From assembly GCA_021462855.1 (NCBI GenBank), contig JAJTXQ010000014.1, positions 1-42,041 of the forward strand: a stretch of DNA of 42,041 nt, given 5' to 3'. This document shows positions 1-42,041 of the stretch, piece after piece. Numbering within the stretch: the stretch's first letter is position 1; each line of letters begins with the position of its first letter. The position numbers were made by a program, and so were the translations under genes. The notes under the pieces are model-generated. The model searched no databases. It saw only the letters and a list, made by a program, of their open reading frames with translations, and was not told the DNA's origin. The DNA comes from Dehalococcoidia bacterium. Lineage in GTDB: Bacteria > Chloroflexota > Dehalococcoidia > DSTF01 > JACRBR01.

Positions 1-219
1 CACCACCGCCGGGCGGCGCTTCGCGGCCCAGACGCACGTGCGTCGCACATCCTTATATGTATGGAAGGGCACGCCGGCGTCCGCGCCATCCCGCTGCCGG
101 CGCACGGGCGGCCCTGGCGCGGCATCGGCTCCACACCGCGAGGGTCAGCGTGTGCATGAAGCAGCGGCGTGTGTGAGCGTGGCCCGGCGCAGGTGGTGGA
201 AGGCGGTGATGTGGAAGCT

Positions 220-294
220 TGGAGCGGGAGATGGGACTCGAACCCACGACCCTCTGCTTGGGAAGCAGATGCTCTACCACTGAGCTACTCCCGC
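220..294 (-). tRNA. tRNA-Gly (anticodon CCC)
   Basis: Read on the minus strand this folds as a complete cloverleaf. The 7-bp acceptor stem is GCGGGAG/CTCCCGC. The D arm contains TAGCTCAGTGGTAGAGC, and the 5-bp anticodon stem TCTGC/GCAGA encloses the loop TTCCCAA, so the anticodon is CCC (reads GGG, glycine). The T arm carries GGTTCGAGTCC. Position 73 is U, as usual for bacterial tRNA-Gly, and the 3' CCA is encoded (220-222). No intron or obvious terminator is visible. Confidence 0.96.
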
Positions 295-588
295 TCGCAT
301 CGCGAGTGTACCAGAGCGCCGGCGGCGCCGGAGCGCCCCGGCTCGCTGTGCCATCACGGCGCGAGCGTCGGTTGCGCTCGCGGCCCCGCGCAGCCTGCAC
401 GGTCCGGCGCGGGCGGCGCTCGCAACGCGTGCCCGATCGCTCCGGGTCGTGGCGCCGCTCCCGCTGAGGGCGTCTGCGGCCAATACGCGTTGCCGGCGGC
501 GGGCGGGTGCGGTCCGCGAGCACTACGCGTTGACCGTCGCGATGCCGGCCGGCGCGCGGGCGCCCTCCCGCGCATCAGGCATTGACAC
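295..588. other. non-coding stretch, no gene recognised
   Basis: About 290 GC-rich bases between tRNA-Gly and the ArsR operator. Open frames exist on both strands but are arginine/proline/alanine-rich composition artefacts without recognisable domains. A nine-base word TACGCGTTG occurs twice, which I do not interpret. Part may be the promoter region of the minus-strand tRNA. Confidence 0.5.
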
Positions 589-604
589 TTGAACATATAA
601 TCAA
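589..604. promoter_or_regulatory. candidate ArsR-type operator and -10 box
   Basis: The 16-base imperfect palindrome TTGAACATATAATCAA (12 of 16 positions symmetric) lies just upstream of the ArsR gene in otherwise very GC-rich DNA. It resembles AT-rich ArsR/SmtB operators. TATAAT at 596-601 inside it could be the -10, so a bound repressor would block polymerase and give autoregulation. A TTGACA at 582-587 is only 8 bases from TATAAT and cannot be its -35. Confidence 0.5.
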
Positions 605-620
605 CTATCGTGGGCGGGAT

Positions 621-1031
621 ATGGCGACGCGCCGCCCGCGACACCCCGGCGCCATCCCGCGCGCCCGCGGCGCGCATCGCGACGACAGCGTCGCGGCGGT
701 GCGAGCGTCCATCGCCGGGTACGACGCCGCCGCCGACGTCGCCAACGTCTTCCGCGCGCTCGCCGACCCGACCCGCGTCCGCATCCTGCACGCGCTCTCG
801 ATCGCGGAGCTCTGCAACGGGGACCTGGCATCGGTGCTCGGTATGAGCGAGTCGGCCGTGTCGCATCAAATGCGAGAGCTGCGGCTGATGAAGATCGTCA
901 GCGCGGAGAAGCGAGGGCGCATGGTGTACTTCCGGCTCACCGACGCACACGTGCGGCGCATCTTCGCCGACACGCTGCGCCACGTCCGGGAGGGACGCGC
1001 GCCGCGGCCGCATGGCGGTCAGGAGGCATGA
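621..1031 (+). CDS. ArsR/SmtB-family transcriptional regulator
   Basis: Winged-helix DNA-binding repressor. From the ATG at 621 it is 136 aa. The family core begins at VFRALADPTRVRIL, followed by ELCNGDLA and the recognition helix MSESAVSHQMRELR, then the wing with GRMVYFRLTD. ELCNGDLA sits where metal-sensing members have ELCVCDL, but only one Cys is present, so metal sensing through that site is doubtful. An in-frame ATG at 582 exists, but its first codons would overlap the palindrome at 589-604, so I prefer 621. The next gene overlaps the stop codon as ATGA, implying a two-gene operon. The effector is unknown. Confidence 0.85.
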   Translation: MATRRPRHPGAIPRARGAHRDDSVAAVRASIAGYDAAADVANVFRALADPTRVRILHALSIAELCNGDLASVLGMSESAVSHQMRELRLMKIVSAEKRGRMVYFRLTDAHVRRIFADTLRHVREGRAPRPHGGQEA

Positions 1032-1633
1032 TGGTTGTCGCTGCGCTGGCGCTGCAGGCGGCGTTCCTGCTGCTGGCGTTCGGCCTGCGCACGGCGCTGC
1101 ACGCCCGGCAGACGGGATCGTCGGGCTTTCGCGCCCTCGCGCGCAACGCGAGCGTACGGGAGCGGGCCGCCGTGGCGATCCTCACGGCCGGCGGCGCCAT
1201 GAGCCTCGCCGGGACGGCGCTCGGCGACGTCGCGCCGGTGTTCTCCGTGCTCGATCACGCGGGTGTCCGGTGGTCTGGCGCCGCGGTCGCCGTCCTTGCC
1301 ACGGCGCTCGTCCTCGTAGCGCAGTCGACGATGGGCCGGTCGTGGCGGATCGGCGTCGACCCGGCGGAGCGCACGGACCTCGTGATGCACGGGCTCTTCG
1401 CGCTCGTGCGCAATCCGATCTTCTCGGCCATGCTGGCGTTCTGGGCCGGGATCGCGCTGCTCATACCGAACGCCGTGACGCTGCTGGCGGTCGCCGTCGC
1501 GTGGGTGGGAGTGGAAGTGCAGGTGCGCGCCGTCGAGGAGCCGTACCTGCTGCGGACGCACGGCGACGCGTACCGGCGGTACGCATCGCGCACGGGACGG
1601 CTGTTGCCGGGCATCGGGAAGATGCGCGCGTAA
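1028..1633 (+). CDS. isoprenylcysteine carboxyl methyltransferase-like membrane protein
   Basis: About 200 aa with four to five hydrophobic segments. The C-terminal half has the ICMT/phospholipid-methyltransferase signature: MGRSWRIGVD, then GLFALVRNPIFSAM, then VEEPYLLRTHGDAYRRYASR. The RNP and EE-L-HG-Y elements bind S-adenosylmethionine and the catalytic region in this family. The bacterial substrate is unknown; small isoprenoids, lipids or thiols are possible. An AGGAGG (1021-1026) precedes two consecutive ATGs at 1028 and 1031; the second has the better spacing. Overlap with the ArsR stop suggests co-transcription and regulation by ArsR. Confidence 0.82.
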   Translation: MMVVAALALQAAFLLLAFGLRTALHARQTGSSGFRALARNASVRERAAVAILTAGGAMSLAGTALGDVAPVFSVLDHAGVRWSGAAVAVLATALVLVAQSTMGRSWRIGVDPAERTDLVMHGLFALVRNPIFSAMLAFWAGIALLIPNAVTLLAVAVAWVGVEVQVRAVEEPYLLRTHGDAYRRYASRTGRLLPGIGKMRA

Positions 1634-1661
1634 GGAATGCGCGCGCTCAGTGCCACGAACG

Positions 1662-1693
1662 AGATCGGCCGGCGCAACAGCGCCGGCCGATCT
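1662..1693. terminator. bidirectional GC-rich hairpin between convergent genes
   Basis: A perfect 14-bp inverted repeat (arm AGATCGGCCGGCGC, loop AACA) lies between the methyltransferase gene on + and the TadE-like gene on -. There is no T-tract on either side, so termination would rely on the stem alone or on Rho. Confidence 0.65.
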
Positions 1694-1730
1694 GCGAAGT
1701 GACGCGGTACGCGCGCCGCGCGTCGTGGCG

Positions 1731-2213
1731 CTAGGTGGCGCAGGGCCCGAACGGCTCGTTGACCAGCCGTTCCCGGGCAACCAGGGGCACCGGCCCGAAG
1801 ATGCTTGCGAGCCCGGGCAGCGACGCCGTGAAGTCGTACTCCACGCGCACCTCCAGGATGTCGCACTGCTCACCCGCGTTGCCGTCGAGCGGCGGGTCGG
1901 CGTAGGCCGGGTAATCCCAGCTCCGCACGCCCACCGTCAGGTCCGTCTGTGCGTTGGCCAGCGCCTGCGTCTGGCTCCGCGCCGTGTGCTCGATGCACGC
2001 GAGGCGGTCGGGCGAAGCGATGTTGCAGTCGACACGCCCGGTGACGCCGTAGCGGGCGCCTTCGCGCGCTGCGTGTTGCGCCGCCACCCACGCGTGATAG
2101 AGACGCGCCGAGTCGATCAGCCCGAAGATGAGCAGGAAGAGCACGGGCGCTGCAAGCGCGAACTCGGCCAGGGCCTGTCCACGTTCACGGGTCCGGATAC
2201 GTCGTCGGGTCAT
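1731..2213 (-). CDS. TadE-like pilus assembly protein
   Basis: 160-aa pseudopilin-like protein. A short basic N-terminus leads to RERGQALAEFALAAPVLFLL, one hydrophobic helix starting with the conserved GQALAEFAL/E motif of the TadE (PF07811) family, then DSARLYHAWVAAQHAAREGARYG. The C-terminal domain is extracytoplasmic, with a few cysteines. TadE/F/G-type minor pilins help build Flp/Tad pili or tight-adherence surfaces. SD GGAGAGG precedes the ATG, 10 bases after the stop of the upstream vWA gene, so it is the last gene of a three-gene operon. No tadA/B/C ATPase or platform genes are in the window. Confidence 0.88.
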   Translation of the reverse strand: MTRRRIRTRERGQALAEFALAAPVLFLLIFGLIDSARLYHAWVAAQHAAREGARYGVTGRVDCNIASPDRLACIEHTARSQTQALANAQTDLTVGVRSWDYPAYADPPLDGNAGEQCDILEVRVEYDFTASLPGLASIFGPVPLVARERLVNEPFGPCAT

Positions 2214-2223
2214 CGGACCTCTC

Positions 2224-3492
2224 CTACTCGATCAGCCGGAACGCGATCGCGTGCGCGATCTGCTGGAACACGGTCGGCAGGTCGGCGGCCGTCGCCACAG
2301 CGAAGAAGTGGTCGTTCGTGCCCGGGGGCGACGACGCGATGCACTTCAGCAGTCGCGGGTCGGCGACGCTGTCGGCTGCGCCGTTGCCGATGCCACTGCA
2401 GTAGGTCGCATCGGGCACCGTCCCGTCCGGCAGCCCACCGCAGATGCCGAAGGCCACGATGTAGACCTCGACATCCTGCGACTCGAGCGTCGTGGCCATG
2501 TTCATCGACATCGTGTCGACCTTGGCCTCCTGCGTCTGCGTGTTGTTCCGGCAGTTCGGGCTGACGTCGCCGTCCGAGGTGGACGGACTGGTCGGCCGGC
2601 ACGGCGACTCGGGCGACTGCGGCGAGCTCTGATTGACCTCGGTCGCGTTGTACACGTTGTCACCGTCGCTGAGGATGACCACAGCGCGCAGCGTGCTGGG
2701 CGATGCGTGCGAGCCGGCGCCAAGGATCACCGACTGTGCCTTCTTCAGCGCCTGGCAGATGTTGGTGCCCGAGCCGCCCGAAGGCTGGCCGGTCGCGCCG
2801 ATGGCATGGATGGCGTTGATTCCGTTGACCAGCGTGGTGCGGTCGCTCGTAAGGTTGGTGATCATCGACCCCGGCGGGCTGCTATCGATGCATTTCGTGT
2901 TCGAACGCGGGGGATCGTAGCAGCCGCGGAACGCGCCCGAGCCCAGCACAGTCATGCCGGTGGGTGTGCCAGTGCCAAGCAGCGTGTCGACGAAGCCGAT
3001 CGAGGCGTCGCGCGCCTCCTTGATCGGGCAGACGCCGCCGCCGTTCGTTTCGCTCGAGTTGCACCCCTGGTGCATACTTCCCGTCGCGTCGAGCGCGAGG
3101 TACACGTCGAGCGGGACCGTGCCCGCGCCCGCCGCGGCGGACGCGCTGATGTTCATGCTGGTGAAGCCGAGGATGCGAATGAACAGGAAGTTCACGTTGC
3201 GCGTCCCGCGCACCTTGAACTGCGAGTCGCTCGATGAGCCGGGGAAGGTGATCGAGGCGCCCGGCTGGTTGTCGTTGAAATAGGCTGCCGCCCGCGTCTC
3301 AGCCTGCGTGACGTTCGGCATCTCGACGATGCCGGCAAGCGCGGCAGCGTCGAGCGCGCGGGTCAGCTCGGCGCGCGCAACGTAGAGCCGCCCGGCGTCA
3401 ACAGCCAGGCCGACCATCGCGATGAGCGCGAACATGACGAGGACGAACAGCGGGAGCGCCTGTCCCCGTTCGCCAACGTGTGTGTTCCTCAT
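2224..3492 (-). CDS. TadG-like protein with von Willebrand factor A domain
   Basis: 422 aa. The start at 3492 is chosen because AAGGAG lies 9 bases upstream; a longer frame to 3552 would run into the upstream gene. The N-terminus GERGQALPLFVLVMFALIAM is the TadG/TadE-G N-terminal membrane anchor, followed by AVDAGRLYVARAELTRALDA. After about 110 residues a vWA domain begins with a metal-ion-dependent adhesion site LALDATGSM (D-x-T-x-S class) and continues with AVVILSDGDNVYN. Several cysteines suggest an extracytoplasmic disulfide-bonded fold. Such proteins are displayed at the cell surface with Tad pili and may mediate adhesion. It sits between two TadE-like genes. Confidence 0.88.
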   Translation of the reverse strand: MRNTHVGERGQALPLFVLVMFALIAMVGLAVDAGRLYVARAELTRALDAAALAGIVEMPNVTQAETRAAAYFNDNQPGASITFPGSSSDSQFKVRGTRNVNFLFIRILGFTSMNISASAAAGAGTVPLDVYLALDATGSMHQGCNSSETNGGGVCPIKEARDASIGFVDTLLGTGTPTGMTVLGSGAFRGCYDPPRSNTKCIDSSPPGSMITNLTSDRTTLVNGINAIHAIGATGQPSGGSGTNICQALKKAQSVILGAGSHASPSTLRAVVILSDGDNVYNATEVNQSSPQSPESPCRPTSPSTSDGDVSPNCRNNTQTQEAKVDTMSMNMATTLESQDVEVYIVAFGICGGLPDGTVPDATYCSGIGNGAADSVADPRLLKCIASSPPGTNDHFFAVATAADLPTVFQQIAHAIAFRLIE

Positions 3493-3512
3493 GACAAATT
3501 GCTCCTTGGATG

Positions 3513-3959
3513 TCACGACGGCGGGAACTTGCGCATCGTCGTCTTGCTGCACATGCGGAACGTGGCCGGCATGATCAGCGGCACGCCCAACAGCGGCTGG
3601 TGGTCATTGCAGACGTTCACCCTGACAGCATTAACGCCGTCGACCGTCGTATGTGTCACGGTGATGTCGTTCACCGGGTCGACCGCGGTCCGCAGCCGGT
3701 CCGTCTCCATCACGACGAGGCTCTTGATCTCCGGGTCGGTCGCCAGGCCCTTCGAGCCGAGCCGCGCGCCGTCGCGCGCGGACGACACGATGGTGACGTA
3801 CGCGTTCATCGCGTTCGTCACCTCGACGATGCCGACGAGCAGCACCAGGCAGACCGGCAGGATCAGCGCAGATTCAGCCAGCGCCTGCGCCCGCTCGCCG
3901 AATCCTCGCCCGCGGCCCCATCGCCGCTGACTAGCATCGCGTTTCGAAGCTCTCCACAC
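3513..3959 (-). CDS. TadE-like pilus assembly protein (first gene of trio)
   Basis: 148 aa. A basic N-terminus precedes GERAQALAESALILPVCLVL, the TadE membrane helix with the A-x-x-E/S signature, and VTNAMNAYVTIVSSARDGARLG. The exposed C-terminal part carries NVCNDHQP and FRMC cysteines. The nominal start is a GTG at 3959. No convincing Shine-Dalgarno is seen; a GAGGAT lies 6 bases upstream, weakly resembling the leaderless promoters elsewhere here. The next gene starts 20 bases after this stop, so the three genes form one operon. Confidence 0.85.
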   Translation of the reverse strand: MWRASKRDASQRRWGRGRGFGERAQALAESALILPVCLVLLVGIVEVTNAMNAYVTIVSSARDGARLGSKGLATDPEIKSLVVMETDRLRTAVDPVNDITVTHTTVDGVNAVRVNVCNDHQPLLGVPLIMPATFRMCSKTTMRKFPPS

Positions 3960-4347
3960 GGGCTAATCCTCGGATCGCTGAAGCTGCCGCGCGCCCGGGT
4001 CCTATTCCCTGGTTCGCGAGCCGAGCAGCTGAGGCTGACCCGGGTCCATCGCGGCCACCGACAGCGGCCAACGCTGAACCCCTCACACGCAGTATCGGCC
4101 GCGCGCACCCGTTCCGTTCACCGTCACGCGGGCGAAATTTCCGGCGCTTACCGACGACCCGGTCTGTGCGTCGCGATCTGCCGGGCCTCTCCCGGCCCCG
4201 ATGTGACGGACGCCCATGCTTCGTGCGGCGGCGCGGCCGGGACGCAATCGCGCCGGTGCATGGCGCGCTGGCACGGCGAGGCCACGCGCCGTACCCTTCC
4301 TGCGCTGCGCACCGGTGGCCGGGCGCGCCGCGAGAAGGAGCACGTCG
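3960..4347. other. intergenic region between Tad operon and ubiA-like gene
   Basis: 388 bases separating divergently transcribed genes. Open frames run through it on both strands but none shows a recognisable domain, and the extension upstream of the prenyltransferase ATG is low-complexity arginine/alanine. A weak promoter candidate for the plus-strand gene is CTGGCA (4268-4273), 18 bases, TACCCT (4292-4297). I see no strong hairpin or repeat. Confidence 0.45.
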
Positions 4348-5388
4348 ATGGCACACGCCGCAGCACAGCAGCCCGCGGGCATGACGGTACGCGATCGCCT
4401 CCGCAACTGGGGCGCCGTCATCAACACCTCCAACCTGCCGCGCGGCGCGAGCATGGACACTGTCTCGCGCTGGCTGCTCATCACGCGCGCATCCGTCTTC
4501 AGCATGACGATGACGTCCGGCCTGATCGGCGGGCTGCTCGCGATCACGGCCGAGGGCGCCGGCGACATCTCGTGGCTCAACTTCGCGCTGGCGATGCTCG
4601 GCCTCGTGCTCGCCCACGCGTCCAACAACATGATCAACGACTACTTCGATGTCGAGGGCGGCGTCGACGACCTGGCCTACCCGCGGGCGCAGTACGCGCC
4701 GCACCCGCTGCTCTCCGGCCTCACGAGCAAGCGCACGCTGATCGCCGCCATCGCGCTCACGAACCTCGCCGATGCGGCGATCATGCTGTACCTGTCGTGG
4801 GCCGTCGGCCCGCTCGTGCTCGCATTCGCGCTCGCCGGGCTGTTCATCAGCGCGGGCTACGTCATGCGCCCGATCGTGCTGAAGCGGCGCGCGCTCGGCG
4901 AGATCGGCGTGCTGATCGTCTGGGGCCCGCTGATGATCGGCGGCACGTACTACGTCACCGCGGGCGAGCTGCCGGCGTGGGTGTGGGCGGCGTGCGCGCC
5001 GTACTCGCTGATCGTCATGGCGGTACTGATCGGCAAGCACCTCGACAAGTACGACATTGACCGCGCGAAGGGGATCCTGACACTGCCCGTCGCCCTCGGC
5101 TACGCAACGTCGACGCGGCTCAACCAGGCGATCATGCTGGCGTTCTATCCCGTCGTGATCGCGCTCGCCGTCACCGGCGTGTTCTCGTGGTGGACGCTGG
5201 TGACGCTCGTAGCGCTACCGCGGCTGTGGCAGGTGCTCGGCATCTACAACCGCCCGCGGCCCGACGAGCCGCCGCCGGGCTACCCGGTGTGGCCGCTGTG
5301 GTTCGTATCGGCGGCGTTCTACTTCAACAAGCGCGCCGGCGAGCTGCTCGTCCTCGGCCTGCTGCTCGGCGCGATCACCGGCTGGTAG
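4348..5388 (+). CDS. UbiA-family prenyltransferase
   Basis: 346-aa integral membrane enzyme with about eight or nine helices. Members transfer a polyprenyl chain from its diphosphate to an aromatic or other acceptor (quinones, haem O, archaeal-type lipids). The first Asp-rich motif is NDYFDVEGGVDD (from residue 97), matching NDxxDxxxD. The second, DKYDIDRAKG, matches the DxxxD Mg2+-diphosphate site. The start at 4348 has AAGGAG 7 bases upstream. MenA-like menaquinone synthesis is plausible, but no quinone genes are adjacent, so the acceptor is undetermined. Confidence 0.88.
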   Translation: MAHAAAQQPAGMTVRDRLRNWGAVINTSNLPRGASMDTVSRWLLITRASVFSMTMTSGLIGGLLAITAEGAGDISWLNFALAMLGLVLAHASNNMINDYFDVEGGVDDLAYPRAQYAPHPLLSGLTSKRTLIAAIALTNLADAAIMLYLSWAVGPLVLAFALAGLFISAGYVMRPIVLKRRALGEIGVLIVWGPLMIGGTYYVTAGELPAWVWAACAPYSLIVMAVLIGKHLDKYDIDRAKGILTLPVALGYATSTRLNQAIMLAFYPVVIALAVTGVFSWWTLVTLVALPRLWQVLGIYNRPRPDEPPPGYPVWPLWFVSAAFYFNKRAGELLVLGLLLGAITGW

Positions 5389-5610
5389 CGGTCGCGATCG
5401 CGCGGCGGCGCGACAAGCGTACCCTTAGCGCCCGACCAAGGCCGGCGGGGACGTGATCCATTCCTCAAACCTTCCGTTCACACAGTCACGGCAAGGCGCT
5501 GGCTGTCGGATGCACGCAACAGCTGCGCGCGGCGCATTGCGGGGGATCGCACTCTGGGCGCCCTTACGCGAAGGCGTTCACGAGGACGGGTGCACCGTGA
5601 TCGCCCGGTG

Positions 5611-6072
5611 TCACGCGAGCGGCCAGGCGATCTCCGTGCGCCACTTCATCGGGTCGGGCTCCTGCTGCGGGTCCGAGAAGTACGTCTCCCACGGCGCACC
5701 GCCCGGCGCGCGGCCGTTCGCCTGCATCCACGCCTCGACGGCGCGATACGCCTCGTGCAGCGACTCGTACGGGCCGATGTGCGTCGTCACGGCCGCCTCG
5801 CCGCCCGGGAGATCGCTCGCTTCGACGCGCCCCTCGCCGGCCACCGGCGACGCGACCGTCACGCCGGCCTCGACCACCACCCGTTCCGGGCCGATGCTCG
5901 GGTAGCGTGCGAACGGCGGGCCATCGGGCATGCTGCCCTTCCGCGTGGCGTAGCCGAACAGCTCGCCGAACGCCTGGCCAAAGAAATTCGGCAGCTCGTC
6001 CGCCCGCATCGATCCCTTGATCACGAGCGTGTGCCGCCGCGCCAGCTTCTTGACGGAGATGTCGTATGCCAT
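5611..6072 (-). CDS. GyrI-like small-molecule-binding domain protein
   Basis: 153 aa made entirely of a GyrI-like/AraC-effector-binding (SOUL-like) domain with no DNA-binding part. Typical features are the early strand LARRHTLVIKGSM, a middle PGGEAAVTTHIGPYESL, the helix AYRAVEAWMQANG and the closing WETYFSDP...EPDPMKWRTEI. The family binds hydrophobic or cationic small molecules, and some stand-alone members are hydrolases or gyrase inhibitors. The start is supported by AAGGAGG 8 bases before the ATG. It is transcribed towards ubiA (222-base convergent gap) and away from the cyclophilin gene. Confidence 0.87.
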   Translation of the reverse strand: MAYDISVKKLARRHTLVIKGSMRADELPNFFGQAFGELFGYATRKGSMPDGPPFARYPSIGPERVVVEAGVTVASPVAGEGRVEASDLPGGEAAVTTHIGPYESLHEAYRAVEAWMQANGRAPGGAPWETYFSDPQQEPDPMKWRTEIAWPLA

Positions 6073-6234
6073 GAGCGCGCCTCCTTGCTGCCGCTGCCCC
6101 GCAATCCAGCCTACCCCACGCGAACCGTGGCCCGGAACCCATTTCCGTGTACGCGCTAAAATGAGTGGAACTATGGCGGGCCCCGGCGCGTTGATATCAT
6201 TGCGAAACCTCGAACAAAGGCGGAAGAACGACAC

Positions 6235-7041
6235 ATGCCACGCAAGAAGCAGATCGTACAGAAGCAGAAGCGCCGCAAGGTCTATCGCGCCGGTGACATG
6301 GCCGGCTCGGCCGAGCGGATCCACCGCCGGGGCATCTTCCGGCTCTTCACGAACTACCGCGTGTTCGCCATCATCGGCGCCATCGGCATCATCGGCGGGC
6401 TCGCCTTCTCGGCGTTCTACACCGGCGGCAGCGCAAACAACGACACCGGTAGCCCGCGCGGCTCCGGCGTCACCCGCACCACGCCCGAAGCGGGCGCGAC
6501 GAGCGTGACCGGCGCCGCGGCAAACATCAAGCAGTACTCCTTCGCGCCGGAGATGGCGATCGACCCGGCGAAGACGTACACCGCGACGATCAAGACCGAC
6601 AAGGGCGACATCAAGGTCGAGCTGTTCGCGGGCGAGGCGCCGCAGACCGTGAACAACTTCGTCTTCCTGGCGCGCGACTCGTTCTACAACGGCGTGACGT
6701 TCCACCGGGTCATCCCGGACTTCGTCGCGCAGGCAGGCGACCCGACAGGGACCGGCACCGGCGGGCCCGGCTACGAGCTCCCCGCCGAGGCCACCGAAGA
6801 GGACTTCACCGCCGGCGTCATCGCCATGGCGAAGCCGCAGGAGGCGGGCTCGCCGAATAACGGCAGCCAGTTCTTCTTCATGCTGAACGATGAGCCGTCG
6901 TTCGATGGCAAGTTCACCGCGTTCGGCAAGGTCGTCGAAGGGCTCGATGTCCTGAAGTCGCTCACACCGCGCAACCCGCAGCTCGAAGAGAACCCGGCGC
7001 CCGGCGACCGCATCGAGTCGATCACGATCGCCGAGTCCTGA
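6235..7041 (+). CDS. membrane-anchored cyclophilin-type peptidyl-prolyl isomerase
   Basis: 268 aa. A lysine/arginine-rich cytoplasmic N-terminus (about 45 residues) is followed by one transmembrane helix around FAIIGAIGIIGGLAFSAF, a Thr/Ser/Gly linker, and a cyclophilin domain from about residue 105. Signatures are GDIKVELFAGEAPQTVNNF, FYNGVTFHRVIPDFVAQAGD and NNGSQFFFML, containing the catalytic Arg and the conserved FFxx core. The topology puts the isomerase outside the membrane, where it would assist folding of exported proteins. No neighbouring secretion genes are seen. Confidence 0.93.
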   Translation: MPRKKQIVQKQKRRKVYRAGDMAGSAERIHRRGIFRLFTNYRVFAIIGAIGIIGGLAFSAFYTGGSANNDTGSPRGSGVTRTTPEAGATSVTGAAANIKQYSFAPEMAIDPAKTYTATIKTDKGDIKVELFAGEAPQTVNNFVFLARDSFYNGVTFHRVIPDFVAQAGDPTGTGTGGPGYELPAEATEEDFTAGVIAMAKPQEAGSPNNGSQFFFMLNDEPSFDGKFTAFGKVVEGLDVLKSLTPRNPQLEENPAPGDRIESITIAES

Positions 7042-7060
7042 CCGGCACTTCGCGCGCAAC

Positions 7061-7100
7061 ACGGCAAGACGCCGCCGGTGCACCGGCGGCGTCTTGCCGT
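7061..7100. terminator. perfect 40-bp palindrome, bidirectional terminator
   Basis: Twenty bases (7061-7080, beginning ACGGCAAGACGCC) are exactly mirrored by 7081-7100. The structure lies between the cyclophilin gene ending at 7041 and the convergent zinc-ribbon gene ending at 7122. No T-tract follows on either strand. Confidence 0.7.
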
Positions 7101-7121
7101 TGGAGGAGGAGGCTGGTAAGG

Positions 7122-7421
7122 CTAATTCACGGATGCCGCGTCCTGACGCCGCCCGAGCGCGTACTCCGCGCCGGTCCGCACGCGCCGCTCGATGCGCGCC
7201 AGCTCGAACGCCGTCGCGCACGTGTGGCAGAACCGCAGCTCGTCGTCGTACTCGACGGACCCGGTCAGCGGCTGCAGTCCGCCGCAGGCGCGGCACTCGA
7301 ACGAGCCGCGTTCGCCGCGCTGGAGGTCTTCTTCGAGCAGCACGCGCATCGCCTCGGCGATTGCCTGGCGCTGCCGGCTGGTGGCGCGATTGTAGTGGGC
7401 GTACGCCCGGGCGATGGTCAA
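7122..7421 (-). CDS. small zinc-ribbon protein under c-di-AMP riboswitch
   Basis: 99 aa from a TTG at 7421, chosen because AGGAGGT (7428-7434) lies 6 bases upstream; an ATG at 7445 has no such signal. The N-terminal half is predicted helical (AYAHYNRATSRQRQAIAEAM). The middle has CRAC, 18 residues, CHTC, a four-cysteine zinc ribbon, and the C-terminus is again helical and basic. I do not recognise a named family. It is the only gene after the riboswitch and terminator at 7460-7630, and it ends at a strong palindrome, so it appears to be the sole target. RNA polymerase- or ribosome-associated zinc ribbons of similar size exist, but that is only an analogy. Confidence 0.75.
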   Translation of the reverse strand: MTIARAYAHYNRATSRQRQAIAEAMRVLLEEDLQRGERGSFECRACGGLQPLTGSVEYDDELRFCHTCATAFELARIERRVRTGAEYALGRRQDAASVN

Positions 7422-7459
7422 GGCGGGACCTCCTGCTCGCTGCACTCTGTCTATGCGGC

Positions 7460-7491
7460 AAACAAAAACGACTGAAGGCGTGCCTTCAGCC
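7460..7491 (-). terminator. intrinsic terminator of riboswitch expression platform
   Basis: On the minus strand a 10-bp hairpin (arms GGCTGAAGGC and GCCTTCAGTC, two-base AC spacer) is followed by TCG and TTTTTGTTT. It lies between the aptamer and the Shine-Dalgarno of the zinc-ribbon gene. This is the arrangement of a transcription-attenuating OFF switch, in which ligand favours termination. Confidence 0.85.
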
Positions 7492-7504
7492 GGTACGGCC
7501 TTCT

Positions 7505-7630
7505 CCTCTTTATGCCTGCGGGGTTAGCTGACGGGTTCGGCTCAGAAGAGTTCGCCTACGCACCGCTTGGTGCGATTCACCCCATTAGGATTGGTTCCCC
7601 CGCCTCGCGTTCGCGAGTTCGGCTCTATTC
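7505..7630 (-). ncRNA. c-di-AMP riboswitch (ydaO/yuaA class)
   Basis: Read 5' to 3' on the minus strand the region contains the class hallmarks in order: GCCGAA, a short hairpin CTCGC-GAAC-GCGAG, GGGGGAACCAA, GGGGTGAATC, AGGCGAACTCTT, GCCGAACCCGTCAGCTAACC, CCGCAGGCATAAAG and a purine-rich GAGGAGAAGG. These match the conserved core of ydaO-type aptamers that bind cyclic di-AMP; the pairing GCC/GGC closes P1. Upstream is a near-consensus promoter and downstream a terminator. Known members control cell-wall hydrolases and osmolyte/K+ transport. Here the gene is a small zinc-ribbon protein, which is unusual. Confidence 0.92.
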
Positions 7631-7642
7631 AGTTATGACCAC

Positions 7643-7671
7643 AGTATACCGCCCGGCCGACCGCCTTTCAA
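7643..7671 (-). promoter_or_regulatory. promoter of the riboswitch transcript
   Basis: TTGAAA (7666-7671), a 17-base spacer and TATACT (7643-7648) on the minus strand form a near-consensus housekeeping promoter. The expected start at about 7636 places the first transcribed base just ahead of the aptamer. Confidence 0.8.
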
Positions 7672-7698
7672 CCGCGCGGCCGAACTGCAACCCACCTG

Positions 7699-10038
7699 TC
7701 ATATCTGTTTCGGCGCGGTCGCGACCTCTACTACGGCCGCGTCGTCGACCGTCACCTGCACGAACGTCGCGCCGCCCGGCGCATCGCCGATGGCGATCCG
7801 TTCGCCGTTGAGCGTCGCCGCCGCGGGCCGCCCGCCCGCGAAGTACAGCCGGCGCACCCGCCGCCCCGCCGGCGACACCGCGATGCGCAGCGACGCACCG
7901 GCCTGCACGATATCCGTTATGTCGAGGATGCCGGAGCCGATGTGCGCCGTCGACCCCACCAGCTGGAGGCCTTCGCGCGCCGGACGCAGCGACAGCACCC
8001 TGCTGCCGTGCGCCTCGACGGCGGAGAAGGTGACAGACCGTTCGACGACGCCGAGGTACTGCTCGCCCCACAGCTCGAACCCGTGCCATCGCCCTTCGGG
8101 CAGCGCGACCACGACGTCACGCGGCACATCGTCGAAGTTGAACGCGCCGACGACGGTGAGCGGGTCGAACGCGCGGTCGGTCGCGGTCTCGTACCGTTCC
8201 GGCATGTCGCGCTCGATGAGGTCGACGGGCGTCGCCGAGCGCGGCAGCGCGGGCAGCATCATCGACAGGATCTCGGTCCGTTCGGGCGGCAGGAGCTCCA
8301 GGTCATCGCTCGACAGCATCATTCCGCCCGAGAGCCCGATCGCCGCCGCCATCGAGCGCGTCTCATCGAGCGTGATCTTCGTGCGGTCGGTGCGGACGAG
8401 CATGCAGTCGGGGTCGTTGGCCCAGAGCCGCCCGTGCATCCACGAACGCGTCATGGTGTTGCGCACCGCGACTTCGGCGCTGAGCGGGTCGTCGGTCGTG
8501 CGCGGCGGCGGCAGGGGCTGCGCGCGCTGCTCACCGGTGAGGAAACGCCACCACGGCGCCGTGTCGTTGCCGATGCGGTTGCCGTCGAAATACCCGACGG
8601 ATGGCGCCATCAGCGAGCCACAGCCGAGCACGAACCGCTCGCCGACGCCAGCGCGCACCGCTTCCAGCGCGCGGCGATACGCCGTCACGCGCGTTGCCGA
8701 TGGGTCGTGCCGCGTCCCGGCGATCGCCGCGCCGAACAGGAAATCGATCTTCACGTACTCGTAGCCCCAGCCATCGCAGATCGCGCGGAACAGCTCCGTG
8801 ATCCATGCCGCCGCGCCGGGATTTGTTGCGTCGACGCCGAAGTTCTGGCGGTTCCAGTTCGGCACGGCGAGCGCCGGCGCGCCGCCGGCATCGTGGATCA
8901 CCCACTGCGGGTGCTCCTTGAACGTGCGCGACGACTCGGCGAGCAGGAACGGCGCCAGCCACAGTCCGGGAGTGTAGCCCGCGCGCTTGATCTCGCTCGC
9001 CAGCCACGCCATGCCGCGCGGGAACTTCTCGTTCACCGTCAGCCAGTCGCCGATGTCCGCCTGGTAACCGTCGTCGATCTGCACGCAGTCCACGGGCAGC
9101 TCGCGCCGGTGGCGCTCGAGGAAGCGCAGGTTGCGTACGATGTCATCCTCGGTCACGTTAGTGAAGAAGTAGTACCAAGAGCACCATCCGGACGGCTGCC
9201 GTTCCGGGACGCGCGCGCCCATCAGGCGCGCGAGCGCACCGCCGTAGCGCGCGAGCTGTTCGTTCGGCGCGCCGGCGAGGTCGACGGCGACGTAGTCGGA
9301 CCAGATCGTGGCGCCTGGATCGAGCGGGATCCCGTCGGCCAGGCAACGTGCGTCGATCGCGCGTGCCGGCGTGTCGATGGCGACCTGCGTGAAGTAACCG
9401 CGCGCGGTGACGGCGCCGCAGAGCAGCGAGCGCCCCGACGCCGGATCGAATAACACCGCGACGTCGTCGCTCGCGAACCGGCCGGGATCGCGCTCCGGCG
9501 GTTCCGGCGCAAGGACGGGGGGAGCGCTCTGCACGTCGCGCTGAGCGCCGCCGAGCGACATCGTCGGCGCCCACGACTGCCAGCCATTGCGGTAGACCCG
9601 CCAGCGCTGCGGCTTCGCGTCGAGGCGGATGCGGGCGCGCCCTTCGCCGCTCGCGAACGGATGCAGCGAATCGAGCGGCAGCGGCGTTGCCGCCTCGCTC
9701 GTCACCCCGACGCGTGTCACGGCGAACGGATGGGCGTCGTACAACACGACCTCGCGGCGGATCACCAGCGCACGCCGGGCGTCGCGCGATGTGAGGACAA
9801 TGCGGCGGCCCGCGCCCAGATCGTCGCTGTGCGGCTGCACGTCGTACTCGGCGCGCGCGAACGTCAGCGGATGCGCATCGAGAAACCGCACGGACGCCGT
9901 CGCGCGCTCGATCGGACGGAACGCGCCGTCGAGCGCGATGGGCGAGATCGTGCCGTCATCGAGCCGCGTCTCGACGCGCAGCCACGCGTTCTGGAGCCAC
10001 GGTCCGTGCCGCCCCAGCCCCGACGTCACCTCCATCAT
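7699..10038 (-). CDS. alpha-galactosidase (glycoside hydrolase family 36)
   Basis: 779 aa. It hydrolyses terminal alpha-galactosides (raffinose-type oligosaccharides or galactolipids) with retention. An N-terminal beta-sandwich (to about 270) precedes a TIM barrel with GWCSWYYFF (from 284), QIDDGYQADIGDW (320), YVKIDFLFG (nucleophile Asp about 432) and GNDTAPWW (acid/base Asp about 492), then a C-terminal beta domain. There is no signal peptide, so it is likely cytoplasmic. Its ATG overlaps the stop of the DUF421 gene (ATGA), making it the last gene of a long operon of unrelated housekeeping functions. No sugar transporter or regulator is nearby. Confidence 0.92.
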   Translation of the reverse strand: MMEVTSGLGRHGPWLQNAWLRVETRLDDGTISPIALDGAFRPIERATASVRFLDAHPLTFARAEYDVQPHSDDLGAGRRIVLTSRDARRALVIRREVVLYDAHPFAVTRVGVTSEAATPLPLDSLHPFASGEGRARIRLDAKPQRWRVYRNGWQSWAPTMSLGGAQRDVQSAPPVLAPEPPERDPGRFASDDVAVLFDPASGRSLLCGAVTARGYFTQVAIDTPARAIDARCLADGIPLDPGATIWSDYVAVDLAGAPNEQLARYGGALARLMGARVPERQPSGWCSWYYFFTNVTEDDIVRNLRFLERHRRELPVDCVQIDDGYQADIGDWLTVNEKFPRGMAWLASEIKRAGYTPGLWLAPFLLAESSRTFKEHPQWVIHDAGGAPALAVPNWNRQNFGVDATNPGAAAWITELFRAICDGWGYEYVKIDFLFGAAIAGTRHDPSATRVTAYRRALEAVRAGVGERFVLGCGSLMAPSVGYFDGNRIGNDTAPWWRFLTGEQRAQPLPPPRTTDDPLSAEVAVRNTMTRSWMHGRLWANDPDCMLVRTDRTKITLDETRSMAAAIGLSGGMMLSSDDLELLPPERTEILSMMLPALPRSATPVDLIERDMPERYETATDRAFDPLTVVGAFNFDDVPRDVVVALPEGRWHGFELWGEQYLGVVERSVTFSAVEAHGSRVLSLRPAREGLQLVGSTAHIGSGILDITDIVQAGASLRIAVSPAGRRVRRLYFAGGRPAAATLNGERIAIGDAPGGATFVQVTVDDAAVVEVATAPKQI

Positions 10039-10568
10039 TGCCCCCCCGGTCGCGTCGTCCGCACGCGCCGCCGCGACCGTAACCGCGTCGGCCCGCGAGG
10101 AATGATGCTGATCGAGCCGTCGATCTCCAGGACCGCGCTCTCCACGCCGCTCACGCCTTCGATCCCGTGTTCGCGGATCGCCTGCAGAACCAGATCCTCG
10201 CTGATGCCCTCGCGCCGCACGTGTTCGGCGACGAACGCACCGTCGTGAACGAGCAATACGGGCGTACCTTCGAGCGCGCGGCGGAACAGTCCGAATCGCC
10301 CGGCCGCCATCACCGCGACCTGGTTTGTCACCAACAGCGTTGCGGCCGCGGCCAGTCCGCCCAAGATCGTCACGTCCGATCCGACCATCGCGTTTTGCAC
10401 GGCGTTCGCGATCAGCAGGATGAGCACGAGGTCGAACGGCGTCATCTGTCCGAGCTGGCGCCGTCCCGTCAATCGCATGCCGCCGATGATCGCCACGTAC
10501 ACGATCGCGCTCCGATAGACGATCTGCGCGAACGGCGCATGCACCCCGAAGACATCGGCCGCGTTCAC
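10035..10568 (-). CDS. DUF421 (YetF-like) membrane protein
   Basis: 177 aa from a GTG at 10568, the first start after the upstream gene's stop at 10574; longer extensions lie inside that gene and are arginine-rich. It has two to three N-terminal membrane helices (IVYRSAIVYVAIIGGMRLTG, LVLILLIANAVQNAM), the family motif GRRQLGQMTPFDLV, and a soluble C-terminal DUF421 domain with GTPVLLVHDG and AIREHGIEGVSGVESAVLEIDGS. The function of the family is poorly known (YetF was linked to spore or membrane biology). It is translationally coupled to alpha-galactosidase through an ATGA overlap. Confidence 0.86.
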   Translation of the reverse strand: MNAADVFGVHAPFAQIVYRSAIVYVAIIGGMRLTGRRQLGQMTPFDLVLILLIANAVQNAMVGSDVTILGGLAAAATLLVTNQVAVMAAGRFGLFRRALEGTPVLLVHDGAFVAEHVRREGISEDLVLQAIREHGIEGVSGVESAVLEIDGSISIIPRGPTRLRSRRRVRTTRPGGQ

Positions 10569-10573
10569 CGCCG

Positions 10574-11479
10574 CTACCGCCAGCCGCCGAACCGGATAAG
10601 CGTGCCCTGGCTCTGCCGCTTTAGCCGCGCGATTGCTTTCGGATGAGCCGGCCGCGTATAGTCGCGTCCCGCCGACATCTGCCGGAATCCGAGCGACAGG
10701 TACATCCGGATCGCGGCGCCGTTCGAGTCGTCGGTCGTCAGTTCGATGCGTCGCGCGCCGGCGGCGAACTGGCGCTTGCACGCGCGCACCGTAAGCGCGG
10801 TGCCGATCCCGCGCCCGCGCTGCGCGTCGTCTACCGCGACGACATGGATGTACCCATCGAGCGGCGACGTCATCGAGAACGTGCAGAAGGCGGCCGCGTG
10901 TTTGCCGACAGTCGCCATGATCGCCTCGCCCTCGCGCAGGGCGGCGAGCATACCCTCGCGCGTGAGCGGCGTATCGGGAAACGCGCCGCGGTCCAGCCGC
11001 AGCAACTCGTCGATGTCCGCAGCGGTCGCGTCGCGGAACGTCGCGCCACGCGGCGAAGCCGCGGGGAGCTTCGCGCCGCGTTCGAGTGTGAATCCGAGCC
11101 AGTCGCGCACCGGCGAGAACCAGAGGCGTTTCAGCACCGGCTCCACCAACGGCCGCGCCGGCGCATATGCCAGGCGGAAGCGCAGGTCGTCCGGCGCGAT
11201 CGCCCGCCGCGCCTTTGGCAGCAGCTTCTCGAACATCGCCGGAAAGCGGTCAGCGAACGCGCGCTCGTTCTCGAAGCCGTACACGAGGTGCGCCGTGCCA
11301 CCGCGCGCGAATGCGGCGAGCACGTTCTCACCGTCCCGGACGATCAGCTCCGGATGCTCATCCTCGATCTCGTTCGTAAGCGTGGCGCCGTACGGGGAGT
11401 GGAACAGCGCTGCATCGACCTGGTCGTGCAGCCGTTCGCCGGAGCTGATGCCGATGCGTCGGAGCGGTCGTACGGGCAT
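10574..11479 (-). CDS. GNAT-family N-acetyltransferase
   Basis: 301 aa. The C-terminal half is a GNAT domain: a start at ATFRDATAADIDELLRLD, the acetyl-CoA-binding loop VAVDDAQRGRGIGTALT (Q/R-x-x-G-x-G/A) and the final IRMYLSLGFRQMS. The N-terminal half (about 140 aa) resembles the degenerate first lobe of tandem GNAT proteins. The substrate is unknown. Its ATG immediately follows the dapF stop codon (zero spacing), so it belongs to the apgM-to-galactosidase operon. Confidence 0.88.
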   Translation of the reverse strand: MPVRPLRRIGISSGERLHDQVDAALFHSPYGATLTNEIEDEHPELIVRDGENVLAAFARGGTAHLVYGFENERAFADRFPAMFEKLLPKARRAIAPDDLRFRLAYAPARPLVEPVLKRLWFSPVRDWLGFTLERGAKLPAASPRGATFRDATAADIDELLRLDRGAFPDTPLTREGMLAALREGEAIMATVGKHAAAFCTFSMTSPLDGYIHVVAVDDAQRGRGIGTALTVRACKRQFAAGARRIELTTDDSNGAAIRMYLSLGFRQMSAGRDYTRPAHPKAIARLKRQSQGTLIRFGGWR

Positions 11480-12319
11480 CTACTCGGGCCACGTCCCGGT
11501 GAATACCTCGGCGACCGGGCCGGTGAGGATGACATCGCCCGCGCCGTCCCACTCGAGCTGCAGGATGCCGCCCGGCACGCGCAACTCGAGCGCGTCATCC
11601 GCGAGCCCGAGCAGCCGCGCCGCCACCATCGTCGCCGAAGCGCCGGAGCCGCACGACAGCGTCTCGCCGACGCCGCGCTCCCAGACGCGCATCTCGGCGC
11701 GGCGGCGGTCGAGCATGCGCACAACCTCGAAGTTCGTGCGGCGCGGAAACAGTTCGTGGCGTTCCACGAGCGGCCCGATCGCGCCGAGCGGGTACGCCTC
11801 CACCGCGCCGTCCTGGAAGTGCACCGCGTGCGGGTTCCCCATCGACACGGCGGTGATCGCCAGCGCGTGCCCGTCGACGCGCAGCGGATGCTCCGTAATC
11901 GGCGCCGGCGCCTCGACGGCGATCGGGATATCGCGCGGGTCGAGGCGCGGCGCGCCCATGCTCTCCCGCACGCTTGTCACCCGGCCGCCTTCGCTCGTGA
12001 TGCGCACGCGGAGCACGCCCGCGCCCGTCTCCACGTCGAACTCGTCGCCACGCGGCGAGACGATGCCGCGGTCCACGGCGAACTTCACGAGGCAGCGCAT
12101 ACCGTTGCCCGACATCTCCGCCTCCGAGCCGTCGGCATTGAAGATGCGCATCCGCACGCCGGCGCGGTCCGACCGCGCGGCGAGGATCATGCCGTCGCCG
12201 CCGACGCCGAAGTGACGGTCGCAGATCGCTGCCGCCAGCGCGCTCCAGTCGCGGTCAAGCGCGCGCGCGTCGATGACGACGAAGTCGTTGCCCGTGCCGT
12301 GCAGCTTGGCGAAGTCCAT
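11480..12319 (-). CDS. dapF: diaminopimelate epimerase
   Basis: 279 aa. It interconverts LL- and meso-diaminopimelate in lysine and peptidoglycan synthesis. It starts MDFAKLHGTGNDFVV, the invariant DapF N-terminus, which fixes the start at 12319. The two catalytic cysteines are visible in GNGMRCLVKF (about Cys76) and ETLSCGSGASA (about Cys223), and the substrate-binding SMGNPHAVHF is intact. The gene begins 7 bases after the miaA stop. An upstream in-frame ATG at 12352 would overlap miaA and add non-conserved residues. Confidence 0.96.
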   Translation of the reverse strand: MDFAKLHGTGNDFVVIDARALDRDWSALAAAICDRHFGVGGDGMILAARSDRAGVRMRIFNADGSEAEMSGNGMRCLVKFAVDRGIVSPRGDEFDVETGAGVLRVRITSEGGRVTSVRESMGAPRLDPRDIPIAVEAPAPITEHPLRVDGHALAITAVSMGNPHAVHFQDGAVEAYPLGAIGPLVERHELFPRRTNFEVVRMLDRRRAEMRVWERGVGETLSCGSGASATMVAARLLGLADDALELRVPGGILQLEWDGAGDVILTGPVAEVFTGTWPE

Positions 12320-12326
12320 CAGGCCA

Positions 12327-13274
12327 TCAGGATAAAGCACGGCTTCCCGCATCCGGAAGGCCGGCGGCGCGGATGGACGCCAGCGCATCTTCGGCCAGCG
12401 ACGGCGAGGCCGCGTCGAACCAGCGGATGCGCGGGTCTTTCGCCCGGAACCACGTGTGCTGCATCCGCGCGAGCCGGTGCGTCTCTGTCTTGATGTTGCC
12501 GACGGCATCCGCGAGGGTGAGCCGGCCCGCGAGGTGCTCACACACCTGCCGGTAGCCGATGCCGCTCATCGACGGCAGCGTGCAGGCGTGCCCGGCGGCG
12601 AGCAGCGACTCCACTTCCGCGACCAGTCCGTCATGCATCATCGCGTCGACGCGCGCGTCGATGCCCGCATACAGCGCATCGCGGTCCATGCGCAGCCCGA
12701 TGATCAGAGGCGGCGGTTCGGGGGCGCGCCTCTGCTGCCATGCGCTGAACGGCCGTCCCGTCGCGCGGGTCACTTCGACCGCGCGGATCACGCGCCGCAC
12801 GTTGCGCGGGTCGATCGCGCGCGCGCTCTCCGGGTCGATCGACTGCAGCACCCGCGCGACGCTCTCCGCTCCTTCGCGCTCAGCCTGCGCCTCGAGCTCG
12901 CGGCGGAGCGCCGGGTCCGGCGGCACGCGCGGCACGCGCCAACCTTCGAGCAATGCCCACACGTATTGCGCGGTGCCGCCCGCAACGATCGGCTGCGCCC
13001 CGCGACGCGAAATATCGGCGAGCGCTGCGTGCGCATCATCGAGGAAGCGGGCGAGGGTGTACGTCTCGCCGGGGCCGGCGACGTCGACGAGCCAGTGGCG
13101 CGCGGCCGCCTGCTCGCCGGCGGTTGGCTTCGCCGTACCGATATCCATGCCGCGGTAGACCTGGCGCGAGTCGGCGTTGATGATCTCGCCGCCGAGCGCG
13201 CGCGCGAGCGCCACCGCGAGCGCCGTCTTGCCGGTCGCCGTGGCGCCGACGACGGCGATCATGCGCGGCGGCAT
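12327..13274 (-). CDS. miaA: tRNA dimethylallyltransferase
   Basis: 315 aa. It adds dimethylallyl to A37 of tRNAs reading UNN codons. The P-loop GATATGKTAL (about residues 10-19) is followed by INADSRQVYRGMDIGTAKP, the DSRQ/Y-R catalytic segment, and later by IVAGGTAQYVWALLEGW and the prenyl-acceptor region MSGIGYRQ. Length and order are normal. The ATG overlaps the tpiA stop (ATGA). MiaA commonly sits beside dapF or hfq; here it joins a glycolytic pair. Confidence 0.96.
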   Translation of the reverse strand: MPPRMIAVVGATATGKTALAVALARALGGEIINADSRQVYRGMDIGTAKPTAGEQAAARHWLVDVAGPGETYTLARFLDDAHAALADISRRGAQPIVAGGTAQYVWALLEGWRVPRVPPDPALRRELEAQAEREGAESVARVLQSIDPESARAIDPRNVRRVIRAVEVTRATGRPFSAWQQRRAPEPPPLIIGLRMDRDALYAGIDARVDAMMHDGLVAEVESLLAAGHACTLPSMSGIGYRQVCEHLAGRLTLADAVGNIKTETHRLARMQHTWFRAKDPRIRWFDAASPSLAEDALASIRAAGLPDAGSRALS

Positions 13275-14041
13275 CAGGCGCGCGCGGCCACCGCCGATGC
13301 TGTGGCGCGGATGATCCCGGTGAATACGGCCGCCTTGAGCGACGCGCCGCCCACGAGGCCACCGTCAATGTCGGGCTGCGACATGAATTCGGCGATGTTC
13401 TCCGGCGTGACCGAGCCGCCATAGAGGATGCGCACGTCACCCGCGACGGCGCCGGCGACCTCCCGCACGGTGCGGCGGATCAGCGCGATCGCCTCCTCGG
13501 CCGTCGCGCCATCGGCCGCGAGGCCGGTGCCGATCGCCCACACCGGCTCGTACGCCACGACGAACGACCCGTCGATCGCGATGCCGTCGAGCCCGCCGCG
13601 CACTTGCCGCACGAGGACCTCCGACGTTGCGCCCGCGTTCCGCTCGGCCAGCGACTCGCCGACGCACATGATCGGCTTGACGCCGTGCGCGAGCATCGCG
13701 CGGACGCGGCGGTTCACCGTCTCATCTGTTTCGCCGAAGTACTGGCGGCGTTCGCTGTGCCCCGCGAGCGCGTACTCGGCGACCTCCGCTACCTGCGCGA
13801 CGCTCACTTCGCCGGTGAAGGCGCCCTTCTCCTCCCAGTGCGCGTTCTGCGCGCCGACGCGGACTCGCGAGCCGTCGACCGCCGCGCGCACGTCGTGCAG
13901 GTACGGAAACGGCGGACACACGACGATCTCGACGCCGGCGGTGCCATCCGCGCCCTCGCGGATCCCGCGCGCGAGGTCAATCGCCTCGGCGCGAAGGGTG
14001 TTCATCTTCCAGTTCCCGGCGACGATCGGCACACGTGGCAT
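13274..14041 (-). CDS. tpiA: triosephosphate isomerase
   Basis: 255 aa. It interconverts dihydroxyacetone phosphate and glyceraldehyde 3-phosphate. The start at 14041 gives the conserved opening MPRVPIVAGNWKMN with catalytic Lys12; His95 is in LAGHSERRQ and Glu165 in AYEPVWAIGTG. The phosphate loop ILYGGSVTPENIAEF is complete. It starts one base after the apgM stop and overlaps miaA, so the glycolytic pair is co-expressed. Confidence 0.97.
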   Translation of the reverse strand: MPRVPIVAGNWKMNTLRAEAIDLARGIREGADGTAGVEIVVCPPFPYLHDVRAAVDGSRVRVGAQNAHWEEKGAFTGEVSVAQVAEVAEYALAGHSERRQYFGETDETVNRRVRAMLAHGVKPIMCVGESLAERNAGATSEVLVRQVRGGLDGIAIDGSFVVAYEPVWAIGTGLAADGATAEEAIALIRRTVREVAGAVAGDVRILYGGSVTPENIAEFMSQPDIDGGLVGGASLKAAVFTGIIRATASAVAARA

Positions 14042-14042
14042 C

Positions 14043-15245
14043 TCAGGCTCCGTACTTCGCGAGGCGCCCCGCGTACGCCATCGCCAGCGAAAGCGCTTCC
14101 TTTGCGGGGAAGGTGCCGAGCACGCCGTTCGCGCAGGCGCGCTCATTGAACCCCTCGGTGCCGTCGTGACGGGCGAACGATTGGGTGTGCAGCAGGAACG
14201 GCACGGGGTGCCACGAATGCCCCGCGATCGTCGCCGGCGTCGAGTGGTCGCCGGCGATCATGAACACGTCGGCCTGAAACGCGTGCAGATCCTCGATGAA
14301 CCCATCGATGTCCTCGAGCGCACGGATCTTCTTCTGGAAGTCGCCGTCCTCGCCCGCCGAGTCCGCCGGCTTGTAGTGGATGAAGAAGTAGTCGAACTCG
14401 TCCCTGTGCGCGCGCAGCGTCTCCAGTTCCTCGGCGAAGGTCATGCCGGTCTTCAGCACGGTCATCCCGACCAGCTTCGCGAGGCCGCGGTACATCGGGT
14501 AGGCGGCAATGGCGGCCGCGCGGAACTTGCACGTCTCGGTGATGGACGGCATCGGCGGATGCTTCGCGAGACCGCGCAGCGTCAGCATGTTCGCCGGGTG
14601 TCGCCCGGCGAGCTTCGCCTTCGCCTGGGCAATGAATTCGTTGAGGAGCGCAGCCGTCGGCTCGGCGTCGGCGTCGAGCGCGCGCACCGGGAGCGGCTCC
14701 TTTCCCTCGCGCTGTGGGTCCGTTTCCGTGAGCCGGTCGGAGAGCCCCTCGCCCCGCAGCACGAGCAGAAAGCGATGCTCGCGCACCGGTTCGACGAATA
14801 CCTGCACGCCGGGGATGCTGATCTCTCGCAGCAGCGCGCACGTCTCGGCGTTCTGCTCGGTCGGCAGGCGTCCCGCGCGCCGGTCGATGATCCGGCCGGC
14901 GTCATCGGTGGTGCAGAAGTTGCCGCGGGCGGCGACGTCGCTCGGCTGCAGGTCGAAGTCGATGCCCAGCGCCTCGAGCACGCCACGCCCGACCTTGTAC
15001 GTGAGCGGGTCGTACCCGAACAGCGCCAGGTGGCCCGGCCCGCTGCCCGGCGTCACACCGGGCGCCACCGGCACCGTCAGCCCGCACAGGCTCTCCTGCG
15101 CCAGCCGGTCTAGGTGCGGGACGTGCGCCTGCTCCAGTTCCGACCGCCCTGTCTCGTTCGGCACGCCGCCGAGCCCGTCGATGACGAGCATCAAGATCTT
15201 CGAATCGGACGGAACGGAGAGCTCGCGGAGCAGGTCGAGTTCCAC
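14043..15245 (-). CDS. apgM: 2,3-bisphosphoglycerate-independent phosphoglycerate mutase, archaeal type
   Basis: 400 aa, the short alkaline-phosphatase-superfamily form found in archaea and some bacteria, not the 510-aa GpmI. Metal-ligand motifs are MLVIDGLGG at the N-terminus, GSGPGHLALFGYDP with the phospho-acceptor Ser region, FIHYKPADSAGEDGD, and FMIAGDHSTPATIAGHSWHP near the C-terminus. It interconverts 3- and 2-phosphoglycerate. The GTG start lies 6 bases after TAGGAT, so the operon messenger is probably leaderless. It leads the operon through tpiA, miaA, dapF, GNAT, DUF421 and alpha-galactosidase. Confidence 0.94.
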   Translation of the reverse strand: MELDLLRELSVPSDSKILMLVIDGLGGVPNETGRSELEQAHVPHLDRLAQESLCGLTVPVAPGVTPGSGPGHLALFGYDPLTYKVGRGVLEALGIDFDLQPSDVAARGNFCTTDDAGRIIDRRAGRLPTEQNAETCALLREISIPGVQVFVEPVREHRFLLVLRGEGLSDRLTETDPQREGKEPLPVRALDADAEPTAALLNEFIAQAKAKLAGRHPANMLTLRGLAKHPPMPSITETCKFRAAAIAAYPMYRGLAKLVGMTVLKTGMTFAEELETLRAHRDEFDYFFIHYKPADSAGEDGDFQKKIRALEDIDGFIEDLHAFQADVFMIAGDHSTPATIAGHSWHPVPFLLHTQSFARHDGTEGFNERACANGVLGTFPAKEALSLAMAYAGRLAKYGA

Positions 15246-15251
15246 GCGCCG

Positions 15252-15257
15252 ATCCTA
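15252..15257 (-). promoter_or_regulatory. -10 box of leaderless apgM operon
   Basis: TAGGAT on the minus strand, 6 bases before the GTG of apgM. No recognisable -35 lies 16-19 bases further upstream. The spacing implies that the start codon is also the 5' end of the messenger. Confidence 0.6.
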
Positions 15258-15296
15258 GCACGCCCTCGCGGCTGGAGCATGAGCCGTGCGGCCCCG

Positions 15297-16526
15297 CTAC
15301 GCCGCCGCCTCCACGATCAGCGGCCGCGAGCGCAGGCGGCGCACCTCGGGCACAAGGAGCACAGCCGCCGTCGGCGCGACGATCAGCGCCACCCCGAGCC
15401 AGAGCGTGGTATCGACGCCGATGGCGTCGGCCATCGGGCCGGCGGCGACGAGACCGAGCGGCGAGAGCGCGATCGACCCGAGCGCGTCGTACGCGCTCAC
15501 GCGCGACAACGCCTCCCGCGCGACGTGCTCGTGCAGCGCCGTGAACCACAGCACGCCGAATACCTCCATGCCGATGCCATTGACCACCGCGGCGGCCACC
15601 AGCGCGGGCAACGGCAGGCCGAGCGCGAGGCCGGCGATCGGCAGCGCGTTGGTGAACACCATGACCGTCGCGACGAGCATCGGACGCCCGGGACGCCACC
15701 GCAGCGAGAGCGCGCCGCCGGCAAGCAACCCGACAGCCTGGCCGCCGACGATCGCCGCCCACGAGCTCGCGCCCGAGAGGTCGCGCTCGGCGACGACGGG
15801 CCCGAGCACCTCGAACGCGCCGAAGAAGCCCACGAGCATGAGCGAAAACTGCACGACGATCGTCCACAGCCAGCGGTGCGCCGTGAACTCGCTCCATCCG
15901 GCGCGCAGGTCAGCAAGAAAGCTCGCGCCGGCCGCGGCCGCCGCCTCGATGCCGCGCATCTGCGAGAGGATCGCCGCGGCGATGAAGAACGTCGCCGCGT
16001 CGGCGGCAATTGCCCAGCCGGCGCCAAACGCGCCGACGAACACGCCGGCCAGCGCCGCGCCCAGGATCATCGCCGCGTTGCGCCCGAGGCCGAGCAGCGC
16101 GTTCGCCGGCTGCAGCTGCTCCTCCGGGACGGTCTGCGGCACGACGGCCGAGTCCGCCGGATGCAGCAGCGCGAACGACGCGCCGTTGATCGCCTCGAGC
16201 GCGATCAGGTGCCACACCTCCGCCTGCCCAGTGATCAGCAGCGCCGCGACGACGGCCTGCGTCACCCCCGCCACCGTATTCGCGCCGACGAGGACGACGC
16301 TCCGCGGCAGCCTGTCGGCGATCACGCCGCCCCCGACGAGAAACACGACGTTCGGCAGCATCCGCGCCGCGAGCACCAGCCCGAGCATCGAAGCCGACCC
16401 CGTGAGGTCGAGCACGCCGAACGCGAGCGCAACGGGCGCCATCGCGTTGCCGAGGTACGACACGAGCCGCCCCGCGAACAGCAGCCCGAAGTTCCGTTGC
16501 CTCAGCAGCGAGATCGCGCCGAACAT
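15297..16526 (-). CDS. MFS transporter
   Basis: 409 aa with about twelve hydrophobic segments, of the MFS_3/enterobactin-exporter-like type. It opens FGAISLLRQRNFGLLFAGRL, has the loop-2/3 motif GGGVIADRLPRSVVLV (G-x-x-x-D-R-x-x-R) and RNAAMILGAALAGVFVGAFG in helix 5. An efflux role is the family norm; the substrate is unknown. The ATG at 16526 is preferred over one at 16553 because CATACT sits exactly 6 bases upstream, as at several other genes here, and the conserved sequence starts there. Confidence 0.88.
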   Translation of the reverse strand: MFGAISLLRQRNFGLLFAGRLVSYLGNAMAPVALAFGVLDLTGSASMLGLVLAARMLPNVVFLVGGGVIADRLPRSVVLVGANTVAGVTQAVVAALLITGQAEVWHLIALEAINGASFALLHPADSAVVPQTVPEEQLQPANALLGLGRNAAMILGAALAGVFVGAFGAGWAIAADAATFFIAAAILSQMRGIEAAAAAGASFLADLRAGWSEFTAHRWLWTIVVQFSLMLVGFFGAFEVLGPVVAERDLSGASSWAAIVGGQAVGLLAGGALSLRWRPGRPMLVATVMVFTNALPIAGLALGLPLPALVAAAVVNGIGMEVFGVLWFTALHEHVAREALSRVSAYDALGSIALSPLGLVAAGPMADAIGVDTTLWLGVALIVAPTAAVLLVPEVRRLRSRPLIVEAAA

Positions 16527-16532
16527 CGCCGG

Positions 16533-16538
16533 AGTATG
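16533..16538 (-). promoter_or_regulatory. -10 box of leaderless MFS gene
   Basis: CATACT on the minus strand, 6 bases before the ATG at 16526. No -35 match. It also argues against the longer start at 16553, which would lie upstream of this box. Confidence 0.55.
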
Positions 16539-16619
16539 ACACCTGGCGGGCATGCGGACGCCGGCCCCGCGGCATGACGCGCGCGGCCGGCACCGCCCGA
16601 TTCCGCGTCGAGGCCGCCG

Positions 16620-17546
16620 TTACCGCGCGGAGCGGCGACGCAGCATCAGTACGCCGGTTGCCCCGGCAGCGGCGCCCGCGGCGAAGGTCACGGCAAGGAC
16701 CGGGACGATCGTGCCGTCGATCTCGCCGTCGTCGCCAGCGCCCGCGTTCGGCGCGAGGACGCCCGCCGGCTTCGTCGGCGCAGCCGCCGGCGCGGGCGCC
16801 GTGGGTGATGGCGCGGCCGGCGCGGGGCCGGCCGACACCAGCTCGAGCACGCCGTCGGGCGCCTCCTCGCGGACGAGACCGACGCCCGGACAGTAGTACT
16901 TGAACTCGGTGATGCCGGGTTCCAGCGGCGTGAAGTCCTTCGTCTTCAGGCACCCGTCCCAGGCGCCCGCGGGCGTCTCGACGCGCTCGTTGAGTGACAT
17001 CACGGTGTACATATCCTCCGCGACGCCGGGCGCGTCTTCGCTCTGGTACGTCGTGCCGGCGACCGGACTCGCCGGCATGATGATGCCGGGCGCATTGGCC
17101 CCTTCGCCCGACAGCCACTGCCCGGCGTGGTCGCGGAACTGGCCATCCTCGAAGTTGTCGACGCGTTCGCCGAAGTAATACACCGACCCGTCGCGGTGCT
17201 GCGCGAAGTAGTCGAGCGCCGTCTCGATGAGCTCGCCATCCGCGTACGCCTTCTCCTCGAGCACCGTCAGCGTGACGCCGATGAGCGTCTCCGTCTGTGC
17301 CAGCACGCGCGACTCGAGTCGCGTTTCAATCGTCTCGCCGGTGTCCGGGTCCGTCTCGGCGCCCGCAAACACTTTCGGACCGGTCAGCGAAATCGGGAAC
17401 AGCGGGTTTGTGATCGCCGGCTGGAAGTCAGCCGGATCAACGGCGGCCCCCCGGGCCGAGGCGCCGCCGGGGGCGCCGATCACGGCAGCGGTCGCCACCA
17501 GGGCGGCAATCGTGATGTAACGGGACGCGCGTTGCGCAATCTCCAC
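16620..17546 (-). CDS. secreted protein with C-terminal membrane anchor, unknown function
   Basis: 308 aa from a GTG at 17546, chosen because GAGAGGA lies 6 bases upstream. A signal peptide (YITIAALVATAAVIGAPGG) is followed by a beta-rich domain of about 210 residues with ITNPLFPISLTG, VTLTVLEEKAYADGELIETA, DYFAQHRDGSVYYFGE and LEPGITEFKYYCPGVGLVRE. A Pro/Ala/Thr linker and a C-terminal helix with basic tail follow. I have seen this domain as an uncharacterised secreted family, but I cannot name it. Downstream of a PepSY gene and a PadR operon, it may act in the cell envelope. Confidence 0.72.
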   Translation of the reverse strand: MEIAQRASRYITIAALVATAAVIGAPGGASARGAAVDPADFQPAITNPLFPISLTGPKVFAGAETDPDTGETIETRLESRVLAQTETLIGVTLTVLEEKAYADGELIETALDYFAQHRDGSVYYFGERVDNFEDGQFRDHAGQWLSGEGANAPGIIMPASPVAGTTYQSEDAPGVAEDMYTVMSLNERVETPAGAWDGCLKTKDFTPLEPGITEFKYYCPGVGLVREEAPDGVLELVSAGPAPAAPSPTAPAPAAAPTKPAGVLAPNAGAGDDGEIDGTIVPVLAVTFAAGAAAGATGVLMLRRRSAR

Positions 17547-17602
17547 GATGATTCCTCTCAGTTTCAACACGTGCACGCTTCTTGATCTGGACGTGGCCGG
17601 CG

Positions 17603-17923
17603 TCAGTCGTCGGACTCGGCGCCGAGCACGCGGCCGGTCGCCGCGTCCACCTTCACGTCGTCGTTTCCGACGTCTACGTTGAACACGAGCGTGCCCTGCC
17701 AGTATTCGAGGTCGACTTCATCGACGGGGCCATCCGTCGCCGCGGTGGCAGCGTCGATCGCCGCCGCCAGCGAGATGCCGGCCTGCGGCAGCAGTTCGGC
17801 GCCGTCGTCGAGCCTCCCTGGCGCGGAGCCGGAAGCGCGATCCGGGATGAGCAGGTAGACACCGAGCGCAACTCCGGCGATCACCGCCACAGCCGCCCCA
17901 ACAACCTTCGTTCGCGTGAACAT
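17603..17923 (-). CDS. PepSY-domain protein, membrane-anchored
   Basis: 106 aa. One N-terminal helix (VVGAAVAVIAGVALGVYLLI) anchors a single PepSY domain: ISLAAAIDAATAATDGPVDEVDL, then EYWQGTLVFNVDVGNDDVKVDAATGRVL. PepSY domains are thought to inhibit proteases or bind ligands outside the membrane. The coding region lies between a small membrane protein and the secreted protein; the gaps of about 55 bases still allow co-transcription. SD AAGGAG lies 5 bases before the ATG. Confidence 0.86.
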   Translation of the reverse strand: MFTRTKVVGAAVAVIAGVALGVYLLIPDRASGSAPGRLDDGAELLPQAGISLAAAIDAATAATDGPVDEVDLEYWQGTLVFNVDVGNDDVKVDAATGRVLGAESDD

Positions 17924-17978
17924 CGGTTACTCCTTCCATGTGATTGGATGACGCCGCATGGCACGCAGACGCCGTCGA

Positions 17979-18386
17979 TCAGCCGGAAGCGAGCACCTCA
18001 TGCTGGAACACGGCCCGCACGATCGCGAGCGCAACACCAGCGAACACCGCCGCGGCGATACCGCTCGCGACGAGAAACACGTCATCATCGGCGCCGAGCG
18101 CCTCGAACTCGACCCAGGCGAGCGCCCGCAGCGAGCACGCCGCCACAAGGGTGACGGCCACCGCAACGCGCGTCCGCGCGGTCATGGCGTCGATCAGCCT
18201 CGCGGCAAGCGCCGAGAGCACGATCGCCGCCGCGCCCGCCATCCACGCGAAGCGGTCGCGCGCGCGATGGATCGTCGCCGCTTCGGCGAGCATCGCCGCC
18301 ATCCAGCGGCGCTCACCCGGTGGACACATCGCGATGGCGCACCGCGCAAGCCAGTTCGACGGGGCGTAGGGCGCTGCGCTGCTCAT
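17979..18386 (-). CDS. small integral membrane protein co-translated with PadR
   Basis: 135 aa with about three hydrophobic helices (MAGAAAIVLSALAARLIDAM, VAVAVTLVAACSLRALAW, FLVASGIAAAVFAGVALAIV) after an N-terminal amphipathic part (CAIAMCPPGERRWMAAMLAE). Its start overlaps the padR stop by 4 bases. Membrane proteins directly after PadR regulators are often transporter accessory or sensor proteins; I cannot assign a family. Confidence 0.75.
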   Translation of the reverse strand: MSSAAPYAPSNWLARCAIAMCPPGERRWMAAMLAEAATIHRARDRFAWMAGAAAIVLSALAARLIDAMTARTRVAVAVTLVAACSLRALAWVEFEALGADDDVFLVASGIAAAVFAGVALAIVRAVFQHEVLASG

Positions 18387-18703
18387 CGTCCGAACTCCTC
18401 CGCGGTCCTGAATGTCGTCGTCGCGCGGGACTGGCGCTGTTCCAGGAGCGCGAGTCCCTCGGCCGCGCCGGACGCGGACAGCCGGTAGAGGTGCCGCCGG
18501 GGTTTGCCGGGCGCCGGCTCGTCTTCCCAGCGCGACTCCAGCCAGCCCTGCCGCTCCAGCCGCATGAGGATGGGATACAGCGTGCCGGACTTCAGTTCCG
18601 TTTCGCGGCTGATGTCGTAGCCGTGCCGCCAGCCGGCGCGGTCAGCGAGCAGCGCAACGAGCACCGCTTCCGTCTGCCTCGACGAGTTGGGTCTGCGTGC
18701 CAT
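18383..18703 (-). CDS. PadR-family transcriptional regulator
   Basis: 106-aa winged-helix repressor. Motifs: ADRAGWRHGYDISRETELKSG, then TLYPILMRLERQGWLESRWE (recognition helix and wing approach) and PRRHLYRLSASGAAEGLALL. The short C-terminal helix places it in the compact PadR-s2 subgroup, which dimerises through that helix and binds hydrophobic drugs or phenolics. The promoter is near consensus and leaderless. The membrane gene overlaps its stop, so repressor and target are probably co-regulated. Confidence 0.9.
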   Translation of the reverse strand: MARRPNSSRQTEAVLVALLADRAGWRHGYDISRETELKSGTLYPILMRLERQGWLESRWEDEPAPGKPRRHLYRLSASGAAEGLALLEQRQSRATTTFRTAEEFGR

Positions 18704-18709
18704 GACCCG

Positions 18710-18737
18710 ATTATCTACATATATCGAGAAATGTCAA
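18710..18737 (-). promoter_or_regulatory. strong leaderless promoter of the padR operon
   Basis: TTGACA (18732-18737), a 16-base spacer and GATAAT (18710-18715), with the ATG 6 bases after the -10. An inverted pair ACAT-N10-ATGT (18717-18734) overlaps the spacer and -35. It could be a PadR operator, although the classical box has the half-sites in the opposite order. Confidence 0.72.
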
Positions 18738-18793
18738 TCCCCAATTTGGCCCGGCCTTGACGCGAAATCGCGAGGCGAATTGAGAGCGCTGGA

Positions 18794-20107
18794 TCATGGC
18801 ATCGCGCCCGCGAGCGCTTCCTCCGGCTCCCGGGGGTGCGCCGCCTGCGCCTCGCGGGGCGGCCGCGGCGCGCGCTTCGGCAGCAGGCCGAGCGCCCACG
18901 ACAGCGGCCACGCCAGGGCGATGCTCGCCGGGACGTACACCGCCACGAGGAATACCCACCACGCACCGTCGCCGGCCTGCTCAATCCGCAACTGGCTGGC
19001 GACGAGGCGCATCGCGTCGTTCACGATCAGCACGCCGTACGAGATGACGCCAACCCATGCGATTGCGCGGACCGGCGCGGACGCGTCGACGCGCGACGGC
19101 CGCTTGACCAGCAACGGCAGCGCCAGCAGCGCGAGCCCGAGCGTCACGAGGGGGAGCGCCATCGCCTGCCAGTAGCGCGCCGTCCACTCGCCGATCAGCA
19201 GGTCGCCCGCGGTGTGCGCTGCGAACCCGAGCAACAGCGCCGCGACGACCGCCAGCGGATGCCGAGCGAACGTGAGCCAGCGCGCGCGCTCGTGCTCCGG
19301 CGCGGCGAGCAGCCAGCCGATGCCCATGCCGGCAGTGAACTCAAACAGGCGGAACGGCGCCCATCCCGTCACCATCGCGAACTGGAATTCGGGCGCGCCG
19401 TAGCGGTCGACACCCCACCAGTTCGCGCCGACGGTGAGCCCGAACGTCGCGACGAGAAACAGCGCAACGCCGAGCCGCCGCATCAACACGAACAGGAGCG
19501 GGAACAGCAGGTAGTACTGCGCGAGCAGTCCGACGAACCAGAGCGCGAGTTGGGGCGCAAAAAACCACTTCGACTCGAGCAGGCGCGGCACGAGCGCGAC
19601 ACTGGCGAACGCCACGCCCCAATCGACATTGATCACGCTGCCGCGGGCGATCGTCACGCCGCCGGTGAACTGATCGCCGAAGTCGCCGCCATCGACCGTC
19701 ACCTGCCGCCAGGCGATCAGCGCCATCACCCCGTAGGTGAGCGCGACGCCGGCCCAGTACGGCGCCAGCAGCTTGCGGAAGCGATGCGCGAAGAAGCGCG
19801 GCCAGCGCAACGCGTCGCCCGTGCGATACGCGGCGATCGTCAGCGAAATGCCGCTGATCATCATGAAGAGCGGCACGCCCTGGAATCCGTCGCGGAAGAA
19901 CAGGTCCGTCACCGAGGTGAAGATCGCCGACGCGCCGCGGCTCTCGCTCACCTGGTAGCGCAACTGGTCATAATACGCGTGCGGCGCGCCCGGGAAGAAC
20001 TCCAGGTCGCCCCACAGGTGGAACAGCACCACCCACGCGATCGCAAACCCGCGCAGCACGTCGATGGCGATCAGCCGGTCCGTCGCCGGCGCTTCGCGCT
20101 CCTTCAA
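18794..20107 (-). CDS. acyltransferase-family multi-pass membrane protein
   Basis: 437 aa from a TTG at 20107 with GGAGG 4 bases upstream; longer frames add arginine-rich, non-conserved residues. About ten helices. The opening RLIAIDVLRGFAIAWVVLFH matches acyltransferase-3/DUF1624-like proteins (R-x-x-x-x-D-x-x-R-G). Then comes GVPLFMMISGISLT, and later LLAQYYLLFPLLFVLMRR. Such proteins O- or N-acylate sugars at the membrane (cell-wall, polysaccharide or lipid decoration). Acceptor and donor are unknown. It is divergent from the acyl-CoA dehydrogenase gene. Confidence 0.85.
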   Translation of the reverse strand: MKEREAPATDRLIAIDVLRGFAIAWVVLFHLWGDLEFFPGAPHAYYDQLRYQVSESRGASAIFTSVTDLFFRDGFQGVPLFMMISGISLTIAAYRTGDALRWPRFFAHRFRKLLAPYWAGVALTYGVMALIAWRQVTVDGGDFGDQFTGGVTIARGSVINVDWGVAFASVALVPRLLESKWFFAPQLALWFVGLLAQYYLLFPLLFVLMRRLGVALFLVATFGLTVGANWWGVDRYGAPEFQFAMVTGWAPFRLFEFTAGMGIGWLLAAPEHERARWLTFARHPLAVVAALLLGFAAHTAGDLLIGEWTARYWQAMALPLVTLGLALLALPLLVKRPSRVDASAPVRAIAWVGVISYGVLIVNDAMRLVASQLRIEQAGDGAWWVFLVAVYVPASIALAWPLSWALGLLPKRAPRPPREAQAAHPREPEEALAGAMP

Positions 20108-20150
20108 GGCGCCTCCGTGAGATTCGACCGCGCGGGGGACCGTGGGCGAA

Positions 20151-20178
20151 ACGATACGCCGTGCCACGTTACGTTCAA
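20151..20178 (-). promoter_or_regulatory. promoter of the acyltransferase gene
   Basis: TTGAAC (20173-20178), 16 bases, TATCGT (20151-20156) on the minus strand. The predicted leader is about 37 bases and includes the GGAGG that selects the TTG start. Confidence 0.6.
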
Positions 20179-20244
20179 TACCCAACCGCAACGATGGTAA
20201 GCGTGAGCCCGCGGCTGCCCTGTACGAGCGCCGCGCCACTCGCG

Positions 20245-20250
20245 CATAAT
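20245..20250 (+). promoter_or_regulatory. -10 box of leaderless acyl-CoA dehydrogenase gene
   Basis: CATAAT, 6 bases before the ATG at 20257. No clear -35. The intergenic region (20108-20256) therefore holds two back-to-back promoters. Confidence 0.55.
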
Positions 20251-20256
20251 CGCCGC

Positions 20257-21426
20257 ATGGACTTCCGCTTCACGGCCGCGGAAGAGGCGTTCCGCGACGA
20301 GGTCCGCGCATTCGTGCGCGCCGAGCTGCCCGCCGGCTGGGGCAGCCGCGCGTACAACGACCGCGAGGACGCGCCACCCGAGCATCGCGCCGCGGCAAAC
20401 GCGTTTCAGCGCAAGCTCGCCGAGCGCGGCTGGCTCACGCTCGCCTGGCCGAAGGAGCACGGCGGTCTCGGCGCCGGGCCGATGCAGCAGCTCGTGTACA
20501 ACGAGGAGATGTCCGCGCTCCGCGCGCCCGGGTTCGGTGGCACCGGCGTCGCGATGGTCGGCCCGACGCTCATGCTGCACGGCACCGATGAGCAGCGCGC
20601 GCGCTTCCTCGGGCCGATCGCGCGGAATGAGATGTCGTGGTGCCAGGGGTTCAGCGAACCCGGCGCCGGCTCCGACCTCGCGTCGCTGCAGGCGCGAGCC
20701 GTGCAGGACGGCGACGACTTCGTGGTCAACGGCCAGAAGATCTGGACGTCGGGCGCGCACAAGTCGGACTACTGCATCCTGCTCGCCCGCACCGATGCCG
20801 ACGCGCCGAAGCACAAGGGCATCAGCTACTTCCTCATGGATATGAAGTCACCCGGGATCACCGTCGCGCCGCTGACGAACATGCTCGACTCGGGCGCGTT
20901 CTCGCAGCTGTTCATGGACAGCGTGCGCATCCCGCGCGCGAACCTCGTCGGCGAGCTGAACCGCGGCTGGTACGTCGCGACGACGACGCTCGACTTCGAG
21001 CGCTCCGGCATCCAGCGCATCGTCTTCGCGCAGACGCTATTGGACGATGTAACGGCGTGGGCACGCACGCGCGGCGACGCGTCACCGTCGGTGCGGCACA
21101 AGCTCGCCGAGCTCGGGATCGAGTTCACCGTTGGCCGGCTGCTCGCCTACCGCGTGGCGTGGATGCAGGGCCAGGGACTCGTGCCCAACAGCGAGGCCTC
21201 GGTCGCAAAGCTGTACTCGACCGAGCTGCAGTCTCGCTTCTCGGTAGCCGCGCTGGCGATCCTCGGACTGCGTGGCCTGCTGACGCGCGCGTCGGCGCAC
21301 GCCACGCTCGATGGCCGGCTGACGAGCTACTATCTCGCCGCCGTGTCGTACACCATCGCCGCCGGCACTTCCGAGGTGCAGCGCAACATCATTGCCCAGC
21401 GCGGGCTTGGCCTGCCGCGCGACTGA
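20257..21426 (+). CDS. acyl-CoA dehydrogenase family protein
   Basis: 389 aa. FAD-dependent alpha,beta-desaturation of an acyl-CoA is the family reaction. Domain order is normal: N-terminal helical MDFRFTAAEEAFRDEVRAFV, FAD loop WCQGFSEPGAGSDLASLQ, VNGQKIWTSGAHKSDYCILL, and C-terminal helical domain ending AAGTSEVQRNIIAQRGLGLP. At the place where classical short/medium-chain enzymes have the catalytic Glu (YEGTS), this one has Ala. The same is seen in FadE28/29-type and other GGTSEIQRN enzymes, which use another base or a partner subunit. The 2-hydroxyacyl-CoA lyase follows 64 bases downstream, also on +. Confidence 0.92.
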   Translation: MDFRFTAAEEAFRDEVRAFVRAELPAGWGSRAYNDREDAPPEHRAAANAFQRKLAERGWLTLAWPKEHGGLGAGPMQQLVYNEEMSALRAPGFGGTGVAMVGPTLMLHGTDEQRARFLGPIARNEMSWCQGFSEPGAGSDLASLQARAVQDGDDFVVNGQKIWTSGAHKSDYCILLARTDADAPKHKGISYFLMDMKSPGITVAPLTNMLDSGAFSQLFMDSVRIPRANLVGELNRGWYVATTTLDFERSGIQRIVFAQTLLDDVTAWARTRGDASPSVRHKLAELGIEFTVGRLLAYRVAWMQGQGLVPNSEASVAKLYSTELQSRFSVAALAILGLRGLLTRASAHATLDGRLTSYYLAAVSYTIAAGTSEVQRNIIAQRGLGLPRD

Positions 21427-21490
21427 TCGCGCTTCTGTCGCATCGCGCCGCGCGCGCGTAGAATGCCGCGCATCGAACGGAGGCACCACC

Positions 21491-23143
21491 ATGGCGGAGA
21501 TCGATGGCGCGACGCTCATCGCGCGGAGCCTGAAGCAGCACGGCGTCGACTACATGTTCGGGATCGTCGGCATCCCCGTCGTGCCGATCGCGTTCCAGGC
21601 GCAGCGCGCCGGCATCAAGTACATCGGCATGCGGCACGAGCAGTCGGCGTCGTACGCGGCGCAGGCGGTCGGCTACCTGACCGGGCGCCCGGGCGCGTGC
21701 CTCGTCGTATCGGGGCCCGGCATGACGAATGCGATCTCCGGCCTCGCAAACGCGTGGTCGAACCGCTGGCCGATGCTGCTGCTCGGCGGCGCATCCGACA
21801 TGGCGCAGCACGGCATGGGCGCGTTCCAGGAGGCGCCACAGGTCGAGGCGGCGCGCCCGTTCACCAAGTACGCCGCCGAGGTCGACCGGATCGAGCGCAT
21901 CCCCTACTTCGTCGAGCAGGCGGTGCGGACATCGATGTACGGGCGGCCCGGCGCCGCCTACCTCGACCTTCCCGGCGACATCATCTCCGGCAAGGTCGAT
22001 GACGATGTCGCTCCGCAGCGGCCGCGCGTGCCGGATCCGCCGCGCTCGCTGGCCGACCCGTCGTCGGTCGAGGCGGCGGTCGCCGCGCTGAAGAGCGCCG
22101 AACGGCCGCTCGTGGTCGTCGGGAAGGGCTGCGCATACGCGCGGGCGGAGGACGAGGTCCGCGCGTTCATCGAGTCGACGCAGCTGCCGTTCCTCGCGAC
22201 GCCGATGGGCAAGGGCGTCATGCCCGACGACCACCCGCTGTCCGTCGGCGCCGCGCGGTCCTTCGTGCTGCAAAACGCCGACCTCGTGTTCCTGATGGGC
22301 GCGCGGCTCAACTGGATCCTGCACTTCGGCCTGCCGCCACGGTTCAATCCGGACGTCCGCGTGGTCCAGATGGACATCGCCGCCGAGGAGATTGGCACGA
22401 ATGTCCCGGCTGAGGTCGCGCTCGCCGGCGACGCGAAGGCGGTGACGGCGCAGATCAACGCCGTACTCGCCGCTGCGCCGTGGCAGTTCCCGGCGGAGAG
22501 CACATGGCGCACCGGCATCGGAAAGAAGATCGAAGAAAACCGTCTCGCCACGGCGCCGCTGTTCGATGACGACTCCGTGCCGATGAACTACTACCGCGTG
22601 CTGCGCGAGATCCGCGACGTGCTCCCGCGGGACGCGATCATCGCCAGCGAAGGCGCGAACACGATGGACATCGGCCGCACGGTGCTGCCGAACTTCGAGC
22701 CGCGCCACCGGCTCGATGCCGGCAGCTTCGGCACGATGGGCGTCGGGCTCGCGTTCGCGATCGCGGCGCAGGCGGGGAACCCCGGCAAGCGCGTGGTGGC
22801 GGTCGAAGGCGACTCGGCGTTCGGCTTCAGCGGCATGGAGGTCGAGGTGGCATGCCGGTACAACATGCCGATCACCTTCATCATCCTGAACAACAATGGC
22901 ATCAGCGGCGGCCCGGACACGCTGGACCCCGAGCGCGTGATGCCGACGGCGTACGTGCCGAAGGCGCGCTATGAACGCGTGATCGAGGCGTTCGGCGGCG
23001 ACGGCTACTTCGTCGAGACGCCGGACCAGGTGCGCCCGACGCTCGAGAAGGCGCTCGCGAGCGGCCGGCCGAACATCGTCAACATCATGATCAGCGCGCA
23101 GGCGGGAAGGAAGCCGCAGCAGTTCGGCTGGCTCACGCGCTGA
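21491..23143 (+). CDS. thiamine-diphosphate-dependent 2-hydroxyacyl-CoA lyase (oxalyl-CoA decarboxylase-like)
   Basis: 550 aa. N-terminal pyrimidine domain with GIVGIPVVPIAFQ and catalytic-Glu motif MRHEQSASYAAQAVGYLTG (Glu about 50), central domain, then the TPP/Mg2+ motif EGDSAFGFSGMEVEVACRYN...NNNG (from about 440). The C-terminus IMISAQAGRKPQQFGWLTR closely resembles that of HACL1-type 2-hydroxyacyl-CoA lyases. These cleave a 2-hydroxyacyl-CoA to formyl-CoA and an aldehyde one carbon shorter. Oxalyl-CoA decarboxylase is the main alternative. GGAGG 8 bases upstream fixes the start; TAGAAT at 21459-21464 is a plausible -10. Confidence 0.88.
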   Translation: MAEIDGATLIARSLKQHGVDYMFGIVGIPVVPIAFQAQRAGIKYIGMRHEQSASYAAQAVGYLTGRPGACLVVSGPGMTNAISGLANAWSNRWPMLLLGGASDMAQHGMGAFQEAPQVEAARPFTKYAAEVDRIERIPYFVEQAVRTSMYGRPGAAYLDLPGDIISGKVDDDVAPQRPRVPDPPRSLADPSSVEAAVAALKSAERPLVVVGKGCAYARAEDEVRAFIESTQLPFLATPMGKGVMPDDHPLSVGAARSFVLQNADLVFLMGARLNWILHFGLPPRFNPDVRVVQMDIAAEEIGTNVPAEVALAGDAKAVTAQINAVLAAAPWQFPAESTWRTGIGKKIEENRLATAPLFDDDSVPMNYYRVLREIRDVLPRDAIIASEGANTMDIGRTVLPNFEPRHRLDAGSFGTMGVGLAFAIAAQAGNPGKRVVAVEGDSAFGFSGMEVEVACRYNMPITFIILNNNGISGGPDTLDPERVMPTAYVPKARYERVIEAFGGDGYFVETPDQVRPTLEKALASGRPNIVNIMISAQAGRKPQQFGWLTR

Positions 23144-23186
23144 TCGCGATCGGCGCGCGGCGCGCTCCCGTTTACGAATTTGCAAT

Positions 23187-23215
23187 TTGCCACGCTCGAT
23201 CGCTGCTGCTAGGGT
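23187..23215 (+). promoter_or_regulatory. promoter of cold-shock gene with long leader
   Basis: TTGCCA (23187-23192), a 17-base spacer and TAGGGT (23210-23215). Transcription would begin near 23222, leaving about 178 untranslated bases. The leader holds a 7-bp hairpin GCATCGG/CCGATGC (23302-23321). Long structured leaders are characteristic of cspA-type messengers and can act as RNA thermosensors. Confidence 0.6.
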
Positions 23216-23399
23216 GAGGCGTACGTCCTCACAGCCGCGCCGTCCGCAGCAGGTCATCTCCGCCGCACAGACGATTCCGACGGTCACAGGGGCGAGTAAC
23301 AGCATCGGTGATGCCCGATGCCGGATTTGCTTGTGCAGAACGTCGCGGATCGCGGGCAGCAACGTGCCACCCGGTATCGGCGGCGATGGAGGTTCAACC

Positions 23400-23615
23400 A
23401 TGGCAACGGGACAGATCAAGCGGCTCGTGCGCGACCGCGGCTTCGGATTCATCCGGCCCGACGGCGCGTCGGAAGACATCTTCTTCCACAGCTCGTCGAT
23501 GCCCGGCGGGGTGTTCGACCAACTCAACGAGGGCCAGAACGTCGAGTTCGACAAGGAGCCCGACCCGCGCGACGCGAAGCGCAGCCGCGCCGTCAACGTG
23601 CGACTGGCCGGCTGA
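23400..23615 (+). CDS. cold-shock protein (CspA family)
   Basis: 71-aa single OB-fold nucleic-acid-binding protein. It begins MATGQIKRLVRDRGFGFIRP. RNP1 is represented by RGFGFI and RNP2 by DIFFHSS; the rest (NEGQNVEFDKEPDPRDAKRS) matches the CSD. Aromatics in RNP1/RNP2 stack on single-stranded RNA, making it an RNA chaperone. GGAGG 7 bases before the ATG fixes the start. A monocistronic unit with a long leader and a strong terminator. Confidence 0.95.
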   Translation: MATGQIKRLVRDRGFGFIRPDGASEDIFFHSSSMPGGVFDQLNEGQNVEFDKEPDPRDAKRSRAVNVRLAG

Positions 23616-23636
23616 TCCACGGCACCAGCGATCAAC

Positions 23637-23665
23637 GAGAGGCCCGGGCGTTGCCCGGGCCTCTC
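23637..23665. terminator. GC-rich terminator between cold-shock gene and convergent MFS gene
   Basis: A perfect 13-bp stem (GAGAGGCCCGGGC with its complement) and a GTT loop. It is followed on + by a pyrimidine-rich TCCTTGCTCC rather than a clean T-tract. Confidence 0.75.
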
Positions 23666-23760
23666 TCCTTGCTCCCCACATCTCGCCGCTAACCCGCCGC
23701 CCGTTCGGTGCTCCTCCGACATCGCGCGCGGCGTGGGGTTTGCCGGGTGCTGCAATCGCG

Positions 23761-25029
23761 TCACATCTCCCGCAGCCGGCGCGACGTGACGCCGATGGCG
23801 AGCACGATCGCCGCGGCGAGCCCGGTGTATGCCGCCACCGTCGCCTGCGCGCCGAACGCGTCGATCAACCCGCCCATCAGCAGCGCGCTGAACGGCGTGA
23901 TGCCATTCACCATCACGTAGAGCGACAGCACGCGGCCGCGATACTCGTCGTCCACCACGAGCTGGATCATGACCTGGTTCAGCATCAGGTAGATCGAGTT
24001 GGCAATGCCGGCGACGACAAGCAGCGTGAACGATAACGCGTAGTTGTCGGACAGCGCGAACGCTGTCACGAGCATCATGTAGATGAACGTCGTCCAGACG
24101 AGGATCGGGCCGCGACGGCGCAGGTCCGTCAGGTTTGCCGCCAGGATCGCGCCGATGATCGACCCGTAGCCGACTGCCGACGCCAGGAAACCGAACCCCA
24201 CCGACCCGACGCCGAGCACCTCGTCGGCGAATACCGGGATGTACTGCACGTACGGATACACGAGCAGCGACGGCAGCCCGGACATCACCACGAGCAGCCA
24301 CACGTCGCGGTTACGGCGCGCGTAGCGCACCCCGTCGGCCATGCTCTGCAGCACCGTCGCCGTCGCCGGCCCGCGCGGCTCGCCCTTCGTGCGGATGCGC
24401 GACGTCGCGAACACCGACGCGGTGTATGCGGCCGCCTGCAGCGCGAACGCCGCCTGCACGCCGGCGATGCCGATCAGCCCGCCGGCCAGCGACGGCCCGA
24501 CGATGCGCATCGTGTTGCCGCCGAGCGAGTTCACCGCGATGGCGTTCGGCAAGTCGGCGTTGTCCTCGACGACGTCGTACACCATGACCTGCCGAGCGGG
24601 CTGGTTCACCGCGTCGCCGAGCCCCTCGACCGCCGCGATCGGGTACATCATCCACGCCTCGATCACCCCGGCGACGAGCAGGCCGAAGATCAGGACCGAA
24701 ACGGCGGCCGAGAGCGCCGTCATGACGACGAGCACGGAACGGCGGCTGAACCGGTCCGTGACGATGCCGGCGAACGGTGAGATCACGACGGAGGACATTC
24801 CGCGGACGAAGCCGACGGCGCCCACCTGGAACGGCGACCGCGTGAGGTCGAACACGAGGTACCCCTGCGCGGCGAACTGCACCCATTGCCCCAGCATCGT
24901 CCCGACGTTGCCGAACCAGAGGACGCGGAAGTCCGGGTACTTGCCGAGCGAGGAGAACGTGCGCGAGCCGAAGCCGCGCAGACGGGCCGCCTGCGCGCCG
25001 CGCGGTGAAGCCGGCGTGGGTGTCGTCAC
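23761..25029 (-). CDS. MFS transporter (MFS_3/efflux type)
   Basis: 422 aa, about twelve helices. It opens SSLGKYPDFRVLWFGNVGTM, typical of this group, with FAGIVTDRFSRRSVLVVMTA as the loop-2/3 signature and VNQPARQVMVYDVV and GGNTMRIVGPSLAGGLIG in helices 4-5. Probable efflux of small molecules. The nominal GTG start at 25029 has only a weak purine stretch upstream. The enoyl-CoA hydratase gene ends 78 bases upstream on the same strand and may be co-transcribed. Confidence 0.88.
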   Translation of the reverse strand: MTTPTPASPRGAQAARLRGFGSRTFSSLGKYPDFRVLWFGNVGTMLGQWVQFAAQGYLVFDLTRSPFQVGAVGFVRGMSSVVISPFAGIVTDRFSRRSVLVVMTALSAAVSVLIFGLLVAGVIEAWMMYPIAAVEGLGDAVNQPARQVMVYDVVEDNADLPNAIAVNSLGGNTMRIVGPSLAGGLIGIAGVQAAFALQAAAYTASVFATSRIRTKGEPRGPATATVLQSMADGVRYARRNRDVWLLVVMSGLPSLLVYPYVQYIPVFADEVLGVGSVGFGFLASAVGYGSIIGAILAANLTDLRRRGPILVWTTFIYMMLVTAFALSDNYALSFTLLVVAGIANSIYLMLNQVMIQLVVDDEYRGRVLSLYVMVNGITPFSALLMGGLIDAFGAQATVAAYTGLAAAIVLAIGVTSRRLREM

Positions 25030-25107
25030 GAAGAAACCTGCGCGTCCATCCGGGGACGCGTCATCGTATCGGACGCGTCCGCGGCGGTCACGCAGGGATG
25101 CCGCGCG

Positions 25108-25956
25108 TTACTTCGGCCGCTCGCCGTAGTCGCCGAACGGCGCGTCGCGGCGGCGCACCGCTTCGCGGAACCCCTCCTGCATCGCCAGGTCGCGCCAGGC
25201 GACGCCCTCCGGCGTGTGCCGCGCGATGCCGTCCATGAACGTGCCGAGGATCTGCGTCGTGCGCAGGCCCATGTTCTCGTACGCCTGGTTCACGAGCAGC
25301 TTGCTCATCACGAGCTGGTTGAGCGGGATCGTCGCGAGGCGCCGCGCGAACGCCGTCACCTCGCTCGCGAGCTGGTCCGCCGGCGCCGCCATCGTCGCCA
25401 GCCCGACGCGCACGGCCTCCTCGCCGGTAAGCGACTCGCCGGTGAGCACGAGCCGCTTCGCGTGCTCCATGCCGAGGCGGTACACCCACATCATCGTCGT
25501 CGGCTCGCCCCACACGCGGGCCGGCGGATAGCCGATGCGCGCGTCCTCCGCCATGAAGATCAGGTCGCTGCACAGCGCCAGGTCCGTCCCGCCGCCGACA
25601 CACCATCCGTGCACCTGCGCGATCACCGGTTTCGGGCTCTCCCACAGCTGCATGTACGAGCGCACGTTGCGCGACATCCCCACGTAGTCGCGCACGGGGT
25701 CCCACTGCCCGCCCATCGCGCGCTGGACGCTGTCTTCGGCCTTCGTGCCCCAAGCGAGGTCGTAGCCGGCGCAAAACGCCCGCCCGGCGCCGCTGAGGAC
25801 GATGACGCGCACGTCGGGGTTATCGTTATGTGCAGCCAGCGCGCCCCGCAGGTCGGCGACCAGCTGCCCGTTGATCGCGTTCAGCCGCTCCGGCCGGTTC
25901 AGCACGATCCGCCCGATGCCCTCGCCGCTGTCGATGTCGATCGTCTGGAGCTGCAC
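25108..25956 (-). CDS. enoyl-CoA hydratase/isomerase family protein
   Basis: 282-aa crotonase-fold enzyme. Start GTG at 25956 is chosen since GGAGG lies 5 bases upstream; an ATG four codons earlier overlaps that GGAGG. Oxyanion-hole motifs are VLSGAGRAFCAGYDLAWG and QVHGWCVGGGTDLALCSDL, and the region GYPPARVWGEPTTMMWVYRL covers the active-site position. The usual catalytic Glu of hydratases is not clearly in place, so isomerase, hydrolase or lyase activity is possible. The C-terminal part (about 60 aa) is the trimerisation region. It may share a role with the acyl-CoA genes at 20257-23143 and 30785. Confidence 0.87.
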   Translation of the reverse strand: MQLQTIDIDSGEGIGRIVLNRPERLNAINGQLVADLRGALAAHNDNPDVRVIVLSGAGRAFCAGYDLAWGTKAEDSVQRAMGGQWDPVRDYVGMSRNVRSYMQLWESPKPVIAQVHGWCVGGGTDLALCSDLIFMAEDARIGYPPARVWGEPTTMMWVYRLGMEHAKRLVLTGESLTGEEAVRVGLATMAAPADQLASEVTAFARRLATIPLNQLVMSKLLVNQAYENMGLRTTQILGTFMDGIARHTPEGVAWRDLAMQEGFREAVRRRDAPFGDYGERPK

Positions 25957-26174
25957 GTCTACCTCCATCTCGCGGCGCGGCTCGGTGACTTCGCCCGCGA
26001 CCGTCAGGACTTTCCCTCATTTGCGGCACGGGGGTCAAACCGCTTACACTCTTGACATAGAAACACGTTCTTCAGGATGCGTCCGCTGCGATAGCCCGTC
26101 GCTGAACCCAGTGATCGTTGCCGCCCCTTTCGCACTGGTCGTCGAGAAGACAACTTCAGGCGAAAGGTTTTCAC

Positions 26175-27386
26175 TTGCCCTCGTTTAACGAACTTGGCCT
26201 CCGGCCGTCGAGCATGAAGGTGCTGACGGCCATGGACATCGAGATCCCCACCCCCGTACAGGAAGCATCCATCCCCCCACTGCTCGAAGGCCGCGATGTG
26301 ATCGCCCAGGCCTTCACCGGCTCCGGCAAGACGCTCGCGTTCTCGCTGCCGCTCATCGAGCGGATCCAGGTGAAGGACCGCTGGCTGCAGGCGCTCGTCC
26401 TCGTGCCGACGCGTGAGCTCGCGCTCCAGGTATACGGCGTCATGGAGAAGCTCGCCCGGCCGAGCGGCATCCGCGCGACGGTCATCTACGGCGGCCGCGC
26501 CTTCGGACCGCAGCAGGAGGCGATTTACCGCGGCGCGCAGGTCGTCGTCGGCACGCCGGGCCGTGTGCTCGACCACGTCACCCGCGGCACGATGACGCTC
26601 GAAGGCATCACGTTCTTCGTCCTCGACGAGGCGGACCAGATGCTTGACCGCGGCTTCGCGCCCGACGTCGAGCGCATCCTCGCCGAGACGCCGAAGGACC
26701 GGCAGACCGCGCTCTTCTCCGCGACGACGCCCGAATGGGTACACAAGGTCGCGACGAAGCACCTGCGCGAGCCCGTCGTCATCGAGACCGGCACGACGGA
26801 GGAAGCCGCACCCGACATTGACCACGTGGTGTACGAAGTCTGGCGCGAGGACAAGTTCGAGGTGCTGAAGCGCCTGCTCGACGAGGAGACCGAGGGCGCG
26901 ACGCTCGTCTTCGGCCGCACCAAGCACGGTGTGCGCAACCTCGGCATCAAGCTCGAGCGCCTCGGCTACGACATCGATGTGCTGCAGGGGAACTTGAGCC
27001 AGGGCCAGCGCGAGCGCGTGCTCAAGCGCTTCCGCGAGGGCAAGACGTCGATCCTGCTCGCAACGAACGTCGCCGCGCGCGGCCTCGATGTGCTGCACGT
27101 CAGCCGGGTGATCAACTTCGAGCTGCCTGAGACACACGAGCTGTTCACCCACCGGGTCGGCCGCACCGGCCGCATGGGCCGCTCGGGCACCGCGATCACG
27201 CTGCTTTCGCCCGGCGACATCCCGAAGTGGCGCGAGATCGAGCGCGGGATCGGCAAGACGTTCCCGCGCATGACGCCGGAAGGCGAGCCGATCAAGGTGA
27301 CGCCCCCGAAGCCGGCGTTCGCCAACCGCGGGTCGATGGGCTCGTTCGGCCGACGCCGCCGCACCGCGTTCAGCGCGCGCCGCTGA
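26175..27386 (+). CDS. DEAD-box ATP-dependent RNA helicase
   Basis: 403 aa. The TTG at 26175 is the start (AAAGG 7 bases upstream, and the conserved SFNELGL sequence begins there). Motifs in order: Q motif IEIPTPVQEASIP, I AFTGSGKT, Ia PTRELALQ, Ib TPGRVLD, II VLDEADQML, III SATTP, IV LVFGRTKHG, V ATNVAARGLDV, VI HRVGRTGRMGR. The short Arg/Phe/Gly-rich tail (FGRRRRTAFSARR) binds RNA nonspecifically. Predicted role in ribosome assembly or cold adaptation. A long leader precedes it: TACACT (26045-26050) is a candidate -10, and 26108-26138 can form a hairpin with CCAGTG/CACTGG ends. Confidence 0.95.
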   Translation: MPSFNELGLRPSSMKVLTAMDIEIPTPVQEASIPPLLEGRDVIAQAFTGSGKTLAFSLPLIERIQVKDRWLQALVLVPTRELALQVYGVMEKLARPSGIRATVIYGGRAFGPQQEAIYRGAQVVVGTPGRVLDHVTRGTMTLEGITFFVLDEADQMLDRGFAPDVERILAETPKDRQTALFSATTPEWVHKVATKHLREPVVIETGTTEEAAPDIDHVVYEVWREDKFEVLKRLLDEETEGATLVFGRTKHGVRNLGIKLERLGYDIDVLQGNLSQGQRERVLKRFREGKTSILLATNVAARGLDVLHVSRVINFELPETHELFTHRVGRTGRMGRSGTAITLLSPGDIPKWREIERGIGKTFPRMTPEGEPIKVTPPKPAFANRGSMGSFGRRRRTAFSARR

Positions 27387-27389
27387 GGC

Positions 27390-27494
27390 TCAGCCCTCGA
27401 ACACCACGTAGCTAGAGACCACACGGAAGCCGATCAGCTCGTACATCGCGCGGGCGGAGCCGGTGGTCTGCAGCGTGGCGACGGCGCAGCCCAT
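27390..27494 (-). pseudogene. 3' remnant of a GNAT acetyltransferase gene
   Basis: The last about 34 codons read [20 protein letters not shown] and [12 protein letters not shown] before the stop. This is the closing strand-helix-strand of a GNAT domain (ATLQTT, then Y-x-x-x-GF, then a final beta-strand). No acetyl-CoA loop or N-terminal part exists upstream, because the sequence becomes transposase-like on the other strand at about 27490-27500. I conclude the 5' portion was lost at an insertion or deletion. Confidence 0.65.
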
Positions 27495-27865
27495 CGCACG
27501 CTTCCCGGACGCCGCGCACATGCTCGCGGACGCAGCGCGACGAGGTACTCGACTTCGCCGCGTTCCCGCATCCACACTGGCGGAAGATCCGCTCCAACAA
27601 CCCGCAGGAGCGCCTCAACCTCGAGATCCGCCGGCGCACCGACGTCGTCGGCATCTTCCCGAACCGCGCCGCCGTCATCCGGCTGGTCGGCGCCGTGCTC
27701 GCCGAACAACACGACGAGTGGCTCGCCCCCGGTCGCCACCCACCCTCAAGGAAGAGGACAGAGGGATCCGCCGGACAACTGCCGGTCGCCGCGTAGACCG
27801 CGGCTCTCAAAGCGAGGATGATGTCAGTGACTTACACGACTTGACGGGGGGTGGCCGCCGGCCAG
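27490..27865 (+). mobile_element. decayed right end of an IS256-family element
   Basis: Includes the transposase remnant and a downstream stretch GACTTACACGACTTGACGGG (about 27829-27848), like the terminal inverted repeats of this family, which often read TACAC-ACTTGACGGG. No matching left end is visible and the other side is a truncated acetyltransferase, implying deletion across the left part of the element. Boundaries are approximate. Confidence 0.6.
27496..27796 (+). pseudogene. frameshifted remnant of an IS256-family transposase
   Basis: One frame gives [13 protein letters not shown]. After a frameshift near 27535-27540 another gives [39 protein letters not shown] and [22 protein letters not shown], up to a stop at 27796. 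This is the well-conserved C-terminal block of IS256-family (Mutator-like) transposases: W-x-x-I-x-S-x-N-x-x-E-R-L-N-x-E-I-x-R-R-T-x-V-V-G-I-F-P. The N-terminal 70-75% including the catalytic Asp residues is absent, so the gene is dead. Confidence 0.88.
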
Positions 27866-27883
27866 GAGACGCGCCCTCACCTC

Positions 27884-27915
27884 CAAGACAAACCTGAACC
27901 AGTTCTGTGGTCAGG
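27884..27915 (-). terminator. intrinsic terminator downstream of tRNA-Gly(TCC)
   Basis: Minus-strand hairpin CCTGACCA/TGGTTCAGG (one bulged base, loop CAGAAC) followed by TTTGTCTTG. It lies about 60 bases beyond the 3' end of tRNA-Gly, the only minus-strand gene it could serve. Confidence 0.65.
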
Positions 27916-27974
27916 GAGCACCGCGTTGCAGCGCGTTGGAGCGGTTCTTCGCCGCAACAGACGCAGAGTCGTGG

Positions 27975-28050
27975 TGGAGCGGGGGAAGGGGCTCGAACCC
28001 TCAACATCCAGCTTGGAAGGCTAGCGCTCTGCCAATTGAGCTACCCCCGC
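27975..28050 (-). tRNA. tRNA-Gly (anticodon TCC)
   Basis: Minus strand: acceptor GCGGGGG/CCCCCGC, D arm TAGCTCAATTGGCAGAGC, anticodon stem CTAGC/GCTGG around CTTCCAA giving anticodon TCC (reads GGA/GGG), T arm GGTTCGAGCCC. U73 and an encoded CCA (27975-27977) are present. An IS256-family scar lies about 110 bases downstream. Confidence 0.96.
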
Positions 28051-28114
28051 TCGGGGCGCGCGCGGCCGGGGATGGCCGCGTTTCGTGCGTGGCACGGGGA
28101 TTATATCGGAGCCG

Positions 28115-28771
28115 CTACGGCGGCGGCGTGGCGCTGGCGGCAGGCGTCAGCGCCGCGGCGATCGCGTCCTGCAGCCGCAGCCAGGTGCCCGCCGCCCAGC
28201 CGTTGAACCCCTCGCCGGCGATGCGCCACCAGGTGAACGTCTCGGCGTCGACCGGGCCCTCCTGCACGATCGCCGTCGTGCCATCGGGCACGCAGATCAT
28301 CTGCTTCGCCGTCTGCGTCGGCTGCTCGCGGACGCGCAGGCAGTCGCCCTCGCCGAGGCCGATGACGATGACGGCGTCGCCCGACTGCAGCGGCCACGGG
28401 ATGCCCGGTATCGACGGCGCGTTCGGGTCGCGGTTCGAGACGCTGAGCACGATCCAGCCTTCGGCCTTCTCCTCGAGGATGGCGAGCGCGGTCGCCTCGG
28501 CGAACGTCGGCCCGAGCGCGTACGCGCGGCGCGTGCCGCGCTCGCCGATGTACGTCGCGCAGAGCTTGCCGATGTCCTGCCCGCGGTCGGCGGAGTCGCA
28601 TTTCGGCACAAAGCCGACGTTGCGGTTATCGGCGACCCACTGCGCGAGCACATCCTCCGGGCCGGGTTTCGACGGCGTAGGCGTGGCCTTCGGCCCTGAG
28701 TCGCCGCCGCACGCCGCAGCGAGCATCGCGACGCCACCGGCAACCAGCGCGAGCCACATCGACCGCTGCAT
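28115..28771 (-). CDS. lipoprotein with C-terminal SH3-like domain
   Basis: 218 aa. Signal peptide with lipobox LAAAC (Cys about 21), then a Pro/Thr/Ser linker. The middle region (ADNRNVGFVPKCDSADRGQD, then TFAEATALAILEEKAEGWIV) is unassigned. The C-terminal part resembles bacterial SH3 repeats: GEGDCLRVREQPTQTAKQMI and WWRIAGEGFNGWAAGTWLRL. A cell-wall or envelope-binding role is inferred. GGGAG precedes the ATG. It starts 15 bases after the inositol-monophosphatase-family gene and is probably co-transcribed. Confidence 0.75.
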   Translation of the reverse strand: MQRSMWLALVAGGVAMLAAACGGDSGPKATPTPSKPGPEDVLAQWVADNRNVGFVPKCDSADRGQDIGKLCATYIGERGTRRAYALGPTFAEATALAILEEKAEGWIVLSVSNRDPNAPSIPGIPWPLQSGDAVIVIGLGEGDCLRVREQPTQTAKQMICVPDGTTAIVQEGPVDAETFTWWRIAGEGFNGWAAGTWLRLQDAIAAALTPAASATPPP

Positions 28772-28786
28772 GCGCCACTCCCTGGC

Positions 28787-29614
28787 TCAGTCTCCGCGCG
28801 CCTCTTCCGCCGGCGCGTACCGCGCCATGAAGTCGGCGTGCACCGCACGTCCACCGGCGGCGAACGCACGGCTCGTCAGCCGCATCGGCCCGCCAGCGCG
28901 GTCCGATGTGACGCCGCCCGCTTCCGGCACGAGCAGCATACCAACGGCGATGTCCCACGGCGCAACGTTGAGGTGCGTGAACAAGTCAAGCCGGCCCGCC
29001 GCCGCATAGGCGAACGCGAGCGCGGCGCTGCCCATGATGCGGATCGACTGCACGTTGGGATAGATGCGCGCCATGAGCGCGATCTGCGCTGAGCCGCGCG
29101 CGTCATCGTAGCCGAGGTCGACGCCGATCACGGAAGACGCGACGTCGGGACGCGTTGACGCGCGGATCGCTGTGCCGTTGAGGTGGGCGCCGCCGCCGAG
29201 CGTCGCCCAGAACCCCTCGTCGTGCACCGCGTCGTACGTGATGCCGAGGACAGGCTGCGCGTCGTGGCACAGCGCGACGTTCACGCACCAGGTGGGGATG
29301 CCGATCGCGTAGTTCTTTGTGCCGTCGATCGGGTCGATCACCCACGTCCACCCGCGCGACGCATCGGTGTCCGCGGCCGTCTCCTCGGACAGGATGGCGT
29401 GCGCCGGGTACTCCGCGTCGATGATCTCCTTGAGCCGCAGCTCCACCGCGACGTCCGCCTCGGTGACGATGTTGCCGCGCCCCTTGACCGTGATGTCGTG
29501 CTCTCGCCGGAAGTGCGACAGCGCGATCGCGCCGCCCTCGCGCACGAGGCGCCACGCGACATCGAGCGCGCTGGCGCCGGAGGCTGCCGGGCCCGGGTCG
29601 GAATGCTGGGTCAC
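28787..29614 (-). CDS. inositol monophosphatase family protein
   Basis: 275 aa, Mg2+-dependent Li+-sensitive phosphatase superfamily (inositol monophosphatase, fructose-1,6-bisphosphatase, histidinol phosphatase or 3'-phosphoadenosine phosphatase). Motifs: VTEADVAVELRLKEII, ILSEE, WVIDPIDGTKNYAIGIPTWC (metal-binding DPxDGT) and LNVAPWDIAVGMLLVPEAGG (WDxAxG). All ligands are intact; the substrate cannot be told from sequence alone. The GTG start is 6 bases after TAGGCT, so a leaderless messenger is likely. Confidence 0.9.
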   Translation of the reverse strand: MTQHSDPGPAASGASALDVAWRLVREGGAIALSHFRREHDITVKGRGNIVTEADVAVELRLKEIIDAEYPAHAILSEETAADTDASRGWTWVIDPIDGTKNYAIGIPTWCVNVALCHDAQPVLGITYDAVHDEGFWATLGGGAHLNGTAIRASTRPDVASSVIGVDLGYDDARGSAQIALMARIYPNVQSIRIMGSAALAFAYAAAGRLDLFTHLNVAPWDIAVGMLLVPEAGGVTSDRAGGPMRLTSRAFAAGGRAVHADFMARYAPAEEARGD

Positions 29615-29620
29615 GCCCGA

Positions 29621-29626
29621 AGCCTA
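29621..29626 (-). promoter_or_regulatory. -10 box of leaderless IMPase-family gene
   Basis: TAGGCT, 6 bases before the GTG at 29614. No -35 seen. Confidence 0.5.
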
Positions 29627-29648
29627 CGCGAGCGCGGCTCCAGGCGCA

Positions 29649-30356
29649 TCAGTTGCGCCCGACCATCGGGCTGCGCCCCGCGACCGGCGGCAGCCATGCG
29701 GCAAGCAGCTCCTCCACGTCGCCCGCGCATTGCGTGAGCATGTGGTCGCCCTCGGCGTAGAGCACGAGGCGCTTCGGGTCCCGCGCGCGAGCATGGATGT
29801 CCTCGCTCGCGGCGTGGTCGAGGATGCCGTCGCGCATGCCGTGGACGATCAGCAGCGGCTTGCCCAGCCGCTCGACCGTCCGCGTGCCGTACAGCTGCGG
29901 CGAGAGCGCGGCGACACCGGTCACCTCGGCGGAGAGCTCGCCGGCCTTGATGACGACCGCGCCGCCGAACGAGTGTCCGACGAGCGCGATGTCGCCGACG
30001 CCCACGCCGCGCAGGAACGACACGCCGGCGAGCACGTCGACGACGCACTCTTCGAACACGCCGGGCTGGCGGTAGTGGATGCGCAGGCCGCTGAGCTGCG
30101 GCCGCAGGCGGTCGGCCAGGCGGCCGTAGAGGTCGCGCGCTGGCCCTTCGAAACCACCCATCGCCCCGCCGACGTAGATCACGCCGCCCGGCGCCGTGGC
30201 GCACGGGTGCAGGATGCCACGGATCTCGCCGCGCGTCGTGCCGATGAGCAGCCGCATGTTGCCGTCGGCCTCGGGATGGCCCGCAACCTGCGTGATCTCG
30301 AGCTCGAGGTCATCGCCGGCGTCGTCGTCCACGGGGTGCGCGTTGTTCCTGTCCAT
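29649..30356 (-). CDS. alpha/beta hydrolase (dienelactone-hydrolase-like)
   Basis: 235 aa from the ATG at 30356. Fold signatures: GGVIYVGGAMGGFEGPARDL near the oxyanion region, nucleophile elbow ALVGHSFGGAVVIKAG (Ser), acid region LLIVHGMRDGILDHAAS (Asp) and YAEGDHMLTQ (His). The esterase or thioesterase substrate is unknown. TACGAT 6 bases before the ATG indicates a leaderless transcript, which also rules out the longer start at 30458. Confidence 0.85.
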   Translation of the reverse strand: MDRNNAHPVDDDAGDDLELEITQVAGHPEADGNMRLLIGTTRGEIRGILHPCATAPGGVIYVGGAMGGFEGPARDLYGRLADRLRPQLSGLRIHYRQPGVFEECVVDVLAGVSFLRGVGVGDIALVGHSFGGAVVIKAGELSAEVTGVAALSPQLYGTRTVERLGKPLLIVHGMRDGILDHAASEDIHARARDPKRLVLYAEGDHMLTQCAGDVEELLAAWLPPVAGRSPMVGRN

Positions 30357-30362
30357 GCGGCA

Positions 30363-30368
30363 ATCGTA
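30363..30368 (-). promoter_or_regulatory. -10 box of leaderless hydrolase gene
   Basis: TACGAT, 6 bases before the ATG at 30356. It supports that start over longer alternatives. Confidence 0.5.
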
Positions 30369-30460
30369 CACCGGCCGGCCGAGCCTCGTTGCAGCATCCA
30401 GCCTCGTGCATGATTGGCGCTCGCTATACTCATGCCGCGTAGTCAGCACGAGGTTCATCG

Positions 30461-30784
30461 ATGCGCCGACGGGCCGCTCGCTCCCTCCTCATCGCGCCCG
30501 CGCTCGCGCTGGCGATCCTCGCCGCCGCGTGCGAGAAGGACGACCGGCTGATCGCGCAGCAGCAGATCGAGGACAGCCGCACGGCCTGCGAGGACGGATG
30601 CGTCGATCCGCCGCCGGGGTGCGGGATCAAGGGCAACATCTCCGAGCGCGGGAACAAGTTCTACCACGTGCCCGGCGTCAGCAAGAATTACGACGGCATC
30701 GTCATCCAGCCCGAGAAGGGCGAACGCTGGTTCTGCACCGAGGCCGAGGCGCTCGACAACGGCTGGATGAAGTCGCTGCAGTAG
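30461..30784 (+). CDS. lipoprotein with sunset-type domain
   Basis: 107 aa. Signal peptide with lipobox LAAAC, then ACEDGCVDPPPGC and the small domain CGIKGNISERGNKFYHVPG, YDGIVI and GERWFCTEAEALDNGWMKS. The pattern C-x-I-K-G-N-I-x-x-x-G-x-x-x-Y-H-V-P-G...G-E-R-W-F-C-x-x-x-E-A is that of the short sunset domain found at the ends of nucleases and surface proteins. Four cysteines around it may form disulfides. GAGGT 6 bases before the ATG fixes the start, and TATACT at 30425-30430 is a likely -10. It may modify or bind the envelope; its partner is unknown. Confidence 0.8.
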   Translation: MRRRAARSLLIAPALALAILAAACEKDDRLIAQQQIEDSRTACEDGCVDPPPGCGIKGNISERGNKFYHVPGVSKNYDGIVIQPEKGERWFCTEAEALDNGWMKSLQ

Positions 30785-31963
30785 CTACGCCACGACGCCG
30801 CGCTCACGCAGCGCCGCCACCGCCGTCGCATCGTACCCCAGCGCTGACAGCACATCGTCGGTGTGCTGCCCCGGCGATGGCGAGGTCGTCCGCACCGAGC
30901 CCGGCGTGTCCGACAGCTTCGTGCCGACGCCGACGTGCGGCACCTTCCCGAGCGTCGGATGCTCGACATCGACCACCATGTCCCGCGCCCGGTTGTGCGG
31001 GTCGTTCATCGCTTCTTCGAGCGAGTAGATCGGCGCCGCGCAGATGTCCGTCTGTTGGAGGATCGCGAACCACTCGTCTCGCGTCTTCATCTTGAACTGA
31101 TCGCGCAGATACTGGCTGATTTCCTCGCGTCGCGCGCCGTCCCACTGGTGCGGGATGAAGTCCTCGCGGCCCATGGCTTTGCACAGGTTGACCCAGAAGT
31201 GCGGCTCCAGTGACCCGATGCTCACCCAGCCGCCATCGGCGCACTCGTACACGTTGTAGTGCGGCACGGAGCCGTTGAGGATCGTCGTGCCGCGGCCGGG
31301 CGACGCGCCGCCCATCAGCACGCTGCCGGTGAGGCTCGCAAGGAGGTACATCACGCCGTCCGACATCGCGATGTCGACGTACTGGCCGCGGCCTGTGCGC
31401 TCGCGCGCGAGCAGCGCGACCATGATCCCGTATGCCGCGTGCAGCCCGCCGCCGGCGAAGTCCGCGATCACGTTCATCGGGATCGTCGGCGGCTGGCCGG
31501 GCCAGCCGATCATCCCGAGCGCGCCGCCGACGGAGATGTAGTTGATGTCGTGCCCCACCATCTGGCTGTACGGCCCCGTCTGGCCATAGCCGGACAGTGA
31601 GCAGTAGACGATGCGCGGGTTGCGTTCCCTGAGCGTGTCGTAGTCCACGCCGAGTCGCTTCACGACGCCCGGCCGGAACCCCTCGAGCACGACATCGGCC
31701 GTCGCCGCAAGCTTGTAGAAGATGTCGCGCGCCTCGGCATCGCGCAGGTTGAGCACGATGCTCCGCTTGTTGCGGCTGAGCGAGTTGTACGCCCGCGCGC
31801 GTTCGGCATCGCCGCCCGGCATGCCGATCGGCGTCAGCTTGCCGTCGGCCGGCGCTTCGATCAGCAGCACGTCGGCGCCCATGTCGCCGAGGAGCATCGA
31901 GCAGAACGGCCCTGGCGCGAGCCGCGACAGGTCGAGGATCTTGATCCCTTCGAGCGGAAGCAT
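30785..31963 (-). CDS. alpha-methylacyl-CoA racemase (CaiB/BaiF class III CoA-transferase family)
   Basis: 392 aa from the ATG at 31963 with AAGGGA 6 bases upstream. Residues expected of the mycobacterial MCR/AMACR catalytic set occur with identical spacing: MVGHDINY (His138), IADFAGGG (Asp168, +30) and GSLEPHFW (Glu253, +115), matching His126, Asp156 and Glu241. N-terminal PLEGIKILDLSRLAPGPFCS and EGFRPGVVKRLGVDYDTL are family markers. It epimerises (2R)/(2S)-2-methylacyl-CoAs so that branched acyl-CoAs can enter beta-oxidation. CoA transfer is less likely given the triad. It ends one base from the convergent lipoprotein gene. Confidence 0.93.
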   Translation of the reverse strand: MLPLEGIKILDLSRLAPGPFCSMLLGDMGADVLLIEAPADGKLTPIGMPGGDAERARAYNSLSRNKRSIVLNLRDAEARDIFYKLAATADVVLEGFRPGVVKRLGVDYDTLRERNPRIVYCSLSGYGQTGPYSQMVGHDINYISVGGALGMIGWPGQPPTIPMNVIADFAGGGLHAAYGIMVALLARERTGRGQYVDIAMSDGVMYLLASLTGSVLMGGASPGRGTTILNGSVPHYNVYECADGGWVSIGSLEPHFWVNLCKAMGREDFIPHQWDGARREEISQYLRDQFKMKTRDEWFAILQQTDICAAPIYSLEEAMNDPHNRARDMVVDVEHPTLGKVPHVGVGTKLSDTPGSVRTTSPSPGQHTDDVLSALGYDATAVAALRERGVVA

Positions 31964-32031
31964 GCGGTTCCCTTTCCACGATGCCGCGTCGTCCGCGGCG
32001 CACCGCAGGGTGTCGCGTGCCGCGCCCTCGG

Positions 32032-33349
32032 TCAAGCGGCCATGCGGCCGATGGACAGCGCTGCCAGCAGCAGCGCGAGGCACACCACGACCACCGCCGT
32101 CGCGACGCCGATGAGGTTGAACGAACGCGTGTTCACCCGCGGCCCCATCAGGTTTCGGTCGTTCGTCAGCCGCAGCAGGCTGAACAGCACGACCGGCAGC
32201 ACAAGCGCGTTGAGGATCTGGATCAGGATCAGCGTCCGCGCGAACGGGATCCCCGGGATGAGGGCGAGGGCCATGGCGACGAACAGCATGCCGGTGAACA
32301 ACGCCATGAAGACGGGCGCATCGCGGAAGTCGCGCGAGACGCCTTTTTCCAGCCCGACGGCCTCCGTCACGCTATAGGCGCTGGTCAGCGCGAGCACAGG
32401 CGCCGCCAGCATGCACGCGCCGAGCAGCCCGATCGCGAACAGCGCCTCGGCCGCCTCACCGGCAACGGGCTCGAGCGCGCTCGCCGCATCGGACGCGCTG
32501 TGCAGCTCGACACCTGAGCCGTACAGCGCGGCCGCCGTCGCCACCATGATCGAAATGGCGACGAAGTTCGCGAAGGTCGAGCCCATGATCACGTCGGCGC
32601 GCTGGTATGCGTAGTCCTCCGGCCGCACCGCCTTCTCGGCGACGCTCGATTGCAGGAACAGCTGCATGTACGGCGTGATCGTCGTCCCGATGATCGCGAT
32701 CACCACCTCGACGGCGCCGAATTCCATCCGTACGCGCGGCTCCACGAGCCCCTGCCCGATCTCGCCCCACGCCGGGCCCGCCATCACCGCCGCCAGCGGG
32801 TAGGCGAGGAACACCAGGCTCATCGCCAGGAACGCGCGCTCGACGATGCGGTACGAGCCGAACACCACCAGGATCCACAGCATCGCCGCCGCGACAGGCA
32901 CCGCGAGGTAGCGCGGCACGTGCAGCAGCTCGGCCGCCGCGCCGATACCGACGAATTCCGAGAACGTCGTACCGAAGTTGGCAATGAGCAACGCCAGCAC
33001 CACGAACGACGTCCAGCGCACGCCGAAGTTCTCGCGCACCAGGTCCGAGAATCCCATGCCCGTCACCGAGCCCAGCCGCGCGCACATCTCTTGCACCACC
33101 ACCAGCGCCACGAGGATGACGAGCATCACCCACAACAGCTCGTAGCCGTATTTCGCGCCGGTAGCGGAATAGGTGGCGATGCCGCCGGCGTCGTTGCCGG
33201 CGTTGGCCGCGATCAGACCGGGTCCGACGATGCCAAGAAGGAGGAAGATGCGGGGGAAGCGGCGGGCGAGCGGAAACGCCCGCGCAATGCGTGGCTCAGC
33301 GAGTGGCGCCTCGTGCTGCGATCGTGCCGCCGGTATGGCTGCCGTCCAT
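32032..33349 (-). CDS. Nramp-like divalent-cation transporter without MPH motif (5' end unresolved)
   Basis: About 420-440 aa, eleven helices. The conserved reading frame covers FLLLGIVGPGLIAANAGNDA through LALLLAALSIGRMAA. TM1 has AGNDAGG in place of the classical DPGN. TM6 has IIGTTITPYMQLFLQSS in place of the MPHN block, lacking the metal-selective Met. This resembles the NRAMP-related Mg2+ transporter group (NRMT) rather than Mn/Fe Nramp. No ATG exists in frame: the ATG at 33349 directly after the upstream gene is in another frame that stops at about 33297, and the conserved frame is open from 33351. A frameshift or a non-ATG start (ATT at 33288) is required. The TTG at 33135 would remove TM1. 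Confidence 0.85.
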
Positions 33350-33354
33350 GTTCA

Positions 33355-34626
33355 CTACTGTCGGCCGCCAAACGTGCGGCCGCGCACCCGTCTCCATGAT
33401 TCCTTTAACAACCTGTCGAGCACATCGTCGACGGTGATCGCTCCGAGAAAGCTCCCGGCTTCATCGACTACGGGGATGGCGAGCAAATTGTACTCGGCGA
33501 TGAGTTCAGCGGCATCCTGCGGATCCTCCTCCGGCTCGACGGTCACCGGCTCGCGCGTCATCACGTCGCGCACCAGCGCGTCGGGCGGCGCGATCAGCAC
33601 CTGCCGCATGCTCAGGACGCCGGTGAGCCGGCCATCGTCGACGACGAAGAAGTAGTAGCCGAAATCCGGCGCCTCCTCCTGCATCGTGTACCAGGTGCGC
33701 GCCTCCTCCACCGGGCGGTCCGGCGCAATCGTCAGCACGTTCGTCGTCATGATGCCGCCCGCGCTCTCCGGGTCGTACTCCAGCAGCCGGCGGACCGCCT
33801 CGGACTCGTGTTCCTCCATCTCGTCGAGCAGCTGCGCTGCGCGGGGCTTCGGGACCATCGCCAGCACGTCGGCGGCCTCGTCGGGCTCCATCTCTTCGAT
33901 CAGGTCCGCCGCCTGCTCGACGGGCATCACGCTCAGCAGCTGCGCCTGTTGCTCCGTCGACAGCTCTTCGAGCGTGTCGGCCGCCTGCTCTTCATCGAGC
34001 GACGACAGCACCTCGGCGCCCTCCTGCTTGCTCAGGGCGGAGACGATGCGCGCGAGCTCCTGCGGGCGCAGGCGGCGCAGCTGGTCGTGCCGCGCCTGCA
34101 ACCGCAGCGACGGCGTGTCCGTCATCAGGTACTCGATCTCGCGCCAGTCGGCGAGCAGCCGGCCCTCGAGCCGCGGCCGCATGACGCCCGGCAACAGGCG
34201 GCGCAAGATCGCCCGCCCGCCCGTGTCGAGCGCGACGACCCGATAGCCGTCGGGCCAGCGCGACAGGTACAGGTCGTTGACCCGCACGACGCGCGTGCCG
34301 CGAACGTCGATCACCTGCCGGTCGAGCACATCGCGCGAGAGGAGCATCTCGCCGTCGCGCTGGCCGAAGCGCTGCACGTCGACGCGGCTCGAACTGAGCC
34401 GCACCTCGCCCGGCTTGATCTCGGCGATGTGCGACGACGGGATGAAGAAGTCGCGTCCCCCCGCGCGCGAGACGACGCCCGTGACGAGCGGGTACACGCC
34501 CTCCTGCCACCGCGCGATGACGTCCTTGACGCGCGCGAACCGCTCACCCGCCGCGTCGAGCACCGGCGCGGAGACCACCTCGGACAGGGCAATGAGTTCG
34601 CTGCTCGCCGGAGCGGCCTGCGCCAT
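33355..34626 (-). CDS. PRC-barrel/MgtE-N/CBS-domain protein
   Basis: 423 aa, no membrane helices. Domains: PRC-barrel-like repeats at about 10-90 and 95-160 (SEVVSAPVLDAAGERFARVK and VLDRQVIDVRGTRVVRVND), an MgtE N-terminal superhelix at about 195-290 (LVSSLDEEQAADTLEELS-type repeats, EEMEPDEAADVLAMVPKPRA), then two CBS domains (YDPESAGGIMTTNVLTIA and ALVRDVMTREPVTVEPEEDP). In MgtE these parts sense cytosolic Mg2+ and gate the pore, but no pore is present here. The Nramp-like gene follows directly, so I infer a Mg2+-sensing partner. GGAGG 7 bases before the ATG. Confidence 0.9.
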   Translation of the reverse strand: MAQAAPASSELIALSEVVSAPVLDAAGERFARVKDVIARWQEGVYPLVTGVVSRAGGRDFFIPSSHIAEIKPGEVRLSSSRVDVQRFGQRDGEMLLSRDVLDRQVIDVRGTRVVRVNDLYLSRWPDGYRVVALDTGGRAILRRLLPGVMRPRLEGRLLADWREIEYLMTDTPSLRLQARHDQLRRLRPQELARIVSALSKQEGAEVLSSLDEEQAADTLEELSTEQQAQLLSVMPVEQAADLIEEMEPDEAADVLAMVPKPRAAQLLDEMEEHESEAVRRLLEYDPESAGGIMTTNVLTIAPDRPVEEARTWYTMQEEAPDFGYYFFVVDDGRLTGVLSMRQVLIAPPDALVRDVMTREPVTVEPEEDPQDAAELIAEYNLLAIPVVDEAGSFLGAITVDDVLDRLLKESWRRVRGRTFGGRQ

Positions 34627-34676
34627 GGCGTCGCCTCCCGGCTGAGGGTACGCCCGCCCGGAGCCCCCGGCAACCG

Positions 34677-35456
34677 TCAGTACTGCTTCAGGAACGCCAC
34701 GAGCTTCGCCTCGAACGCGCCGGCGTACTCGCTGTCAAAGAGCTCGGTGCCGTGTTCTTCACCCGGGTAGACCACCTGCGCCTTCGGGTCCGGCGCAGCC
34801 TCCATGAACTGCTCCTGGCTGCGGATCGCGGGCACATCGCCCTCGCTCGAGATGAACAGCTTGGGCGCGGTGATCTTCTTCGACGGCTCGAGCGCGTCGA
34901 GGTACTGGAACTCGGCCGGCGCCGAGATCGCGACGACGCCTGCCACCTTCTTCTCCGCTGCGAGGATGAGCGACGCCGTGCCGCCCATGCTCGCGCCCAC
35001 GAGGAACACCTTGTCGATGCCGCGCTCATCCGTCATGTAGCGATACGCGGCATCGAGGTCGAGCGCGATCTTGTCGAAGTCCTTCTCCCCCGTCGACTCG
35101 CCGTAGCCGCGGAAGTCGAATGTCAGCACCGTAAACGCGCCATCCTCTGCGAGCCGCGTGGCGAACGGGAACCACGACGTCTGGTCCGACGGCCGCATGT
35201 GCGCGAGGATGACGCCGGTCGGCCCCTGTCCGAAGATGCGCGCGTCCAGCGTGATCGGCGGCGGATCTTCGTCGTCGGGCACGGGCGTTTCGCTGAACTT
35301 CGCGTCGAATGACACGCGCGTTGCGACGGCCTCGGCGGTGTCCACCACCTCCGGCGACGGCGTCGTCTTCGTCGGCTGGCCGCACGAGGCGACAAACGGC
35401 AGCGACAGCACCAGTCCGGCGATCAGCGAGTGGCGCGGCATCCAGCCGATGCGCAT
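34677..35456 (-). CDS. lipoprotein alpha/beta hydrolase
   Basis: 259 aa. Signal peptide with lipobox PFVASC, then a linker of about 30 residues and a hydrolase fold: VILAHMRPSDQTSWFPFATR, TFDFRGYGEST, nucleophile elbow VFLVGASMGGTASLILA, acid KLFISSEGDVPAIRSQ and His in YPGEEHGTELF. It would act on the outer face of the membrane on an ester or lipid. Its ATG overlaps the argG stop (ATGA), making translation coupled to arginine synthesis for no evident biochemical reason. Confidence 0.86.
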   Translation of the reverse strand: MRIGWMPRHSLIAGLVLSLPFVASCGQPTKTTPSPEVVDTAEAVATRVSFDAKFSETPVPDDEDPPPITLDARIFGQGPTGVILAHMRPSDQTSWFPFATRLAEDGAFTVLTFDFRGYGESTGEKDFDKIALDLDAAYRYMTDERGIDKVFLVGASMGGTASLILAAEKKVAGVVAISAPAEFQYLDALEPSKKITAPKLFISSEGDVPAIRSQEQFMEAAPDPKAQVVYPGEEHGTELFDSEYAGAFEAKLVAFLKQY

Positions 35457-36709
35457 CAGGCGCCCTTGTCTCCCTGGGGCTCGGGCGTGCCAAGCTGGAA
35501 CGGCTGCTCGCCGTCCGCGAGCAGCTGCGAGCGCGCCTGCTGCTGCACCGGCAACCCCCAGATCTTGATGAAGCCGAGCGCGCTGTTGTGGTCGTACTGG
35601 TCGCCGCGGTCGTACGTGGCGAGCTGGTAACTGTAGAGGCTGCGCGGCGACTTCTTGCCGACCGCCACCGCCTGCCCCTTGTGCAGGCGCATCCGCACCG
35701 TGCCGGTGACGTGGCGCTGTGTGCTCTGCACGTACGCCGCGAGGTCCTGGTGGTGCGCCGTGAACCACAACCCGTTGTAGATCAGGTCGGCGTACTCCTG
35801 CCGCAGCGAGTTCTTCGTGCGCAGTTGCGGCTTGGACAGCGTCAGCTGTTCGAGGGCCTCGTGCGCGGCGTGGAGCGTCCACGCGGCCGGCGCCTCGTAG
35901 ATCTCGCGCGACTTGATGCCGATGAGCCGGTCCTCGACGAGGTCCGTACGGCCGATGCCGTGTTCGCCGGCCCACTGGTTCAGCGTCTGCACCAGGGTCA
36001 CGCCGTCCATCTCATGACCGTCGAGCGTCGCCGGGCGCCCGTGCTCGAAGCCGATCTCCACCTCGCGCGGCGCATCGGGCGCATCCGCCACCGAGCGCGT
36101 CCACGCGTACACGTCCTCCGGCGGCGCGGCCCACGGGTCTTCGAGCACGCCCGCCTCGATGCTGCGGCCCCACAGGTTCTCGTCGGTGCTGTACGGCGAT
36201 TCCTTCGTCGCCGGCACGGGGACGCCGCGCTCCGCGGCCCACTCGATCTGCTCATCGCGGCTCATGCGATGCTCGCGCACCGGCGCCACGATCTCGAGGT
36301 CGGGCGCGAGCGCCTGCGTGCTGACATCGAACCGCACCTGGTCGTTGCCCTTGCCGGTGCACCCGTGCGCGATCGCCGTCGCGCCTTCCTCGCGCGCGAC
36401 ATCGACCAGCATCTTCGCGATGAGCGGGCGGCCGATCGCCGTGGCGAGCAGGTACTGGCCTTCGTACACGGCGCCGGCCATCAGCGCCGGGAACGCGAAG
36501 TAGTCGATGAACGGCTGCTTGCCGTCGCGCACGATCGCCTTGACCGCGCCGATCTCCATCGCGCGCGACTCGACCGTGCGAAGGTCCTTTTCGTTCCCGA
36601 GGTCGATCGTCAGCGCGACGACCTCGTACCCGCGCTCCTCCTGAAGCCAGCGGATCGCGACCGACGTATCGAGGCCGCCTGAGTAGGCGAGGACAACCTT
36701 CCTGGTCAT
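35456..36709 (-). CDS. argG: argininosuccinate synthase
   Basis: 417 aa. It condenses citrulline and aspartate with ATP cleavage to argininosuccinate in arginine synthesis. N-terminal KVVLAYSGGLDTSVAIRWLQ contains the PP-loop SGGLDTS. Others are AIAHGCTGKGNDQVRFD, VREHRMSRDEQIEWAAERG and YSTDENLWGRSIEAGVLEDP, all intact. The ATG at 36709 has AGGAG just upstream. No argH, argF or argD is adjacent in the window. The C-terminus has an extra tail (GLPVQQQARSQLL...), which is normal for this subtype. Confidence 0.97.
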   Translation of the reverse strand: MTRKVVLAYSGGLDTSVAIRWLQEERGYEVVALTIDLGNEKDLRTVESRAMEIGAVKAIVRDGKQPFIDYFAFPALMAGAVYEGQYLLATAIGRPLIAKMLVDVAREEGATAIAHGCTGKGNDQVRFDVSTQALAPDLEIVAPVREHRMSRDEQIEWAAERGVPVPATKESPYSTDENLWGRSIEAGVLEDPWAAPPEDVYAWTRSVADAPDAPREVEIGFEHGRPATLDGHEMDGVTLVQTLNQWAGEHGIGRTDLVEDRLIGIKSREIYEAPAAWTLHAAHEALEQLTLSKPQLRTKNSLRQEYADLIYNGLWFTAHHQDLAAYVQSTQRHVTGTVRMRLHKGQAVAVGKKSPRSLYSYQLATYDRGDQYDHNSALGFIKIWGLPVQQQARSQLLADGEQPFQLGTPEPQGDKGA

Positions 36710-36761
36710 GCGGGCTCCTGGCGTGCGGGCAGCGCGGTACCGCCCGATGCGGACGCGATCA

Positions 36762-36790
36762 GTTGTACGCAATCGCGCCTACGGGTGCAA
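36762..36790 (-). promoter_or_regulatory. promoter of argG
   Basis: TTGCAC (36785-36790), a 17-base spacer and TACAAC (36762-36767) on the minus strand. A leader of about 50 bases then reaches the argG Shine-Dalgarno. No ARG-box palindrome was recognised. Confidence 0.5.
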
Positions 36791-36805
36791 ACACGCGCGA
36801 CCCAT

Positions 36806-36834
36806 CAAGAAGCCCGCCGTGTGGCGGGGTTCTT
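36806..36834 (-). terminator. hairpin terminator downstream of DUF1015 gene
   Basis: A 12-bp stem with one G-G mismatch (arms CAAGAAGCCCGCC and GGCGGGGTTCTTG, loop GTGT) lies 80 bases beyond the DUF1015 stop and just before the argG promoter. No T-tract. Confidence 0.55.
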
Positions 36835-36914
36835 GGTCGTCGTGCGGGGTCGCCGCTACGGCCCGAAGGGCGCCGGCGGCGGCAGGCGGCACCAGCCGCG
36901 CCGCGCTTGCCCGG

Positions 36915-38198
36915 CTACACCGGTCGCAGGACGAGGCCGGTTGGGAGCTTGGGGTAGAAGTACGTCGATTTCTGCGGCATGCGGCCGCCGGCGTCGGCGA
37001 CGGCCCCGATCTGCGCGACGGGCGTCGCATTGAGCAGGAACGCCATCCGCGCCGCGCCGCGCTCCACCGCCGCGCGCGCTTCCGACTCGTCCTGCGTGTA
37101 CGTCACGGCGCCGCCCGCCGCCAGCGCCGCGTCGTCGATGCCGAACACGTCGCGCAGGATGCCGTACTGCAGCACGTTCACGTCGAGCCGCTTCCACGCG
37201 GCTGACTCGCCGGCCGGCATCAGCGACTCGACTCCGGCGCGGTCGGCGAGCGTCAACAGCGACGCGCCGCCGCCATCGCCAATCCCGAACGCGACGAACG
37301 CGCTGTCGCCGGCCCGCGCAGCATCGGCGAGTGCGCCCGCAGCCTGCTCCGGCGCGACCGCGGCGACGCGAAAGCGCCGGGCGATGCGCGCCCGCGCGTC
37401 GTCCGGATACGCCGGCGGCGTCACGAGCCGGTGCGTCGGCAGCACGAGCAGGCCCGGGTCGCTGAAATGCGTCAGCGCCATCAGCACGAAGTTCGACGGC
37501 TCGTCGCCGGTCCATGCGCCCCCCGCCGCGCGCTGCTCGTCGCGGAACGCCAGCGCCGTCTCGTAGCGATGATGGCCGTCGGCGATGTAGACGTCGGCAT
37601 CGGCGATGCGCGCGGCGAACGACGCGATCGCGCCGGCATCGGTGATCGCGCCCAGCGAGTGATGCTGGCCGTCGGCCTCGAACCCGGCGAGCGGCGCGCC
37701 ATCGGGCGGTGGCTCGAACGCCGTGCCGCGCTCGCGGAAGATGCTGTACACGGGGCTCACCTGCGTGTGCGTCGCGCGGAGCAGGTCCAGGCGGTCCGCC
37801 TTCGGGTTCGACAGCGTGCGCTCGTGCGGCTTGATGATGCCGGCGTCCCACGGTTCCAGTCTCAGCGCGACGAACCACTGCCTGCGTTCGTAGCGCACGC
37901 CGCCCCACGTGAACGATTGGCGATACGCGTACACCGCGGGCACGTCGTCGAGCGCGAGCACGCCGGCGTCGCGCCACGCGCAGAGGTCGCGGGCGGCACG
38001 GGTGTAGCGGTTGTCCGCCTCGCTGTCTGTCTCGCGCGTCTCGCCGTACTCGACACGGACGATGTTGTGCGGGCTGCGTCCGTACAGCGCGCGCTGCTCG
38101 GCGGGGGAGATCACATCGTACGGCGGCGCGATGTTCTGCGCGGGGTCGGCGAGCGCGGCGTCGTAGCGGAGCGCGCGAAACGGGCGGACTTCGGCCAT
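36915..38198 (-). CDS. DUF1015 family protein
   Basis: 427 aa. Family landmarks: N-terminal VRPFRALRYDAALADPAQNI and APPYDVISPAEQRALYGRSP, HNIVRVEYGE, IIKPHERTLSNPKADRLDLL, then IADADVYIADGHHRYETALA. The conserved GHHR/HERT groups look like an active site but the molecular function is not established; some members sit near serine/thymidylate or cell-wall genes. It starts 5 bases after TATACT, so it is likely leaderless, and its promoter is back to back with that of the HIT gene. Confidence 0.92.
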   Translation of the reverse strand: MAEVRPFRALRYDAALADPAQNIAPPYDVISPAEQRALYGRSPHNIVRVEYGETRETDSEADNRYTRAARDLCAWRDAGVLALDDVPAVYAYRQSFTWGGVRYERRQWFVALRLEPWDAGIIKPHERTLSNPKADRLDLLRATHTQVSPVYSIFRERGTAFEPPPDGAPLAGFEADGQHHSLGAITDAGAIASFAARIADADVYIADGHHRYETALAFRDEQRAAGGAWTGDEPSNFVLMALTHFSDPGLLVLPTHRLVTPPAYPDDARARIARRFRVAAVAPEQAAGALADAARAGDSAFVAFGIGDGGGASLLTLADRAGVESLMPAGESAAWKRLDVNVLQYGILRDVFGIDDAALAAGGAVTYTQDESEARAAVERGAARMAFLLNATPVAQIGAVADAGGRMPQKSTYFYPKLPTGLVLRPV

Positions 38199-38203
38199 GC
38201 AGG

Positions 38204-38209
38204 AGTATA
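38204..38209 (-). promoter_or_regulatory. -10 box of leaderless DUF1015 gene
   Basis: TATACT on the minus strand, 5 bases before the ATG at 38198. Confidence 0.55.
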
Positions 38210-38263
38210 GGTGCGCCCTTCGCGATGGCGGTAGCGCGTCTGTGCCGAAGCTGGCGCCCTCCG

Positions 38264-38269
38264 TATCAT
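38264..38269 (+). promoter_or_regulatory. -10 box of leaderless HIT gene
   Basis: TATCAT, 5 bases before the GTG at 38275. This supports the GTG rather than an upstream ATG at 38197. Confidence 0.5.
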
Positions 38270-38274
38270 GCGGC

Positions 38275-38604
38275 GTGCGCTACTACTGCGTGTTCTGCGA
38301 GATCATCGACGGCCGCGAGCCCGCGCGCTTTGTGCACCAGGACGAGGATGTCGTGGCGTTCCATAACGTGCTGCACTGGGTGCCGGTGATGCTGCTCGTC
38401 GTCCCGCGCCAGCACATGATGCAGGGCGAGCTGTGGACATCGCCGCTGATGGCGAAGGTCAGCGCCGTTGCCGCGCAGCTGGGCGCGGAGCACTGCCCGC
38501 GTGGCTTCCGCATCCTGAGCAACTTCGGCACCGACGCGATGCAGAGCCAGCCGCACGCGCACGTCCACGTCATCGGCGGGACGTTCCTCGGCGAGTACGC
38601 TTAA
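38275..38604 (+). CDS. HIT-family nucleotide-binding protein
   Basis: 109 aa from GTG 38275, giving the typical opening YYCVFCEIIDGREPARFVHQ (C-x-x-C zinc pair). Then DVVAFHNVLHWVPVMLLVVP, and the signature QSQPHAHVHVIGG (H-x-H-x-H) near the C-terminus. Hint-like proteins hydrolyse aminoacyl-adenylates or phosphoramidates such as AMP-NH2. Length is normal. Its stop overlaps the convergent membrane-protein stop within a TTAA. An upstream ATG at 38197 would overlap the divergent gene and add non-conserved residues. Confidence 0.9.
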   Translation: MRYYCVFCEIIDGREPARFVHQDEDVVAFHNVLHWVPVMLLVVPRQHMMQGELWTSPLMAKVSAVAAQLGAEHCPRGFRILSNFGTDAMQSQPHAHVHVIGGTFLGEYA

Positions 38605-38837
38605 CGGCGGTCGCGCGCCCAGCGCCAGGCGAGCGCCGCTGCCGCCGTGTAGCACGCCGCGGCCAGCGCCAGCGCCACGACCCACGACCACGACGGCATG
38701 AGCGCGCCCTCGCAGCCACAGCCGTTGCTCCGCCAGTCCAACCCCAGGTACGTGAGCCAGGCCGCCGGCGCGAGCGCGAACGCGACGCCCGCCAGCGGCA
38801 GCCAACGCGGGACTTCGCCGCCCGCGTGCGCGCGCAT
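38601..38837 (-). CDS. small two-helix membrane protein
   Basis: 78 aa with two hydrophobic helices (LPLAGVAFALAPAAWLTYLG and WVVALALAAACYTAAAALAW). The exposed loop has WRSNGCGCEGALM, a Cys-Gly-Cys possible metal or disulfide site. The ATG overlaps the RNase PH stop (ATGA), so it is translationally coupled to it. No family recognised; conservation next to rph would need comparison. Confidence 0.7.
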   Translation of the reverse strand: MRAHAGGEVPRWLPLAGVAFALAPAAWLTYLGLDWRSNGCGCEGALMPSWSWVVALALAAACYTAAAALAWRWARDRR

Positions 38838-39571
38838 CACCGCTCGATGCCGATCTGCGACAGCGCCCCGCGCTGCGCGACGTTCAGCTCGCGGATCCCC
38901 GCCGCCGCAAGGTCGATGATACGGTCCATCATCGCGCGCTCGAACGCGGGGCCCTCGGCGGTGCCCTGCACCTCGACGAAGCGCCCGTCGTCGGTCATTA
39001 CGACGTTGAAGTCGACCTCGGCCGCCGAATCCTCGACGTAGTCGAGGTCGAGCAGCGCCTCGCTCTCCACGACGCCGACGCTGACCGCGCCGACGAGGTT
39101 GTGCATCGGCAGCGCCGACACCACGCCGTCGCGCACGAGCGTCTGCAGCGCCTGCGCGAGCGCGACGCACGACCCCGTGATCGCCGCCGTGCGCGTGCCG
39201 CCATCGGCCTTGATCACGTCGCAGTCGACAAGAAAGCTGCGCTCGCCGAGCAGGTCGAGGTTCGTCACGCTTCGCAGCGCGCGGCCGATCAGCCGCTGGA
39301 TCTCCTGCGAACGGCCGCTCTGACGTCCGCGCGCCGCTTCGCGGTCCGTGCGGGTGTTGGTCGAACGCGGGAGCATGCCGTATTCGGCGGTGACCCAGCC
39401 GCTGCCGCCGCCGCGAAGGAACGGCGGCACGCGATCCTCGATGCTGACCGTGCAGAGCACCCACGTCTCGCCGAACCGCACCATCGCCGACCCCTCGGCG
39501 TGCGAGAGAAACCCGGGCTCGATGCTCACCGGGCGCAGCTGGTCGGGCCGCCGCCCGTCATGTCGTGCCAA
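38837..39571 (-). CDS. rph: ribonuclease PH
   Basis: 244 aa. A phosphorolytic 3'-exoribonuclease trimming tRNA 3' ends. The TTG at 39571 has AAGGA 7 bases upstream and gives [20 protein letters not shown], the family start. Motifs are [54 protein letters not shown], and the phosphate/catalytic region [20 protein letters not shown]. All look intact, unlike the well-known truncated rph of E. coli K-12. It starts 16 bases after comEC's stop. Confidence 0.95.
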
Positions 39572-39587
39572 TGCCGTGTCCTTCCGT

Positions 39588-41963
39588 CTATCGGCGCCAG
39601 AGCCGCACGCCGTCCGTCTCCACGTGCACGCTGCCCGCCTCCGCCGTGACGATGATATCGCCGTGCGCCGCGAGGCGCTCGACCACCTCGGGCGCGGGAT
39701 GCCCGTAGCGGTTGCCCGCGCCGGCGGAGACGATCGACATCGCCGGCGCCACGGCGCCGAGAAACGCATCCCCGGTCGACGTGGCGCTGCCGTGGTGCGC
39801 GACCTTCAGCACGTCGGCCCGCACGGCGGTGCCCGAGGCAAGGATCTCACGTTCGGCGGCCGCCTCGATGTCGCTGGCGAGCAGGAACGCGACATCGCGC
39901 CAGCTCACGCGCAGCACGAGCGCGCGGTCGTTCGGGTTGCCCGGCGGCCTGCCATCGCGCGGCGGCCATAGCACGTCGACGCTCACGCCATCGCCCAGGT
40001 CGATCGAGTCGCCCGCGGCGACTGCCTCGATCCGGCGGCCCTCGGCGTCCACTGCCGCACGGAACGCCGCCGCGACGGCGCCGTCTCCGGCGACGCCGCC
40101 GGCGATGACGCGTCGCACGTCATAGCGCGCCATCACGTCGATCAGCCCCGTCGCGTGGTCCGCCTGCGGGTGCGTCAGCGCAAGCACGTCAATGCGCCGG
40201 TCGTACCACGCGAGCTCCGCGCCGAGACCGCGCAGCGCCGCGCGTCCCGGCCCGCCATCGACCAGCACGCTCGCGCCGGAGGGCGCTTCGATGAGGATCG
40301 CGTCGCCCTGACCAACATCGAGCACCGTCACCTCGAGCCGCGCAGGCTGCGACGGCCAGATGACGAACCCCACGCTGAACGCGACGGCCACCACGGGCAC
40401 AGCGTATGCAGCGCCACGCGAGAGGCGGCGCCACGCGATCGGCCGCGACTCGCCCAGGTGCGCCGCCGGCGTACGCCTTCCGCGCGGCAGCAACGCGACG
40501 CAGGCCGTGCCAAGCGCCGCGTACGTCGCGATCGCCCACGCCGCGCCGTACCCGTCGATCGTCACGGACGCGCCGGGGAGGGCCGCGAACCAGCGCGCCA
40601 CTGCGAGCCAGTACGTCAGCAGCGCGTACGCGGGCGCCCCGGCGGCGAGGTGCACCCCCGGCAGCAGCCCGCCGAGCGCGGCAAGCAGCGACGCGCCGAG
40701 TACGGCGGTGAACGCCGGCACGATCAGCATGTTCGCGGGCAGCGCGACGAGGCTCAGCCGCCCGAAGTGCAGCGCCATCAGCGGCGCCGTGGCGAAGATG
40801 GCGGAGAGCGTCACCGACGCCGGGTCGGCGACGAGCGCGCCGAACGGCCGCGGCACCTCGTCGCGACGAAGCAGCCACGCCGCCGCGCTGATCATCCACT
40901 GCCGCAACGGCGCCGCCATGTAGACGATGCCCGCCGTCGCGGCGAACGAGAGCTGGAATGACACGTCGCGCACGATTCGCGGGTCGACCGCGGCCATCAT
41001 CGCCGCGGCAGCGAGGATCGAGGTGATGCCGCTCGTCCGCCGGCCCGACGCGCCCGCGATCACGAGGAGGATGCCCATCACCACCGCGCGCGCGACCGGC
41101 GGCGAGAACCCGACGAGCGTCGCGTACCCCAGCACGGAGGCGATCGACAGCCACAGCGCACGCCGCCGCCCGACGATCCACGCGAGCGCCATCGTGGTGT
41201 ACGACGACACGAGGACGATGTTCGACCCCGACACGACGACCAGGTGCGACGTGTTCGTGTCGTTGAGCGCGGCGGCGGCGCCCGGCGCGAGCGCTGAGCG
41301 CTGGCCCAACAGCACGCCCTGCGCGAGCGATGCCTGCGGCTCCGGCAGCGCCAGCGTGAGCCCGCGCGACAGCTCCCGCCGCACCCGCAACACCCCTCCG
41401 CGCCACGGTGACGGCTCGTCGTGCCCGATGCGGTGTGCGCGCGGATACTCCATCACGCTGCGGATGCCGCGGCGTTCGAGGTATGACGCATAGTCGAAGC
41501 CATCGAGCGACGGCGGCGTTACGAGGTCGCCCTCGAGTTCCAGCACGTCGCCGGCGCGGTGTCGCGGCAGCAGCGGCAGCCGCACGAGCAGGCCACCCGA
41601 CGCACGCGTCCACGTGCCGCTCAGCTGGACCGCGCGCACGTCGACGGACAGGCGTTGTGACGTATCGCCGGACTCAGGGCCGTCGCGCACGACGCCGCGC
41701 ACGCGCATGGCCGGGCCATCGTTGAAGCGCGAGACGGCATCGGACGGCGGCGCGCTGTGCGCGCGCTGTTCGAGCGCGATCCCGCCGGCGAACAGCACGG
41801 GCAGCGCCACCGCCGGCACAAGCGCAAGGCCGCTGCGCCGGGCCGCCGCTTGTGTCATCGCCGCGAACGCGAGCGCAGCCACCAGCGGCCACGCGCCAGC
41901 CCCGAACGTCGCCGACGCAGCGATGCCTCCGAGCAGCGCGGCGGCCCACCAGGCAAGCGTCAT
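39588..41963 (-). CDS. comEC: ComEC/Rec2-type DNA internalisation protein
   Basis: 791 aa. N-terminal membrane segments with a DUF4131-type soluble part (about 30-200), a competence-domain core (about 230-500) of many helices with [17 protein letters not shown] and [20 protein letters not shown], and a C-terminal metallo-beta-lactamase domain (about 530-791) with [37 protein letters not shown] and [13 protein letters not shown]. It forms the inner-membrane channel for transforming DNA; the C-terminal domain may degrade one strand. It is full length. No comEA or pilus machinery is in the window except the TadE/G genes far away. Confidence 0.92.
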
Positions 41964-42002
41964 CGAACGTCCCGCATCGCGAAGTCCCTTCCGCAGGCGG
42001 CG

Positions 42003-42008
42003 ATCCTA
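42003..42008 (-). promoter_or_regulatory. -10 box upstream of comEC
   Basis: TAGGAT on the minus strand, 39 bases before the ATG at 41963 and exactly 6 before an in-frame CTG at 41996. No -35. A mini-ORF with its own AAGGGA (41985-41990) lies in the leader (41960-41977). Confidence 0.45.
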
Positions 42009-42041
42009 CTACGCTCCGGGGGCGCGCGCGACGGCCCGTTT

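Follow-up and report, generated by a model that had tools for sequence, protein, structure and literature searches.

The main reported targets of c-di-AMP riboswitches are genes for transporters and cell-wall enzymes. In switches of the ydaO/yuaA class (RF00379), a full-length aptamer can be followed immediately by an intrinsic terminator; the Bacillus thuringiensis kdpFABC switch is built in this way and terminates transcription on c-di-AMP binding (PMC6488665). The Streptomyces rpfA switch likewise works by termination upon c-di-AMP binding (PMC10117811). As listed in Table 1, the same arrangement was found in the window, i.e., the whole stretch of 42,041 nucleotides from a Dehalococcoidia bacterium analyzed in this study. 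What differs is the target. The switch precedes not a gene for a cell-wall enzyme or for the transport of K+ or amino acids but a solitary gene for a small zinc-finger protein, which is called ZnR-A here. The switch itself belongs to a known riboswitch class and is ordinary within it; the novelty lies in its targets.

A cmscan search against Rfam matched the aptamer to RF00379 over the entire model (positions 1-134/134) with 100.2 bits (E 8.8e-23), where the gathering cut-off is 38 bits. The preliminary description had read a promoter, a ydaO-class aptamer, a terminator, a Shine-Dalgarno sequence, and a single gene for a CxxC-x18-CxxC protein as one unit and had proposed an Infernal scan as a check; the covariance-model match bears this out, and every part was found. 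On the minus strand, the order is promoter, aptamer, terminator, Shine-Dalgarno sequence, TTG start, and ZnR-A gene, the strandless palindrome being the exception. The aptamer lies in a 5′ leader with an expression platform ahead of the gene, as is expected of an RF00379 member. The span of 7122-7671 given earlier is right for the parts of the unit, while the palindrome lies just outside it. The ZnR-A gene is alone in its own transcription unit. Upstream of the unit is the end of a melibiase/GH31-like gene (7699-10038) in the same direction, and downstream is a convergent cyclophilin gene (6235-7041). The promoter is the sole one detected, with 0.0 expected in shuffled sequences. The terminator, whose stem is followed by TTTTTGTTT, is also the sole one detected, but 0.6 were expected in shuffles. 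The terminator alone is therefore weak evidence, and its support comes from conservation in all nine ZnR-A leaders described below.

Table 1. Features of the ZnR-A locus (positions in the window)
Feature	Position	Strand	Details
Sigma-70-type promoter	7643..7671	-	TTGAAA (7671-7666), 17 nt, TATACT (7648-7643); 10/12 matched
c-di-AMP riboswitch aptamer (RF00379, ydaO/yuaA)	7498..7634	-	covariance-model match; core motifs kept in 9/9 ZnR-A leaders
Intrinsic terminator (expression platform)	7460..7492	-	10-bp stem CGGCTGAAGG/CCTTCAGTCG (7492-7469), T-rich tract (7468-7460)
Shine-Dalgarno AGGAGG	7429..7434	-	sequence; 7 nt ahead of TTG start
ZnR-A gene, 99 aa	7122..7421	-	TTG start 7421-7419; CxxC-x18-CxxC zinc finger between helices
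Perfect 20-bp palindrome (20+20 nt)	7061..7100		between convergent ZnR-A and cyclophilin genes; unit end; no T tract

How may this switch work? Because of this architecture and the characterized kdpFABC and rpfA switches, an OFF switch via termination is predicted. Both the ligand, c-di-AMP, and the OFF direction are inferred by analogy with characterized ydaO switches. Transcription would begin just ahead of the aptamer. At high c-di-AMP, the aptamer would close, and the adjacent hairpin would end the transcript. When c-di-AMP falls, as it does in another bacterium when K+ is limiting, RNA polymerase would read through and ZnR-A would be made. The protein may then play the part of a small adaptor in the cytosol for K+/osmolyte control and may act on a TrkA-N-type regulator, as its gene neighborhoods suggest; such an adaptor is my best guess for the activity of ZnR-A. 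Overall, I consider it fairly probable that a c-di-AMP riboswitch governs the monocistronic ZnR-A gene by premature transcription termination and that ZnR-A takes part in potassium/osmotic adaptation. A locus-specific antiterminator, formed by the 5′ part of the leader with an arm of the terminator, was looked for and is not claimed here. Complementary segments exist (AGCCG/CGGCU and ACUGAA/UUCAGU), but they are no better than cross-locus controls; the duplex energies within the locus are about those of the cross-locus duplexes, and no locus-specific pairing was seen. Thus, the P1/terminator switching step is a putative one.

The genome to which the window belongs (G000; 3.0 Mb in 76 contigs) has three RF00379 aptamers in total. 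The second (L002, L129; G000:C36) precedes a gene for a TreT-like trehalose synthase, and the third (L003, L130; G000:C30) precedes a gene for a 619-aa GT2-type glycosyltransferase. ZnR-A had been called the sole target, which is true for its transcription unit and not for the genome. The genome encodes one diadenylate cyclase (DAC domain PF02457, 151 bits, G000:C35), and such an enzyme is present in all 15 relatives tested; the lack of dacA, named beforehand as a weakening sign, thus does not apply. A total of 87 aptamers were catalogued in relatives of this genome. OtsA/OtsB-like trehalose genes recur behind them, and further targets include TreT-like genes, GT2 glycosyltransferases, and a PRC-barrel protein (identified mostly by sequence resemblance).

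Is the linkage of ZnR-A to the aptamer kept in other genomes of the class? ZnR-A homologues were found in 10 of 393 genomes (E up to 1e-4). In nine of the ten (G000, G003, G004, G006, G007, G038, G041, G043, and G071), belonging to four families (f1, f25, f28, and f30), an RF00379 aptamer immediately precedes one ZnR-A copy, so that the proposal to look for homologues following this riboswitch gave a positive answer. Of the linked copies, that of G043 is distantly related (E 9e-7). In the tenth genome, G024, the ZnR-A copy has no adjacent aptamer, and additional paralogues in G038, G041, and G071 also lack one. All nine leaders have a strong terminator hairpin with a T-rich tail which starts within 20 nt of the aptamer, while the hairpin sequences differ. 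All nine also have promoter-like hexamer pairs (TTG..., spacer of 17-18) 8-14 nt before the aptamer match. Thus, at the level of sequence, the aptamer, the terminator, the gene, and their conservation are evident. Since the convergent cyclophilin gene beside the linked copy is kept in f1, f25, and f28, the linked loci are best read as mostly one old orthologous locus that has persisted while the families diverged, rather than as independent gains. A tree of 24 short sequences resolves too weakly to date the gain. As for the start codons, all five members of this family (L004-L008) apparently use TTG or GTG instead of ATG, preceded by a GGAGG-like site.

Outside the class, ZnR-A homologues were found in six genomes of six genera in the families f112 and f102. 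These genomes encode a diadenylate cyclase, and no RF00379 aptamer was found in them. In all six, ZnR-A is the first gene of a tight operon that has a TrkA-N gene further downstream (PF02254, E 1.9e-26 to 6e-28 in five genomes; the sixth was detected via tblastn). In five of the six, a gene for a protein of about 90 aa was found between ZnR-A and TrkA-N. In the loci L071-L076, the neighborhood consists of the ZnR-A homologue, a coiled-coil-like protein of about 90 aa, and a TrkA-N-only protein; the two gaps in the L071 operon are 14 and 6 nt. ZnR-A itself is not a TrkA protein, although these homologues share an operon with a TrkA-N/RCK-type protein, and its gene stands alone in the window's genome. 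The aptamer linkage and the TrkA-N linkage were never seen together in the genomes examined. The role of TrkA-N proteins is to regulate potassium uptake, and no c-di-AMP process is better known than K+ control; thus, two unrelated associations of ZnR-A point the same way. The TrkA-N operon suggests, by gene neighborhood, an independent link of ZnR-A to K+ control. The preliminary description had proposed an effector in osmotic or envelope control. The osmotic part is strengthened by the TrkA-N operon elsewhere and by the trehalose genes among the sister targets, while direct support for the envelope part was not obtained.

The four cysteine residues of ZnR-A are arranged as Cys43-x2-Cys46-x18-Cys65-x2-Cys68, and the invariant residues of the family are Q, A, M, D, the four Cys, G, Y, and E. 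Since a profile detected homologues in six-frame searches with E values down to 1e-40, the gene counts as coding on comparative evidence. The AlphaFold model (pLDDT 85) has a treble-clef-like finger between a long N-terminal helix and helices at the C terminus. ZnR-A was first described as a zinc ribbon; its modeled fold is better termed a zinc finger, treble-clef-like and flanked by helices, and a zinc-ribbon target is not unique to this locus, as ZnR-B described below indicates. Family and fold searches with ZnR-A gave no significant match that would assign a function. The Pfam models RPB9 (16.4 bits, gathering cut-off 25.2) and DUF7575 (16.6 bits, gathering cut-off 28.5) were matched below their cut-offs. 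A Foldseek search of the PDB gave no E value below 0.7, and fold searches in viral models gave no significant match. Two possible origins were also rejected: PADLOC gave no match for a defense system, and a phage origin found no match, the PHROGs hits being at chance level only.

The fold bears on two other readings of ZnR-A. It might bind RNA polymerase and regulate transcription like DksA/TraR, in which case c-di-AMP would tune global transcription through ZnR-A. The layout of helix, C4 finger, and helix fits this idea, and residues 26-76 of one homologue reach TIGR02419, the TraR C4 zinc-finger model, with an E of 0.016. However, this match has 15.7 bits where the curated cut-off is 59.7, so that membership in this family was rejected. 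The ZnR-A of the window is itself unmatched, and DksA/TraR structures are absent among the listed fold matches. I regard such a regulator as quite improbable. A DNA- or RNA-binding treble clef, of the GATA, ribosomal eS26/L24e, or ClpX-ZBD-like type, seems unlikely as well; a stress factor that associates with the ribosome or with a protease would be one example. The weak structural neighbors of the model are indeed treble-clef fingers, namely HOIP RING1 (the best, Z 4.0), ribosomal proteins (Z 3.5-3.7), FYVE (Z 3.4), and a zinc-binding domain (2ds5, Z 2.7), and the ZnR-A profile matched GATA-3 at E 0.84. However, all these matches are at chance level, and treble clefs have many functions.

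The leader may also be an ordinary c-di-AMP switch in front of a lineage-specific protein with an unrelated function, the TrkA-N neighborhood being an accident in one lineage. That most of the linked ZnR-A loci are one orthologous locus agrees with this. On the other hand, the TrkA-N neighbor is kept across six genera and two families, the process concerned is the one for which c-di-AMP is best known, and the unlinked paralogues show that the aptamer linkage is specific to one copy. I therefore think an unrelated function somewhat unlikely and prefer a role of ZnR-A in potassium/osmotic adaptation.

It was found that a second family of small zinc-ribbon proteins, ZnR-B, is encoded behind RF00379 aptamers. 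ZnR-B is about 69 aa in length (CPRCRG...CxxCGYVHE...RQRRRQPSHGKLRL) and is extremely conserved class-wide (e.g., L142, L160, and L122), its tail QRRRQPSHGK being invariant. At least 95 of the 136 strong ZnR-B genes of the class lie directly behind an aptamer; this lower bound comprises 92 genes that follow a listed aptamer on their own strand at a distance of 27-115 nt and three confirmed directly. In family f23, ZnR-B is consistently unlinked. ZnR-A and ZnR-B are both small zinc-finger genes directly behind RF00379, but they have no recognizable sequence relation, and ZnR-B is far more conserved. Since a clear terminator is absent from most ZnR-B leaders, their expression platform probably differs from that of ZnR-A, and the control is perhaps translational. 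In L161 (2022-2184), a cobalamin riboswitch lies beside the c-di-AMP switch that precedes a ZnR-B gene, in divergent orientation. Two more CxxC proteins of 60-65 aa, unrelated to these, are encoded directly behind aptamers in L134 (G034:C30) and L098 (G011:C42).

Literature searches pairing the ydaO riboswitch with zinc ribbon, zinc finger, Dehalococcoidia, or Chloroflexota returned, as far as the sources were available, nothing on this subject, and an earlier mention as a hypothetical protein is possible. I tentatively suggest, as a possibility rather than an expectation, that ZnR-A is an unrecognized potassium/osmotic component working with TrkA-N-type regulators and that the tiny zinc-finger proteins of the ZnR-A and ZnR-B families, which are unrelated to each other, are dedicated c-di-AMP-controlled effectors in the class. 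That the entire output of a switch should be one tiny zinc-finger protein, which several families conserve and which a separate gene neighborhood ties to potassium uptake, points to an uncharacterized effector of a widespread second messenger, and the class-wide linkage of ZnR-B makes this a testable theme instead of a single odd locus.

Follow-up and report, generated by a model that had tools for sequence, protein, structure and literature searches.

Organisation of the locus

The window, by which we mean the whole stretch of DNA analysed (42,041 nucleotides; bases 1-42041 of contig C6 in a 3.0 Mb genome, G000), has a GC content of about 70% and carries four co-directed minus-strand open reading frames in the order PadR, a membrane protein (MEM), a PepSY protein and a secreted, anchored beta protein (SEC). 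PadR and MEM overlap by 4 nt, MEM and PepSY are separated by 55 nt, and 26 nt lie between PepSY and the longer, 318-aa start of SEC. The downstream MFS gene, 66 nt beyond SEC, was rejected as a member of the module, no MFS match being present beside SEC in the corresponding loci of genomes G002 (L017) and G005 (L020). A Pfam scan of seven proteins, covering the operon and its flanks, revealed no histidine kinase or response regulator. The four genes recur in identical order and strand in these two related Chloroflexota, and the arrangement is therefore more than chance: the operon is real and conserved, its full form occurring in three genomes only (G000, G002 and G005).

PadR and a candidate operator in its promoter

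The first gene (18383..18703, minus strand) encodes a PadR-family transcriptional regulator of 106 aa, whose winged-helix domain matches Pfam PF03551 at 49.3 bits, above the curated cut-off of 27, and which is 64-67% identical to the PadRs of G005 and G002. Immediately upstream lies a sigma-70-like promoter (18710..18737, minus strand; -35 TTGACA at 18737-18732, a 16-nt spacer, -10 GATAAT at 18715-18710) that matches the consensus at 11 of 12 positions and is the sole one in the 5.1 kb from 15200 to 20300 on both strands, shuffled sequences giving a mean of 0.2. The PadR ATG follows 6 nt past the -10, so that a leaderless PadR mRNA is expected, in line with a preliminary description of this DNA, which had predicted a strongly promoted, leaderless PadR. 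The PadR genes of G002, G005 and G011 retain TTGAC and GATAAT, with the ATG standing 7-8 nt after the -10.

Within the spacer, and extending over the -10 by two bases at its start, is an imperfect dyad, TCGATATATGTAGA on the minus strand (18714..18727), which we regard as a candidate PadR operator. Five PadR genes (window, G002, G005, G011 and G720) have TATGTAGA, or TATGTCGA in the case of G005, at the matching upstream position, beginning 17-20 nt before the ATG. Aligned by eye on the register TCTACAT/ATGTAGA, the dyad holds at 5/7 positions in the window, G011 and G720 and at 6/7 in G002 and G005; a scripted 10+10 dyad count at a fixed centre varies between 3 and 8 of 10, since the sites do not share one centre. 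Searching its own genome with TCTACNTATGTAGA at up to two mismatches returned the operator site (on both strands) and two other places, a total equalled by the four matches of the reversed control pattern. As the genome-wide count is no higher than the control, only the position and conservation of the site count as evidence; within the window, the 16-mer of the site itself occurs once at up to three mismatches, against 0.01 expected. The conservation of this candidate dyad at five promoters suggests that PadR represses its own transcription, and a dedicated autorepressor is the simplest reading of the putative site.

A small membrane protein coupled to PadR

MEM (17979..18386, minus strand) is a 135-aa membrane protein with an N-terminal CPxxERxWxxAMxAE pattern, three hydrophobic regions and a DDDVFL motif. 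Its coupling to PadR, already noted in the preliminary description, was evident in every pair found: the two reading frames overlap by 4 nt at the stop of PadR in 4/4 cases, as ATGA in the window, G002 and G005 and as GTGA in G720. The same description had called MEM an unassigned three-helix protein; it has no Pfam or NCBIfam match above cut-off (the best Pfam match being DUF3077 at 14.2 bits, E 0.054, cut-off 21) and three hydrophobic regions in the window; the first two are merged in G002. Sequence identity is 29-30% between the window and G002 or G005, and 57% between G002 and G005. A structure model of MEM was too poor (pLDDT 67.8) to serve as a fold-search query.

MEM matched four of 393 genomes in a class sample, one of them weakly; this match (G317, L169) has no PadR among its listed neighbours and was taken as chance membrane similarity. 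The same conclusion was reached for matches in L203-L208, loci with no PadR match and with proteins that by eye are longer and transporter-like, and for those in L209 and L210, where PadR is also absent. G720, a more distant genome, has a PadR with a MEM-like protein behind it that shares the pattern P...W..AM.AE...W..GA, and a different gene further downstream; within the family of G720, a search for the MEM N-terminal region found only G720 itself (1 of 42 genomes).

We also considered MEM as a HAAS protein, and rejected this on both Pfam and profile comparison. Pfam scans of MEM gave no match to the HAAS domain PF22564, the genome has no PF22564 match at E 0.001, and hhalign of MEM against nine HAAS sequences from relatives returned a probability of 0.2% over 10 columns, a comparison that used only three MEM sequences and leaves a very remote kinship possible.

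PepSY and a secreted protein of probable DUF3108/YmcC-like fold

The third gene (17603..17923, minus strand), preceded by GGAAGGAG, encodes a 106-aa protein with one N-terminal hydrophobic segment and, as had been proposed, is a PepSY gene: its product scores 30.8 bits against PF03413 (cut-off 24), while its counterparts in G002 and G005 reach 20.3 and 18.1 bits, below that cut-off.

SEC (16620..17546, minus strand; family alignment A5) has 308 aa when read from the GTG at 17546, which is preceded by a ribosome-binding site (GAGAGGA); starting at the first GTG, 17576, would give 318 aa. It bears a signal-like segment at its N-terminus and a hydrophobic C-terminal anchor followed by RRR (16641..16709, minus strand), and its folded domain (16818..17459, minus strand) was modelled by AlphaFold2 with a mean pLDDT of 96.1 and pTM of 0.91. 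The earlier proposal of a secreted, C-terminally anchored, beta-rich protein of unnamed family agrees with these sequence features and with the predicted beta fold. The nearest solved folds are 4fvs (Foldseek E 6.2e-7; VIA Z 11.7 over 169 residues), 3fzx (Foldseek E 1.4e-6; VIA Z 11.9 over 172 residues) and 6ntr (Z 11.6); we take 3fzx and 4fvs to be members of DUF3108-like families, and the confident model suggests a DUF3108/YmcC-like fold, a likeness to exported proteins of that type. Outer-membrane barrel chains at Z 8-9 in the VIA list were set aside as a common arrangement.

By sequence, the SEC family is not covered by any one Pfam profile. For the SEC of the window, the only Pfam match is DUF3108_like (PF21347) at 18.1-19.1 bits, below the cut-off of 27, NCBIfam gave no match, and kinship to a known PDB sequence family was rejected (best E 0.44 and 0.97). 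Five of 67 SEC members match the DUF3108_like profile at E 0.01, although one diverged relative (L105) passes its cut-off with 28.6 against 27 bits, and 3fzx and 4fvs themselves are titled just putative lipoprotein or putative exported protein. Invariant residues of the modelled domain include E79, E98, E141 and K187, and D83, D149 and E185 are nearly invariant acidic positions.

A species-genome scan retrieved 136 SEC relatives, the best 80 of which, used for the neighbour counts below, come from Chloroflexi, Actinomycetota, Planctomycetota, Verrucomicrobia, Acidobacteria, Proteobacteria, archaeal MAGs and others. Closer to the window, nine of 99 relatives and 18 of the 393 genomes of the class sample have a SEC match, some of them short in both sets. 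Plasmid searches returned three weak records each, hypothetical or unannotated. A tethering script run on the 80 loci found a lipobox in 30 and a C-terminal hydrophobic segment like that of the window only in L044, a contig of G002; SEC homologues seem to reach membrane tethering by different means.

SEC genes often adjoin two-component and PepSY genes

Of the 80 loci around SEC, 35 carry two-component genes no more than 2 kb away, 32 of these with both a response-regulator and a kinase match, and 29 have a PepSY-like gene within 1 kb; 21 have both kinds of neighbour and 37 have neither. In 17 of these 37, SEC lies less than 2 kb from the locus end; in the other 20 it does not, so SEC can occur without such neighbours. 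As an internal distance control, the two-component rate per 1-kb bin from SEC was 0.19, 0.28 and 0.28, then 0.08, 0.05 and 0.03, and that of PepSY 0.17, 0.05 and 0.02, then 0. Besides two-component genes, the three largest neighbour clusters reached 5/80 loci and two of them were PepSY-like; no further Pfam family matched more than two of 90 scanned adjacent proteins, drawn from 127 adjacent ORFs (125 under 1100 aa).

These counts depend on method, the two-component figure being 38/80 within 3.5 kb by clustering and, by direct search, 40/80 anywhere in the locus and 35/80 within 2 kb. The 80 loci include near-duplicates (several from Mesorhizobium; L102 and L104) and contigs of G002, G005, G017, G091, G092, G158 and G211, and the SEC frame lies less than 2 kb from the locus end in 31 of them. 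ORFs were called by a codon-score script and PepSY-like matches by an HMM iterated on these loci; when 33 such matches were re-scanned with Pfam at E 0.001, 13 matched PepSY, eight PepSY_2 and four PepSY_like, with overlap.

In two relatives PepSY and SEC are fused, with PepSY-like residues 52-130 and SEC residues 152-353 in L133, and 28-96 and 112-310 in L105. The domain order is the gene order of the operon, and both fusions adjoin two-component genes; their PepSY part was detected by the iterated HMM, with a Pfam PepSY E value of 0.047 in L133 and no Pfam PepSY match in L105. The expectation that PepSY and the 308-aa family co-occur was thus borne out by gene neighbourhood, in the four-gene order of three genomes, in the 29 loci with a nearby PepSY-like gene, and in the two fusions.

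A related genome, G092 (L018), carries response regulator, histidine kinase, PepSY and SEC in place of the PadR-MEM arrangement. In ten regions around SEC matches (L124-L133), two-component genes are present in L127, L130, L131 and L133, and a PadR or MEM match in 0/10; two of the ten, L125 and L129, repeat L048 and L060 because the scan loci include those relatives' contigs. L019 and L021 have neither two-component genes nor PadR or MEM.

PepSY and SEC have probably been exchanged independently

To place these SEC proteins relative to one another we built a tree from the SEC of the window and 66 of 87 domain stretches, leaving out near-copies and the majority of second copies; the search was a quick one, and branch support is by SH-aLRT alone. 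The SECs of the window and of L044 (G002) cluster, with support 99, with L045 (two-component genes and PepSY) and with L046 and L048 (neither), so that one of the three members without PadR-MEM is a two-component locus. This group is nested in an 11-row group (support 98) with five more loci carrying two-component and PepSY genes. The SEC of G005 (L058) falls instead in a 16-row group (support 95) with 11 two-component loci, eight of them with PepSY. Given the supported branches, the PadR-MEM label must have changed at least twice, and two-component-associated SECs occur in each of the two groups.

The PepSY proteins divide along a different line. That of the window is closest to the PepSY of a two-component locus (L018/L045), and those of G002 and G005 are alike and similar to the PepSY of mostly actinobacterial two-component loci. 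Between G002 and G005, which belong to the same genus, identity is 66% for PadR, 57% for MEM and 68% for PepSY, but only 39% for SEC. The PepSY split and these identities together point to PadR-MEM as the constant part, with PepSY and SEC exchanged separately; each would thus have been exchanged for a kind that elsewhere adjoins a two-component system. Such a history could reflect either two replacements of a two-component system or the exchange of parts under one PadR-MEM pair, and independent exchange of the two argues against an interface that has tightly co-evolved. The SEC exchange in G005 might be an artefact of one misassembled MAG, an error that would leave the PepSY split unexplained.

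Relation to known systems

The preliminary description had seen no known counterpart to this arrangement, which proved too strong, since a closely similar logic underlies HAAS-PadR dyads, the Listeria lltR operon and PepSY-two-component modules such as DbfQRS. HAAS-PadR-like wHTH dyads have been proposed to serve as an alternative to two-component systems (PMC11237479), and the window shares with them a membrane protein whose gene adjoins that of a stand-alone PadR, here through the 4-nt overlap. HAAS matches are present in 19 of 60 relatives, and in 17 of these a PadR match lies on that contig at a distance of about 0.4 kb or less (by eye), and the dyad principle is therefore in use in this lineage. 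In Listeria, PadRs are described as repressing their own genes, one of them sharing its operon with genes for a DUF1700 membrane protein and a DUF4097 exoprotein (PMC6624303); the window resembles this lltR-lmo0600-lmo0601 operon in the secreted protein encoded downstream and in the proposed autorepression, which is known for lltR. Unlike in both systems, MEM has no HAAS domain by Pfam or profile comparison and the cargo is PepSY and SEC rather than DUF4097/Toastrack.

On the PepSY side, DbfQ of the Vibrio cholerae DbfQRS system is a periplasmic PepSY protein acting on its sensor kinase (PMC12714742). It resembles the window in that a small extracytoplasmic PepSY protein is encoded with a signalling pair, although here PadR-MEM would be that pair and the next gene is SEC; the main text of the DbfQRS paper does not contain the word PadR. 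A likeness is also offered by UipRS-UipA of Microbacterium, in which UipA is a single-pass membrane PepSY protein encoded beside two-component genes, although unlike the window PepSY it has tandem PepSY domains (PMC8963506). Searches of one open-access library turned up no instance of precisely this combination, in which the membrane partner is not a HAAS protein.

A model for the operon and its alternatives

Taken together, gene context and tree make it most likely that PadR-MEM substitutes for the kinase and response regulator of an envelope-sensing module built on PepSY and SEC, and on balance we lean towards reading the whole operon as an autorepressed envelope-sensing circuit in which PadR-MEM takes that place. 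PadR would bind the imperfect dyad in its own promoter, as the conservation of the site suggests, and shut off the PadR-MEM-PepSY-SEC transcript. PepSY and SEC probably form an extracytoplasmic, membrane-tethered sensing pair, which their co-occurrence and the two fusions support, and MEM would relay the state of this pair to PadR, presumably by contact through its conserved N-terminal helical region, thereby replacing, with PadR, the histidine kinase and response regulator of many SEC relatives. On meeting a ligand or damaged envelope material, PepSY-SEC could cause MEM to release or retain PadR, with induction of the operon as the outcome; candidate signals are a lipidic ligand, a metal or misfolded surface material. 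An envelope-stress or ligand-sensing role, as had been proposed, is plausible, with comparative support from the two-component neighbours, fusions and fold.

More tentatively, and with somewhat less confidence than doubt, PadR-MEM may be an as yet undescribed membrane-to-DNA signalling pair, different from HAAS-PadR, to which parts of a widespread PepSY-SEC module, run in its relatives by histidine kinase and response regulator, have been joined on two or more occasions; if so, input modules swap between phosphorelay and non-phosphorelay switches. The operon offers a natural case in which a two-component system, placed before one extracytoplasmic module, appears to be replaced by a PadR with its small membrane protein. 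This makes the published idea of PadR-membrane dyads as an alternative directly testable by swapping, and suggests that signalling switches of different kinds can substitute for one another. It also marks the SEC beta-fold family, which spans many bacterial phyla and archaea and whose member in the window has no Pfam or NCBIfam family above cut-off, as a likely partner of PepSY sensors.

PadRs can respond to small hydrophobic compounds, and PadR could here be a plain cytosolic, ligand-responsive autorepressor, with MEM, PepSY and SEC as regulated envelope-protection cargo and MEM without a signalling part. Such a circuit would fit G011 (L168), where a PadR of the same type stands alone behind the same kind of promoter with no MEM or SEC seen beside it, and has precedent in Listeria, where PadR-repressed membrane proteins and autoregulation are established (PMC6624303). 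We nevertheless consider it unlikely: the PadR/MEM overlap is kept in all four pairs, G720 retains PadR followed by a MEM-like protein ahead of different cargo, and PepSY-SEC elsewhere often adjoins sensor kinases.

Less probable still is that PepSY-SEC is a metal-handling or tolerance surface module like UipA, which would make the PadR operon a metal-inducible resistance set. UipA is described as a uranium-binding PepSY protein encoded beside the UipRS two-component system (PMC8963506), and the invariant and nearly invariant acidic residues of SEC could be read in the same sense, yet no recurrent metal-resistance family stands beside SEC among the 25 of 98 families listed, the efflux families ACR_tran and MMPL reaching 2/90 adjacent proteins each.

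A further alternative is SEC as a lipid or lipoprotein carrier of LolA/LmcA-type fold that serves envelope transport beside incidental regulators, a role we regard as very improbable: the matches to LmcA (Z 9.2), LolA (Z 8.4) and RseB (Z 7.9), to be read with care, lie below the three best matches at Z 11.6-11.9 and in a middling range common for such folds, and the tethering of SEC, through a C-terminal anchor in the window and through a lipobox in the homologues counted above, would be unusual for a shuttle.

Gene content around PadR and the secreted protein

Outside the window, the pairing of PadR with the small membrane protein may serve a second cargo: in one relative (G720, locus L202, 3906-5258), PadR is followed by a protein resembling the small membrane protein and then by a gene that, judged by eye, resembles that of a small lipoprotein. 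A stand-alone PadR of the same type as in the window operon was found in another genome (G011, locus L168, 4938-5261), with a promoter and site of the same kind, and no gene for the small membrane protein, PepSY or the secreted anchored beta protein was seen adjoining it.

Downstream of the secreted-protein gene in the window, separated by 66 nt in which no terminator was found, lies an MFS transporter gene on the same, minus strand (15297-16553); no MFS match adjoins the secreted-protein gene in G002 or G005, the genomes with the same four-gene order. At two homologous loci (L054 and L121), the secreted-protein gene adjoins proteins of ~1020-1050 aa, which are probably the two matches to ACR_tran (AcrB-type pump) among the 90 neighbouring proteins scanned against Pfam.

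Within 20161-23143 of the window lie a putative acyl-CoA dehydrogenase-like gene and a putative oxalyl-CoA-decarboxylase-like gene, starting ~2.6 and ~3.8 kb, respectively, from the secreted-protein gene. An apparent close homologue of the oxalyl-CoA-decarboxylase-like gene, identified by eye, sits ~2.3 kb from the secreted-protein gene in G017 (locus L019), with a CoA-transferase-like gene between them.

Proteins of three further loci (L078, L079 and L098) carry at least two matches to the secreted protein's domain within a single chain.
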